NCBI GenBank assembly: GCA_029624765.1
Contig: JARSSO010000031.1
Coordinates: 1 to 64,000, forward strand
Length of the DNA stretch: 64,000 nt
Reading direction: 5' to 3'
Source: Candidatus Contendibacter sp.
Lineage (GTDB): Bacteria > Pseudomonadota > Gammaproteobacteria > Competibacterales > Competibacteraceae
The notes under the pieces: generated by a model
The model's input: only the letters and a program-made list of their open reading frames with translations
The model's database searches: none
What the model was told of the DNA's origin: nothing
Part shown: one piece after another, positions 1 through 64,000 of the stretch
How positions within the stretch are numbered: position 1 is the first letter of the stretch
Layout of the letters: every line of letters starts with the position of its first letter
Made by a program: the position numbers and the translations under genes

Positions 1-57
1 ATTCGCGAGGGGGGGCGCACCGTCGGCGCCGGCGTCGTCGCCAAGATCATCGAGTGA
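1..57 (+). CDS. tuf: Elongation factor Tu, C-terminal end (partial)
   Basis: The first 18 codons read as the C-terminus of EF-Tu ([13 protein letters not shown] followed by AKIIE) and end in TGA at 55-57. EF-Tu is the GTPase that delivers aminoacyl-tRNA to the ribosomal A site. Only this tail lies in the window, so nothing can be said about its GTPase domain. It sits 5 bases upstream of rpsJ, so tuf and the S10 operon are very probably cotranscribed, as in the str-S10 arrangement of many proteobacteria. Confidence 0.93.
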
Positions 58-62
58 GCGCC

Positions 63-383
63 ATGACCACGACCGCCAGCCAACGCATCCGCATCCGCCT
101 GAAGGCGTTCGATCACCGCCTCATCGACCAGTCGGCGCGGGAAATCGTCGAGACCGCCAAGCGCACCGGTGCCCAGGTTCGTGGCCCGATTCCGTTGCCG
201 ACCAAGGTCGAGCGCTTCACCGTGCTGATTTCGCCGCATGTCAACAAGGATGCCCGCGATCAATACGAGTTGCGCACCCACAAGCGACTCATGGATATCG
301 TGGATCCCACCGACAAGACCGTGGACGCGCTGATGAAGCTGGACCTTGCCGCTGGCGTGGACGTACAAATCAAGCTGAACTAG
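63..383 (+). CDS. rpsJ: 30S ribosomal protein S10 (NusE)
   Basis: S10 is a 30S head protein and, as NusE, a transcription antitermination partner of NusB. The S10 core [16 protein letters not shown] starts at about residue 7, and the product is 106 residues, close to the usual 103. I chose ATG at 63; a GTG at 54 would overlap the tuf stop and add three unconserved residues. It follows tuf by 5 bases, so no room exists for the long S10 leader through which L4 regulates the E. coli operon. A 78-base gap separates it from rplC. Confidence 0.97.
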
Positions 384-461
384 GCGCTTGCAGTCCGGGC
401 CACGAGGGGCCGCCTTCCCTTCCTCTGGCCCGAAGCCGCCCCTATCCGAGGTTACTGAAAA

Positions 462-1106
462 ATGGCAATAGGACTCATCGGCCGCAAGGCCGGCATGACG
501 CGCCTGTTCACGGAAGACGGGGTTTCGATTCCCGTCACCTTGATCGAGGTCGAGCCGAATCGTGTCACCCAGGTCAAGACCGAGGCTACCGACGGTTACC
601 GCGCCCTGCAGGTGACGGTGGGCGCGCGTCGGGCCAGCCGGGTGACCAAGCCGATGGCCGGTCATTTCGCCAAGGCCGGGGTCGAGCCGGGCCGTGGCTT
701 GTGGGAATTCCGGCTGGCGGAGGGCGAGGGCGTCGATATCGGCGTCGGCGCCGAATTGAAAGCGGATTTGTTCCAGACCGGCCAGAAGGTGGACGTGACC
801 GGCACCACCATCGGCAAGGGGTTCGCCGGCACCATCAAGCGCCACCATTTCCGCAGCCAGCGCGCCACCCACGGTAACTCGCTGTCCCATCGCGCCCCCG
901 GGTCCATCGGCCAGAACCAGAGCCCGGGCCGGGTGTTCAAGGGCAAGAAGATGGCCGGCCATCTCGGCGCGGCGCGGCGCTGCGTCCAGAATCTGGAAGT
1001 GGTCCGGGTGGATGTCGAGCGCAATCTGCTGGCGATCAAGGGGGCGGTGCCCGGCGCCAAGGGTGGCGACGTCATGATCAAGCCCGCCGTGAAAACGCGC
1101 CGGTAA
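462..1106 (+). CDS. rplC: 50S ribosomal protein L3
   Basis: L3 is an early-assembly protein that binds 23S rRNA near the peptidyl transferase centre. The 214-residue product starts [14 protein letters not shown], the typical L3 N-terminus. Its central loop contains [29 protein letters not shown] (split here only by reading), the extension that reaches the active centre and carries the glutamine methylated by PrmB in E. coli. The gene is followed by rplD after 9 bases. Confidence 0.97.
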
Positions 1107-1115
1107 GGAGGCGAT

Positions 1116-1742
1116 ATGGAACTTCAGATCAAGAACGCAAGCGGCGCGGCCTCCGGTCAGATCGCCGTCGCCGACGAAACCTTCACCCGGCCGTTCAACG
1201 AGGCGCTGGTGCATCAGGTGGTGGTGGCGTATCTGGCGGGGGGGCGGGCTGGCACCCGCGCCCAGAAGAACCGCTCCGACGTTCGCGGCGGCGGCGCCAA
1301 GCCATGGCGGCAGAAGGGCACCGGTCGCGCCCGCGCCGGTTCCAGCCGCAGCCCGATTTGGCGGGGCGGCGGCGTGACCTTCGCGGCCCGGCCTCAGGAT
1401 CACGCGCAAAAGGTCAATCGCAAGATGTATCGCGCCGCGATGCGCGCCATCTTCTCCGAACTGCTGCGCCAGGACCGATTGCTGGTGGTCGACGCCCTTG
1501 ACCTTCCGGAAATCAAGACTCGGCTGATGGTGGCGCAACTGGCGGCGCTGGGCTTGGCCGATCAGCGGCGGATCTTGCTGGTGGCCGATGAGGTGGACGA
1601 GAACCTGTGCCTGTCGGCGCGCAATCTGCCGGCGGTGGCGGTGAGCGACGTGCATGGTCTGAATCCGGTCAGTCTGGTCGGCGCGGACGCGGTGGTGATG
1701 ACGGTGGACGCGGTTCGGCGCGTCGGGGAGTGGTTGGCATGA
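1116..1742 (+). CDS. rplD: 50S ribosomal protein L4
   Basis: L4 binds domain I of 23S rRNA and lines the exit tunnel; in E. coli it also represses the S10 operon. The 208-residue protein contains the tunnel-loop region [18 protein letters not shown] and the SPIWRGGG segment typical of L4. A strong Shine-Dalgarno sequence (AAGGAGG) lies just before the ATG at 1116. The 3' end overlaps rplW by 4 bases (ATGA), indicating translational coupling. Because the usual S10 leader is missing, L4 feedback, if it exists, must act elsewhere. Confidence 0.97.
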
Positions 1743-2035
1743 ACGAGGAGCGCCTGCTGAAGATTCTGTTGGCTCCGCACGTTTCCGAGAAAAGCAACCG
1801 TCTCGGCGAACGGCATAACCAGGTGGCGTTCAAGGTGAGCCGCGACGCCACCAAGCCGGAAATCAAGGATGCCGTGGAGCTGTTGTTCAAGGTCAAGGTC
1901 CAGGGCGTGACGGTTCTCAACGTCAAGGGCAAGCGCAAGCGGTTTGGCGCGCTGCCCGGCCGGCGTTCCGACTGGAAAAAGGCCTACGTCTCGTTGGAAC
2001 AAGGCCACGAGATCGATTTCCAGATGGCGAACTGA
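1739..2035 (+). CDS. rplW: 50S ribosomal protein L23
   Basis: L23 sits at the polypeptide exit and docks trigger factor and SRP. The 98-residue product begins [19 protein letters not shown], a typical L23 start. The open frame extends further upstream, but that extension lies inside rplD and is not conserved. ATG at 1739 gives a 4-base overlap with the rplD stop. The [17 protein letters not shown] segment matches the conserved C-terminal half. Confidence 0.97.
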
Positions 2036-2080
2036 GCGGGCGCGCGTCGTCCCGGTATCCGAGAGTTAAAGGTAAATTCC

Positions 2081-2908
2081 ATGCCCATCGTCAAGACCAA
2101 ACCCACCTCGCCCGGCCGGCGCTTCGTGGTCAAGGTCGTCAACCCCGATCTGCACAAGGGACGACCCTACGCCCCGCTGCTGGAAAAGCAGACCCGCAAG
2201 GGTGGCCGCAACAACATGGGCCGCATCACCACCCGGCATCAGGGCGGCGGCCACAAGCAGCACTACCGGTTGATCGATTTCAAGCGCGACAAGGACAACA
2301 TTCCCGCCAAGGTCGAGCGGCTGGAGTACGACCCCAACCGCAGCGCCCACATCGCGCTGCTGCTCTACGCCGACGGCGAGCGCCGCTACATTATCGCCCC
2401 GCGCGAGGTGGGCGTGGGCGCGACCCTGATTTCCGGTCCGGCGGCGGCGATCAAGGCCGGCAACGCCTTGCCGCTGCGCAACGTCCCGGTCGGCAGTCAG
2501 GTGCATTGCGTGGAACTGCGCCCCGGCAAGGGCGCGCAACTGGCCCGCAGCGCCGGCGCCTCGGTGCAGTTGATCGCCCGCGAAGGCAACTACGCCACCT
2601 TGCGGATGCGCTCCGGCGAAATCCGCAAAGTCCATGCGGACTGCAAGGCGACCATCGGTGGGGTCGGCAACGAGGAGCACAACCTGCGTTCCCTCGGCAA
2701 AGCCGGTGCCAAGCGCTGGCGGGGGATTCGACCCACGGTGCGCGGCGTCGCCATGAACCCGGTCGATCACCCCCACGGCGGCGGCGAGGGCCGCACCTCC
2801 GGCGGGCGTCATCCGGTCTCGCCGTGGGGCACGCCGACCAAGGGCTACAAGACCCGCTCGAACAAGCGCACCGACCGCCTGATCGTGCGCCGGCGTAAAG
2901 CGAAATAA
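2081..2908 (+). CDS. rplB: 50S ribosomal protein L2
   Basis: L2 is one of the most conserved large-subunit proteins, needed for subunit association and peptidyl transferase assembly. The 275-residue product has the N-terminal [14 protein letters not shown] and the C-terminal motif [14 protein letters not shown], with the conserved histidine of the HPHGGGEG loop intact. Length matches the family (273 in E. coli). It lies 45 bases after rplW and 15 bases before rpsS. Confidence 0.98.
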
Positions 2909-2923
2909 CGAGGAATCCGTCCA

Positions 2924-3196
2924 GTGCCACGTTCGATCAAGAAGGGGCCGTTTGTCGATCTCCACCTGGCCAAGAAGGTGGGGCAGGCGGTCGCCACCCA
3001 CACCAAGCGGCCGATCAAGACCTGGTCGCGGCGGTCAATGATCCTGCCCGAAATGATCGGCCTGACCATCGCCGTGCACAACGGTCGCCAGCACGTGCCG
3101 ATTCTCGTCACCGAGAACATGGTGGGTCACAAGCTGGGCGAGTTTGCCGCCACCCGCACCTATCGCGGGCATGCGGCGGACAAGAAATCCAAATAA
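2924..3196 (+). CDS. rpsS: 30S ribosomal protein S19
   Basis: S19 binds the 30S head with S13 and contacts the large subunit. The 90-residue product starts [15 protein letters not shown], the canonical S19 N-terminus, from a GTG start at 2924. The conserved [14 protein letters not shown] and GHKLGEFA segments are present. The ATG-free start agrees with the family length (92 in E. coli). Confidence 0.97.
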
Positions 3197-3208
3197 GGAG
3201 GCGACACC

Positions 3209-3541
3209 GTGCAAGCCGTCGCGATCATGAAACATGCCCGCATTTCGCCGCAGAAAGCCCGCCTGGTCGCCGATCAGGTGCGCGATCTGCCTGTGGATCG
3301 CGCCCTGAGTCTGCTGCAATTCAGCGACAAGAAGGCGGCGCCATTGATCCGGAAGGTGCTGGAATCGGCGATTGCCAACGCCGAGCACAACCAGGGCGCC
3401 GATGTCGACGAGCTGAAAATCGCCGCCATTTGCGTGGACGGCGGTCCCGTGCTGAAGCGGATGCAGGCGCGCGCCAAGGGCCGCGGCAACCGCATCGTCA
3501 AGCGCACCAGTCATATCACGGTTACCGTGGCCGAGCGATAG
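3209..3541 (+). CDS. rplV: 50S ribosomal protein L22
   Basis: L22 has a globular part on the subunit surface and a long beta-hairpin in the exit tunnel. The GTG start at 3209 is preceded by AAGGAGG. The 110-residue product equals the E. coli length and carries the [14 protein letters not shown] core and the hairpin region with [15 protein letters not shown]. It lies 13 bases before rpsC. Confidence 0.97.
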
Positions 3542-3554
3542 GAGCGGAAACGAC

Positions 3555-4238
3555 ATGGGTCAAAAAGTCAGCCCCACCGGAATCCGCCTGGGCATCGCCA
3601 CCGACTGGACGTCCAAGTGGTATGCCAACAGCAAGAACTTCCCCGATCTGCTCGAAACCGACCTGACGGTGCGGCAGTTCCTGAAGAAGAAACTGGCCAA
3701 CGCCTCGGTCAGCCGGATTCAGATCGAGCGGCCGGCCCGCCTGGCGCGGATCACCGTGCATACCGCTCGGCCCGGCGTGGTGATCGGCAAGAAGGGCGAG
3801 GATATCGAAGCCTTGCGCAAGGCCGTCGCCAAGATGATGCGGCTGGACGTCAAGGATTTGCAGATCAACATCGAGGAGATTCGCAAGCCGGAGCTGGACG
3901 CCCAACTGGTCGCCGAAGGCGTGGCCCAGCAACTGGAGCGGCGCATCATGTTCCGGCGGGCGATGAAGCGCTCGGTGACCAACGCGATGCGCCTGGGCGC
4001 GCTCGGGATCAAGATCCAGGTTTCCGGCCGTTTGAACGGTGCCGAGATCGCGCGCAGCGAGTGGACCCGGGAAGGGCGGGTGCCGTTGCATACCCTGCGC
4101 GCCAATATCGATTATGGCTTGGCCGAGGCCCGGACCACCTATGGCGTGATCGGGATCAAGGTCTGGATTTTCAAGGGCGAGGTGTTCGGTTTCGACCGGC
4201 CGGGCGAGGCCAAGTCCGAAAAGGCCGCCGCCAACTGA
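3555..4238 (+). CDS. rpsC: 30S ribosomal protein S3
   Basis: S3 lies at the mRNA entry site of the 30S subunit and takes part in mRNA unwinding. The 227-residue product starts [14 protein letters not shown]. It contains the KH-domain GxxG loop ([13 protein letters not shown]) and the C-terminal domain ending in the [13 protein letters not shown] motif. It is 34 bases upstream of rplP. Confidence 0.97.
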
Positions 4239-4272
4239 ACGCCCGAAACCGTGTGGATAGACGAGACCGAAC

Positions 4273-4685
<413 letters not shown>

Positions 4686-4686
<1 letters not shown>

Positions 4687-4880
4687 TGAACGCAAACGAG
4701 TTGCGACAAAAAACCGTGGCTGAGCTGGAGCGGGAGCTGTTGGCGTTGCTGCGCGAACAGTTCAACCTGCGCATGCAGAAAGCCACCAATCAAGCCACCA
4801 AGCCCCATTTATTTCGGCAGGCGCGGCGCAACATTGCGCGGGTCAAGATGGTGTTAGGCGAGAAGGCGAAACAGGCATGA
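4686..4880 (+). CDS. rpmC: 50S ribosomal protein L29
   Basis: L29 is a small helical protein near the exit tunnel that helps trigger factor and SRP docking with L23. ATG at 4686 gives 64 residues beginning [17 protein letters not shown], as in the family. A GTG at 4683 would add only one residue and sits inside the rplP stop region, so it was rejected. The gene is overlapped by 4 bases by rpsQ. Confidence 0.96.
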
Positions 4881-5137
4881 CGACGGACACCCCGGTGGAG
4901 CGTACCCTGAGCGGGCGCGTGACCAGCGACAAAATGAACAAGACCATCACCGTGGCGGTCGAGCGGCTGGTCAAACATCCCGTTTATGGCAAATACGTGC
5001 GCCGAACCACCAAGCTGCACGCTCACGACGAGCACAACGAATGCCGAATGGGCGACCTGGTGGCCATCAAGCAGTGTCGACCCCTGTCCAAGACCAAATC
5101 CTGGACGCTGGTCGCGGTGGTCGAGCGCGCGGAGTGA
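4877..5137 (+). CDS. rpsQ: 30S ribosomal protein S17
   Basis: S17 is a primary 16S rRNA-binding protein with an OB fold. The 86-residue product has the core [20 protein letters not shown] and the [18 protein letters not shown] segment. It starts in a 4-base overlap with rpmC. This is the last gene of the classical S10 operon; a 69-base gap with a long stem-loop follows before rplN. Confidence 0.97.
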
Positions 5138-5161
5138 CCGTCCCAGCGGGCTGGAACGGTC
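5136..5161 (+). other. Stem-loop at the S10/spc junction
   Basis: GACCGT and ACGGTC, with inner CCAGC/GCTGG arms, form a hairpin of about 11 base pairs with one C/A mismatch, starting inside the rpsQ stop codon. No T-tract follows, so it is not a typical Rho-independent terminator. It could be an mRNA processing or attenuation element separating the S10 and spc gene groups. Only the symmetry is seen; the role is inference. Confidence 0.4.
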
Positions 5162-5206
5162 CGCGCGGACGCTGTTTCCCCTTATCCGTGAACGGAATGT
5201 AGAACC

Positions 5207-5575
5207 ATGATTCAGATGCAAACGATGTTGGAAGTCGCCGACAACAGCGGCGCTCGCCGGCTGATGTGCATCAAGGTGCTGGGCGGTTCCCATCGCCGCT
5301 ACGCGCACATTGGCGACATCATCAAGGTCAGCATCAAGGACGCCATCCCCCGCGGCAAGGTCAACAAGGGCGAGGTTTACAACGCCGTGGTGGTGCGCAC
5401 CCGCAAGGGCGTGCGGCGGCCCGACGGCTCGCTGATCCGCTTCGATGGTAACGCGGCGGTGCTGCTCAACAACAAGCTGGAGCCGATCGGTACGCGCATC
5501 TTCGGGCCGGTCACCCGCGAGCTGCGCGGCGAGCGGTTCATGAAGATCATTTCCCTGGCCCCCGAAGTGCTGTGA
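5207..5575 (+). CDS. rplN: 50S ribosomal protein L14
   Basis: L14 lies at the subunit interface, forming bridges with 16S rRNA and binding the silencing factor RsfS. The 122-residue product begins [18 protein letters not shown] and carries the [17 protein letters not shown] region and the C-terminal [12 protein letters not shown]. It is the first gene of the spc set, 14 bases before rplX. Confidence 0.97.
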
Positions 5576-5589
5576 AGGTAGAGGCGGCA

Positions 5590-5910
5590 ATGCGCAGAAT
5601 TCGAAAGGATGACGAGGTCATCGTCATCGCCGGCAAGGACAAGGGCCGGCGCGGCAAGATCATGCGGGTGGTGGAAGACGGCGAGCGGGTGATCGTGGCC
5701 GGGGTCAACCTGGTCAAGCGGCACACCAAGCCCAATCCGGCGCGCGGGGTGGCGGGCGGCATCGTCGAGCGCGAGGCGACGATTCACGTGTCGAACGTGA
5801 TGCTGTTCAACCCGCTGACCAAGAAAGGGGACCGGGTCGGGTTCCGGGTGCTGGAGGACGGCCGCAAGGTGCGCTACTTCAAGTCCAACAACGAAGTCGT
5901 GGATGTTTGA
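5590..5910 (+). CDS. rplX: 50S ribosomal protein L24
   Basis: L24 is an assembly initiator protein bound to the 5' end of 23S rRNA. I chose ATG at 5590 (106 residues, [22 protein letters not shown]). A GTG at 5572 would add six unconserved residues overlapping the rplN stop. The KOW motif ([16 protein letters not shown]) is clear near residues 10-30. Confidence 0.96.
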
Positions 5911-5920
5911 GGAGAGACCC

Positions 5921-6460
5921 ATGGCTCGACTACGCCAATACTATCGCGAGACCGTGGCGCCCAAGCTGCGCGAGCAGTTCGGCTATCGCAACGTCATGGA
6001 AGTGCCCCGAATCACCAAGATCACCTTGAATATGGGCGTTGGCGAGGCGGTGGCCGACAAGAAGATCATGGAGCACGCGGTTGGCAATCTGACCCAGATC
6101 GCCGGCCAGAAGCCGATCGTGACGCTGTCGCGCAAGTCCATCGCCGGCTTCAAGATCCGCGCCGGTTGGCCGATTGGGTGCAAGGTGACCTTGCGGCGTG
6201 ACCGGATGTACGAATTCCTGGATCGCCTGGTCAACATCGCCATCCCCCGCATCCGCGATTTTCGCGGTTTCAGCGCCCGCGCTTTCGACGGTCGCGGCAA
6301 TTACAGCCTGGGCGTGCGCGAACAGATCATTTTCCCGGAAATCGACTACGACAAGATCGACGCCATTCGTGGCCTCGACATCACCATCACCACCACCGCG
6401 CGCACCGATGCGGAAGGGCGCGCGCTGTTGGCGGCATTCGATTTCCCGTTTCGGAATTGA
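5921..6460 (+). CDS. rplE: 50S ribosomal protein L5
   Basis: L5 binds 5S rRNA and contacts P-site tRNA. The ATG at 5921 follows GGAGAG by a normal spacing and gives 179 residues, exactly the E. coli length, starting [20 protein letters not shown]. An upstream ATG at 5903 overlaps rplX and was rejected. The conserved [15 protein letters not shown] and SFP-like [10 protein letters not shown] segments are present. In E. coli the S8 repressor acts at the start of this gene. Confidence 0.97.
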
Positions 6461-6470
6461 GGACCAGGCC

Positions 6471-6776
6471 ATGGCCAAACTGAGCATGACCAATCGCGAG
6501 ATCAAGCGGGCGCGCGTCGTCGAACGGCATGCCGCCCGGCGGGCCGAGTTGAAGGAAGCCATCCGCAACCCGGCCACCAGCGATGAGCGACGGCGCGAGG
6601 CGCAGCAACGGTTGCAGGCGCTGCCGCGCGACGCCAGCCCCATTCGGCTGCGCAATCGCTGTCGGCTGACCGGCCGGCCGCACGGCTTTTATCGCAAGTT
6701 CGGCCTGGGCCGCAACAAGCTGCGCGAGGCTACCATGCGCGGTGACGTGCCCGGCCTGAGCAAGGCCAGTTGGTAA
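6471..6776 (+). CDS. rpsN: 30S ribosomal protein S14, zinc-free long form
   Basis: S14 helps fold the 30S head. The 101-residue product starts [20 protein letters not shown] and ends [18 protein letters not shown]. The CxxC pairs of the short zinc-ribbon form are absent, and a longer central region (about residues 30-50) is present, so this is the 'C-minus' type. The longer open frame upstream lies inside rplE and is spurious. A 101-base gap with a GC-rich hairpin follows. Confidence 0.97.
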
Positions 6777-6828
6777 ACCGCCGTCCGGCCACTCGTGGCT
6801 GGATCCCGACGCCTTAAGTTCAGGGTTT

Positions 6829-6845
6829 GCCCCGCCCGGCGGGGC
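6829..6845 (+). other. GC-rich stem-loop before rpsH
   Basis: GCCCCG and CGGGGC with a five-base loop form a compact hairpin in the 101-base rpsN-rpsH gap, the longest gap in the spc set. No T-run follows, so termination is unlikely. It could stabilise or help process the mRNA; no function can be assigned from sequence alone. Confidence 0.35.
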
Positions 6846-6877
6846 CCCGAGACTGACCACGTGGAGACATTCGATCG

Positions 6878-7276
6878 ATGAGCATGACGGACCCCATCGC
6901 GGATATGCTGACGCGCATCCGCAATGCCCAGGCCGCCGCCAAGACCCAGGTCAGCATGCCGTCTTCCAAGTTGAAGACGGCCATCGCCCAGGTGTTGCGG
7001 GATGAGGGCTACATCACGGGTTACGCGGTGGCGCAAACCGCCCCCGGCAAGGCCGAGTTGACGGTTACCCTGAAGTATTTTGAAGGCCAACCCGTGATCG
7101 ATCGGATCGAACGGGTCAGTCGTCCCGGCCGGCGGGTGTTCCGCGGCAAGGACGAGCTTCCCAAGGTCATGGGTGGCTGGGGTGTGGCCATCGTGTCCAC
7201 CCCTCGGGGTTTGATGAGCGACCGCGCCGCGCGCGCCGCCGGGCATGGCGGCGAAGTGCTGTGCCTCGTGGCGTAG
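6878..7276 (+). CDS. rpsH: 30S ribosomal protein S8
   Basis: S8 is a primary 16S rRNA-binding protein and, in E. coli, the autogenous repressor of the spc operon. The 132-residue product begins [18 protein letters not shown], matching the E. coli start, and ends with [14 protein letters not shown] followed by GEVLCLVA, the conserved C-terminal RNA-binding segment. It lies 12 bases before rplF. Confidence 0.97.
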
Positions 7277-7288
7277 GGGGGCGATTCC

Positions 7289-7861
7289 ATGGTAAGCGTC
7301 GTCAAGGAACGGAAAATTCGCACCTCGCGCGTCGGTAAAAAGCCGATTCCCGTGCCGACGGGGGTCAGTGTCGCCATCGAAGGCCAGGATGTCGCCATCA
7401 AGGGCGTCAAGGGCGCGGCCGAACTGCGGGTGCATCCGTGGGTGGTGGTCCAACGCGAGGGCAATGAGATCAAGGTCGCCCCGCGCCTGGTCACCAACGA
7501 CGGCAAGCATCGGGCCATGACCGGCACCATGCGCGCCTTGCTCAACAACATGGTGATCGGCGTCACCCAGGGGTTCGAACGCAAGCTGCAACTGGTCGGC
7601 GTCGGCTACAAGGCCCAGGCGCAGGGCGCGGTGCTGAATTTGACGCTGGGGTTCTCCCATCCGGTCGAATTCAAGGTCCCGGAAGGCATCACCATCCAAA
7701 CGCCCAGTCAAACCGAGATCATCGTCCGCGGCGTGGACAAGCAACGGGTCGGCGAGGTCGCCGCTCAGATCCGCGCCTATCGGCCGCCCGAACCCTACAA
7801 GGGGAAGGGCGTGCGCTATGCGGACGAGACGATCATTTTGAAAGAAGCCAAGAAGAAGTAA
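7289..7861 (+). CDS. rplF: 50S ribosomal protein L6
   Basis: L6 lies near the factor-binding site of the 50S subunit. At 190 residues it is about 13 longer than E. coli L6. The family start normally corresponds to SRVGKKPIPVP, found here from about residue 13. No alternative start codon lies between 7289 and that point, so a short basic N-terminal extension (MVSVVKERKIRT) seems real. The C-terminal PEPYKGKGVRYADE motif is intact. Confidence 0.96.
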   Translation: MVSVVKERKIRTSRVGKKPIPVPTGVSVAIEGQDVAIKGVKGAAELRVHPWVVVQREGNEIKVAPRLVTNDGKHRAMTGTMRALLNNMVIGVTQGFERKLQLVGVGYKAQAQGAVLNLTLGFSHPVEFKVPEGITIQTPSQTEIIVRGVDKQRVGEVAAQIRAYRPPEPYKGKGVRYADETIILKEAKKK

Positions 7862-7870
7862 GGATCCGCC

Positions 7871-8245
7871 ATGGACAAGAAAGCAGCCGGTAAGAAGGCC
7901 GCGCGTCTGCGGCGCGGATTGCGGACCCGGTACAAGATTCGCGAGCTGGAGATCCACCGGTTGTGCGTGCATCGCACCCCAACCCATATTTACGCTCAAC
8001 TCATCAGCCCGGCTTCGACCGGTGACCGGACCTTGGCCGCCGCTTCCACGCTGGAGCCGACGCTGCGTCATTCCCTCAAAAGCACCGGCAATGTCGAAGC
8101 GGCCAGGGCGGTGGGCAAGGCCATCGCCGAGAAAGCCAGGGCAGTGGGCGTGACCCGGGTGGCGTTCGATCGCTCCGGTTTCAAATATCACGGCCGGGTC
8201 AAGGCGTTGGCCGACGCCGCCCGCGAGAACGGTTTGGAGTTTTAA
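7871..8245 (+). CDS. rplR: 50S ribosomal protein L18
   Basis: L18 binds 5S rRNA with L5 and L25. The 124-residue product has an N-terminal lysine/arginine-rich arm ([18 protein letters not shown]) and the conserved [20 protein letters not shown] motif near the C-terminus. It is a little longer than the 117-residue E. coli protein. It lies 9 bases from both rplF and rpsE. Confidence 0.96.
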
Positions 8246-8254
8246 GGAGCGGAA

Positions 8255-8764
8255 ATGGCGATGAACGTGGAAGGTTCCCAAAACAGCGACGGCTTGCAGG
8301 AGAAGTTGATCGCGGTCAATCGGGTGGCCAAGGTGGTCAAGGGCGGCCGGCAGTTCGGCTTTACCGCGTTGACCGTGGTGGGCGACGGCGGCGGCCGGGT
8401 GGGCCTGGGCTACGGCAAGGCCCGCGAGGTGCCGATGGCGATCCAGAAGGCGATGGACAAAGCCCGCAAGAACATGCGCGGCGTGCCGTTGAACGACAAG
8501 ACCCTGCAATACCCGGTGACGTCCCGGCATGGCGCGGCGCGGGTGTTCATGCAGCCGGCTTCCGAGGGCACCGGCATCATCGCCGGCGGCGCCATGCGCG
8601 CCGTGTTCGAGGTGGTGGGCGTCAAGGACGTACTGGCCAAATGCATCGGTTCGCGCAATCCCATCAACGTGGTGCGGGCGACCATCCGTGGCTTGAGCGC
8701 CATGAAGTCGCCCGATTACCAGGCCGCCAAGCGCGGCAAGACCGTGGACGAGATTCGGAGCTGA
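8255..8764 (+). CDS. rpsE: 30S ribosomal protein S5
   Basis: S5 acts in decoding fidelity and, with S3 and S4, at the mRNA entry helicase site. The 169-residue product contains the double-stranded-RNA-binding-like motif [18 protein letters not shown] and [17 protein letters not shown]. The C-terminal [16 protein letters not shown] motif is present. AAGGAG precedes the ATG at 8255. rpmD follows after 4 bases. Confidence 0.97.
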
Positions 8765-8768
8765 AACC

Positions 8769-8951
8769 ATGGCCGGCAAACTGAAGGTGACTTTGGTCAA
8801 AAGCGCGCATGGCCGGCTGGCCGCGCATCAGGCCTGCGTGCGTGGGCTGGGATTGCGGCGAACGCAAAGTAGCGCGGTGGTGATCGACACCCCGGAAAAT
8901 CGCGGCATGATTCGCCGGGTATCGTACTTGCTGAAAGTCGAGGAGGCTTGA
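8769..8951 (+). CDS. rpmD: 50S ribosomal protein L30
   Basis: L30 is a small 50S protein absent from some lineages but usual in gammaproteobacteria. The 60-residue product has the typical [17 protein letters not shown] start, the [13 protein letters not shown] middle and the [14 protein letters not shown] end. It is packed between rpsE and rplO with 4-base gaps. Confidence 0.96.
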
Positions 8952-8955
8952 AGCC

Positions 8956-9390
8956 ATGCGACTCAACACCCTCAAACCGGCGCCGGGCAGTCGGCCGAAC
9001 AAGCAGCGGGTCGGGCGCGGCATCGGTTCCGGCCTCGGCAAGACCGGCGGTCGCGGCCACAAGGGCCAGCACGCCCGGGCCGGCGGTTACCACAAGGTCG
9101 GGTTTGAAGGCGGCCAGATGCCCTTGCAGCGGCGCCTGCCCAAGCGCGGGTTCCGCTCGATGACCGCCAAGCATACCGCCGAAGTGCGATTGCACGATCT
9201 GGCCAGGCTCTCCGCCGACATCATCGACCTGGCGGCGCTCAAGGCGGCCAACGTCGTGCCGATCTTCGCCAAAAAGGCCAAGGTGATTCTCTCCGGCAAG
9301 CTGGAAAAACCGGTGACCCTGCGCGGCCTGGCGCTGACCAAGGGCGCCCGGGAGGCGGTGCTGGCGGCTGGCGGGACCATTCAAGAGTAG
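8956..9390 (+). CDS. rplO: 50S ribosomal protein L15
   Basis: L15 is a late-assembly 50S protein with a long glycine/arginine-rich N-terminal extension into the rRNA core. The 144-residue product has [20 protein letters not shown], the [11 protein letters not shown] segment and the [17 protein letters not shown] motif. Length equals the E. coli protein. secY follows after 5 bases. Confidence 0.97.
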
Positions 9391-9395
9391 CCACG

Positions 9396-10724
9396 ATGGC
9401 CGCCGCCCTGCCGGATCTCGGCAAAATGACCGAATTGCGTCAGCGCCTCCTGTTTTTGCTGGGGGCCCTGGTGGTGTTTCGCATCGGCACCCATATCCCG
9501 GTGCCGGGCATCGACCCACACGCCATGGCGCAGTTGTTCGACCAGCAGCGCGGCACCATCCTCGACATGTTCAACATGTTTTCGGGGGGCGCGCTGCAGC
9601 GGTTGAGCCTGTTCGCGCTCGGAGTGATGCCCTATATTTCCGCCTCGATCATCCTGCAACTGATGTCGATGGTGGTGCCGTCGCTGGAGCAGTTGCGCAA
9701 GGAGGGCGGCGCGGCGGGCCGTCATACCCTGACGCGCTACACGCGTTATCTGACGGTGGTGCTGGCGGCGTTTCAGGCCATCGGCGTCAGTATCGCGCTG
9801 CAGAGCCAGGTGGCGGGCGGCAGCTCGGTAGTGATCGCGCCCGGCGTCGGTTTCATCATGACTTCGACGATCAGTCTGGTGACCGGCACGATGTTCCTGG
9901 TCTGGCTGGGCGAGCAGGTCACCGAGCGCGGCATCGGCAACGGCATTTCCATGCTGATCTTCGCCGGCATCGTCGCCGGTCTGCCCCATGCGGTGGGCGG
10001 TACGCTGGAACTGGCCCGAACCGGCGAACTGCACGTCATGCTGGTGTTGTTCCTGCTGGCGCTGACGGTGCTGGTCACCGGATTCGTGGTGTTCGTCGAA
10101 CGCGGCCAGCGCCGGATCACGGTCAACTACGCCAAGCGCCAGCAGGGCCGCAAGGTGTATGCCGCCCAGACCACCCATCTGCCGCTGAAGCTGAACATGT
10201 CGGGGGTGATTCCGCCGATTTTTGCATCCAGCCTGATCCTGTTTCCGGCGACCTTGGGCAGTTGGTTCGGCAATGCTCCACACATGGAGTGGCTGCGCGA
10301 CATCAGCTCGACCCTGTCACCGGGGCAACCGCTGTACGTGCTGTGCTACGCGGGCCTGATCGTCTTCTTCTGTTTCTTCTACACCGCGCTGGTGTTCAAC
10401 TCCAAGGAAACCGCCGACAACCTGAAGAAGTCCGGCGCGTTCATTCCAGGGATCCGTCCGGGAATGCAGACCGCGACCTACATCGACAAGGTGTTGACCC
10501 GGCTGACCTTGGTGGGCGCCGTCTATATCACCGCCGTTTGCCTTTTGCCCGAATTTCTGATCCTGTACTGGCAGGTGCCGTTCTATTTCGGTGGCACCTC
10601 GCTGCTGATCATCGTGGTGGTGGTGATGGATTTCATGGCCCAGGTCCAGGCGCATCTGATGTCGCATCAGTACGAGAGCCTGCTGAAGAAGGGCGGCTTC
10701 AGGGGGCAGGGCCTGTCGCGCTAA
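9396..10724 (+). CDS. secY: Protein translocase subunit SecY
   Basis: SecY forms the conducting channel of the SecYEG translocon in the inner membrane. The 442-residue product has the expected ten hydrophobic segments. It shows the plug-region signature [37 protein letters not shown], and the C5 loop/C-terminal region [10 protein letters not shown]. The ATG lies 5 bases after rplO and 58 bases before rpmJ, the usual spc order. Confidence 0.97.
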
Positions 10725-10782
10725 GTGGAAACCGTCAATCGAGCGCCGCCTTCGCGCGGTGTCCTGAATCTGGAGAACAATG

Positions 10783-10896
10783 ATGAAAGTGCGTGCCTCG
10801 GTTAAGAAAATCTGCCGCAACTGCAAGATCATTCGCCGCGACCGCGTGGTCCGGGTGATTTGCACGGATGCCCGCCACAAGCAGCGGCAGGGCTGA
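10783..10896 (+). CDS. rpmJ: 50S ribosomal protein L36, zinc-ribbon form
   Basis: This 37-codon gene starts [17 protein letters not shown] and continues to a VICTD-RHKQRQG end, the diagnostic L36 pattern. The Cys-x2-Cys pair, the later Cys and the His of the zinc ribbon are all present, so this is the 'C-plus' form. A second ATG lies at 10780, but 10783 matches the family start; GGAGAA precedes both. It closes the spc gene set. Confidence 0.95.
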
Positions 10897-10912
10897 ACAA
10901 CAACGGTCATTA

Positions 10913-10941
10913 TTGATTTACATCGCCGAGTGAATTAAATT
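10913..10941 (+). promoter_or_regulatory. Likely sigma-70 promoter of the alpha operon
   Basis: TTGATT (10913-10918) and TAAATT (10936-10941) are separated by exactly 17 bases in the 96-base gap between rpmJ and rpsM. This matches the known position of an alpha-operon promoter in enterobacteria. The gap is clearly more AT-rich than its surroundings. Confidence 0.55.
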
Positions 10942-10992
10942 CTCGCTTCTTTGCGCGGCGAGCGCCCGGCGCGATGGGAGGAGTTTCAAGGC

Positions 10993-11349
10993 ATGGCCCG
11001 TATTGCAGGCATCAATATTCCGGTCAACAAGCATGCGGTTATCGCGCTGCAAGCCATTTACGGAATCGGCTCGACCCGCGCCCAGCAAATCTGCGCGGCG
11101 GCCCATGTCCCCCCCGGCCTCAAAGTCCGCGATCTGAGCGAAGCCCAGGTGGACGCCCTGCGCGCCGAGGTGGCCAAGTACACCGTGGAAGGCGACTTGC
11201 GCCGCGAGGTGTCGATGAGCATTAAGCGGCTGATGGATCTGGGCTGCTATCGCGGCCTGCGCCATCGGCGCGGTTTGCCGGTGCGCGGTCAGCGCACCCG
11301 TACCAACGCCCGCACGCGCAAGGGTCCGCGCCGCGCGATCCGCAAGTAA
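10993..11349 (+). CDS. rpsM: 30S ribosomal protein S13
   Basis: S13 forms bridges between the 30S head and the 50S subunit and touches P-site tRNA. ATG at 10993 follows GGGAGGAG and gives 118 residues starting [19 protein letters not shown]. Upstream in-frame codons are not conserved. The C-terminal [19 protein letters not shown] tail is intact. It begins the alpha group. Confidence 0.97.
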
Positions 11350-11391
11350 GCAATCGGAAAATCTCGAAATTCCCCTGGCATAGGTCGGAGC

Positions 11392-11781
11392 ATGGCAAAA
11401 CCGGTTACCAAGACGCGCAAGCGCGTCAAGAAAAATGTCGTGGACGGTATCGCTCATATCCACGCCTCGTTCAACAACACCATCATCACCATCACGGACC
11501 GTCAGGGCAATACGCTGGGATGGGCCACTTCGGGGGGATCGGGGTTTCGCGGTTCCCGCAAGAGCACGCCGTTCGCGGCGCAGGTTGCCGCCGAGCGGGT
11601 GGGCGGGGTGGTCAAGGAATTCGGCGTCAAAAATCTGGAAGTCAACGTCAACGGTCCGGGGCCGGGTCGGGAATCCGCCGTGCGCGCTTTGAACGCCGCC
11701 GGCTTCAAGATCATCAGTATCATGGATGTCACCCCGATTCCGCATAACGGCTGTCGTCCTCCCAAGCGCCGTCGCGTCTAA
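11392..11781 (+). CDS. rpsK: 30S ribosomal protein S11
   Basis: S11 lies in the 30S platform near the mRNA exit and E site. The 129-residue product has the [18 protein letters not shown] core and ends [14 protein letters not shown], the invariant S11 tail. The length equals the E. coli protein. rpsD follows after 15 bases. Confidence 0.97.
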
Positions 11782-11796
11782 CTCAGGAGTTTCATC

Positions 11797-12420
11797 GTGG
11801 CGAGATATCTTGGTCCCAAGTGCAAGCTCAGTCGCCGGGAAGGCGTGGACCTGTTCCTGAAGTCCGCCGCGCGGGCGCTGGAATCCAAATGCAATCTGGA
11901 GCGCCCGCCGGGCCAGCATGGCGCCCGCCGTCCCCGGCTGTCGGATTACGGCTTGCAGTTGCGCGAAAAGCAGAAGCTGCGCCGTATTTACGGCATCCTG
12001 GAGCGGCAGTTCGTCAATTACTACAAGGAAGCTGCCCGGCGCAAGGGTTCCACTGGCGAGAATCTGTTGCGGCTGCTGGAATGCCGGCTGGACAACGTGG
12101 TGTACCGGATGGGGTTCGGCAGTACCCGCGCCGAGGCCCGGCAACTGGTTTCGCACCGGGCGATCACCGTCAACGGCCAGCGCGTCAACATTCCTTCCTA
12201 CCAGATTCGGCCGGAGGATGTGGTCGCGGTTCACGAGAAAAGCCGAACGCAGACCCGGATTCAGTACGCGCTGCAACTGGTCCAAGGCCATGGCGGCTTC
12301 GTCGATTGGGTGGAGGTGGACGCGGGCAAGATGAGCGGCGTGTTCAAGCGGATTCCCGACCGCGCCGATCTGCCGGCGGACATCAACGAATCCTTGGTCG
12401 TGGAGCTGTATTCCAAGTAA
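11797..12420 (+). CDS. rpsD: 30S ribosomal protein S4
   Basis: S4 nucleates 30S assembly and, in E. coli, represses the alpha operon by binding a pseudoknot near rpsM. The GTG start at 11797 follows AGGAG and gives 207 residues starting [19 protein letters not shown]. The S4 RNA-binding domain ([20 protein letters not shown]) is clear at about residues 95-115. The end ([10 protein letters not shown]) is canonical. Confidence 0.97.
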
Positions 12421-12440
12421 GCGCTGTCGAGGGCAAGTGG

Positions 12441-13553
12441 ATGGTGGGCGCATTTGATTTATTGAAGCCGAGCCGGGTCGAAGTGGAAAAACTCGACCCG
12501 CGTCGGGCGCGGGTGACCGTGGAGCCGCTGGAACGGGGTTTTGGCTACACGCTCGGCAACGCCTTGCGACGGATTCTGTTGTCCTCCATCCCCGGCGCCG
12601 CGATCATCGAGTGCGAAATCGAAGGGGTGCTGCACGAATACTCGACCATCGAGGGGGTGCAGGAAGACGTGATCGATATCCTGCTCAATCTGAAAGGGGT
12701 GGCGGTCACGTTGCAGGAAGGCGCTTTCGATGCCACGCTGTCGTTGACCAAGAAAGGACCGGGCCCGGTGCTGGCGGGCGACATCGAACGGACCCACGCG
12801 GTCGAAATCATCAATCCACAGCATGTCATCGCCCATCTGACCAAGAGCGGCGAGTTGAGCATGAAGCTCAAGGTCGCGCGCGGACGCGGTTACTGGCCGG
12901 TTACCCAGCGGGAAGGGGTGGATAGCGAAAGCCGGCCGATCGGGCGCCTGCGGCTGGATGCTTCCTTCAGTCCGGTCGAGCGGATCAGCTACCGGGTGGA
13001 GAACGCCCGCGTCGAGCAACGGACCGATCTGGACAAGCTGGTGCTGATGTTGGAAACCGACGGCACCATCGACCCCGAGGACGCCATTCGCACGGCGGCG
13101 CGGATTCTGCTCGATCAATTGTCGGTGTTCGTCGATCTGCGGGGGAAGCGGGACGAGCCGATCCCACCGCCGCCGGTGGACATCGACCCGGTCCTGATGC
13201 AGCCGGTGGACGATTTGGAATTGACCGTGCGCTCGGCCAACTGCCTGAAGGCGGAGAATATTTATTACATCGGCGATCTGGTGCAGCGAACCGAGGCGGA
13301 ATTGCTGAAAACCCCAAACCTTGGCAAGAAATCGCTGACCGAAATCAAGGATGTGTTGGCCAAGTTCAAGTTGGCGCTGGGCATGAAAGTCGAGAATTGG
13401 CCACCGCCGGGTCTGAGCCTGGAACAGTCCGAGGAGCGGGCCGCCGCGCGGCGCGCGAGCCTGCCCCTTGAGACGACAGAGACGGATAAACCGTCCTTTT
13501 CCCGGCTGGGGCAACGGGCCGGGACGGGTGGCGAGGACATCGAGAACGATTAG
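12441..13553 (+). CDS. rpoA: RNA polymerase alpha subunit, with C-terminal extension
   Basis: The alpha subunit dimerises to start RNA polymerase assembly and contacts UP elements and activators. ATG at 12441 gives [16 protein letters not shown]; the longer frame upstream lies in rpsD. The N-terminal domain has [19 protein letters not shown]. The C-terminal domain has [20 protein letters not shown], with Arg264 at the position of E. coli Arg265. At 370 residues it is about 40 longer than E. coli alpha. After the usual ENWPPP end comes a charged, probably disordered tail rich in E, R, T and S. The gene lies 66 bases before rplQ. Confidence 0.97.
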
Positions 13554-13619
13554 GACGCGGCATGGTTCGCCTGCCTTTCGCCTGGCCCTTTTTCATTCAA
13601 GCTTCAAGGAAACATCGTC

Positions 13620-13997
13620 ATGCGCCATCGCAACGCCGGTCGCAAGCTCAATCGCACCAGCAGCCACCGCAAGGCCATGCTGAGCAACATGGCCGCCTCG
13701 TTGTTTACCCACGAGTTGATTCGGACCACGCTGCCCAAGGCCAAGGAACTGCGGCGGGTGGCCGAACCGCTGATCACCTTGTCCAAGAAGGATAGCGTGG
13801 CCCGGCGCCGGCTCGCGTTCGCGCGCCTGCGCGACCGAGAGGTGGTGACCAAGTTGTTCAACGAGCTGGGGCCGCGCTATCAGGTGCGACCCGGCGGTTA
13901 CCTGCGGATTTTGAAGTGTGGCTTTCGCCACGGCGACAACGCGCCCATGGCCTACGTCGAACTGGTGGACCGGCCCCAGGAGGCGACGGCCGACTGA
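13620..13997 (+). CDS. rplQ: 50S ribosomal protein L17
   Basis: L17 lies near the exit tunnel. The 125-residue product starts [20 protein letters not shown] and ends with the conserved [21 protein letters not shown] precedes the ATG at 13620. It is the last gene of the ribosomal block and is followed within 30 bases by a terminator. Confidence 0.97.
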
Positions 13998-14023
13998 CCG
14001 CGAATCGGTGATTTTTTCACGCC

Positions 14024-14046
14024 GCCGGGCCGTTGCCCGGCTTTTT
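14024..14046 (+). terminator. Rho-independent terminator of the alpha operon
   Basis: GCCGGGC (14024-14030) and GCCCGGC (14035-14041) pair around a four-base loop and are followed by TTTTT. It lies 27 bases after the rplQ stop and 33 bases before the end of a convergent gene, so it closes the ribosomal transcription unit. Confidence 0.85.
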
Positions 14047-14078
14047 CGTCCGGGCGCGGGCAACTTTCGAAACGCGCT

Positions 14079-15050
14079 TCAACGCAGAGCGCGGGTGGCG
14101 GTTTGCAGCAAGTCCCAGAGATCGAAGACGCGCGCGACATAGGCATCGTGCAGCCGGTAACCGCTGCCTTGGCCGGTCAGTTCCCGTTCGAGCGCGTCCA
14201 GCAATTTCATCAGTTTGCGCCGGTGCAGTCCCAGAGCCTGCTGGAGCGGATCGGCGATCACCCCGGCGCCGGCGCTCAGCACGCCCACCGCCAACATCAA
14301 TCCGCCCGTGGTGGCGACCAGTAGACCGGTGGAGGCCGTGGCCGGAAAGAGACCGTAATAGAATGAGCCGAGCGTCGGTCCCAGCATGAAATTGGCGATG
14401 GCCAGTTGATTGGCGATGGCGGTCGCGGCGGCGCCACCGATCGCCATCGTGCCGGGGGTGAATTGCTTGAAGGCGGCGGCGCCAGCGGCCAGGCTGAGCA
14501 GGGAGCCGGACAGATCGGCGGCCGCCGCGCGGTTGCTGGTGTAGGTGAGCAGATAATCTTCAAGCCGCCGCCGAAAATCCCGGTGATGGGCGAGTTCGTC
14601 CAGTCGGAGCAATTCGGGAAGCAACAACTCGCCGATGGTCGGGTGCGTCAGGATCGTTTCCAGCAGTGCGTCCCGGGTACAGCGTCGCCCCGCCTGTTCG
14701 AAGGGCAGTTCCAACAGTTCACTGTGGATCAGCCACTCGATTTCGCGCTCCACATCGGTTTTGAAACCGGGGGGCATGCGGTCGAGACGGTGGGCGAGCA
14801 CCTCCAGGCGAAGCATGCGGCTCAGCTTCGCGCCGCCACGCGCCAGCAGGTGCGGAATGGCCCAGAGCACGTTGAGGGGAGTACGCACCAAATCCAGACC
14901 GAGCGCGTGGCGGTTGACCCGCAGGGCGCCCTGGAATGAATAGTGCCGCCGCGCGAAGGCGTCCACCCGCGTCCGGCGTTCGGCCAGGTACTGTCGGGTC
15001 GCCTCGGCGACGGCGGCGTGAACCCGGGCCGCCAATGCCTCGTCGATCAT
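14079..15050 (-). CDS. DUF6635-like membrane-associated protein of unknown function
   Basis: This 323-residue protein has no assigned function. The N-terminus (about residues 20-75) is basic and contains ERRTRVDAFARRHYSFQGALR. The middle is helical and charged. Two hydrophobic alanine/glycine-rich segments follow, at about residues 185-220 (SLLSLAAGAAAFKQF onward) and 235-275 (GLLVATTGGLMLAVGVL), which could form membrane hairpins. The overall pattern reminds me of the DUF6635 family; I cannot confirm this. It lies 46 bases downstream of a 59-codon small gene on the same strand, so the two may form an operon. It is convergent with rplQ. Confidence 0.7.
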   Translation of the reverse strand: MIDEALAARVHAAVAEATRQYLAERRTRVDAFARRHYSFQGALRVNRHALGLDLVRTPLNVLWAIPHLLARGGAKLSRMLRLEVLAHRLDRMPPGFKTDVEREIEWLIHSELLELPFEQAGRRCTRDALLETILTHPTIGELLLPELLRLDELAHHRDFRRRLEDYLLTYTSNRAAAADLSGSLLSLAAGAAAFKQFTPGTMAIGGAAATAIANQLAIANFMLGPTLGSFYYGLFPATASTGLLVATTGGLMLAVGVLSAGAGVIADPLQQALGLHRRKLMKLLDALERELTGQGSGYRLHDAYVARVFDLWDLLQTATRALR

Positions 15051-15096
15051 GGGCCGGTTCCGCGTTTCCCTTCCCCGGCGCTGACCGGGGGCGGGC

Positions 15097-15276
15097 TCAA
15101 GCCTGCCTGGACAGGACGGTACGCAATTGCCGGCTCAGGCCCTGGATGACCAACAGGTGGTAACGGGCTTCGACCATATCTGGATAAGGACCGAAGCCCT
15201 CGCCGAACACCCTGAACCACCAGCCGCCGCGCTCGAACCAAATGAACGGATGCTGAAACTTGTGTGTGCCACGCAT
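15097..15276 (-). CDS. Small aromatic-rich protein, 59 residues
   Basis: This short open frame has not been linked to any named family. It starts at ATG 15276, with GAGAGG eight bases upstream, and ends at TGA 15097. The product begins MRGTHKFQHPFIWFERGGWW and continues with a glycine/phenylalanine stretch. A helical C-terminal half (MVEARYHLLVIQGLSRQL) ends in a basic tail. The high density of W, F, Y, H and R, the good ribosome-binding site and the operon-like spacing to the 323-residue gene downstream suggest a real gene. No signal peptide or membrane segment is visible. Confidence 0.6.
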   Translation of the reverse strand: MRGTHKFQHPFIWFERGGWWFRVFGEGFGPYPDMVEARYHLLVIQGLSRQLRTVLSRQA

Positions 15277-15596
15277 GGTTTTAACCTCTCACCTGTAATC
15301 GACAATCCTTGCAGGTCGGATGCGCCTGCTCAATGCTCTAGCCTATTGTTGGTTTTACGCGGACATCGTTCCCTAAAAATCCGACCGCCACGCTAGAGTA
15401 TATTAGTTGATGACGGATTGTTCCGAAGATCGCAATGGTCATTCAACCAGGAATGAGTATAGATGATTTTTGCTGCAATGCGGAATAGATTGGGCGATGA
15501 CCGTGGGAGGAAGAGGGTGTGAGCGAGGAACGGAGGCCCGGCTGGTCCACGGTTCTACCCATGCGGGTGGGGAGAACCGGTGGGTCGGCGAATATC
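15277..15596. other. Intergenic region without a convincing gene
   Basis: This 320-base stretch separates the outer-membrane-type gene (15597-16493) from the 59-residue gene, both on the - strand. It is more AT-rich than its flanks. It must hold the promoter for the small gene, but I could not fix a -35/-10 pair. The only clear structure is the stem-loop at 15547-15583. Confidence 0.6.
15547..15583 (-). terminator. Stem-loop 3' of the MetA-type gene
   Basis: CCAC-GGTTCT and AGAACC-G-GTGG arms, with inner CCC/GGG, form a long hairpin 14 bases beyond the stop codon at 15597. There is no T-run on the - strand, so it may be a 3' stabiliser or a Rho-dependent end rather than an intrinsic terminator. 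Confidence 0.35.
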
Positions 15597-16493
15597 CTAG
15601 AAGGCGGTGATGAGCTTGAGAAAGAACTTGTTGCCCTGGAAACGGTTTTCGGCATCGGTTTCATAGTCCCAGGCGCCGACGAAGCTTATCCCCTGATAGT
15701 CGTACTTCACCGCCGGGCCGAAAGCGAACACCTGCCCGCGGTTGCCATCCGGGCCGACCTGTTGGCCATTCAAGGTATCGTCGGTGGTTTGTTTAAGGTA
15801 GTAACCCCCGATCCCCACCGCCCACGGCCCGAAGTGCTGACCGATCAGATAGTCCATGTGGAATTCGTCGCCCGATTCATAGTCGGTGTCGTCGTTACGG
15901 GTCTTGATGTTGTACATCAATTTAGCCGAAACCTCGAAACCGCCCTGCGACAGGTAGGTGAAGGCGAAGATCGGTTCGAAACTGTAATAGTTAACGCCGA
16001 TGCTGTCGGTCGGGTCGGTGCTGCTGTACTTGCCGGTGGGCAGACTGATGTCCAGCCCGACAGTCACGTGCCATTCCGGCGGAAAGTGCCAGCCGATGAT
16101 CAATGGACCGATGATAATGTCGCCGAGGCCGGAGACATCGCCGTTACCGATGGTGGGGAAGGGCGTATCCAGGCTCTGATGGATGAACGGTACGATCGCA
16201 TGCATCCCGAAGGAGCCGCCCAAAATCTGGTGATTGCTGACATAGATGTAACGCAGGGCGTCGAATACCGCGCTGACTTGCAGGCCCGGAACCTTGTCGC
16301 CGTTGGGGCCGCGGTATTCCCCGTCGTAGTAACCCAGGTAGTTGATGAAGTAGTTGCCAGGAGGCGGCAGCGCGCCCGCCAGAAAGTTTTCGGCGCCATT
16401 GGGGTATTGGTCGGGACCTTCCTTCGCCAGCGCCGTCGGACTGGTCAGTGTGGCCAACGTGATCAGCGCCAGCAATTTCTTCGTGAGATTCAT
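15597..16493 (-). CDS. Outer-membrane MetA-pathway / SphA-like protein
   Basis: The 298-residue product starts at ATG 16493 (MNLTKKLLALITLATL), preceded by GGGAGAG. Residues 1-23 form a Sec signal peptide with a likely cut after TALA. The mature part consists of alternating aromatic-rich strands and ends in phenylalanine (KLITAF), the signature of outer-membrane beta-barrels. Motifs such as GDVSGLGDIIIGP, VGLDISLPTGKYSS and FGPAVKYDY resemble the 'phenol MetA degradation' (PF13557) / SphA family. Those proteins are thought to pass hydrophobic substrates. A longer upstream frame to 16604 lacks any signal and was rejected. The substrate is unknown. Confidence 0.8.
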   Translation of the reverse strand: MNLTKKLLALITLATLTSPTALAKEGPDQYPNGAENFLAGALPPPGNYFINYLGYYDGEYRGPNGDKVPGLQVSAVFDALRYIYVSNHQILGGSFGMHAIVPFIHQSLDTPFPTIGNGDVSGLGDIIIGPLIIGWHFPPEWHVTVGLDISLPTGKYSSTDPTDSIGVNYYSFEPIFAFTYLSQGGFEVSAKLMYNIKTRNDDTDYESGDEFHMDYLIGQHFGPWAVGIGGYYLKQTTDDTLNGQQVGPDGNRGQVFAFGPAVKYDYQGISFVGAWDYETDAENRFQGNKFFLKLITAF

Positions 16494-16682
16494 GCGGGTC
16501 TCTCCCTTAATGGAATGTTCTGGATATTCTTTTTCCCGAGCGTCAAGCCAGGGGTGGATGTGGTTGAAGGCGCATCGTGAACCGGAACGCGGTTCCGATA
16601 ACACCCGGTTATGTTAGCATTCCGCGCGCCGCCGCCAGGGCGATGATTGCGGGTTATGAGCAAACGGCGCGGACGAAAGGGT

Positions 16683-16688
16683 TATAAT
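16683..16688 (+). promoter_or_regulatory. Possible -10 element upstream of pdxH
   Basis: TATAAT is a perfect -10 hexamer, 42 bases before the pdxH ATG. No good -35 lies 16-18 bases upstream, so the promoter may depend on an activator or be fortuitous. Confidence 0.3.
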
Positions 16689-16730
16689 CGACCGGTCCTC
16701 AACGTTCAGCAGCAGAAAGCCGGAACCGTC

Positions 16731-17375
16731 ATGAACCAATCCCTCGCCCGACTTCGTCGGGAATATGTCCGGGGAGCCTTGAACAAGGCCGACGTCAACC
16801 CCGATCCTCTCAAGCAGTTTCAACGCTGGCTGGGGGAAGCGATCACCGCGCAACTGCCCGAGCCCAACGCCATGGCGCTGGCTACCGCCGACCGGACGGG
16901 TCGCCCTTACGCGCGGGTGGTGCTGCTTAAGGAATGCGACGCCGACGGCTTCGTGTTCTACACCAACTATCGCAGCGACAAGGGCCAGCAAATGGCCGCC
17001 AACCCCCACGCCGCGCTGCTGTTCTCGTGGCTGGAGCTGGAGCGGCAGGTTCGGGTGGAGGGAACCGTCGGCAAGATTCCGCCGGTCGAATCCGAAGCCT
17101 ATTTTCGAACCCGACCGCGTGAGAGCCGGTTGGGTTCGCTGGCGTCGCGGCAGAGCCAGGTGGTGGCCAGCCGGCAAGTCCTGGATGAGCGTTTTCAGGC
17201 GTTGAACGCGCAATATCCGGACGACAACATCCCGATGCCGTACCATTGGGGGGGATACCGGGTTCAACCGGAGATGCTGGAATTCTGGCAGGGTCGGCAT
17301 GGCCGGATGCACGATCGGTTGCGCTATCGGCGGCGAACCGATGGCGGTTGGCTGCTAGAACGGCTGGAACCCTGA
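16731..17375 (+). CDS. pdxH: Pyridoxamine/pyridoxine 5'-phosphate oxidase
   Basis: PdxH is the FMN enzyme that oxidises pyridoxine/pyridoxamine phosphate to pyridoxal 5'-phosphate in the cytoplasm. ATG at 16731 gives 214 residues (MNQSLARLRREYVRGALN), near the 218 of E. coli. FMN- and substrate-binding motifs are visible: RVVLLKECDADGFVFYTNY, RPRESRLGSLASRQSQ and the C-terminal EFWQGRHGRMHDRLRY. Codons upstream of this ATG are not conserved. The thioredoxin/CcdA-like gene begins 11 bases after its stop, so the two are probably cotranscribed, though no functional link is known. Confidence 0.95.
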   Translation: MNQSLARLRREYVRGALNKADVNPDPLKQFQRWLGEAITAQLPEPNAMALATADRTGRPYARVVLLKECDADGFVFYTNYRSDKGQQMAANPHAALLFSWLELERQVRVEGTVGKIPPVESEAYFRTRPRESRLGSLASRQSQVVASRQVLDERFQALNAQYPDDNIPMPYHWGGYRVQPEMLEFWQGRHGRMHDRLRYRRRTDGGWLLERLEP

Positions 17376-17386
17376 ATTCGGTCGCC

Positions 17387-18688
17387 ATGGGGTGGTTTCG
17401 TCCGGTCTGGTTGCTGTTTGGCCTACTGCTGGTTTGGGCATGGATTTCCGGTGCTTCCGCATGGGCGGCCTCACCCGCGCCGGCGGCGTGGTGGTTGACC
17501 CCAACCCCGGCCGGCGAACCACGGATTCACCTCTATTTCTTCTGGACGCGGACTTGTCCGCACTGCCGGCAGGCCCGGCCCTTCGTCGAGGCATTGCCGA
17601 CCGATTACCCCTGGCTGGAATTGCACAGTCACGATCTTGGCCGAGACATGGCGGGGAGCGTGCAATACGCCCGGATGGCCGCGACCTTGGGTGAGACGGC
17701 TAATTCGGTGCCGGCCTTCCTGTTTTGCGGGCGAATGATGGTCGGTTTCGACCGACCCGAAACCACCGGCCAACAGCTGCGCCGGGAACTGGAGGATTGC
17801 TACCGCCGCCTTGGCGAGCCGGCCGCCGCCGAACCGGTGCCGGTTACCGCCCCGCCGCTGGAATTGCCGCTGGTGGGGCGCGTGGACCCGGGCGCACTGT
17901 CGCTGCCGGCGTTGACCGTCGTGCTGGCCGGGCTGGATGCATTCAATCCCTGCGCTTTCTTTGTGTTGCTGTTCCTGCTCAGCCTGCTGACTCACACCCA
18001 TGACCGACGACGGATGCTGCTGATCGGCGGGGTGTTCGTGTTGTGCTCGGGGCTGGTGTATTTCGGGTTCATGGCCGCCTGGCTGAACATGTTCCTGCTG
18101 GTGGGCGAACTACGGATCATGACCCTGTTGGCGGGTGGGCTGGCGGTAGCCATGGGCGGGTTGAACGTCAAGGATTACTTTGCGTTCCGGCAAGGCCCAT
18201 CGTTGAGCATCCCGGGCGAGGCCAGGCCCGGACTGTTCAAGCGGATGCGGGAACTGGTCGGCGCCGAGCGGTTGCCGACATTACTGGTGGGAACCGTGGC
18301 GCTGGCCATTGTCGCCAACGGCTACGAGCTGTTTTGCACCGCCGGATTCCCGATGGTTTACACCCGCGCGCTGACTTTGCGTTCCTTGTCCACGGGCGGC
18401 TACTATTTCTATCTGACCCTCTACAACGTGATCTATGTATTGCCGCTGCTGGCGATCGTGCTGGTATTCGTCTGGACCCTGGGTTCGCGCAAGTTGCAGG
18501 AGGGCGAGGGGCGGCGGCTGAAGTTACTGTCGGGCACGATGATGGTGGGGCTGGGCTTGATGTTGCTGCTGTATCCCGAAGGATTGAGTGACGCGCTGAT
18601 TTCGTTGTCGGTGATCGCCGCCGCGCTGGTGCTGACCGGATTGATGGTGAAGGTGGAGGCGCTTCGCCAGTCTCGGGTGTCGCGTTAA
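17387..18688 (+). CDS. Thioredoxin-domain / CcdA-like membrane thiol-disulfide protein
   Basis: The 433-residue protein has three parts. Residues 1-25 are a signal sequence or membrane anchor. Residues 45-150 form a thioredoxin-like domain with Cys57-Pro-His-Cys60 in HLYFFWTRTCPHC. From about residue 175 there are six or more membrane segments with cysteines at NPC189 and LFC317, placed as in CcdA/DsbD transporters. The layout suggests transfer of reducing equivalents across the inner membrane to periplasmic thiols, with the redox domain fused N-terminally instead of C-terminally as in DsbD. The start at 17387 precedes MGWFRPVWLL; earlier in-frame codons overlap pdxH. The partner protein is unknown. 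Confidence 0.8.
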   Translation: MGWFRPVWLLFGLLLVWAWISGASAWAASPAPAAWWLTPTPAGEPRIHLYFFWTRTCPHCRQARPFVEALPTDYPWLELHSHDLGRDMAGSVQYARMAATLGETANSVPAFLFCGRMMVGFDRPETTGQQLRRELEDCYRRLGEPAAAEPVPVTAPPLELPLVGRVDPGALSLPALTVVLAGLDAFNPCAFFVLLFLLSLLTHTHDRRRMLLIGGVFVLCSGLVYFGFMAAWLNMFLLVGELRIMTLLAGGLAVAMGGLNVKDYFAFRQGPSLSIPGEARPGLFKRMRELVGAERLPTLLVGTVALAIVANGYELFCTAGFPMVYTRALTLRSLSTGGYYFYLTLYNVIYVLPLLAIVLVFVWTLGSRKLQEGEGRRLKLLSGTMMVGLGLMLLLYPEGLSDALISLSVIAAALVLTGLMVKVEALRQSRVSR

Positions 18689-18790
18689 TGTTGTATCGAT
18701 GACGACCGTGGGTTCAGGTTGGGATTTCCGCTGGAATGCGGCTTGCCGGTCAAGCTGAAAAATTGAGGCGGGGGCTTGACATGAATAAAG

Positions 18791-18818
18791 TTGCGGAATC
18801 AGGCGCGGCCGGTATAAT
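18791..18818 (+). promoter_or_regulatory. Sigma-70 promoter of a candidate small RNA
   Basis: TTGCGG (18791-18796) and a perfect TATAAT (18813-18818) are 16 bases apart. No reading frame of normal size follows on the + strand, but stem-loops and a strong terminator do. A further TTGACA at 18776 is wrongly spaced to pair with this -10. Confidence 0.55.
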
Positions 18819-18842
18819 GCGCCCGTTGTCATCGACGGGCGC
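18819..18842. promoter_or_regulatory. Palindrome at the transcription start
   Basis: GCGCCCGT and ACGGGCGC form a perfect 8-base inverted repeat with an 8-base spacer directly after the -10 hexamer. It could be an operator bound by a dimeric repressor or, if transcription starts within it, part of a 5' structure. Only the symmetry is directly seen. Confidence 0.4.
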
Positions 18843-19072
18843 TTCATCGCCGCCGATGGTTCCCGCAAGGGACGGGATTTTCTGGATTCGAAGCCGCTTC
18901 ATAATAATAAAGCCGAACATAAGCGATCCGGCCAAAAACTATCAAAGGAGGGTTGCGTGACGGAAAAGTGGTAAAAACCGCGTCACGCCGCTTGATTCCA
19001 AAGTTCTGGATTGGAGCAAACATTCCAATCCCTCTCGATAAGCGACCGATCCCAAAAGGATCGGTTTTTTTT
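18825..19072 (+). ncRNA. Candidate structured small RNA, about 248 nt
   Basis: This region lies between two convergent genes and has its own promoter and terminator but no convincing protein gene. Two internal hairpins are perfect. One is GCGTGACG/CGTCACGC (18955-18962 with 18981-18988), whose loop holds a small GGT-AAAA-ACC stem. The other is GGATTGGA/TCCAATCC (19008-19015 with 19024-19031). The transcript ends in CCGATCC/GGATCGG followed by eight T. Eight GGA triplets occur, some in stems. An AAGGAGG sequence at 18945-18951 precedes a five-codon GTG frame, so a leader-peptide role cannot be excluded. I do not recognise it as 6S, SRP, tmRNA or RNase P RNA. Confidence 0.5.
19046..19072 (+). 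terminator. Strong Rho-independent terminator
   Basis: CCGATCC and GGATCGG pair around CAAAA and are followed by eight T residues. It ends the candidate small RNA and lies 46 bases before the end of the convergent acyl carrier protein gene. Confidence 0.85.
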
Positions 19073-19117
19073 AGGGGCGTTCAAGACGGGACTTGCCAGG
19101 GGACGGGGCGATGTCTG

Positions 19118-19381
19118 TCAGGCTGTCGCCGCCAATCGCTCGCTCAGGTAGCGCTCGCAGCCTTTCAGCGTGGACAGCTTCGGATAGTCGAAATCGAAGA
19201 TGGTCACGTTCATCTCTTTTTCCAGGCTCATCATCAGGCGCAGAAAATCAATCGAATCGAATTCGATCTGGTCGTGAAAGCTGATGTCGGGGTTGATGGT
19301 CTGGACGTTGGCGTTCGGCGCGATATCACCGAGGACGCGCAAGATCGTCTCGCGAATTTGCGTTTGGCTCGTGGCGTTCAT
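19118..19381 (-). CDS. Acyl carrier protein, free-standing
   Basis: The 87-residue protein begins MNATSQTQIRETILRVLGDI and carries the phosphopantetheine attachment motif FDSIDFLRLM, with Ser43 as the modified residue. It would shuttle acyl chains as thioesters in fatty-acid, polyketide or modification pathways. It is not AcpP of the fab cluster: the DSI motif replaces DSL, and no fab gene is adjacent. ATG at 19381 has AAGGAAAA upstream; a longer in-frame reading to 19639 is low-complexity and lacks ACP character. Its AT-rich upstream region suggests an independent promoter. The pathway it serves is unknown. Confidence 0.88.
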   Translation of the reverse strand: MNATSQTQIRETILRVLGDIAPNANVQTINPDISFHDQIEFDSIDFLRLMMSLEKEMNVTIFDFDYPKLSTLKGCERYLSERLAATA

Positions 19382-19860
19382 GAGGTTTTCCTTGGCACTG
19401 AATTGTCTAGGCTCAAATCCTGTCGTTGCGTCGGGGTCGGCATGTTGCGCCGCAACATCAGTTTGCCGCAGCACCCCGCGAAAATCAAGCGATTTTCGTG
19501 CCGACATGGCGGAAGTTTCGGTCTTCACCTTACCGAGAAGAGTTAGAATAAACCAACTAACTTTTTTTCTGGTTTTGAATCTGATTTTCATCAAGAAATC
19601 AAGATCGTCCAGAAGATTGGGATTGATGAAGTGATCCATGGAGAGGATGCGCGCGCTGATGCCGAGGGTAGGGCTGTTGGCCAGGATCGGTCAGCGATTC
19701 ATGGACATGCGCGCGCGGACGCAGACGGCTGAAGCAGGGGGTTGGTTGTAAGCCCTCGATTTGTTCCAGGCGGAAACCGCGAACATGAAGTCGATGAACG
19801 ATTCGGCCATCGCGAACAGCAGCTTAACGAATGGTGGCCGGTGTCCTGATAAACTCGGGA
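19382..19860. other. Gene-poor intergenic region
   Basis: This 479-base stretch separates the acyl carrier protein gene from the end of the flavoreductase gene, both on the - strand. Bases 19535-19610 are strongly AT-rich and probably hold the ACP promoter. They include AGTTAG/CTAACT arms (19541-19546, 19557-19562) followed by a T-run on the + strand. Bases 19640-19860 contain only short frames without family resemblance, so I call no gene there; a decayed gene cannot be excluded. Confidence 0.55.
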
Positions 19861-20859
19861 CTAATCGCGGGGTTTGAGACGCCGATCACTGACCTCGAAC
19901 GGGTCGGCATAGATGTCGGCCAGGCGCGCCCCCTGCAGATAGGCTTTGCGCTTTGCGCTCGCCACCATCGGCGGGCTGCCGCATAGAAAGACGCGCCAGC
20001 CAGCGAGGTTGGGAAAATCGGAGAAAGCCGTGTCATCGGCTCGACCTGCCCGTATCCCCTCTTCCCCCCGCTCCCCGGAAACGCAGGGCATGTAATGGAA
20101 GTTGGAAAACTCCTTGGCGAGGTCCCGTAGCGTGTCCATCAGATACAGACCGTCGCGGCTGTGACTGCCATGATAGAGATGGATCTCGCCCCCGTGGCCA
20201 CTGTACAAGGCGTCCCGGGCGATTCCAACGAGCGGAGCAAGACCCGTCCCCGTGCCGATGAGGAGAAGACTCTGAACTTCTCGTCCGGGGAGGTAATAAC
20301 AATTTCCGTTCGGTCCTTCCAGGTCGATGGCGTCACCCGGTTTCAGCTCCGAGTAGATCCAGTTGCTCATCAGTCCGTTTTTCATGCGCTTGACATGCAA
20401 CTCCAGGTGCTTGTCGCGGTGCGGCACACTGGCCAGCGAATAACTGCGGGCCAAGCCGTCGTCGCGATGCAGGTTGACGAACTGACCGGCGTGATAATAG
20501 AGCGGCGTAGCGGATTTAAGGACCAGACGGCAGATGTGAGGGGTGAGAAAATGCTTCTCCAGAACGACGGCCCGACCGTAAAGATCGGCCTCCCTGGGCA
20601 GCAGAACCACCATGTCCTCTTCGGGCACGCACTGGCAGGCCAGGAAATAGCCTTGCTCGCACAAGGTGTCCTTGATCTCTTTTCGAGCCGCCGCCGGGGC
20701 CTTTCCTTGGAGGCTGCGCAACATGCAGGTCTGGCAGATGCCATGCTGGCAGGAAAACGGAACCTCGACGCCCTGACGCCGTAATGCGTGCAGCACCGTC
20801 TCGGATCTTTCGCAGGGGTAGACGATACCTTCGAAACAGATCTTGAACACCGCGCGCAC
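19861..20859 (-). CDS. 2Fe-2S ferredoxin / FAD / NAD(P)H oxidoreductase
   Basis: This 332-residue reductase has an N-terminal plant-type ferredoxin domain with Cys37, Cys42, Cys45 and Cys75 in the C-x4-C-x2-C-x29-C pattern. An FAD domain follows with RSYSLA. The C-terminal NAD(P)H domain has IGTGTGLAPL and CGSPPMV. This is the architecture of electron-transfer components of ring-hydroxylating oxygenases and methane/phenol monooxygenases. No oxygenase is adjacent; instead a truncated haemoglobin gene lies 9 bases upstream on the same strand. I infer the flavoprotein may reduce that haemoglobin. The start at 20859 agrees with the ferredoxin-domain N-terminus. Confidence 0.88.
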   Translation of the reverse strand: MRAVFKICFEGIVYPCERSETVLHALRRQGVEVPFSCQHGICQTCMLRSLQGKAPAAARKEIKDTLCEQGYFLACQCVPEEDMVVLLPREADLYGRAVVLEKHFLTPHICRLVLKSATPLYYHAGQFVNLHRDDGLARSYSLASVPHRDKHLELHVKRMKNGLMSNWIYSELKPGDAIDLEGPNGNCYYLPGREVQSLLLIGTGTGLAPLVGIARDALYSGHGGEIHLYHGSHSRDGLYLMDTLRDLAKEFSNFHYMPCVSGERGEEGIRAGRADDTAFSDFPNLAGWRVFLCGSPPMVASAKRKAYLQGARLADIYADPFEVSDRRLKPRD

Positions 20860-20868
20860 CTCGCTTGC

Positions 20869-21234
20869 CTAACGGCTCAACACATCGTCGCGGGTACTCC
20901 CGGCCAGCGCCATCACTTCGTTAATTTGGTCGGCCGTTACTCCCAATTCCTCCAAGGTTGCCCGCAAGTGGCGGGCCACGGCATCGAAATGGGCATCGTT
21001 CAGCCCTTTGGCGACCAGCGGCGCATGGGCGGCGCGCAGATCCTTGCCGGTATAGTGATTCGGGCCGCCGAAGACCATGGTCAAGAACGCCTTTTGTTTG
21101 GCGCGCTGGCGTTCCATGTCCGTGGTTTCAAAAAAGTGATTAATGCTGTCATCACTCAACACCTTGCGGTAGAACAGATCCACGGCGGCGTCGATGGCGG
21201 CTTCGCCGCCTAATTTGTCGAACAAGCTGGTCAT
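20869..21234 (-). CDS. glbN: Group I truncated haemoglobin (GlbN/trHbN type)
   Basis: The 121-residue protein closely follows Synechocystis GlbN in layout: MTSLFDKLGGEAAIDAAV, PheB9-TyrB10 (Phe21, Tyr22), RQRAKQKAFL and the proximal His70 in AAHAPLV. The GlbN distal histidine position (46) is lysine here. Such proteins bind O2 and NO and, with a reductase, can turn NO plus O2 into nitrate. ATG at 21234 is preceded by GGGAGAAG; a TTG two codons earlier is less likely. The neighbouring flavoreductase, 9 bases downstream, makes the pair resemble a flavohaemoglobin split over two genes. Confidence 0.93.
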   Translation of the reverse strand: MTSLFDKLGGEAAIDAAVDLFYRKVLSDDSINHFFETTDMERQRAKQKAFLTMVFGGPNHYTGKDLRAAHAPLVAKGLNDAHFDAVARHLRATLEELGVTADQINEVMALAGSTRDDVLSR

Positions 21235-21368
21235 CGGCAACTTCTCCCGTGCGCATCGTCGTTATTTCTATATTAATCCAATTAAAACACAACATGGATT
21301 TTTGATCGGTGCTCCTCCGCTTCCGCGATCAATCCAGGGCCAACCTATCCTTAATCCACCTTCAAGGT

Positions 21369-23111
21369 TCACGCTTCATCGGTTTCCAGCGCCGACAGGT
21401 CGCCCAGCGGGAGTCCCAGCTCCCGGGCCCGCAGCAGGCGGCGCATGATCTTGCCGCTGCGGGTCTTGGGCAAATTCGCCACGAACTCCAACTCGCGCGG
21501 CGCCACCGCCGGTCCCAGCCGCGTGCGGGCGAAGCCGATCAGTTCCTTGCGCAGCGCGTCACTGGGCGCATGGCCGGGTTTGAGCGTCACGAACGCCTTG
21601 ATGATCTGACCGGCGAACGCATCGGGCTTGCCGATCATGCCGGCTTCGGCCACCGCCGGGTGCTCCAGCAACACGCTTTCGACCTCGAACGGTCCGATCA
21701 GATGGCCGGCGGTTTTGATGACGTCGTCGGCCCGGCCCAGGAACCAGTAATAGCCGTCCGCGTCGCGGGTGGCCAGATCGCCGGTCAGGTACCAGCCGGC
21801 GGCGAAGCACTGCCGGTAGCGTTCCGCATCGTCCAGATAGCCGCGAAACAGCGAGGGCCAGCCGACCCGCAGCGCGAGTTCGCCTTCCTCGCCCGGACCA
21901 AGAAGGTCCACGCCGTCCGCCGTCCGCCGTCGAACGATGGCGGCCTCGATGCCCGGCAGAGGCAGTCCCATCGAACCGGGCCGGATCACCCGGTCGCGGG
22001 TATTGGCGATCATGATGGCGCCGGTTTCGGTCTGCCACCAGGTGTCGTGGAAGGGCTGACCCAGGGTTTCCCGGCCCCAGACCACGCCTTCGGGATGCAA
22101 CGGTTCGCCGACGCTGGCGGCGAAGCGCAGCGCGCTCAGGTCATGGCTTCGAACCAGGTCGGTCCCGGCTTTCATCAACATCCGAATGGCGGTTGGGGCG
22201 GTGTACCAGACGTTGACCCGCTCCCGTTCGAGAATGGCGTACCAGCGGTTGGCGTCGAATTCGGCCTCGTCCACCACCAGGGTCGCGCCGTTGGCCAGCG
22301 GGGCGACGATGCCGTAGGACACGCCGGTGACCCAGCCTGGATCGGCGGTGCACCAGTAAACGTCGCCGGGGCGCAGTTCGAACACCCGCCGGCCGGTCAG
22401 GCGGTGGGCGACCACCGCGTCGTGAACGTGGATCGCACCCTTGGGCGAGCCGGTGGTGCCGCTGGTGAAATGCAGCAGCGCCCAGTCCTCCGGGTCGGTA
22501 AAGGGAATGACGAACCGGTCGGATTCGGCGTCCAGCAGGGCGTGGAACGAGCGGACGCCCGGTTCCGCGCCGCGGCCGTCGGTCAGCAGCACGTGTTCCA
22601 GATCCGGCAGGTCGCCACGTTGCGCCCGCACCTTGCGCTCGTGCAGGAGGGCGGTGGTGACCAGCACCCGCGCCCGGCTCTTGACCAGCCGCACCCGCAC
22701 CGGTTCCGGGCCGAAGGCGGAGAACAGCGGGCAGAATACCGCGCCGGCCTTCAGCGTTCCCAGCGCGGCGATGTACAGTTCGGGAATCCGCCCTACCAAT
22801 GCGCAAACGCGATCGCCGCGCTGGATGCCCAGCCGGTTCAGTCCGTTGGCGAAGCGGTTGCTGAGCCGGGCCAGCTCGGCGTAGCTGAACTCGCGCCGCT
22901 CGCCGTTTTTACCCAGCCAACGCAGGGCGACCGCTTCGCCTCGACCGGCCCGGACCTGCCGGTCCACCGCTTCGTGGGCGATGTTCAAACCGCCGCCGGG
23001 CAAGCCCTCCAGTTCAGCGCGAGCCGCTTCCCAGGAAAAAGGGAGGGCATCGGCCGGATTCGGCGCCGGTTCGTCTGGTTTCGGGGTGTTGGATATCGTG
23101 GTCCAGTTCAT
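21369..23111 (-). CDS. acsA: Acetyl-CoA synthetase, AcsA type (AMP-forming)
   Basis: The 580-residue enzyme activates acetate (or a related short acid) to acetyl-AMP and then acetyl-CoA. The ATP-binding P-loop [18 protein letters not shown] lies near residue 220. Further motifs are [33 protein letters not shown] and the C-terminal [11 protein letters not shown], whose Lys554 is the lysine acetylated in Acs proteins. The length is nearer the shorter AcsA group than the 650-residue Acs. ATG at 23111 was chosen because the frame upstream to 23711 overlaps the divergent acetyltransferase gene. That gene is the expected regulator of Lys554. Confidence 0.92.
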
Positions 23112-23285
23112 GCCGGTCCTCGCGTTCGGATCGTCGTCGGGGAGTCCTATTGTTGGGGAAAAACCGGATAATCGCCAAGCCCATCGCCGCCGGCCGAGCC
23201 ACCGTGACCGAATCGCGCTACCATGGGACCGTTTCGATTCGATCCGCCGGCCGGTCCCGACGGTTTTCCTTGCTTGGGAAGCATC

Positions 23286-25979
23286 ATGACCATTCGCAAT
23301 CTTGAGTATCTGTTCAAGCCCCGCTCCATCGCCGTGATCGGTCGCGGCAAGGTCGCCGGCGGTACCGACGCCACCGTGGAGTTCAATCTGATCGAGGGCG
23401 GCTTCAAGGGGCCGGTGATGCCGGTAAACCCGGATCAACAGTCCGTGTCCGGCGTGCTGGCTTACCGGGACATCGCCAGCCTGCCGGTGACGCCGGACCT
23501 GGCGATTCTGACCACGCCGCTGGAAGAAGCTCCAACCCTGATCGGCGAGCTGGGCGCGCGCGGAACCCGAGCCGCGCTGTTGCTTGGCCGGGACGTGTTG
23601 CAAGATCATAGCGGCGTCAAGCCGGCGTTGCTCAGCCCGGAGATGCTGGCCAAATATCCCGACGGCGGGGAGTTCCTGAAGCGGAGGATCCTGGAAGCCG
23701 CCAGACCCCATTTGCTACGCGTCATGGGGCCGGACCACCTCGGTTACGCGGTACCGTCGACGCACGTCAACGCCAGTCTGAACCCGACCCGGCCGCTGTC
23801 GGGCCACATCGCGTTGTTGTGTCAATCCGCCGCGATCATGCGCAGCGTCATCGACTGGGCCACTGGCCGCAATATCGGTTTCTCGCACGCCATCTCGGTG
23901 GGGGTGCGCTGGGACGTGGATTTCGGCGACCTGCTGGATTATCTGCTACGGGAGAGCCAGGCCCGGGCTATCCTGATGTACATGGAGAACACCCGCAACC
24001 GCCGCAAGTTCGTCTCCGCCGCCCGCGCCGCCGCCCGGGTCAAGCCGGTGATCGTCCTCAAGCCGCGCGACTTCCGGGCCGGATCGGTCGAGGACGCGGT
24101 ATACGACGCGGTGTTCCAGCGCGCCGGCATCCTGCGGGTGAACGACATCGAACAATTGTTCGGCGCCGCCGAGACCCTCGCCACCACCAAGCCGGTCCAC
24201 AGCGATCGACTGACGATCATCAGCAACAGCTACAGCCTGGCGTTGTTGACCAGCGACACCCTCCTGCGGCGCGGCGGCCATCTGGCCGAAATCAGCGCGG
24301 CGACCCGCGAGGAACTGGCGCGCGCCTGCCGGCCCGGCTATCCCATCGAAAATCCGGTGGATCTGGGCGACATGGCCGGCCCCGAGGAGTACGGCAAGGC
24401 GCTGGACCTGCTGCTTCAGGAGCCGGGCGCCGATGGGGTGCTGGTGGTCCACGCCCCCGCCTCGGTCGACCGGTCGCTGGACTGCGCCCAGGCGGTGGTT
24501 GCGCGCGCCAGGAGTCGACGGATGGTGATGACCTGCTGGGTGGGCGAGTCGTCGGTGGAGGCGGCGCGCAATCGGTTCAAGGAGGCGCATATCCCGACCT
24601 ATCGGGCGCCCGGCGAGGCGGTGGAGGCGTTCATGTGTCTAGCCCAGCACCGGCGCACCCAGGAATTGCTGATGGAAACGCCCCCCTCGATCCCGGAGCA
24701 ATTTACCCCCGATATCGAGACCGCGCGCCGCATCATCCAGATTGCCCTGACCGCCGGCCGCCGCCGATTGAACGCCTACGAAACCGGCCAGGTGCTGAGC
24801 GCCTACCAGATTTCGACGGTGCCGCTCCATTTCGCCGCGACGCCGGAGGCGGCGTCCGAGATCGCCCTGGAATTGCGCGAGCCGGTGGCGCTCAAGATTC
24901 TCTCGCCCGACATCGTCAACAAGTCCGAAGTCGGCGGCGTGGCCTTCGGCCTGAAGAATCCGCTGGAGGTGCTGATAGCCGCCAACGGCATGCTGGAGCG
25001 GGTGCGCGAGCTTGCCTCCGAGGCGGTGATCGACGGCTTCGCGGTACAGCCGATGCAGTCCCGGCACGGCGCTTACGAGTTGATGATCGGGGTGCGCACC
25101 GGCCAGCGGTTCGGGCCGATGATCTTTTTCGGCCAGGGCGGCACCGAGGCCGAGGTGATCGACGACATCGCCCATGCCCTGCCGCCGCTGAACATGCAAC
25201 TGGCGCGCGATTTGATCTCGCGCACCCGGTTGTACCGCCAGCTCAGCACCAATCGTGGCCGGCCGGTGGATTTGGACGACATTGCCCTGACCCTGATCAA
25301 GGTGTCGCAGATGGTGGTCGACCTGGCCGAGGTCGTCGAGATGGACATCAATCCCATCTGGGTCTATTCCAACAAACTGTTGGCGTTGGACGCCAACGTC
25401 CTGATCGAGCCCAGCACGATGTCGGCGGTGCGGCGACTGGCGATTTCCCCCTATCCGAAGGAAATGGAACGGCGTTACGAATTGCCGGATGGCCGCGCCT
25501 TCCTGATCCGGCCGATCCTGCCCGAGGACGAGCCGGAACTGCGCCAATTGGTCAAGCGCTTGCCTTCGGAGGACGTGCGGATGCGATTTTTCCAGCCATT
25601 GCGCGAATTGCCGCACGAAATGGCGGCGCGGCTGACCCAGCTTGATTACGAGCGGGAAATGGCGTTCATCGTCACCGAGCTTGACTGTCTGCCCGGCAAG
25701 GGGGCGATTTGGGGGGTAGTGCGTTGCAATGCCGACCCCGACCTGGAAAAAGCCGAATACTCGATCCTGGTGGATCGGCGCATGACCGGTCTTGGTCTGG
25801 GGCCGATGCTGATGCGCTATATCATCGACTACGCCCGAAGTCGTGGCGTCAAGGAGCTGTACGGCGAGGTGTTGCGCGAGAACGAGTCGATGCTGCGGCT
25901 CAACCGCGCCCTCAATTTCAAGATTCACGCCACCCAGGACGACCCTGGCGTGTTGCACGTGAGTCTGCCGCTGAGTTGA
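23286..25979 (+). CDS. pat: Pat/YfiQ-type protein lysine acetyltransferase (NDP-forming acyl-CoA synthetase-GNAT fusion)
   Basis: The 897-residue protein has the Pat architecture. It starts with a CoA-binding Rossmann domain (about 5-130, [16 protein letters not shown]), then a ligase-CoA/flavodoxin-like domain. An ATP-grasp subdomain covers about 490-715 ([25 protein letters not shown]). A C-terminal GNAT domain lies at about 735-890 ([19 protein letters not shown]). Salmonella Pat and E. coli YfiQ, of similar size, acetylate Acs on its catalytic lysine and switch it off. Here it is divergent from acsA, 174 bases apart, which supports that role. ATG at 23286 follows GGGAAG. Whether the synthetase part is catalytic cannot be judged here. 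Confidence 0.93.
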
Positions 25980-26007
25980 AAGGCTGAACGGCGTGGCCTC
26001 GGGTGGG

Positions 26008-26625
26008 ATGGCTGATCCACGGGTTCTGGTGACCGGCGTCCTGCTGGCGGGCGGTCGCGCCGAGCGCATGGACGGGCGCGACAAGGGGCTGTTGCCGCTG
26101 GCCGGCGAGCCATTGATCGTCCACGGCGTGCGCCGGCTGAAGCCCCAGGTCGCGGAGTTGCTGATCAGTGCCAACCGCCATGGAGAAATTTACCAGCGGT
26201 TCGGCTGCCGGGTGGTTGGCGATAGCGTGAACGAGCGGTTTCGCGGGCCGCTGGCGGGGATGCTGGCGGCGCTGCGCGCGGCGACGACGCCCTGGGTACT
26301 GACCGCCCCCTGCGATTCGCCGCTGTTGCCACCGGACTACGCCGCGCGCATGCTGGCGGCGTTGGCGGAAGGCCAGTCGGCGGCTGGCGTGATGGACGAC
26401 GCAGGGCGTTGGCAGCCGGTGTTCGTTCTGTTGTCGGTGGATTTGCGGGTTGACCTGACCGCCTGGCTGGCGGCGGGGGAAGGCGGCGCGGAGCGCTGGC
26501 TGCGACGGCATCGGCCGGTCCCGGTGAAATTTCCCGACTGGCCGGGGCTGTGGCGCAACGTCAACACTCCCGAGGAACTGGCCCGGCTGGAGGCGGAATG
26601 GCCGGGTCTGGACAGCGCGACATGA
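26008..26625 (+). CDS. mobA: Molybdenum cofactor guanylyltransferase
   Basis: MobA transfers GMP from GTP to molybdopterin to make the MGD cofactor of DMSO-reductase-family enzymes. The product has the nucleotide-binding LAGGRAERMDGRDKGLLPL near its N-terminus and TAPCDSPLLPP with the metal-binding Asp. It ends with WRNVNTPEELARLE. About 205 residues is normal for the family. I prefer ATG at 26008; a GTG at 25993 would add five residues and cannot be excluded. It lies 28 bases after the acetyltransferase gene. No molybdoenzyme is in the window. Confidence 0.92.
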   Translation: MADPRVLVTGVLLAGGRAERMDGRDKGLLPLAGEPLIVHGVRRLKPQVAELLISANRHGEIYQRFGCRVVGDSVNERFRGPLAGMLAALRAATTPWVLTAPCDSPLLPPDYAARMLAALAEGQSAAGVMDDAGRWQPVFVLLSVDLRVDLTAWLAAGEGGAERWLRRHRPVPVKFPDWPGLWRNVNTPEELARLEAEWPGLDSAT

Positions 26626-26640
26626 ACGGAGGAAACCATC

Positions 26641-27336
26641 ATGGCTGACGCCGATGCCCGCGCGGCGGCCCGTCGCCATACCGCGTGTCTGTTGAAGATG
26701 TTGCGCGGTTACGGCCCAAGAGCCGAATCGGAATCGGATCCGGTCGCCAGATTGCCGGTCGCCGCGGCGCGGCCGGCCACGGTTGCCGAGGCGGTGCCCG
26801 CCTATGTTCGGTTGCTGGATGCAGCTTCGCCGCCGCCCTTGCCGGCGGCCCAGGTTCCACCGCCCGACGCGCCGCCTCCGCGCGAAGCGAACCCAATTCC
26901 GACGGTGGGCGAGATTTTGCGCCGTCCACGTGGCAAGCTGGGGCAGCTCATGGCGCAGGCCGACCGGCTGATCCAGCTCAGTCGGATTTTTTACGCCTAT
27001 CTGCCGCCGTATCTGCGCGATCATGCCGTGTTGATCCGGCTCGATCCAGAGAGTTGGGAGGTGCGGGCCGATTCGGCGGCCTGGGCCACCCGGCTGCGCT
27101 ATGTCCTGCCTTCCATTCGTCAGGCGTTGGGTCAGCAGCTTGACATGACGCTACCCAAGCCGCGAATTCGCGTGGCGCCCGTGGCGGTTCCTCCCCAGTC
27201 CCAGCGTCGGCGATTGACGCTAACCCGGCGCAATGCCGCGCTGCTGGAAGCCACCGCCCGCGGGCTGACCGACCCGCGACTGGGCGCGGCCTTGCGTCGG
27301 CTGGCGGCCCATGGCCGGCCAGGAACAAAAACCTGA
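26641..27336 (+). CDS. DUF721/DciA-like protein with proline-rich N-terminal part
   Basis: The 231-residue protein carries, from about residue 95, a region resembling the DciA KH-like domain. LSRIFYAYLPPYLRDHA is followed by VRADSAAWATRLRYVLPSI, where SPAWATRLR-type sequence is the DciA hallmark. DciA loads the replicative helicase DnaB in bacteria that lack DnaC. Here the domain follows a disordered alanine/proline-rich segment (residues 35-85), and a basic tail ends the protein. recC starts 16 bases after its stop, so replication/repair context fits. It may be a diverged paralogue rather than the main loader. Confidence 0.7.
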   Translation: MADADARAAARRHTACLLKMLRGYGPRAESESDPVARLPVAAARPATVAEAVPAYVRLLDAASPPPLPAAQVPPPDAPPPREANPIPTVGEILRRPRGKLGQLMAQADRLIQLSRIFYAYLPPYLRDHAVLIRLDPESWEVRADSAAWATRLRYVLPSIRQALGQQLDMTLPKPRIRVAPVAVPPQSQRRRLTLTRRNAALLEATARGLTDPRLGAALRRLAAHGRPGTKT

Positions 27337-27352
27337 CCCATCGCGGTGCGCC

Positions 27353-30300
27353 ATGGCCTTTTACAGCTACCAGAGCAATCGGCTTGAAATTCTGGCTGAC
27401 CAACTGGCCGAACTGCTGCGCCAGCCCTTGCGGTCGCCGCTGGCGGGCGAGGGGGTGGTCGCCTCGGGCAGCGGCCTGGCGCGCTGGTTGATGCTGCGGC
27501 TGGCCGGGCGGCTGGGGGTCTGCGCCAATTTGAACGTCCAGTTGCCGGCGACGTTTCTATGGACGATGGCGCGGGTGGTGTTGCGCCAGTTGCCGGCGAC
27601 GTCCCGTTTCGACCGACCGGTATTGCGCTGGCGGCTGATGGCGCTGTTGCGGGATTTGGAGGAAACGCCGCGCCTCGCGCCGGTGCGGGCCTATCTGGGC
27701 GACGGGCGCGACCAATTCCGCCGCTACGAACTGGCTGGCCGGATCGCCGACTGTTTCGACCAGTATCTGGTCTACCGGCCGGATTGGATCAATCGCTGGG
27801 AGACCGGCGAGGAGGATCACTGGCAGGCGGAATTGTGGCGGCGGCTGGCGCGCGACGGCGAGGCGCATCGCGCGCGGGTGCAGGCGCAATTCCACGCGCG
27901 CCTGGCCAGCGGCGATTTCGACCGCCGCCGACTGCCGGAACGGGTCAGCGTCATCGGCGTGTCCGCCCTGCCGCCGCTGGATGTGGAGTTATTGGCGGCG
28001 CTGGCGCGGCACATCGATATCCACCTGTTCCTGCTCAATCCCTGCCAGGAATATTGGGGCGACATCCAGGCCGAACGCGATCTGGCCCGTCTGGGCGAGG
28101 AGGTCGATCCCGACGAGGCGTATTTGACGGTCGGCCATCCGCTGCTGGCCTCGCTGGGCAAGCAGGGCCGGGATTTCATCGATTTGTTGCAAGCGTATCC
28201 CCGGATCGAGTGGGACGGCTTCGTCGAGCCGGAAGGGGACGATCTGCTGCACCGGTTGCAGGCCGACATCCTGCATTTGCGGGAGCGGGGTGGCGACGAG
28301 CATCCGCCGCTGCCGCTGCGGCCCGCCGACCGTTCGCTCCAGATTCACGCCTGCCACGGCCCGATGCGCGAGGTCGAAGTGTTGCACGACCAGTTGTTGG
28401 CCCTGTTCGCGGCGGACCCGGCGTTACGGCCCGCCGATGTGATCGTGATGACCCCCGACATCGCCCGCTACGGGCCGTTGATCGAGGCGGTGTTCGCCAG
28501 CGCGCCGCCCGAGCGACGGATTCCGTTCAGCATCGCCGACCGGGGAACACTTGCCGAGGAGCCGCTGGTCGAAGGGTTGTTCGCGCTGCTGGAGTCGGGG
28601 GGTGGCCGGTTTGACGCCAGCCAGGTTTTAAGTCTGCTGGAATTGCCGGCGGTGCGGCGGCGATTTGGGTTGGACGAGGCCGACTTGACCCAAATTCGCC
28701 GCTGGACCCGGGACGCCGGCATTCGCTGGGGCCTTGACGCCGGGACCAAGGCCCTCTGGGAGTTGCCGGCCACCGCCGAGCATACCTGGCGGATGGGGTT
28801 GGACCGGCTGCTGCTCGGCTATGCGCTGCCGGGGCGCGGGCGGGATTTGTACGCCGGCATTTTGCCCCACGACGAGGTGGAAGGCGGCGAAGCGCGGGCG
28901 CTGGGCCAGTGGCGGACCTTCGTCGAGGTGCTGTTCGGGCTGGATATCCAATTGCGGGAATCCCGGTCGCTGGCGGCCTGGGTGGAGAGCCTGCACGCGG
29001 TGCTGGACCGGTTTTTCGCGCCCCGCGACCGCGAGGAGAACGAAATCCAGCGGATTCGCGCCGCGTTGGAGACGTTGCGCGCCCAGGCCGAACTGGCGGA
29101 TTTTACCGAACCGGTGGGGTTGGCGGTGGCGATGTCAGCCCTGCGCACCGAATTGAACGCCGCCGAAAGTCCGGCGGGACGGTTTTTGAGCGGCGGCGTG
29201 ACCTGCTGCGCCCTGGTGCCGATGCGCAGCATTCCATTCGCGGTGGTGGCCGTGCTCGGGCTGAACGACGATGCCTATCCGCGCCCGCACCGGCCCATCG
29301 ATTTCGACCGGATGGCGACCCGGTTCCGCCGCGGCGACCGCGCCCGCCGTCACGACGACCGCTATCTGTTCCTGGAAACCCTGCTGTCGGCCCGGCGTTG
29401 CCTGTACCTCAGCTATGTCGGTCAAAGCATCCGCGACAACACGCCGTTGCCGCCGTCGGTGCTGGTCAGCGAGTTGCTGGACACGGTGGATCGGAGTTTC
29501 CAACGCCCGGACGGCGGCCGGCCCCGCGAGCAACTGGTGACGCGCCATCCGTTGCAACCGTTCAGCCGCCAATATTTCGGCGGCGACGACCGCCTGTTCA
29601 GCTACGCGCGGGAATTGACCGAGGCCAGCCGCCGGGCCGGACGGGGCGAGCGGAACCCCGCGCCGTTGCTGACCACCGAATTGCCAGAGCCGGAACCGGC
29701 TTTGCGACGGGTGACGCTGGACGGTCTGGTGGGATTCTTTCGCAATCCGGCTCGGTGGTTGCTGCGGGAGCGGCTTGGGGTCCGGCCCGGTGAAGACGAG
29801 GAGGCGTTGGAGACCCGCGAGCCGTTCGTACTGGACGGATTGGCGAATCATCAATTGCTTGGGCGAATGCTGGAACTGCATCGCGAGGGGCGAACGACGG
29901 CCGAGATGCAAGCGGTGGCGCGAGGGAGCGGGGCGCTCCCGCACGGTCAGGTCGGCGACTGCGTGTTCGGCCAGGCCCAGGAGAGGGTCACGCGATTCGC
30001 GGGGCGCCTGGGGCGGGTGTTGCCGCGCCGGGCGCCGGAGCCGGTGGATCTGGAACTGAAGCTGGATGGGTTTGAATTGAGCGGACGGCTGACCGGGGTG
30101 ACGCCGGCCGGCCGGGTGGGCTACCGGCTGGCGTCGATCAAGGCCAACGATTATCTGAATCTGTGGCTGCATCACCTGGCGCTGAACGTCGCGGCCCCGG
30201 CGGGAACGACGCTGCAAAGTCGCTGGGTGGCGGAGGACAGGGAAATCGTGCTGGAGCCGGTCGAGGATGCCGCCGCCCATTTACTGGAACTGCTGGAGTG

Positions 30301-30589
30301 GTACTGGCGGGGAACGCGGCGGTTGCTGCATTTTTTCCCCAGGAGCGCGCTGGCCTATGTCGAAACGCTCGACAAGGACAAGAATCAGGATACCGATAAA
30401 GCCTTGCGGGCGGCGCGGCGACAATGGGAAGGCGACGATTTCCAGCAGGGCGCCTCGGAACGGGAAAACGTCTACTACCAGTTGGCGTTCCGGGATACCG
30501 ATCCGCTGGACGCGGAATTCGAGGCGGTGGCGGTGGCGGTGTTCGGTCCGCTGTTCGCGCGGATTCGGCAACCGGCGCGGGAAGGGTAG
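27353..30589 (+). CDS. recC: Exodeoxyribonuclease V gamma subunit
   Basis: RecC is the subunit of RecBCD that recognises Chi and splits the DNA strands. The 1078-residue product begins MAFYSYQSNRLEILADQLAE, the typical RecC start, followed by VASGSGLARWLMLRLAG. It is slightly shorter than the 1122 residues of E. coli. Inactive helicase-like segments (ACHGPMREVEVLHDQLL, FAVVAVLGLNDDAYPR) fit the family. ATG at 27353 was preferred to an upstream frame overlapping the DciA-like gene. recB and recD normally follow or are near, but a convergent gene lies just downstream, so recC stands alone here. Confidence 0.9.
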   Translation: MAFYSYQSNRLEILADQLAELLRQPLRSPLAGEGVVASGSGLARWLMLRLAGRLGVCANLNVQLPATFLWTMARVVLRQLPATSRFDRPVLRWRLMALLRDLEETPRLAPVRAYLGDGRDQFRRYELAGRIADCFDQYLVYRPDWINRWETGEEDHWQAELWRRLARDGEAHRARVQAQFHARLASGDFDRRRLPERVSVIGVSALPPLDVELLAALARHIDIHLFLLNPCQEYWGDIQAERDLARLGEEVDPDEAYLTVGHPLLASLGKQGRDFIDLLQAYPRIEWDGFVEPEGDDLLHRLQADILHLRERGGDEHPPLPLRPADRSLQIHACHGPMREVEVLHDQLLALFAADPALRPADVIVMTPDIARYGPLIEAVFASAPPERRIPFSIADRGTLAEEPLVEGLFALLESGGGRFDASQVLSLLELPAVRRRFGLDEADLTQIRRWTRDAGIRWGLDAGTKALWELPATAEHTWRMGLDRLLLGYALPGRGRDLYAGILPHDEVEGGEARALGQWRTFVEVLFGLDIQLRESRSLAAWVESLHAVLDRFFAPRDREENEIQRIRAALETLRAQAELADFTEPVGLAVAMSALRTELNAAESPAGRFLSGGVTCCALVPMRSIPFAVVAVLGLNDDAYPRPHRPIDFDRMATRFRRGDRARRHDDRYLFLETLLSARRCLYLSYVGQSIRDNTPLPPSVLVSELLDTVDRSFQRPDGGRPREQLVTRHPLQPFSRQYFGGDDRLFSYARELTEASRRAGRGERNPAPLLTTELPEPEPALRRVTLDGLVGFFRNPARWLLRERLGVRPGEDEEALETREPFVLDGLANHQLLGRMLELHREGRTTAEMQAVARGSGALPHGQVGDCVFGQAQERVTRFAGRLGRVLPRRAPEPVDLELKLDGFELSGRLTGVTPAGRVGYRLASIKANDYLNLWLHHLALNVAAPAGTTLQSRWVAEDREIVLEPVEDAAAHLLELLEWYWRGTRRLLHFFPRSALAYVETLDKDKNQDTDKALRAARRQWEGDDFQQGASERENVYYQLAFRDTDPLDAEFEAVAVAVFGPLFARIRQPAREG

Positions 30590-30613
30590 CGCTTTATCCT
30601 CTTCCACCCCGGT

Positions 30614-31261
30614 CTAGCGAGGGGAAAGGGACCCCGCGGGCGACTGCCGCAGCCGCCGCAAGTCGGCGGGCGTGTCCACGTCCCAGCCGGGCGCCAACTC
30701 GGCCCAGGTTATTCCGGCTCCCCGAAGCCGCCGACGGGTGGCCGCCAGCACCGTCGGCGCGCTCCAGGCGATGCCCCGGAACAGGGTTGGACAAGACCGA
30801 TTCAGGCCGATCAACACGTAGCCGCCATCCGCCGCCGGTCCCAGCACCGCTTCATGGCCAGCGGCCAGCAGACCGAAGGTGGCGCGCAACTCCGCTTCCC
30901 CCAGCGACGCGCAATCGCCGCCGATCAATACCGCCGGGTGGCCAGCGGCCAGGGTCCGGTTCAGGGCGTGGCTCATCCGCTGGCCGAGATCACCCGCGCA
31001 TTGCCGGCGCAACCGCGCGCCGTACTCCCGCCGGCAGGCGACGAAAAAGCCGTGCCGCGCGTCCGGCGCGCACCACAGTTCAAGGGGGCACAGCCGGGCG
31101 GCGTGGGCGATGCGCAGGGTCCGACGCAGCAGTTGTCGATACAGCATCGCCGCGCCGCGCGTTCCCAGCCGTCCCGCCAGCCGGGTTTTCACCCGACCAG
31201 GGACGGGAGCCTTGGCGAAGACGAGCAGCCGGGCGTTGGGAAAGGGGTAGGGGATGTTCAC
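30614..31261 (-). CDS. TIGR04282-type arsenosugar biosynthesis glycosyltransferase
   Basis: The 215-residue protein has RLLVFAKAPVPGRVKTRLA near its start, IGGDCASLGEAEL in the middle and LGPAADGGYVLIGL further on. These mark the DUF2064/TIGR04282 family, annotated as arsenosugar biosynthesis nucleotidyl/glycosyltransferases. The GTG start at 31261 overlaps the stop of the upstream gene (GTGA), so translation is coupled. A longer upstream frame lies inside that gene. No arsM or radical-SAM partner is seen in the window, so the true substrate remains open. Confidence 0.82.
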   Translation of the reverse strand: MNIPYPFPNARLLVFAKAPVPGRVKTRLAGRLGTRGAAMLYRQLLRRTLRIAHAARLCPLELWCAPDARHGFFVACRREYGARLRRQCAGDLGQRMSHALNRTLAAGHPAVLIGGDCASLGEAELRATFGLLAAGHEAVLGPAADGGYVLIGLNRSCPTLFRGIAWSAPTVLAATRRRLRGAGITWAELAPGWDVDTPADLRRLRQSPAGSLSPR

Positions 31262-31941
31262 GGGCGGTAGTAAATCCGGGCCAGCCGGTCGGGATCGGCG
31301 CCGAGGAAATACGCCAACCGCAGCCGCCACATCAGCAGGATCGTGCGCGGGATGCCGTCACGCTCCCAGCGCCGGCTGGAGGTGGTCAGTCGCTGGCGCA
31401 GGCAGACGGGCCGGCTTTGGCATTTCAGCAAGCGGCTCAGGGCGATGTCCTCCATCAACGCGATGGGGGGATAGCCGCCGACCCGCTCGAACGCCTCCCG
31501 GCGCACGAAGATGCCCTGATCGCCGGTGGCGATGCCGGTCAGACGGGAACGGGCGTTCATCAAGGTTTCCACTACCCGCAGCAACGGATGGCGACCGGAC
31601 AGGCGCACGTCGAACCGGCCCCACGGTCGGCCCGGTCGAGCCAGGGCCGCGTGGATGCGGCTGGCCGCATCCGGCGGTGGCAGGCTGTCGGCGTGCAGAA
31701 ACCAGAGAATGTCGCTGCTGGTCTGCCCCGCGCCGGCGTTCATTTGCGCCGCCCGGCCCCTGGGTCCGAGGATGACTCGATCCGCCAGCGGTTCGGCCAG
31801 GTCCACGGTTCGGTCGCCGCTGCCGCCGTCCACCACGATCAGCTCGCAACCCTGTTCGCGCAGCGGTTGCAGGAAGGTCAAGCAGGCGGCGATTTGCGCC
31901 TCTTCGTTCAGGACGGGCAGGATGATGGCGATGCGGGACAT
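31258..31941 (-). CDS. TIGR04283-type family 2 glycosyltransferase
   Basis: The 227-residue GT-A enzyme begins MSRIAIILPVLNEEAQI, then shows VVDGGSGDRTVDLAEP, the HAD metal-binding region in WFLHADSLPPP and the acceptor-site MEDIALSRLL. This set is typical of TIGR04283, which is usually paired with TIGR04282 as here. It is proposed to act in arsenosugar or similar glycolipid synthesis. The two genes overlap by 4 bases and form an operon on the - strand, convergent with recC. Confidence 0.83.
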   Translation of the reverse strand: MSRIAIILPVLNEEAQIAACLTFLQPLREQGCELIVVDGGSGDRTVDLAEPLADRVILGPRGRAAQMNAGAGQTSSDILWFLHADSLPPPDAASRIHAALARPGRPWGRFDVRLSGRHPLLRVVETLMNARSRLTGIATGDQGIFVRREAFERVGGYPPIALMEDIALSRLLKCQSRPVCLRQRLTTSSRRWERDGIPRTILLMWRLRLAYFLGADPDRLARIYYRP

Positions 31942-32011
31942 GATCTTTCGGGTACGGAGGTCTAGCCAATGACCGGCGAAGATTGTAGTATTCGCATCCT
32001 CATTTCGTCAT

Positions 32012-32087
<76 letters not shown>

Positions 32088-32121
32088 GATTCTAGATTCA
32101 CCCTGTTTCATCCGGTTCCCA

Positions 32122-32154
32122 AACCCCGCTAGGCATCAAGGCTTAGCGGGGTTT
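32122..32154 (+). terminator. Rho-independent terminator after tRNA-Ala
   Basis: AACCCCGCTA and TAGCGGGGTT form a ten-base-pair stem with a loop of about twelve bases and end in TTTT. It closes the tRNA transcript and separates it from the ATPase gene, which must therefore have its own promoter in the next 140 bases. Confidence 0.85.
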
Positions 32155-32296
32155 TGTTGTTTCACGCGGGCGCAAGCGATATCGTCATCATGCCTTCTTG
32201 ATGCGCCATGGTCACGGGCGCAAACTCAGTTGTGAATGCTCAAATCGCGAAGCCAACAATCGTGCCACAACACCGCCCAACTTAACCGAGGCCATC

Positions 32297-33577
32297 ATGC
32301 TGACATCGCTGCGCCTTGAGCGTTTCAAGAATTTCCGCGATGCATCCTTGCGGATGGGACCATTGACCTTGCTGGTCGGCACCAATGCCGCGGGCAAGAG
32401 CAATATTCGTGATGCCTTTCGGTTCCTGCACGGCATCGGGCGTGGCTACACTCTGGCCGAGATCATTGGCGAAAAGTGGGGCGAGGGAGGGGTCTTGCAA
32501 TGGCGCGGAATTCGCGGTGGAACCCGGGAGGCGACATTTGAAGGGGCTTCCACTCTGAGGTTGGAGGTTGGCTTTCGGTTTCAATACCGAATCCGTTTGC
32601 CTAAGGATGCTTTGTATCTCATTGAGATCAATGTTGGGGAAAACGGAAAACCTGCAAAAGTGGTTCAGGAGCAATTAAAAATCGATGGAATCCCTATCTT
32701 TGATTCCCATCCCAAGAGCGATCCGATGCTTGACAAGCCACCTGATCCTGATCACTTGCCGGTACGGCTGGTGAAAGCGGCCGATCAGCGTGGCCCTTAT
32801 GGAAAAAAGCTTAATTGTGTGAGCTTTCGTCCCGCCCTTGGCCAAGTGGCGGACTTGGCAGATGTCAAGCTGGCCAGGGATTATGCCAAGGCAGCGCTCG
32901 CACAGTTATCCTCCATGCGGTTTCTCGACCTGGACCCGGACGCCTTGCGCCGCCCATCGCTTCCGGGCCAGGTTGTCCTGGGGGACAAGGGTGAGAACCT
33001 TTCCTCTGTTTTACAAAGCATCTGTGGCAAGCCCGAATTGAAGACGGCCCTTGTCTCCTGGATCGCCGAACTGACCCCGATGGACGCTACGGATTTTGAG
33101 TTCCCGCAAGATCAGCAGGGCCGAATTCTGGTCAACCTGATCGAGAGAGAAGGAGTTCCGATCTCGGCCTACAGCGCATCCGACGGCACCTTGCGCTTTC
33201 TGGCCATGATCGCCGCGCTGCTGGGTCCGGAATCCTCCCGGTTCTACTTTTTTGAGGAGCTGGACAACGGGATTCATCCCGCGCGCCTGCATCTCCTGCT
33301 GGATCTGATCGAACGAGAGGCCGAGCGCGGCGCGGTGCAAATGGTCGCCACCACGCATTCACCGGAGCTGCTCGCGCTACTGAATCGGAAATCCCTGGAG
33401 CACGCCTCGCTCGTCTACCGCCTGCCAGGCAGCAACGAGGGCCGAATCGTTCGCATCCTCGACATTCCCGGCGCCGCCGAGACGGTCTCCCAGCAAAGTT
33501 TGGCGCGGCTTCACGCCACGGGCTGGTTGGAAGACGCCGTCTATTTCACTTCCGATGACCAGGATGGAGCGCAATGA
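32297..33577 (+). CDS. AAA15/OLD-like ATPase, probable defence-system component
   Basis: The 426-residue protein starts MLTSLRLERFKNFRDASLR, like RecF/OLD-type ATPases. It has Walker A GTNAAGKS (28-35), a signature-like YSASDGTLRFLAM and Walker B YFFEELDNGIHPARL with Glu320-Glu321. A switch histidine sits in VATTHSPELLAL. Such AAA15 ATPases are known from OLD, Gabija, PARIS and AbiL anti-phage systems. No nuclease domain follows the ATPase; it is supplied, perhaps, by the next gene, which overlaps by 4 bases. Parts of the gene (32550-32720) are clearly AT-richer than their surroundings, suggesting transfer. ATG at 32297 was chosen by the family N-terminus. Confidence 0.82.
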   Translation: MLTSLRLERFKNFRDASLRMGPLTLLVGTNAAGKSNIRDAFRFLHGIGRGYTLAEIIGEKWGEGGVLQWRGIRGGTREATFEGASTLRLEVGFRFQYRIRLPKDALYLIEINVGENGKPAKVVQEQLKIDGIPIFDSHPKSDPMLDKPPDPDHLPVRLVKAADQRGPYGKKLNCVSFRPALGQVADLADVKLARDYAKAALAQLSSMRFLDLDPDALRRPSLPGQVVLGDKGENLSSVLQSICGKPELKTALVSWIAELTPMDATDFEFPQDQQGRILVNLIEREGVPISAYSASDGTLRFLAMIAALLGPESSRFYFFEELDNGIHPARLHLLLDLIEREAERGAVQMVATTHSPELLALLNRKSLEHASLVYRLPGSNEGRIVRILDIPGAAETVSQQSLARLHATGWLEDAVYFTSDDQDGAQ

Positions 33578-34161
33578 ATGTACTGATCATCCCCGAGGAT
33601 TTCAGAAAGGATCAGTACATGCTAAAGCCCATTGTCGAAGCGATGCTGGTCTACCTCGACAGACCGAGGGCCAAGGTTAAGGTGCTGACCGATCCATTGC
33701 TCGGGGGAATCGAGCAAGCCTTGAACAAAGCCCGGATACAGGAGATTGTGGAGCGCTATCGCGGTATGGTGGACCTGTTCTTGCTATGCGTCGATCGCGA
33801 CGGCAACGCTGACAGACGCAAGAGGCTGGACAATATCGAGGAGATGATGGAAACCCATTTGTCTGTGGGCAAGGTGTTCCTGGCCGAGAATGCCTGGCAG
33901 GAAATAGAGGTTTGGGTACTGGCCGGGTTGGACCTTCCAGCCGATTGGTCCTGGAAAGCTATCCGCGAAGAACTTCATCCGAAGGAGAAGTATTTTCAGC
34001 CGATTGCCGAACAGCGCGGTTTACTGGCCGAACCGGGGGAGGGTCGCAGGACCTTGGGGATGGAAGCGGCGCGGCGATATGGCCAGCGTCTCCGTCAGAG
34101 GTGCCCCGAAGACATCCAGGCGCTTGAATCACGTATCAAGCAAATGATCGGCGCCCAATGA
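33574..34161 (+). CDS. Small TOPRIM-like partner protein of the AAA15 ATPase
   Basis: I do not recognise this 195-residue protein by name. The N-terminal NVLIIPEDF places Glu8 after a beta strand, and LFLLCVDRDGNADRR places Asp74 and Asp76 after a later strand: the E...DxD pattern of a TOPRIM fold. AENAWQEIEVWVLAGL after it resembles DUF4276/DUF4435-type proteins paired with ATPases. Its start overlaps the ATPase stop (ATGA), so the two are translated together. I infer a nuclease or nucleotide-binding effector controlled by the ATPase. No promoter separates them. The C-terminal third is basic and helical. Confidence 0.72.
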   Translation: MNVLIIPEDFRKDQYMLKPIVEAMLVYLDRPRAKVKVLTDPLLGGIEQALNKARIQEIVERYRGMVDLFLLCVDRDGNADRRKRLDNIEEMMETHLSVGKVFLAENAWQEIEVWVLAGLDLPADWSWKAIREELHPKEKYFQPIAEQRGLLAEPGEGRRTLGMEAARRYGQRLRQRCPEDIQALESRIKQMIGAQ

Positions 34162-34219
34162 AATACGACGATTCCAGCCCGTGGCTCCGTTTGAGGCGGC
34201 CCTCCGTGCGTTGGATGGG

Positions 34220-34831
34220 TTACGGCGGGATCGCCACGCCGGGGAAGCGGTACTTGAAAACCGGGTCGATATTCGACCGGTAATGCGGATGCGCCAAGAT
34301 GATCTTGCGCAACCGCTCTTCATCGGCGGGATCAACGATGAAGCCGCCGACGTTGGCGCTGGCGATGTCAAACGCGACCTCCATGATGGCATCGGATGCG
34401 GAATCGCCGGTCACCGGTGCTTCGGGAAAGCGGTGGTAGTGAAAGTAGATGGCCTGCGCGACGAAGGCCGCCGCTTCCGCATCCTCTTGCGCCAGAATCA
34501 ACCGCTGAATATCCTGCATCGCGTGGGTTGCCTCATGGATCACGTTGGATGCGGCGATATGGTCGGCCTGATTCAGCGAGGCCTTCACCTGCAACGTCGC
34601 CTTCTTGTCGGGGTGCGCCGTGCAAGGATAGTATTCGGCGGCGGTTTCCGTGCCGGAGGGCATCTCGGTGACCTGGATCGCTCCCACCGAAATATGCCAC
34701 GCGACGTCCTGGAACTTCGCTTGCGAGACCTGTTGCGCGCCGAAACGGAAGTTGCAGTACGCCGTATCGCCGCCGGTGAGGATATAGCAGACCTGCTTGG
34801 CCAGAGGCGAGAGTTTTACTGGAGTGGGCAT
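34220..34831 (-). CDS. Protein with HEATH zincin motif, putative metallopeptidase
   Basis: The 203-residue protein has no family name known to me. Its key feature is VIHEATHAMQDIQ: His99-Glu100-x-x-His103 is the HExxH zinc-binding motif of zincin metallopeptidases. The helix after it offers Glu116, Asp117 or Glu119 as a third ligand. No signal peptide is seen, so it would act in the cytoplasm or be delivered by another route. ATG at 34831 follows AAGGAAA. It is convergent with the ATPase/TOPRIM pair, 58 bases away, and may belong to the same accessory segment. The C-terminal part (ILAHPHYRSNIDPVFKYRF) is not recognised. Confidence 0.65.
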   Translation of the reverse strand: MPTPVKLSPLAKQVCYILTGGDTAYCNFRFGAQQVSQAKFQDVAWHISVGAIQVTEMPSGTETAAEYYPCTAHPDKKATLQVKASLNQADHIAASNVIHEATHAMQDIQRLILAQEDAEAAAFVAQAIYFHYHRFPEAPVTGDSASDAIMEVAFDIASANVGGFIVDPADEERLRKIILAHPHYRSNIDPVFKYRFPGVAIPP

Positions 34832-34882
34832 CTCACGTTTCCTTTTCTGTACGCGGATTGCTGTTGATCGAAGTGCTTGTCG

Positions 34883-35422
34883 GTGGATTTTGACATATAC
34901 AGGTCCCATCGTGTTGTTCAGCCCGACACCCGGCCAGGTACTTATGCACTGCTGCTACGGATTGCCGTGACCGAGGCCGTCGCCATTGGCCGGCGTCACC
35001 GGCTGGCCCTGGCGCCGGGCTGGATGGTCTATGTCGGCAGTGCCTTCGGGCCGGGCGGGGTAGCGGCGCGGTTGGCGCATCACCGCCGGCTTGCCGACCG
35101 CCCACATTGGCATATCGATTTTCTGCGGCGCCACGGCGGGCTCGATACGGTCTGGTTCAGCCACGATCCGATCCGCCGTGAATGCCTGTGGGCGGCGGTG
35201 CTGGCTGGGGAACTGGGCGGTGTGCCGCCGCCGTTCCGTTTTGGCGCTTCCGATTGTCGCTGTCCGGCGCATTTGTACCGCTTCCACGACCGGCCGGCAT
35301 TGGCCGCGTTCACCGCGACTTTGCAGACCTGCTGCCCCGATCATGCGACGGTGATGGAGTCAAGTTACCATGCAATGGTTTCATGGTCCGATTGCGAGTC
35401 GGATCGGTCGCCGCTACTCTAG
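34883..35422 (+). CDS. DUF123/GIY-YIG-like nuclease-family protein
   Basis: The product (about 179 residues) has GTYALLLRI, then [19 protein letters not shown], then [11 protein letters not shown]. This is the DUF123 pattern, a branch of the GIY-YIG superfamily sometimes fused to endonuclease III. C-terminal cysteines and histidines ([11 protein letters not shown]) are typical too. A role in DNA repair is possible but unproven. No ATG lies upstream of the conserved part; GTG 34883 is preferred, with TTG 34877 possible. It starts 51 bases from the divergent zincin gene. The last 30 residues are unusual and may vary. Confidence 0.75.
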
Positions 35423-35498
35423 CCATTGCAAGGTTCCTCGGGTGTTCGGTTCGAACATCCGCCACGACAAGTTGAAAGACCCTTTCCAAGCTTTCCCC

Positions 35499-36605
35499 AT
35501 GTTCGCTTACCTCCTCCGTCGCCTGGCGCTGATTCCGTTGACCCTGCTGGGCATCATCACCATCAACTTCGTCATCGTCCAGATCGCGCCCGGCGGGCCG
35601 GTGGAGCAACTGCTGGCGAAGCTCAAGGATACCGCCGTCTCCGCGACCGCCCGGGTCGGCGGCGGCGAGGGCGCGGAGGTGGGGCGCGGCGCCGCAACCG
35701 CGCAAGGGGCCGGTAGCAGCAGCGTTTATCGCGGCGCGCAGGGTCTCGATCCGGCCTTCGTCGCCGAACTGAACCGTCAATTTGGCTTCGATCAGCCGGC
35801 CTATGTGCGTTTCGGGCGGATGATCGGCGATTACCTGCGCTTCGATCTCGGGAAGAGCTATTTCCGCGACCGCGCGGTGCTGGATTTGATCCTGGACAAG
35901 CTGCCGGTTTCGATCTCGCTGGGCGTGTGGAGCACGTTGCTGATTTACGCGATTTCGATCCCGCTCGGTATCGCCAAGGCGGTGCGCGACGGTTCGCGCT
36001 TCGACGTGCTGAGTAGCGCGGCGGTGATCGTCGGCTACGCCATCCCGGCGTTCCTGTTCGCGATCCTGCTGATCATCGTATTCGCTGGCGGACGTTACCT
36101 GGACTGGTTTCCCCTGCGGGGATTGACCTCGGACCACTGGACGGACCTGAGCTGGCCGGCGCGAATTCTGGATTATTTCTGGCACCTGACCCTGCCGGTG
36201 ACGGCGATGGTGATCGGCGGGTTTGCCTCGCTGACCATGCTGACCAAGAACGCGTTCCTGGACGAGATCAACAAGCAGTATGTGGTCACTGCGCGCGCCA
36301 AGGGTTTGAGCGAACGGCGGGTGCTGTACGGGCACGTGTTTCGCAACGCCATGCTGCTGGTGATCGCCGGGTTCCCCGCGACCCTGGTGGGGATGTTGTT
36401 TACCGGTTCGCTGTTGATCGAAGTGATTTTCTCGCTGGACGGGCTGGGGTTGCTGGGTTTCGAGGCGGTGGTCAAGCGCGACTATCCGGTCATGTTCGGA
36501 ACCCTGTACATGTTCAGCCTGATTGGTCTGCTGCTGAATCTGGTCAGCGACCTGACCTATCACCTGGTGGACCCGCGCATCGACTTCGCGGCGCGGGAGG
36601 GCTAG
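35499..36605 (+). CDS. yejB: Peptide ABC transporter permease YejB
   Basis: YejB is one of two inner-membrane permeases of the YejABEF transporter, which imports oligopeptides and microcin C. The 368-residue protein starts [20 protein letters not shown], with [11 protein letters not shown] just after, as in YejB. Six membrane segments are visible. The cytoplasmic coupling loop is [21 protein letters not shown] glycine-rich periplasmic insert at about residues 50-85 is typical of the group. ATG at 35499 was chosen by homology; upstream codons overlap the DUF123 gene. yejE follows after 3 bases. Confidence 0.92.
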
Positions 36606-36608
36606 GCG

Positions 36609-37652
36609 ATGCCGGGACGATTCAAGATCCACTTCACCCCGCTGACCCGTCGCCGCTTCGCGCAATTTCGCGCCAACCGGCGGGGTTGGTGGTCGCTGTG
36701 GCTGTTTTTGCTGCTGTTCGGGTTGAGCCTGGGCGCGGAGTTCATCGCCAACGACCGACCCTTGCTGATTTCCTACCAGGGTTCATTCTACGCGCCGGTG
36801 TTCAAGAACTACGCCGAAACCGATTTCGGCGGGGTGTTCCCGACCGAGGCCAATTACCGCGATCCCTATCTGGCGCGACTCATCGACGAACAGGGCTGGA
36901 TGCTCTGGCCGCCGATCCGGTTTCGCTACGACACGGTCAATTACAATCTGCCGGTTCCCGCGCCGGCCCCGCCTTCCGCCGCCAACTGGCTGGGCACCGA
37001 CGACCAGGGCCGCGACGTGCTGGCGCGGTTGATCTACGGCTTGCGCCTTTCGGTGTTGTTCGGTTTGTTGCTGACCCTGACCTCCTCGGTGATCGGGGTG
37101 GCGGCGGGAGCGGTGCAGGGCTATTTCGGCGGCCGGCTGGATTTATTGTTCCAGCGCTTTCTGGAAATCTGGGGCGGGTTGCCGCAGTTGTTCATCCTGA
37201 TCATCGTCTCCAGCGTGGTGACGCCGGGGTTCTGGACCCTGTTGCTGATCCTGATGCTGTTCGGCTGGACGTCGCTGGTGGGGGTGGTGCGGGCGGAATT
37301 CCTGCGCGCCCGCAATTTCGATTACGTCCGCGCCGCCCGCGCCCTGGGGATGAGCGACGGGCGGATCATGTTCAAGCATGTGTTGCCGAACGCGATGGTG
37401 GCGACTTTAACCTTCATGCCGTTCATCCTGTCCGGTTCCATCGTCGCCCTGACTGCGTTGGATTTCCTGGGGCTGGGTCTGCCGCCGGGCTCCGCCTCGC
37501 TGGGCGATCTGCTGCGCCAGGGCAAGGACAATCTGCAAGCGCCGTGGCTGGGAATCAGCGGTTTCGTGGTGGTGGCGCTGATGCTCAGCCTGCTGGTGTT
37601 CGTCGGCGAGGCGGTGCGGGATGCCTTTGATCCGAGGAAAAGTGTACTCTAG
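36609..37652 (+). CDS. yejE: Peptide ABC transporter permease YejE
   Basis: YejE is the second permease of the YejABEF peptide transporter. The 347-residue protein has the diagnostic RFRANRRGWWSLWLFLLL-type start, ANWLGTDDQGRDVLARLIYG and the coupling segment RNFDYVRAARALGMSDGR. It ends GEAVRDAFDPRKSVL, almost identical in pattern to E. coli YejE. It begins 3 bases after yejB. No substrate-binding (YejA) or ATPase (YejF) gene is adjacent, so these must be encoded elsewhere. Confidence 0.92.
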   Translation: MPGRFKIHFTPLTRRRFAQFRANRRGWWSLWLFLLLFGLSLGAEFIANDRPLLISYQGSFYAPVFKNYAETDFGGVFPTEANYRDPYLARLIDEQGWMLWPPIRFRYDTVNYNLPVPAPAPPSAANWLGTDDQGRDVLARLIYGLRLSVLFGLLLTLTSSVIGVAAGAVQGYFGGRLDLLFQRFLEIWGGLPQLFILIIVSSVVTPGFWTLLLILMLFGWTSLVGVVRAEFLRARNFDYVRAARALGMSDGRIMFKHVLPNAMVATLTFMPFILSGSIVALTALDFLGLGLPPGSASLGDLLRQGKDNLQAPWLGISGFVVVALMLSLLVFVGEAVRDAFDPRKSVL

Positions 37653-37820
37653 GCTTTCATGCGCCTCCCAAGAAAGCAGGGGTACGCCATGACGGATTTG
37701 TTCTCGGTTCTTTCCGCTGTCGTTCGACAAGCTTCCGCGTTGCGGGTGATCGTGCGCTTGCGGCCGGCCATGAGCGACGGGCTGGTTTATCCGCCCACTT
37801 ACGACAAGGGGCAACAAAGG

Positions 37821-37879
37821 TGGGCGCCGCCCATCTTTTCCATCATCCGACGCTACCGCAATGGCGGGCCATGCCCGCC
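37821..37879. repeat. REP-like palindromic elements
   Basis: Two compact inverted repeats lie close together: TGGGC-GCC-GCCCA (37821-37833) and GGCGGGC-CAT-GCCCGCC (37863-37879). They fill the space between the end of yejE and the end of the convergent bpt gene. Such elements often serve as 3' stabilisers or are dispersed as REP sequences. A short + strand frame runs through them but looks like read-through of the repeat, not a gene. Confidence 0.5.
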
Positions 37880-37924
37880 CTACGTTTTAGCACGCCACCA
37901 GCTAAACGCAGAAAGTCATTTGAA

Positions 37925-38668
37925 TCAACTTCGATCATGACTGGCCGACCCTCCCGCCATCCATGCCCACCGTTCCGTGATGAAGATTTCGTGCGGCTTG
38001 AAGCGGGCCTTGTAGGCCATCTTGCCACAGGGCTCCACCCAGTAGCCGAGATACACCCACTTCAGCCCCAGCCGGCGCGCTTCCGCGATCTGCCACAGAA
38101 TGGCTTGGGTACCCAGGCCGCGCGTCTCCTGCAGTGGATCGAAAAAGGTGTAAACCGCCGACAACCCATCGCCCAGCCGATCCACCACCGCCACCGCCAG
38201 CAATTCCCGGTCGCGGCGAAATTCGCACAGCCAGGTCGGGCACCAGCGCGAGGCGATGAAGGACCAGTAGTGGTCCGGGCTCGCCGGGTCCATGCCGCCG
38301 CCGGGGTGGCGGAGCGCGATGTAGCGGGCGAACAGCTCAAAATGTTCGTCCTGGAACGTTGCGTCCAGCACCCGCGCCTGTAGATCCCGATTGCGCGCCC
38401 AGATGCGCCGCTGCGCGCGATTCGGCTGGAACCGCTCCACCGGAATGCGCAACGACCGGCAGGCCGCGCAGCCCCGACAGTGGGGCCGGTAAACATGATC
38501 GCCGCTGCGCCGGAAGCCCAGGTCCGCCAATCGGGTATAGAGCCGGTCGTCGGTGGCCGCCGGATCGGCCACCAGGTTGCGCGCCCGCCGGCTCGGCAGA
38601 TAGCTGCACGGATACTCGGTGGTCAGGAACATGCGCAGGTCGTACAGCGAATCGCGGGGGTTGCTCAT
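37925..38668 (-). CDS. bpt: Aspartate/glutamate leucyltransferase (Bpt)
   Basis: Bpt adds leucine from Leu-tRNA to proteins with N-terminal Asp or Glu, marking them for ClpAP through the N-degron pathway. The 247-residue protein has TTEYPCSYLPSRRARNLVAD, YRPHCRGCAACRSLRIPV with conserved cysteines, and the DUPLI-like core VYTFFDPLQETRGLGTQAI. The end KMAYKARFKPHEIF is characteristic. It overlaps aat by 4 bases. The two transferases are often neighbours in proteobacteria. Confidence 0.92.
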   Translation of the reverse strand: MSNPRDSLYDLRMFLTTEYPCSYLPSRRARNLVADPAATDDRLYTRLADLGFRRSGDHVYRPHCRGCAACRSLRIPVERFQPNRAQRRIWARNRDLQARVLDATFQDEHFELFARYIALRHPGGGMDPASPDHYWSFIASRWCPTWLCEFRRDRELLAVAVVDRLGDGLSAVYTFFDPLQETRGLGTQAILWQIAEARRLGLKWVYLGYWVEPCGKMAYKARFKPHEIFITERWAWMAGGSASHDRS

Positions 38669-39405
38669 GGCGGCGCGGGAGGGGGCAACAGGTCGGCGAA
38701 CAGGTCGTCATCGAGGCGCCAGGGTCCATCCCGGCCGGGCAGAGGGCAGTACCGGTCCAGCAACCGCAGAAAGGTGGCGCGGGCGATTTCGATCGCGCCC
38801 ATGCGCGCCAGATGCTCGGTGCGCACCTGGCAGTCGATCAGGGCGAATTCCCAGCGGCGCAGTTGCGCGGCCAGCAGAACCAGCGCGACCTTGGACGCGT
38901 CGCTCATCGTGCTGAACATGGATTCGCCGAAGAACGCCCGGCCCACCGCGACGCCGTACAGACCACCCACCAGCTCGGTTCCATGCCAGGTTTCGATGGA
39001 ATGGGCATGGCCGAGCCGGTGCAATCGACAATAGGCCCGATGCATCTCCGAAGTGATCCAGGTGCCGGCCATCTGGCCGGGGCGCGGCGCGGCGCAGGCG
39101 GCGATAATCGCTTCGAAGGCCGTGTCGGCGGTGAGGGTGAACCGACCTTTTTTCAGTGTCTGGCGCAGGCTGCGCGAAACGTTGACCGATTCCGGAAACA
39201 GCACCAGCCGGGGGTTCGGCGACCACCACAGGATCGGCTGGCCGACGGAGTACCAGGGAAAGATGCCCTGTCGATAGGCCCGCAGCAGTCGGCGCGGCGC
39301 CAGGCTGCCGCCGACGGCCAGCAGGCCGTCGGGTTCGGTCAGGGCGCGATCCGGCGGCGGAAACGGCTGGCTGTCGTCATGCGGATCCAGCCACGGCAGG
39401 CGCAT
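38665..39405 (-). CDS. aat: Leucyl/phenylalanyl-tRNA-protein transferase
   Basis: Aat attaches leucine or phenylalanine to N-terminal Lys or Arg of proteins, creating primary destabilising residues for ClpS/ClpAP. The 246-residue protein shows GLLAVGGSLAPRRLLRAYRQGIFPW (read across two segments), WWSPNPRLVLFP, the TWITSEMHRAY region and GGLYGVAVGRAFFGESMFS with the catalytic-site glutamate. Length is normal for the family. It overlaps bpt downstream (ATGA) and the FemAB/GNAT-like gene upstream by 29 bases, giving a three-gene operon. Confidence 0.95.
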   Translation of the reverse strand: MRLPWLDPHDDSQPFPPPDRALTEPDGLLAVGGSLAPRRLLRAYRQGIFPWYSVGQPILWWSPNPRLVLFPESVNVSRSLRQTLKKGRFTLTADTAFEAIIAACAAPRPGQMAGTWITSEMHRAYCRLHRLGHAHSIETWHGTELVGGLYGVAVGRAFFGESMFSTMSDASKVALVLLAAQLRRWEFALIDCQVRTEHLARMGAIEIARATFLRLLDRYCPLPGRDGPWRLDDDLFADLLPPPAPP

Positions 39406-40552
39406 CGGGCGTCACCTCGTCACGATAGGGCGAATGTTGCAGCAAGTCGCGGGCGTATTCGCGCACCGCCGGCGTTTCGCGGGCAAGAAAGTCGGCGATG
39501 GCCTGGCGAAAACCGGAATGCGCGATCCAGTGGGCGGAATGGGTCAAGGTGGGCAGAAACCCCCGGTAAATCTTATGTTCGCCCTGCGCGCCTGGCTCGA
39601 AACGTTGCAGTCCTTGGTCGATACAGTATTCCAAGCCCTGATAGTAGCAGGCTTCGAAGTGCAGGCTGTCGTAATCGGCCCGGCAGCCCCAGTGCCGGCC
39701 GTAGAGCGTGCTGGCGTCGCGAAAGCTGATGGCGGCGGCGACTTCGCGGCCTTGCGCGAACGCCAGGACCAGCATCAACCGCTCGCCCAGGGTTTCGGCG
39801 ATTTCCTGGAAGAAGGGCAAGGTCAGGGTCGGAACGCCGCCCAGCCGCTGGAAGGTGGAGCAGTAGAAATCATGGACGCCGCGCCACTGGGCTTCGCTCA
39901 ATTCCCGTCCGGTCAACACCCGCAGTTCCAGTCCGGCTTCACGCACCCGGCGACGCTCTCGGTGGATGTTCTTGCGCCGCTTGGCGGTGAGGGTGTCCAG
40001 AAAATCCTGAAAATCCCGATAACCGCGATTATGCCAGTGGAACTGACAACCCAGCCGGGGCAGGAAACCCAGGGCGTGCAGGCGGTCGAGTTCGGTCGGC
40101 GGCGGAAACAGCCAGTGGATCGAGGACCAGCGTCGGCGCCGAGCCTCGTCCAGAACGTGCTCGACGATGGTTCGCGCGGCGTCCTCGGGCGCGGGTTGGT
40201 CGGGCGCCAGCAACAATCGGGGACTGGTGGCTGGGGTATAGGGAATGGCGCCGACCAGCTTGGGATAATAGGGCAGGCGATGGCGCCGGTAAGCTTCCGC
40301 CCAGCCCCAGTCGAACACGAATTCGCCATAGGAGTTGAATTTCAGATACAGCGGGGCCGCGCCCAGCAGCCGTCCCCGCCCGTCCCGACAGATCACGTGC
40401 CAGGGTAGCCAACCGGTGGACTCGCCGACGCACTGGTGGCGTTCCAGGGCGCTCAGGAATTCGTGGCTGAGAAACGGATTCTGCTCGGGAACCAGGGCGT
40501 TCCACTCGGCGGCGGGAAGATCGCTCAGGGCGTCGAGACGTTGGATGCGCAT
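39377..40552 (-). CDS. FemAB-like / GNAT-superfamily protein (PF04339 type)
   Basis: The 391-residue protein resembles the PF04339 'FemAB_like' group, whose members share the GNAT fold of peptidoglycan aminoacyltransferases. Features are FLSHEFLSALERHQCVGEST near the N-terminus, FNSYGEFVFDWGWAEAYRRH, and TAKRRKNIHRERRRVREAG. A C-terminal part runs GCRADYDSLHFEACYYQG with FEPGAQGEHK. Start ATG 40552 follows the family; earlier codons are arginine-rich and not conserved. The gene overlaps aat, itself a GNAT-fold aminoacyl-tRNA transferase. The substrate is unknown, but this neighbourhood is recurrent. Confidence 0.8.
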   Translation of the reverse strand: MRIQRLDALSDLPAAEWNALVPEQNPFLSHEFLSALERHQCVGESTGWLPWHVICRDGRGRLLGAAPLYLKFNSYGEFVFDWGWAEAYRRHRLPYYPKLVGAIPYTPATSPRLLLAPDQPAPEDAARTIVEHVLDEARRRRWSSIHWLFPPPTELDRLHALGFLPRLGCQFHWHNRGYRDFQDFLDTLTAKRRKNIHRERRRVREAGLELRVLTGRELSEAQWRGVHDFYCSTFQRLGGVPTLTLPFFQEIAETLGERLMLVLAFAQGREVAAAISFRDASTLYGRHWGCRADYDSLHFEACYYQGLEYCIDQGLQRFEPGAQGEHKIYRGFLPTLTHSAHWIAHSGFRQAIADFLARETPAVREYARDLLQHSPYRDEVTPDAPAVAGSA

Positions 40553-40605
40553 GGGGCGGGATCGGAGGGAAGCGGCATCGGCGCGCGAAGGGGGCAAGCG
40601 TTCAC

Positions 40606-41541
40606 TTACGTTGGTTGGAACCCGGAACGGGGCATCGGTTCGCCGGGGCCGTCGCGCAGCCGACAATCGAACAGCACGTCCTCACCCATGAGGTAGCGGC
40701 GATGGCGGGGCCGCAGACCCTGGGATAGATCGGCGATAGCCGGCAGCGTGACGCCAGGCCGACCAGAGCCGATGATCAACGGCGCGACGGTGATTTGCAG
40801 CCGGTCCAGCAACCCCTGTTCCAAAAACGCCGAGACGGTCAGGCCGCCGCCCTCGATGAAAATGGCGAACAACCGGCGTTCCCACAACCTCTGCAACAAC
40901 GCCCGCGGGTTAAGCCTGGAGCCTTGCATCGGCACGCCGACGAGTTCCGCTTCCCCCGGCGCGGGTTGGTCGATTCGCCCCTCGGCGCAAACCAGCAGGG
41001 TCGGCGCGGTTCGGTCGTGGAACAGGCCATGGTCGGCGGCGAGCCGGCGGCGGGGATCGAGAACGACCCGTACCGGATGCGGGCCGACCACCCGGCGGGT
41101 CGTCAGTTGCGGATCGTCGCATTCCACCGTGCCCGCGCCCACCACGACGGCGTCGCAGACCGCCCGCATCCGGTGCAAGTGGGTCAGGTTCTCGGGACCG
41201 GTCACGTAGCGGGACACTCCGTTGGCGGTGGCGATGCGCCCATCCAGGCTTTGCCCGAGGTGCGCCACCGTCAAAGGCCGGCCGGGGCCGGCCAGCGCCA
41301 TGGGCAGGTAGAGGTCCAGCAGTTCCGCGCTGGCGGCGGCCAGCGGCGTTCGGGCGGTCCAGGCCGCGTCGGCGGCGATCTCCAGCAATGCGGCGGGATC
41401 GGCGGCGGGCGTCACCGCCGGCTGACCGTCGGGGTCCAGGCGCAGGCCGCAGCGCGCGGGGACCGTCGCCGCCTCCCGAACGTGGCGGCGCAGCGCCAGC
41501 AGCAACGACCAGACCCGATCCGGCGCCAGGGTGGGAGTCAT
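40606..41541 (-). CDS. RibD C-terminal-domain reductase (no deaminase domain)
   Basis: The 311-residue protein has the RibD-C / dihydrofolate-reductase-like fold from about residue 88: TVAHLGQSLDGRIAT, RAVCDAVVVGAGTVECDDPQL and IFIEGGGLTVSAFLEQGLLD. RibD-C domains reduce the ribosylamino-pyrimidine in riboflavin synthesis with NADPH. The N-terminal 85 residues lack the zinc deaminase motif of true RibD, so this is probably a paralogue used elsewhere. Its start overlaps the upstream FkbM gene by 4 bases. No riboflavin genes are near. Confidence 0.82.
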   Translation of the reverse strand: MTPTLAPDRVWSLLLALRRHVREAATVPARCGLRLDPDGQPAVTPAADPAALLEIAADAAWTARTPLAAASAELLDLYLPMALAGPGRPLTVAHLGQSLDGRIATANGVSRYVTGPENLTHLHRMRAVCDAVVVGAGTVECDDPQLTTRRVVGPHPVRVVLDPRRRLAADHGLFHDRTAPTLLVCAEGRIDQPAPGEAELVGVPMQGSRLNPRALLQRLWERRLFAIFIEGGGLTVSAFLEQGLLDRLQITVAPLIIGSGRPGVTLPAIADLSQGLRPRHRRYLMGEDVLFDCRLRDGPGEPMPRSGFQPT

Positions 41542-42296
41542 GCCGTCCGCAACCGGGCGTAAAGGTCGCCGGAATCACCCAGCCCGGCGAGCGTATCGAG
41601 CCAGGCCAGGCAGGCATCGGCGTTGAGCCAGGCCGGAGCGCGCAGGCGCTGTGCCTCGCCCACCGATCCGTTGAATTCGTAGGGTCCCAGCGTCGCCAGA
41701 TACGCCACGCAAGCCCGCGCCGCGTCCAGATCGACCCGCAGATATTCGAAGGACAGGGCTCGAATGGGCTGGGTCAATCCTTTCAACACGTTCAGTTCAT
41801 AGCCCTCCACGTCGATCTTGCAGAATGCCGGCGGGCCGTGCGCGGCGATCAGTTGATCCAGGGTGGTGATCGGCACGGATACGGCGGTGTCCCAGCGCAC
41901 CCGCTTGAAACCGCGCTCCCGTTGCATCGCCGCGATCCAGGCCGGCGACAGGCTGCTCACGGTGGGAGTACGGGCGCTGAGGAGCAGCCTGGCCACGCCG
42001 GGCGCGGCGCCGACCGCCTGTTCGATCAGGGTGATGCGAGGATTACGGACGAACCAGCGGCGCAGCAGGGCCATGCAATGCGGTTGCGGCTCCACCGCCA
42101 CGATCCGCGCGCCCAGCGGCAGCCAGGCCCGCAGCCGGCTGCCGACGTGCGCCCCGATGTCGAAGCAGAGATCGCCGGGTCGGATGAAAGTGGCGTAGAA
42201 CCGGGTCAACCGACGCCGGCGCAGCGGAATGCCATGGTACATCAGCACCGAGCGCCACAGTCCCAGTCGGCGCGCCCAACGATTTTGAAACGTCAT
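41538..42296 (-). CDS. FkbM-family SAM-dependent methyltransferase
   Basis: The 252-residue protein carries the class I SAM-binding motif CFDIGAHVGSRLRAWL, ARIVAVEPQPHCMALLRR and FCKIDVEGYELNVLKGL. The last is the FkbM-family hallmark. Such enzymes O-methylate sugars, polyketides or other small molecules. The gene overlaps the RibD-C reductase gene (ATGA) and starts 6 bases after a 50-codon membrane-miniprotein gene, so three genes may form one transcript. The substrate is not evident. Confidence 0.88.
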   Translation of the reverse strand: MTFQNRWARRLGLWRSVLMYHGIPLRRRRLTRFYATFIRPGDLCFDIGAHVGSRLRAWLPLGARIVAVEPQPHCMALLRRWFVRNPRITLIEQAVGAAPGVARLLLSARTPTVSSLSPAWIAAMQRERGFKRVRWDTAVSVPITTLDQLIAAHGPPAFCKIDVEGYELNVLKGLTQPIRALSFEYLRVDLDAARACVAYLATLGPYEFNGSVGEAQRLRAPAWLNADACLAWLDTLAGLGDSGDLYARLRTA

Positions 42297-42302
42297 GGTC
42301 GG

Positions 42303-42455
42303 CTACACGAAGGTGAACAGGAGGGTGGCGAGAAAACCGGCGATGGTGGCCAGCCCAACGGCCGGCCCGCCGGCTTCACCCCAGTTCGGCCGGGGAATGG
42401 CGTGGCCGAAGCCGCTGGCGGTCGCGCGGCGTGACGGGTGACGTTCGGTGACCAT
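42303..42455 (-). CDS. 50-residue predicted membrane miniprotein
   Basis: This short gene starts at ATG 42455 with AAGAGGA upstream and ends at TAG 42303. The first half is basic and polar ([20 protein letters not shown]); the end, [20 protein letters not shown] with three more residues, is a single hydrophobic helix at the C-terminus, as in tail-anchored or small bitopic proteins. It lies 6 bases before fkbM in the same orientation. I recognise no family. Real coding is supported by the ribosome-binding site, the spacing and the protein-like composition. Confidence 0.5.
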
Positions 42456-42638
42456 CGACCGATTCCTCTTCGGTTACTGACGAACAGTATAACGGCGCGC
42501 ACCGTTCGACGGATGGGGGGCTTTGGTTCGTATCTTTCGAAAGGTGGATTGCGCGCGCTGATGAAATCTTTAATCATTGAAATCGTTCCGACCGCGTTGC
42601 TCCGCCAGGGGACGGAGGGTGAGGGGGCATACCCAATT

Positions 42639-47503
<4,865 letters not shown>

Positions 47504-47507
<4 letters not shown>

Positions 47508-49549
47508 TGGGAAACACCGAACTGCTGCTGCTCGTCGACGACGACGTGGACAACCTGAAGATATTATCCGGCCTGCTGAAGCGCGAGTATCGGATCAAGG
47601 TGGCGCGTGGCGGTCGCGAGGCGCTGCGTCTGGCCGAGGGAGAACCGACCCCCGATCTGATCCTGCTGGACGTGATAATGCCGGAGATGGATGGCTATAC
47701 GGTCTGCGAGCGTCTCAAGTCCAATCCCCGGACCCGGGATGTTCCGGTCATCTTTCTGACCGGCAAGACCGAGGCCGAGGACGAGGCACGGGGATTCCAG
47801 GCCGGCGCGGTGGATTACGTCGCCAAACCCGTCAATCCACCGGTGCTCTGGGCCCGGGTAAAGGCGCAACTGGCCTTGGCGGCGCAACTTCGGCATGCGC
47901 GCGAGGAACTGAGCGAGGCCGATCATCGGATCAGCCGGGTCACGGACGAGCGGGACCGGATCGAAATCCGGCGGCGGCGGCTGTACGAGCAGCAGCAGGC
48001 GTTGCTGGCGATCGCTCGGGCGGCGCTGCTCGATCTCTCCCTGGAAAACTATCTCGGGATCGTCCTGGAGGTGTTGGAGGCGGTGCCTTGGCTCAAGGTC
48101 GACGCGCGCGGGATGCTCTTCCTGACCAACCGCAAGGGCGAGTTGATCCAGGTCGCCCAACGCGGCTTGGGCGAAGCGCAACGCCCGGCCCGCGCCAAGG
48201 CGCTGGCGGGTTCTTGCGTCTGCGACCGGGCCCGCGTGGAGATGAAACCGCTGTTCTTTTCCCGATTGAGCGACTGTCTCGGCAACCGCTTGCAAGTGGA
48301 CGCGGACGATGCCGGTTGCCATGCCCTGCCGCTGATCGAGGGAAATCGCGTTTATGGAGTCTTGGCCATTCTTTCGCCACCGGAAGCCCAGCCTGTGGAA
48401 GAAACTTCCCAGTTCATGGCGGACGTGGCGGACATCTTCACCAACCTCGTCAGGCGCCGGCAAATGGAAGAGACGATGCGGATCAGCCGGCTGGAAGTCC
48501 AGATGGCCCGCAACGAGATCGTCCAAAAGCTTGGCGTCGCGGCCGAATTCCGGGATGTGGAGACCGGCCTGCACGTTTTGCGCATGAGTCAATACGCGCG
48601 GGTGGTCGCGCGGGTCCTGGGTTGCGACGAAGCGACCTGCGCGTTGATCGAACTGGCCGCGCCCATGCACGACGTGGGCAAGATTGGGATCGAGGATCGG
48701 ATTCTCAGAAAGCCGGGCAAACTGACCGATGAGGAATTCGCGGCCATGAAGCAACATCCCATCATCGGCGGCCGAATCCTGGAGGGGGACGATCCGCTGA
48801 TCCGGATGGGGCGGGAAATCGCCTTGACCCATCACGAGAAGTGGGATGGCAGCGGATATCCCAACGGTCTGAGCGGAGAAGAGATTCCTTTCTCCGGCCG
48901 GGTCTGCGCGGTGGCGGACGTGTTCGACGCCTTGACCACCAAACGGCCGTACAAGGAGGCATGGCCGTTGGAGAAGGCCATGGCGTTGATCGTGGATGGA
49001 GCGGGCAAGGCGTTCGACCCGAAGGTGGTCGCGGCTTTTCAAAAGGCCCTGCCGGAGATTTTGGCGATCAAGGTCCGGTACCAGGATGACGCCATCAATC
49101 CCGGGGACGTGTTGCCGGCGCCGAGCGCCCACGCCAACGGGAACGTTTGGCTTCCCTGGCGGGACAGCTATTCGGTGGGGATCGACATCATCGACGAACA
49201 CCATCGCTACCTGCTCGACTGGACGAACCGGGTTTACCAGGCTGTCCACGAAAGCGCGGGGACGGTCGAGATCGCCAAGGCCCTGTTTGCCTTGGAGCAA
49301 TACGCGCGGATTCACTTCAGGGCCGAGGAGCGTCTGATGGCGGCCCATGACCACGCCGGATTGGAGTTGGAGCAACACCGCCGACAGCATCGGTCCTTCG
49401 AAACGGAACTGCGCGAGCTGCGCGAGGAAATCGGCCACAATCCCTTCGTGGTCGGGATGGGCATGGTGGAGTATCTGCGCGACTGGTTGTTCAGTCATAT
49501 CCTCGATACCGACAAGCAAAGTCTTGCGAAGCTTGCCGATCTGGCGTGA
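47504..49549 (+). CDS. Response regulator with GAF, HD-GYP phosphodiesterase and hemerythrin domains
   Basis: The 681-residue protein starts in a 4-base overlap with the sensor kinase. It begins with a receiver domain ([13 protein letters not shown]; phospho-acceptor Asp56 in [11 protein letters not shown]). A coiled coil leads to a GAF-like domain (about 165-325). The HD-GYP domain has His389-Asp390 ([11 protein letters not shown]) and Gly451-Tyr452-Pro453 (KWDGSGYP), so c-di-GMP hydrolysis should be active. The last 130 residues form a bacteriohemerythrin-like di-iron domain with [30 protein letters not shown] and [10 protein letters not shown]. It probably couples kinase signalling and oxygen or iron state to c-di-GMP level. 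Confidence 0.92.
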
Positions 49550-49706
49550 TGGCGTGCATGGTTTGGCTGAAAAGGGGGCCTCACCTCCGCTCTTCGCCCG
49601 TCGGCGGACATTGGAGTTTCCCTACGGTCTTTGTAAGCGTTCAGACCCCTCCTTCGCACCCTTGTTGAGCCGATTGGCGGGATGAATTGGTCCGCCACCC
49701 TGCCCG

Positions 49707-51113
<1,407 letters not shown>

Positions 51114-51210
51114 CGGAAAGGTCGCCTGGAGAGAAAAGGGGATGGTTGCCAGTCCCGGCCAGAGAGATAATGTCCGACCTCATTCTATCATCGGCGAAGC
51201 GGGCGCACCC

Positions 51211-52449
<1,239 letters not shown>

Positions 52450-52475
52450 AGCGCCAGGTTGCGAGGTGACGAACC

Positions 52476-53018
52476 ATGTCGCTGCGGGATGAATTGCTGA
52501 AAGCCGGATTGGTGTCGGCGGACAAGGCTAAAAAGCTGGACTCCGATGGCCGTAAGCAGGATCACCAGCGCAAGAAGAACCAGGCGCTGGCTGCGGGGGA
52601 GGCGGCGCGACAAGCGGAAGCGCGGCGGCAAGCCGAAGCCGAAGCCGTCCGCAAGCGCGAACAGGATCGCCGGCTGAACCTGGAGCGCGAGGCCGGGAAA
52701 AAGCAGCGGGAATTAGCCGCCCGTGCTCGTCAGTTGATCGACGGCCATCGGCTGAACGATACGCAAGCCGAAATCCTCTACAACTTTCTCGATAGCGATG
52801 GCCACTGGATCCGCGCTATTCGGGTCACGCCGGCCCAACGCAAGGGATTGGCGATGGGGCGATTGGCGATCCTGCGCGGCGACCGCGACGAATTCGATTT
52901 TCCGCTGACGCCGCGTGAAACCGCCATCAAGTTGAAAGAATTCGCGCCGAATCGGGTAATGGTGCTGCATCCCGAAAGCGATGGTTTCGAGACCGGGGAG
53001 GAGGAAAACTTGCCCTGA
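52476..53018 (+). CDS. DUF2058 (YaiL-type) protein
   Basis: The 180-residue protein begins MSLRDELLKAGLVSADKAKK, the standard DUF2058 start. A long charged coiled-coil rich in K, R, E, Q and A covers about residues 25-90. The conserved C-terminal domain contains AEILYNFLDSDGHWIRAIRV. E. coli YaiL is described as a nucleoprotein/polynucleotide-associated enzyme, but its reaction is not established. It lies 26 bases after serA and is probably cotranscribed with it. Confidence 0.88.
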   Translation: MSLRDELLKAGLVSADKAKKLDSDGRKQDHQRKKNQALAAGEAARQAEARRQAEAEAVRKREQDRRLNLEREAGKKQRELAARARQLIDGHRLNDTQAEILYNFLDSDGHWIRAIRVTPAQRKGLAMGRLAILRGDRDEFDFPLTPRETAIKLKEFAPNRVMVLHPESDGFETGEEENLP

Positions 53019-53147
53019 AAAGCAGGATGGTTCCATGTTTATACCGATAAATACCCGTTTTTATATCATCATCTCAAACATGCAATCGCTTAACTACCTG
53101 AGGCTCGCTTGAGTCCGTAACTTCGCGTGGCGACAAAGATTTTTCGC

Positions 53148-54266
53148 TCAGATACCGTCCCCATCACCACTCCACTGGTACGCTGGAATAGCAGCTTTGG
53201 GGTTGTCGTGCAGGAAAACCCGCACCTGACGTGGCTTGACGAACACCAGATCACCGATTTGCAACGGGTCGGCGGCGTAACGCTCACGGGTCATTTCCAC
53301 CTCGGCGATTTCGCCGTCCGGTGACTGGATCAATTCCAGCCGGACCAGCGATCCCAACAGGGACACCCGGCTGATCGTGGCCGTCAGGGTAGTGTCGCCA
53401 TCCTCGGGCTCGCGCAGCAGATCGATATCGTGGGGCCGAACGTAGGCCATGGCCGGGGCGTGCTCGGTATCACCGTACTCGGGCACCCGCACCCGCAGCC
53501 CACCGACCCGCGCCCAGCCGGCATGAACCCGACTGTGGAACAGGTTGATGTTACCAAGAAACTGATACACGAAGGGGGTAGCCGGGGCATCGTAAACCTC
53601 CTGGGGCGAACCAATCTGCTCGATACGGCCGTGATTCATGACCACAATCCGGTCGGCCACTTCCAAAGCTTCCTCCTGATCGTGAGTAACGAACACGCTG
53701 GTGATATGCAACTCGTCGTGCAGGCGACGCAGCCAGCGGCGCAGTTCCTTGCGCACCTTGGTATCCAGCGCGCCGAACGGTTCGTCGAGCAGCAACACTT
53801 GCGGCTCCACCGCCAGCGCCCGGGCCAAGGCAATGCGCTGGCGTTGACCGCCGGACAATTGGCTGGGATAGCGGTTGGCCAGCCATCCCATCTGCACCAG
53901 GTCCAGTAAGGCGCTCACCTTGGCCCGGATGGCGGCCTCGGGCGGGCGAACGGCGCGCGGACGCACCCGCAGGCCAAAGGCGATGTTCTCGAACACGGTC
54001 ATGTGCTGGAACAATGCGTAATGCTGGAACACGAAACCGACCCCACGTTCCCGGACATGGCGCCGGGTGGCGTCCTCGCCGTCGAACAGCACTCGGCCAC
54101 GATCGGCGGTTTCCAAGCCGGCGATGATGCGCAGCAAGGTGGTTTTGCCGCAGCCGGACGGGCCGAGCAGGGCGACCAACTGACCGGGTGGAATGGTCAG
54201 GTCAACATGATCGAGGGCGACGAACGCACCAAAGCATTTGTGCAATTGTTGAATTTCAATGCTCAC
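53148..54266 (-). CDS. cysA: Sulfate/thiosulfate ABC transporter ATP-binding protein CysA
   Basis: CysA drives sulfate and thiosulfate import. The 372-residue protein starts at GTG 54266, overlapping the cysW stop (GTGA). It has Walker [10 protein letters not shown] (35-43), signature [15 protein letters not shown], Walker [13 protein letters not shown] and the switch [14 protein letters not shown]. The C-terminal TOBE-like regulatory domain ([15 protein letters not shown]) is typical of CysA. An upstream frame to 54749 is within cysW and spurious. The gene ends the cysTWA unit. Confidence 0.95.
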
Positions 54267-55141
54267 GACGAGGTTTCCATGGCCAAGGCGGAACGCCGTT
54301 GCCGGAGGGCGCGGCGCTCGATCAGGGCCTTGAACGCCAGCATGACCAAGGCCAGGAAAGTCAGCAGCGAGGCGCAGGCGAAGGCGGCGGCGAACTGATA
54401 TTCGTTGTAAAGAATCTCCACATGCAGCGGCAGGGTATTGGTCAAGCCGCGAATGTGGCCGGACACCACCGACACGGCGCCAAACTCGCCCATGGCGCGG
54501 GCTGTGCAAAGCACCACGCCGTAGAGCAGGCCCCACCGAATGTTGGGGAGGGTGATCCGCCAGAAGGTCAGCCAGCCGTCGGCGCCCAGCACCAGGGCGG
54601 CTTCCTCCTCGTCGGTGCCTTGGGCCTGCATCAGCGGAATCAGTTCGCGGGCGATGAACGGCACGGTGACGAACACCGTGGCCAGCACGATGCCGGGCAC
54701 GGCGAAGATGATCTTGATGTCGTGCGCGCCCAGCCATGGTCCTAGCCAACCCTGGGCACCGAACAGGAGCACATAGATCATGCCGGCGATGACGGGCGAG
54801 ACCGCGAACGGCAGGTCGATCAGGGTGATCAGCACACTTTTGCCACGAAACTCGAACTTGGCGATGGCCCAGGCGGCGGTAACGCCGAACGCCATGTTCA
54901 GCGGCACGGCGAACACGACGCTGAGCAGGGTGAGCCGGATCGCGGCCAGCGCGTAGGGATCGGCGATCGCGGCCAGGTAGACGCCGATGCCCTTGCGCAG
55001 GGCTTCGTAAAATACCGCCGCCAGTGGCACGAACAGGAACAGCGTCAGGAAAGTCAACGCCACGGTCACCAGCGCCACGCGGACGAAACGAGGCTCGGTG
55101 GTGGCGGCAGAAACCGGATCACGGGGGGCGGAATCGCTCAC
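54263..55141 (-). CDS. cysW: Sulfate ABC transporter permease CysW
   Basis: CysW is the second permease of the sulfate/thiosulfate importer in the inner membrane. The 292-residue protein has a polar N-terminus and six membrane segments. It carries [37 protein letters not shown] and the coupling motif [38 protein letters not shown] follows, as in CysW. It overlaps cysT and cysA by 4 bases each, indicating a tightly coupled operon. Confidence 0.95.
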
Positions 55142-55983
55142 GCCGCCACCTCCCCGCTGCTCCGGGCCTGGCTTGAGCGTTGGAGCAGATTGATCAGCAG
55201 CAACAGGATGAACGAGATGATCAGCATGACTACCGACACCGCCGCCGCGCCGCCGTAGTCGTATTGCTCCAGTTTGCCGACAATCAGCAGTGGGGTGATC
55301 TCCGACACCATCGGCAGATTGCCGGCGATGAAGATGACCGATCCGTATTCGCCGATGGCGCGGGCGAAGGCCAGGGTGAAGCCGGTCAGCAGCGCCGGGC
55401 GAACCGCCGGGAAAATGACGCGCCGGAAAATTTGCCAGCGGCCCGCCCCCAGGCTGGCGGCGGCCTCCTCGACCTCGGCCTCCAGGTCTTCAAGCACCGG
55501 CTGCACGGTGCGCACCACGAATGGCAGGCTGATGAAGACCAGGGCCACGATCACCCCCAGCGGCGTAAAGGCGATCTTGATCCCGAACGGTTTGAGGTAC
55601 TGGCCGATCCAGCCGTTGCTGGAATAGAGCGTGGCCAGGGTGATGCCAGCCACCGCCGTGGGTAGAGCGAACGGTAAATCCACCAGGGCGTCCACCAGGC
55701 GCTGACCGGGAAATCGGTAGCGCACCAACACCCAGGCTACGATCAGGCCGAAGACGGTGTTGAAAGCGGCGGCCAGGAAAGCGGCGCCGAAGGTCAGCCG
55801 ATACGAGGCGATGACCCGGGGCGCGGCGACCGCTTGCCAGAATTGATCCCAGCTCAGGTCAAGCGCGCGTAGAAAGGCCATCGTCAGGGGGATCAGCACG
55901 ATCAGGCTCAGATAGCCGACGGCGAAACCGAGCGTCAAGCCGAAACCCGGCAATACGCTGGGGTGGCGAAACCGTGGCGTCAT
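55138..55983 (-). CDS. cysT: Sulfate ABC transporter permease CysT (CysU)
   Basis: CysT is the first permease of the sulfate/thiosulfate importer. The 281-residue protein has six membrane segments, the [17 protein letters not shown] and [21 protein letters not shown] coupling region, and [19 protein letters not shown], all typical of CysT. It is first in the cysTWA order. The usual periplasmic binding protein (Sbp or CysP) gene is not upstream; instead 242 AT-rich bases lead to the end of glgX. Confidence 0.95.
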
Positions 55984-56119
55984 GCGCGGCGATCCGTGCG
56001 ATCCGCGCTTGGAAACGCCGTCGTCGAAGCTACCGCGACAAGGGGCGAAAGGGCGCGCGCCATTGAAACTCCATCGACAGTGATCAAAAACAATGTCCGG
56101 CGCTGGAGGATGCTCCGGG

Positions 56120-56215
56120 CCGGACGGTGGGCAACCATGGACGGCATGATAAATAATAAAAAAGAATATTCAATCTAATTATAAAGATTCAATATATATA
56201 AAAGAGATCGTTAGT
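56120..56215 (-). promoter_or_regulatory. AT-rich control region before cysTWA
   Basis: This is one of the most AT-rich stretches in the window, between glgX and cysT. Two direct ATTCAAT copies (56168-56174 and 56187-56193 on the + strand; ATTGAAT on the - strand) are 19 bases apart. On the - strand a TATAAT occurs between them. CysB, encoded 3.2 kb away, binds AT-rich sequence of weak consensus upstream of -35 boxes, so this region is a plausible CysB target. Confidence 0.4.
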
Positions 56216-56225
56216 GACGCAAGGC

Positions 56226-58364
56226 TCAATCTGAGCTGACCGGGACCAGGGCGAACACGGTTACGGCCCAGGGCTCCATCTGAAAATCACCGCCGACCTC
56301 GAGCAACAGCTCGCCCAGGGCCAGGCGTGGCTGAGCGGTGTTGAGCAGACAACGCCAGTGGCTGGCGTCGCGTACCGCGGGGAGGCGAAACGGGACCACC
56401 ATTGGGCCGGCATTGAAAATGACCAGCATGGCATTGTCGATTTCGGGATAGCCATCGTCGGTGAAGTGCTCGCCGGCATCGCCGGCCAGTAACATGCCAA
56501 AACAGCGCGCCTTGGGTTCCTGCCAATGATAGTCGCTCATGGTGCCGCCGCCGGGGCTGATCCAGTCGATGTCGCGCAACCCATGGGGCTTGGAAATTTG
56601 CAGGCCGTGCATGAAACGGGACCGACGCAGCACCGGGTGTTCCTGGCGCAGGTTGATCAGACGGCGGACGAAATCGAGAAACTCCTTTTCCTCGGGGGGG
56701 ATGGTCCAATTCAGCCAGTTGATATCGTTATCCTGGCAATAGGCGTTGTTGTTGCCGCGCTGGCTCCGGCCGAACTCGTCGCCGGCCAGCAGCATCGGCG
56801 TGCCCTGGGCCAGCAGCAGGGTGGCCAGCATGTTGCGACGCTGGCGCAGGCGCATTTCCCGGATGGCCGGATCGGTGGTCGGTCCCTCGACCCCATGGTT
56901 GTTGCTGAAGTTGGACGGATGGCCATCGCGATTGTTTTCACCGTTGGCCTCGTTGTGGCGCTCGTTGTAGCTGACCAGATCGGCCAGGGTAAAACCGTCG
57001 TGGCTGGCGATGTAGTTGATCGTGGCCCACGGTCGCCGACCGTCGTGCTCGAACAGATCACTGGAGGCGAGCAGATTGGGCGCCAGTTTGGACAACATGC
57101 CGTCGTCGCCCCGCCAGAACCGGCGCACCGTATCGCGGAAGCGGTCGTTCCATTCGGCGGTGCCGGCGGGAAAACCGCCGAGCTGGTAACCACCGGGACC
57201 GATGTCCCACGGTTCGGCGATGATCTTGACACGCGACATGGCCGGGTCCTGGCGGATGGCGTCGAAAAAACCGCCGGCGCGATCGTAGCCATATTCTTCC
57301 CGAGCCAGGGTGACCGCCAGATCAAAACGAAAGCCGTCGACGTGCATTTCGTTGACCCAGTAGCGCAGGCTGTCCATCACCATTTGCAACACCCGGGGAT
57401 GCATCAGGTTCAAGGTATTACCGCAACCGGTGTCGTTGATGTAATAGCGGCGGTCGTGGGGGAGGAGCCGGTAGTAGGAGGCGTTGTCGATGCCCTTGAA
57501 GCTGAGGGTCGGACCCATTTGGTCGCCCTCGGCGGTGTGGTTGTAGACCACGTCCAGCAGTACCTCGATGCCGGCGTCGTGCAGGCGTTTGGTCATGGTC
57601 TTGAACTCGACGAGATCGCCGCCGCTCAGGTAGCGCGGTTCCGGGGCGAAAAAGCACAGGGTGTTGTAGCCCCAGTAATTGCGCAATCCGCGGTCGGTCA
57701 GGAAACGGTCATCGACGAAGGCATGGACCGGCATCAATTCCACGGCGGTGATGCCAAGCGACCGGAGGTATTTGATGGTTTCGGGGTGAGCGATGCCGGC
57801 GAAAGTGCCGCGGAGGTGGTGAGGCACGCCTTCATGACGGATGGTGAAGCCACGGACATGGGTTTCGTAGATCAGGGTCCGTGGCCAGGGGGTTTCGGGG
57901 GCGCGATCACCATCCCAGTTGAAGCGGGTATCCACTACCACGCATTTGAGCATGTCGCGGGCGTTGTCGCGGGTATCGAACGACAGATCGGCGTCGCGAT
58001 GGCCCACCTGGTAGCCGCAATGTTCGTCGCGCAGGTGCAGGGCGCCATAGAATTGCTTGGCATAGGGGTCGAGCAGCAGTTTGTGGTGGTTGAAGCGATG
58101 GCCAATCTGCGGTTCGTAGGGTCCGGACACACGGTAGCCATACAGGGCGCCCGGCCACAACCCCGGTACATAGCCGTGCCAGACCTGGTCGGTATTCTCG
58201 ATAAGGGCCAGACGTTCGATCTCGCGCTGGCCCGACGAATCGAACAGGCACAGTTCAACGCGCTCGGCATGAGCGGAAAACAACGCAAAATTGACGCCCT
58301 TGCCGTCCCAGGTAGCGCCGAGGGGATACGGATTGCCGGGCCATACACGAGCGCGGGCGGACAT
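56226..58364 (-). CDS. glgX: Glycogen debranching enzyme GlgX
   Basis: GlgX hydrolyses alpha-1,6 branches of phosphorylase-limited glycogen. The 712-residue protein has an N-terminal CBM48 domain (GNPYPLGATWDGKGVNFALF) and a GH13 barrel. The barrel has VYNHTAEGDQ, nucleophile Asp348 (GFRFDLAVTLA), acid/base Glu384 (IIAEPWDIGPGGY) and the third acid in YIASHDGFTLAD. FGRSQRGNNNAYCQDNDINW is diagnostic of isoamylase/GlgX. Length fits the TreX/GlgX group. It lies on the - strand, downstream of the Tus-like gene, 122 bases apart. Confidence 0.95.
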   Translation of the reverse strand: MSARARVWPGNPYPLGATWDGKGVNFALFSAHAERVELCLFDSSGQREIERLALIENTDQVWHGYVPGLWPGALYGYRVSGPYEPQIGHRFNHHKLLLDPYAKQFYGALHLRDEHCGYQVGHRDADLSFDTRDNARDMLKCVVVDTRFNWDGDRAPETPWPRTLIYETHVRGFTIRHEGVPHHLRGTFAGIAHPETIKYLRSLGITAVELMPVHAFVDDRFLTDRGLRNYWGYNTLCFFAPEPRYLSGGDLVEFKTMTKRLHDAGIEVLLDVVYNHTAEGDQMGPTLSFKGIDNASYYRLLPHDRRYYINDTGCGNTLNLMHPRVLQMVMDSLRYWVNEMHVDGFRFDLAVTLAREEYGYDRAGGFFDAIRQDPAMSRVKIIAEPWDIGPGGYQLGGFPAGTAEWNDRFRDTVRRFWRGDDGMLSKLAPNLLASSDLFEHDGRRPWATINYIASHDGFTLADLVSYNERHNEANGENNRDGHPSNFSNNHGVEGPTTDPAIREMRLRQRRNMLATLLLAQGTPMLLAGDEFGRSQRGNNNAYCQDNDINWLNWTIPPEEKEFLDFVRRLINLRQEHPVLRRSRFMHGLQISKPHGLRDIDWISPGGGTMSDYHWQEPKARCFGMLLAGDAGEHFTDDGYPEIDNAMLVIFNAGPMVVPFRLPAVRDASHWRCLLNTAQPRLALGELLLEVGGDFQMEPWAVTVFALVPVSSD

Positions 58365-58486
58365 GAGCAGTCTCCTAAGTGGGGTAAATTATTTTTGAAG
58401 GGATCGTTTACTTGGAAATTTTAAACGATATCGGTGACAAGCAGCGGACATTGATATTCCAAGTTTTTATACCATCATCTATTTTT

Positions 58487-59392
58487 TTACCCAACACCCA
58501 CCCGATAAGAACCCCGATAACGATACACCCGGACCGACGGCAAAAACGGTTCATCCTCAATTCGCACGTCCGCCCGGCGCAACCGAGGATTCAGCGGAGG
58601 CTCCGGCGTGACCGCCACAAATTCGGGCAACCGCTCGCCGCGCCGCAACGGCACCAAAATCGGCAGAGGAGTTTGCATCAACCGACGCGATACACCACCA
58701 TGCTCCAACGCGGCGAAAACGATATTGGCACGCAGGTGCGGACAAACCCCACGAACACGCGCCAGCGGTTCATCACTGGCAATTTCCGCCAGCCGCTGCA
58801 ATTCCAACCGAATCTGGGGCGTTTCGGCGCGCTGTTCCAACAAGCGGCGTGCCTCGGCCACACTGGTACGTTGAATCACACGGCCCTGCTTGGACCAGGT
58901 AAAACCAATCTTGAGCGGTCGCCGTTCCAACAGGGGAACATGCCGATAAGCCTGCTTCAAATTCAGACGAGCGGCACCCATGCGCCGCATGGCCATCGCC
59001 ACGGTTTCCCACCGCCGATGCAAATCAGCCATTGCATTATTCGTCTCGACCCGACCGAGATTTTTCAACGCCAGCACGGCGGCCTTGAATTCATCCTTGG
59101 CAACATGGCAGGCATGAGCGGCGGACAGGGTTTCCAAACTGGCCCCAACGATACCAGGACAGGTCAGCGTTTCCCGGCCATCCTGACTGTCTTCATACCA
59201 AAGAGCTCGATAAAGTTGAACCGCCTTAAGACGCATATCCAAATTCTCCGCCAACTCCACCTCGGTACGCGATACCCAAGCTGGCAGGACGCCATCCTGA
59301 CGAACCGCCACGCAAAAAGCATCCAGTCTGGCAAGCATCGCTTCGAAAGCGGACAGCAAATTCATTCGTAAGACAACGGACGAAGTTTGCAT
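58487..59392 (-). CDS. tus: Tus-like DNA replication terminus-binding protein
   Basis: The 301-residue protein resembles E. coli Tus (309 residues) along its length. Matching blocks are RTEVELAENLDMRLKAVQLYR, TCPGIVGASLETLSAAH, LNLKQAYRHVPLLERRPLKI leading into GFTWSKQGRVIQ, and QTPLPILVPLRRGERLPE. Tus binds Ter sites and blocks the DnaB helicase from one side. The start ATG 59392 is preceded by GAGGAGG; a GTG at 59407 sits inside that site. The basic middle part corresponds to the Tus DNA-binding core. It lies 32 bases after cysB and 122 bases before glgX. Identity is by pattern only, so a related role on plasmids or other sites is possible. Confidence 0.75.
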   Translation of the reverse strand: MQTSSVVLRMNLLSAFEAMLARLDAFCVAVRQDGVLPAWVSRTEVELAENLDMRLKAVQLYRALWYEDSQDGRETLTCPGIVGASLETLSAAHACHVAKDEFKAAVLALKNLGRVETNNAMADLHRRWETVAMAMRRMGAARLNLKQAYRHVPLLERRPLKIGFTWSKQGRVIQRTSVAEARRLLEQRAETPQIRLELQRLAEIASDEPLARVRGVCPHLRANIVFAALEHGGVSRRLMQTPLPILVPLRRGERLPEFVAVTPEPPLNPRLRRADVRIEDEPFLPSVRVYRYRGSYRVGVG

Positions 59393-59424
59393 CCCTATCC
59401 TCCTCACTACCTAACCCAATCTTG

Positions 59425-60399
59425 CTAAAGAACTGGCAACTCAATTCCCCTAAACAACGCATTAACCTCGTCCAGAGTCTGAAGCCGTTCCATCATCCGC
59501 ACCCGTTCCCTGGTCAAGTGAGGAGCAAACAGCTCAATAAACTCATACATATAACACCGCAGAAACATGCCACGCCGAAACCCAATCCTGGTCACATCAG
59601 CCGCAAACAAATGACCGGCTTCCAACCGCACCAAATCCTGATCCTGCCTCGGGTCATACGCCATCCGGGCAACAATACCCACTCCCATTCCCAAACGAAC
59701 ATAGGTTTTAATCACATCCGCGTCGGTCGCAGTGAAAGCTACCATCGGTTTCAGTTGCGCGCCACGAAACGCCTCATCCAATTGCGACCGACCCGTAAAG
59801 CCAAAAACATAAGTCACCAGCGGATACCGAGCAACATCCTGTAAAGTCAACTGATCCAGATGGGTCAATGGATGATCGCGCGGCACCAGTACACAGCGTT
59901 GCCAGACATAACAGGGCATCATCACCAAATCCTCGAACAATTCCAAGGACTCGGTGGCAATCGCAAAGTCCACCTCGCCAGACTGCACCATCTCGGCAAT
60001 CTGCGCTGGAGAACCTTGATGAATCTGCAAGGTCACCGCCGGATACCGTTCGCGAAAAAGCTTGACCACCGGCGGCAGGGCATAGCGAGCCTGGGTATGA
60101 GTCGTGGCAATCGACAAGCTGCCCCGCCGGTCGTCGCGGTACTCCTCGGCCAGAATCTGGATATTGTTAACCTCTCGCAGGATAACCTCCACCTTGGGAA
60201 TAATTTGCCGCCCAATCGGCGTTATTTCAGTCAGATGCTTGCCATTGCGGCTGAACAATTCGACACCCAATTCCTCTTCCAGCAACCGTAATTGTTTGCT
60301 GATACCCGGTTGAGAAGTATAAAGGCTCTCCGCAGCGGCGGAAATGTTCATATTATTGCGAACAATAGCAACCAGATAACGTAGTTGCTGCAACTTCAT
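59425..60399 (-). CDS. cysB: LysR-type regulator CysB
   Basis: CysB activates sulfate uptake and assimilation genes in response to N-acetylserine. The 324-residue protein has exactly the E. coli length. It starts [20 protein letters not shown], with HTH region TSQPGISKQLRLLEEELG. The inducer domain has SIATTHTQARYALPPVV, VTYVFGFTGRSQLDEAF and FTATDADVIKTYVRLGMGVG, all near-identical to CysB. Start ATG 60399 overlaps the glgB stop by 4 bases (ATGA). CysB may control the cysTWA unit 3.4 kb downstream on the same strand. Confidence 0.95.
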   Translation of the reverse strand: MKLQQLRYLVAIVRNNMNISAAAESLYTSQPGISKQLRLLEEELGVELFSRNGKHLTEITPIGRQIIPKVEVILREVNNIQILAEEYRDDRRGSLSIATTHTQARYALPPVVKLFRERYPAVTLQIHQGSPAQIAEMVQSGEVDFAIATESLELFEDLVMMPCYVWQRCVLVPRDHPLTHLDQLTLQDVARYPLVTYVFGFTGRSQLDEAFRGAQLKPMVAFTATDADVIKTYVRLGMGVGIVARMAYDPRQDQDLVRLEAGHLFAADVTRIGFRRGMFLRCYMYEFIELFAPHLTRERVRMMERLQTLDEVNALFRGIELPVL

Positions 60400-62624
60400 G
60401 ATGGACAATATCCCCTGCGGGAGACCAAAATCAAGCCAGTCAATGGTGGCAAATCAAGCACCAACGAGCAAGGATATCCCAAATGCGGGATCGAATCGGC
60501 GTGAACCGTACCGTTACCCATGCCACCGCCACCGTAAATGTCGGCATCGGAGCAGAGAATCTCCTGATAAAATCCCGACAGCGGCACTCCCACGCGATAA
60601 CCAGGACGGGTCATGGCCGCAAAGTTGATAACCACCAAAACTGGATCATCTCCACCACCACGGCGCAGGTAGGCTACGACCGATCGGGCGGCATCATGAC
60701 AATCCAGCCACTCAAAACCTTCCTGAGAAAACTCGGAATCGTGCAGGCTCGCCATGGATAGATAAAAGTGATTAAGATCTCGAACCAGCCCCTGTATTCC
60801 CCGGCACTCCGGCTGGCCCAGCAACTCCCAGTCAAGCACCGCGGCATGGTTCCACTCCCGTTCCTGCGCCAGTTCGTTGCCCATAAATAGAAATTTCTTG
60901 CCGGGATAAGTCCACATATAAAGGTAAAGCAAGCGTAGATTGGCAAAGCGCTGGTGGCGATCACCCGGCATCCTGGAAAGCAGTGAACCTTTACCATGCA
61001 CGACTTCATCGTGAGACAAAGGCAGCATGAAATTTTCGGTAAAGGCGTACAGCAGACCGAAGGTCAACAATTCGTGATGATGGCAGCGCAAGGCCGGATC
61101 ACACGACAGATATTCCAAAATATCGTGCATCCATCCCATATTCCACTTCATACCGAATCCAAGGCCCCCCATCCAGGAAGGCCGAGTCACCAATGGCCAG
61201 GCGGTGGATTCCTCGGCGATCATCAGGACCCCTGGATAGCGGCGATGGATGATTTCATTGAGTTCGCGCAGGAAGGCGACCGCTTCCAGGTTCTCATTGC
61301 CGCCGAACAAATTGGGCGCCCATTCACCCGATTCGCGGTCATAATCCAGATACAGCATGGATGCGACAGCATCCACCCGCAAACCATCCAGATGATATTC
61401 TTCCAACCAGAAACAGGCGCTGGCCAGCAGGAAATTCTTTACTTGATTGCGGCCGTAATCGAACGCCAGCGTACCCCAGCCTCTTTGCTCGCGACGATCC
61501 GGATCCTGGTGCTCATACAGGCAGGTGCCGTCGAATTGAGCCAGACCGTGCGCATCCTTGGGAAAGTGGCCAGGCACCCAGTCCAGAATGACGCCGATAC
61601 CAGCCTGATGGCAGTAATCCACAAACCAGTGGAAATCATGTGGGCTACCATGACGGCTGGTGGGGGCGAAATACCCGATCGGCTGATAACCCCAGGACGC
61701 ATCCAGGGGATGTTCGGTAAGAGGCATCAACTCGATGTGAGTGAAGCCCAGCGCGCCGACATAGGCCACCAGACGCCGCGCCAGCTCCCGGTAATCGAGG
61801 TAGTCGCCGTGTTCGTCCCGCTGCCAGGAGCCCAGGTGAACTTCGTAAACCGCCAGCGGAGCGCGCGTCCAATTCCGCCGCCGCCGCTGGGCCATCCACA
61901 TCTCGTCACGCCATGGATAGGGCGCGCTTTCCATGACCAAGGCGAAATTGGCCGGGCGCCGCTCGAACCAGCGACCATAAGGATCGCTCTTACGCAATCG
62001 TTGGCCCTTTTCCCCGACCCGAAGCTCAAACTGGTAGCGCGCACCCACGGCCACATCAGGAACGAACAGCTCCCAAACGCCACCGCGACGGCGCAAGGGA
62101 TGACGCAGACCGTTCCACTGGTTGAAATCGCCCACCACGCTGACTTGCGCGGCGTTCGGCGCCCAGACCGCGAACAGCACCCCGGCGATATAATCCACCG
62201 TGCGCGGATGCGCGCCCAACACGCGGTAGGCGTGCAGATGACGCCCTTCGTTGAACAAATGCAGATCGTACAGACTTAGCTGCGGAGGAAAATTGTAGGG
62301 ATCGTAAGCGACCTGCTCGTGGCCGGCGGCATCGATCCAGGCCAGCCGGTAATGCGGCGGCAGCGCGTCGGCCGCGCCGCGCCACTCGAACAGATCGGTA
62401 TCCGTCAACCGCCGCATTGGTTGATCGATATCGAGCAGGCGGGCTTGTCGGGCGCCGGGCAGGAACACCCGTATGATCGAACGATCGCCGCGGCCATGGC
62501 GACCCAGCACGGCGAACGGGTCAGGGTGGAGACCCGTGTGCAGCAGCGCGGCATCGGCCATGATCCGGTCCACGGCGGATGGCTCCAGGTTTCGAGGCGT
62601 ATCGTTGTCGTCGGGGTGTGTCAT
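60396..62624 (-). CDS. glgB: 1,4-alpha-glucan branching enzyme GlgB
   Basis: GlgB moves a glucan chain to make alpha-1,6 branches in glycogen. The 742-residue protein has two N-terminal CBM48-type domains (residues 25-125 and 130-235, [20 protein letters not shown]). A GH13 barrel follows with [19 protein letters not shown], nucleophile Asp418 ([13 protein letters not shown]), acid Glu471 (MIAEESTAW) and [14 protein letters not shown]. The Asp-Glu spacing of 53 equals that of E. coli (405/458). ATG at 62624 was chosen; a TTG just before is unlikely. It is divergent from glgC and overlaps cysB. Confidence 0.96.
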
Positions 62625-62850
62625 CAAGTTGTGGAGTATCGCATCAGTTCGTTCATACTTCGGTCATCCCGGTCAAAGCGCCTGGAACGACCAAAACCGT
62701 AGACCGAAACCGGCTATGATTAGGGTCGGTCAATGCTTCGCTCCCTCCGCTACCCATGGCCACCCGGTCCCTGGGGCGGTGGGCGGGTTCGCCGTTCAAA
62801 CCGCCACGCTTGAAAATCGAATCAGCATAGCAGAGAGGAACATCAAACGC
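62625..62850. promoter_or_regulatory. Divergent glgB/glgC control region
   Basis: The 226 bases between the divergent glgB and glgC starts must carry promoters for both. A TATGAT occurs at about 62715 on the + strand, but no convincing -35 partner was found. AGAGAGGAAC precedes the glgC start at a slightly long spacing. Confidence 0.4.
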
Positions 62851-64000
62851 ATGAATGCCGCCATCACTTCACGTTTTGTCAGTCGCCTGACTCGGGAGAC
62901 GCTTGCGCTGATTCTGGCGGGCGGGCGTGGTAGCCGGCTCAAGCAACTTACCCTGTGGCGCGCCAAACCGGCCACGCATTTCGGCGGCAAGTATCGGATC
63001 GTCGATTTTCCACTCTCCAATTGTATCAACTCGGGGATCAGGCGGGTTTGCGTGTTGACGCAATACAAGGCGCATTCGCTGATCCAGCACATCCAGCGCG
63101 GTTGGGGCTTTCTGCGTGGCGAGTTTGGCGAGTTCGTGGAATTGCTGCCGGCCCAGCAGCGGATCGACGAAGCTTCGTGGTACAAGGGCACGGCCGACGC
63201 GGTTTATCAGAATCTGGATATCATCCGCAATCATGCGCCCGAATTCGTGTTGATCCTGGCCGGCGATCACATCTACAAGATGGACTACGGCCAGATGCTG
63301 GCGCGTCATGTCGAAAGCAAGGCGAACGTCACGGTTGGCTGCATCGAGGTGCCGCGCGAGCGGGCGCGTGAGTTCGGGGTGGTGACCGCCAACGATCGCG
63401 GCGAAGTTGTGCGATTCGTGGAGAAGCCACAGACCCCGGAAACCCTGCCGGGCCGGGACGACATGGCGCTCGCGTCGATGGGGATTTATGTGTTCGACAC
63501 CCAATTTCTGTACGAACGGCTGATCGAGGATGCGGAAAATCCGCATTCCAATCACGATTTCGGCAAGGATCTACTGCCGCGCCTGCTGCTGGATCGGCAT
63601 CGGGTGATGATTTACCCGTTTCGCGATGTGCAGACCAAGGCGCAAAGCTACTGGCGCGACGTCGGTACCGTGGACGCCTTTTGGGAATCGAACATGGAAC
63701 TGGTCGATGTGGATCCGGAATTGAACCTGTACGACGAACGCTGGCCGATCTGGACTTACCAGGAGCAGTTGCCTCCCGCCAAGTTCGTATTCGACGACGA
63801 CGGACGGCGAGGCATGGCGGTGGATTCCATGGTGGCGGACGGTTGCATCATCTCGGGCGGCTACGTGAATCATTCGCTGCTGTTTCCGCGGGTGCAGGTG
63901 CATTCCTTCGTGCAATTGCGAGACGCCGTGGTATTGCCTCAGGTGGATATCGGCCGCTACTGCCACTTGAGCAAGGTGATCATCGACCGGGGCTGCATCA
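62851..64000 (+). CDS. glgC: Glucose-1-phosphate adenylyltransferase GlgC (3' end outside window)
   Basis: GlgC makes ADP-glucose from glucose 1-phosphate and ATP, the committed step of glycogen synthesis. The 383 residues present begin [20 protein letters not shown]. They show the ATP site [50 protein letters not shown], the glucose-1-phosphate site FVEKP with SMGIYVFD, and SHDFGKDL-like [11 protein letters not shown]. The beta-helix part starts near residue 315. The lysine of RAKP matches the region binding fructose 1,6-bisphosphate in E. coli GlgC, so allosteric control is likely. About 40 residues are missing beyond base 64000. It is divergent from glgB. Confidence 0.96.

Follow-up and report, generated by a model that had tools for sequence, protein, structure and literature searches.

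In the Tus-Ter system of E. coli (Tus, PF05472, PDB 1ecr), Tus halts replication forks at the chromosome terminus; a few Ter sites face dif on both replichores, and TerB is an asymmetric site that lies on the tus strand, close upstream of the tus start. RTP of Bacillus is a dimeric protein and is unrelated to Tus. RTP-Ter also provides polar barriers around the terminus (PMC10331603). A survey based on the PF05472 model found tus to be resident in only three groups, having been domesticated three times and relatively recently (Galli, 2019, PMC6549158); these groups are most Enterobacteriales, Pseudoalteromonas and most Aeromonadales (reviewed in PMC10331603). Narrow traps of type I have been described in Edwardsiella tarda and Dickeya paradisiaca, with widths of 56 kb and 18 kb, respectively (Toft et al., 2021, PMC8707476). 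A search of open-access full texts for Tus/Ter in Competibacter returned nothing relevant. The Competibacteraceae are mostly uncultured gammaproteobacteria, known from wastewater reactors.

We analyzed a window of 64,000 nucleotides (the whole stretch of DNA under study, G000:C31:1-64000) from a Competibacteraceae draft genome (4.29 Mb, 63 contigs). The original prediction placed a Tus-like gene here among cysB, glgX and glgB with tight spacing, and the neighbors are indeed as it described. The features of the locus are as follows.

56226..58364, minus strand: GlgX-type glycogen debranching enzyme (CBM_48 and alpha-amylase domains), downstream of the tus-like gene
58487..59392, minus strand: divergent tus homologue, 301 aa from the ATG at 59392, stop codon included, at 58487
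59425..60408, minus strand: CysB-type LysR regulator (LysR domains), with 32 bp from the tus-like ATG to the regulator stop
60396..62627, minus strand: glycogen branching enzyme GlgB (GlgB_N, CBM_48 and alpha-amylase C domains)
58465..58480, minus strand: predicted Ter site (AGATGATGGTATAAAA), just past the tus-like stop codon
53059..53074, minus strand: second Ter site predicted for this arm (AGATGATGATATAAAA), flanked by the 3' ends of the convergent DUF2058 and cysA genes

An alternative in-frame GTG lies upstream at 59407 and would give a protein of 306 aa. We take the LysR regulator at 59425-60408 to be CysB, and CysA and two permeases are encoded further left in the window. The Tus-like gene has orthologues in 22 of the 25 Competibacteraceae genomes examined (35-93% identity) and is therefore not a chance open reading frame; the closest named relatives that carry it are Candidatus Contendobacter and Competibacter, and the 22 aligned family sequences have a mean column identity of 67%. 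An open reading frame of ~325-340 aa adjoins the gene in most orthologous loci, at the position of the regulator, and the order cysB-tus-glgX is kept across most of the Competibacteraceae. The glycogen/sulfur setting is not odd for a terminator gene: in these genomes the cluster is only ~28-45 kb away from the terminus. The window protein had no match in phages. We discarded an NCBIfam match to a sigma factor as weak (E 0.0015; 18 bits against a cut-off of 270).

Kinship with Tus emerges from relatives rather than from the single sequence. By itself, the window protein matched no family in a Pfam hmmscan at E <= 10, and hence not Ter (PF05472); the PF05472 HMM found nothing in the whole genome of the window, and sequence and profile searches of the PDB did not reach Tus. 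With PF05472, for which the cut-off is 22, the orthologue L017 (68% identical) reaches 25.4 bits. L024, a protein from another family and ~30% identical, is also above the cut-off (27.1 bits) and matches the Competibacteraceae family alignment with an E of 1.2e-32. When a 16-member alignment of the wider group (A2) was compared by hhalign with a profile of six classical Tus proteins (A3), the match was nearly full length (99.1%, E 5.5e-19). Identity to E. coli Tus is ~18%, and hhalign of the single sequence to it is weak (2.3%, E 0.02); the comparison works solely alignment against alignment. A profile search against the Tus family therefore fails for the window protein alone and succeeds for L017 and in the profile-profile comparison. 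Judged from these searches, PF05472 is too narrow for the Tus-like proteins of the Competibacteraceae.

The AlphaFold model of the window protein (pLDDT 81.9) contains the two-domain Tus fold. Foldseek against the PDB gave significant matches for four Tus chains only (6e-12 to 4e-11; next best 0.015), with an E of 2.6e-11 for 1ecr. VIA-align gave Z scores of 15.5-15.8 over 251-255 residues for the Tus chains and 5.4 for the next fold; the fold held in common with E. coli Tus extends over 251 residues (1ecr, Z 15.6, rmsd 4.8). The similarity to Tus that had been noticed in the sequence is thus upheld by the Pfam score of L017, by the profile-profile comparison and by the fold, and the window open reading frame is a distant, very divergent Tus homologue. 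A tree separates the Competibacteraceae group from Tus of E. coli and of the IncC type; the latter two pair with 100% support. Tus-like proteins from plasmids of Halomonas, Methylophaga, Azotobacter and Pseudomonas reach up to 40% identity to the window protein, and most of those from the first three genera are annotated as 'DNA replication terminus site-binding protein'.

A candidate target site was first seen in the flanks of the orthologues, as a short repeat on the gene's own strand that is conserved upstream and/or downstream of nearly all of them. Its consensus is WAGATGATGRTATAAAAA and its core motif AGATGATGRTATAAAA. The window has exactly two copies of AGATGATGRTATAAAA, where 0.13 would be expected by chance at up to 3 mismatches. 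The exact AWGATGRTATAA occurs seven times in the genome of the window against none for the reversed control, and the core AWGATGRTATAAWA 90 times in the 25 family genomes against four for the reversed control. All 22 gene-bearing genomes among those 25 hold at least one core, at 1-9 copies per genome, whereas the near-complete, gene-less G014 and G021 hold none, although G021 belongs to the same genus as the gene-bearing G011. One core was found in G002, which is incomplete and in which the gene was not detected, and Candidatus Competibacter phosphatis has the gene and sites with one mismatch only. Conservation extends beyond the search pattern (A at -2 in 74 and G at -1 in 66 of 91 sites), and the 91 sites examined in context have 91 distinct flanks, from which it follows that they are not a copied element. 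The 14 bases 5' of these sites are G/T-rich and C-poor (at -14, for example, G 36, T 28, A 17, C 10). Perhaps this bias reflects strand-asymmetric mutation at stalled forks, or the flank is part of the site.

The predicted site is not of the E. coli type. The E. coli core TGTTGTAACTA has two matches with 2 mismatches in the window, where 2.1 are expected by chance, and the similarity of the new motif to TerB is no better than that of shuffles (p 0.85). We therefore treat the system as a variant, and dropped as unsupported the idea that the new Ter derives by sequence from that of E. coli. The original prediction found no Ter-like core in the window and supposed that the target may differ. Its first statement holds for an E. 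coli-type core, and it missed a different repeated motif, AGATGATGRTATAAAA; its second is supported by that predicted site. Searches for the exact motif were negative in the Oleispira and Thalassolituus genomes covered and near the plasmid relatives (no exact AWGATGRTATAAWA within ~2 kb of the plasmid Tus-like genes read), and sites there consequently differ.

The placement of the sites was read against a putative dif. Patterns of the E. coli type, at 2-3 mismatches, found no dif in the genome of the window or in close relatives, and dif was assigned from conservation and position. The putative dif is a conserved intergenic 28-mer between the two arms, with an XerD-arm-like end (TTATGTAATCA), and a pattern built from it matches in 13 of 23 genomes. 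On contig C6 of G019, minus-strand sites at 10.8 and 14.8 kb and plus-strand sites at 57.0 and 71.9 kb enclose the putative dif at 28.9 kb. On contig C41 of G004, the order is the same, with minus-strand sites at 174.6 and 181.8 kb, the putative dif at 218.3 kb and plus-strand sites at 251.6 and 253.1 kb; the two plus-strand sites have one mismatch to AGATGATGRTATAAAA, and no other site with 0-1 mismatches occurs in these 340 kb. In both genomes GC skew is positive to the left and negative to the right of the trap, and changes sign inside it. Where exact sites share a contig with the putative dif, 14 of 14 (seven genomes) have their 5' end towards it, for which the binomial probability is 6e-5 if the sites were independent, which orthologous sites are not. 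GC skew of the motif strand is negative at 27 of the 28 sites for which 18 kb or more of context is available, and at 66 of 91 overall. Site polarity is that expected of an E. coli trap.

In the genome of the window, the trap was pieced together from two contigs. C31 carries minus-strand sites at 53.06 and 58.47 kb and has mostly positive skew, while C43 has the putative dif at 42.6 kb and minus-strand sites at 5.6 and 9.6 kb. The ends of C31 (209,845) and C43 (209,867) abut when aligned to G004:C41 by blastn, with C43 reversed; the contig ends have no match to G004 at this junction, so that an inserted element is possible there. Extended to the right by synteny, the window coordinates place dif at ~102.9 kb and the opposite, plus-strand sites at ~135.8 and ~139.9 kb. 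Inward-facing sites thus bracket dif at widths of about 42 and 70 kb in the two relatives and ~77 kb, by synteny, in the genome of the window, with one innermost site beside the tus-like gene; in the genome of the window this is the innermost left site (58465-58480). The same arrangement, with the innermost site of one arm beside tus, is found in the type I narrow traps of E. tarda and D. paradisiaca; in type I Enterobacterales traps Ter is 78-83% identical to E. coli TerB (PMC8707476), whereas here Ter is different and the bacteria belong to another order. Compared with E. coli, the few sites likewise face dif on both replichores, but the core is AGATGATGRTATAAAA instead of TGTTGTAACTA and the trap is narrow instead of wide. 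Further sites of the genome of the window are on C19 and C44, contigs without chromosomal placement. A degenerate Ter-like motif (3 mismatches) lies beside the putative dif in both relatives (G004:C41:218240-218295 and G019:C6:28890-28940), and the product of the gene next to it starts with MARSGIRYEDVQ, a KfrA-like start.

We consider it highly probable, from sequence comparison, that Candidatus Contendobacter and the Competibacteraceae possess a new, divergent and resident Tus/Ter fork trap. The gene would encode a terminator protein of the Tus family that most likely binds the non-palindromic WAGATGATGRTATAAAAA, few copies of which flank the terminus on both sides, the 5' (AG) end of each facing dif. 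By analogy with E. coli, a fork that has passed the terminus and arrives from the AG end would be stopped at the bound protein, while forks coming from the origin would pass. Because one innermost site adjoins the gene, autorepression of the kind that E. coli Tus exerts at TerB is probable here too; in many relatives the asymmetric site lies on the gene's strand close upstream of the start, as TerB does, which again suggests autorepression. The number, orientation and dif-centered position of the predicted sites lend support to the replication-fork barrier that was originally proposed.

A less probable reading, to which we give a small chance, is that the Tus homologue binds sites near dif and no longer arrests forks, acting as a protein that marks or organizes the terminus, or only as a self-repressor. 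MatP is such a terminus-organizing protein, acting with other sites. In the alignment, the E. coli Tus residues that contact the helicase and those of the C6 lock are not retained, and some genomes keep only 1-3 exact sites. Nonetheless, sites that point inward on both arms, as in G004, G019 and the genome of the window, are what arrest predicts, and non-oriented markers would not require such polarity; the GC skew also changes sign inside the trap. The motif might also be a promoter element of the extended -10 type, or an operator for a local cys/glg regulator, with a protein that has no role in replication. Indeed, it contains TGNTATAA, which resembles an extended -10, and one site precedes glgX while others precede the tus-like gene itself. 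We regard this as very improbable: -35-like hexamers occur at background frequency (9/91 against 81/873), 1-9 copies per genome are too few for a housekeeping promoter, the site at 53059-53074 lies between convergent gene ends, and the sites are absent from near-complete gene-less genomes and oriented towards dif. Finally, Tus genes move on plasmids (PMC6549158), and the closest plasmid relatives of the window protein (Halomonas, 40% identity) are plasmid tus genes, which could point to a plasmid-borne or recently acquired mobile tus without chromosomal function. This we find scarcely credible in view of the conserved cysB-tus-glgX position, the clustering of the tested family members and the matching set of chromosomal sites, which together suggest a long-settled resident gene.

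If the resident trap does arrest forks, it might do so by another route than that of E. coli. As aligned, the window protein lacks the E47/E49 loop of E. coli Tus and does not retain F140, H144 and R198 (for the roles of these residues, see PMC10331603, Table 1). E47/E49 and R198 fall in gaps, F140 is replaced by M and H144 by R in an alignment that is weak at these places, and G149 is ambiguous, being aligned to R142 or, with a shift, to G139; IncC Tus from plasmids likewise has R at the H144 position. Part of the lock region has a pLDDT < 50 in the model. With both alignment and model weak in this region, the apparent loss of the lock should be taken as a lead rather than a result. It is conceivable, and we put it forward tentatively as somewhat doubtful, that a resident Tus/Ter trap with a different Ter, in a lineage outside the three groups with resident tus, achieves polar arrest without the C6-H144 'mousetrap' lock and the E47/E49 loop.

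Pairs of facing motifs also occur elsewhere in these genomes. Two Ter motifs face each other, ~1.46 kb apart, at G000:C44:53397-54868 (L072 and L073) and at G004:C10:2134-3607, and flank a tyrosine recombinase gene (Phage_integrase), an arrangement conserved in two species; a dif-like 23-mer with 3 mismatches is at C44:54776. This could be either a mini-trap around the recombinase or an element making use of dif and Ter. Facing Ter-like motifs, one per pair with 3 mismatches, are also present at G000:C19:20388-23872 and G004:C58:65645-66420. The stretch between them includes a 695-bp block that is 98% identical between the two species, and is perhaps a mobile element. On a Halomonas sp. I5-271120 plasmid (L119, 667-2699), a site-specific integrase lies directly upstream of the Tus-like gene, which hints for a second time that Tus and tyrosine recombinases are connected.

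With the A2 profile, members of the wider family are detected in 26 of 369 gammaproteobacterial genomes, compared with nine for PF05472. Not every homologue lies at the terminus: in the complete genome G387 it is ~0.1-0.35 Mb from the skew flip, and on the complete, 2.9-Mb chromosome of G343 (C1:796092-796973) ~0.6 Mb from the GC-skew flip, where the function of the Tus-like gene may differ. The Competibacteraceae family is invisible to the PF05472 model, and yet it has a family-wide gene and an array of polar sites. It is thus probable that a group in which no fork trap had been recognized has one, with Ter sites that were previously unlisted. This offers a natural test of the Tus residues and Ter bases that polar arrest really needs.
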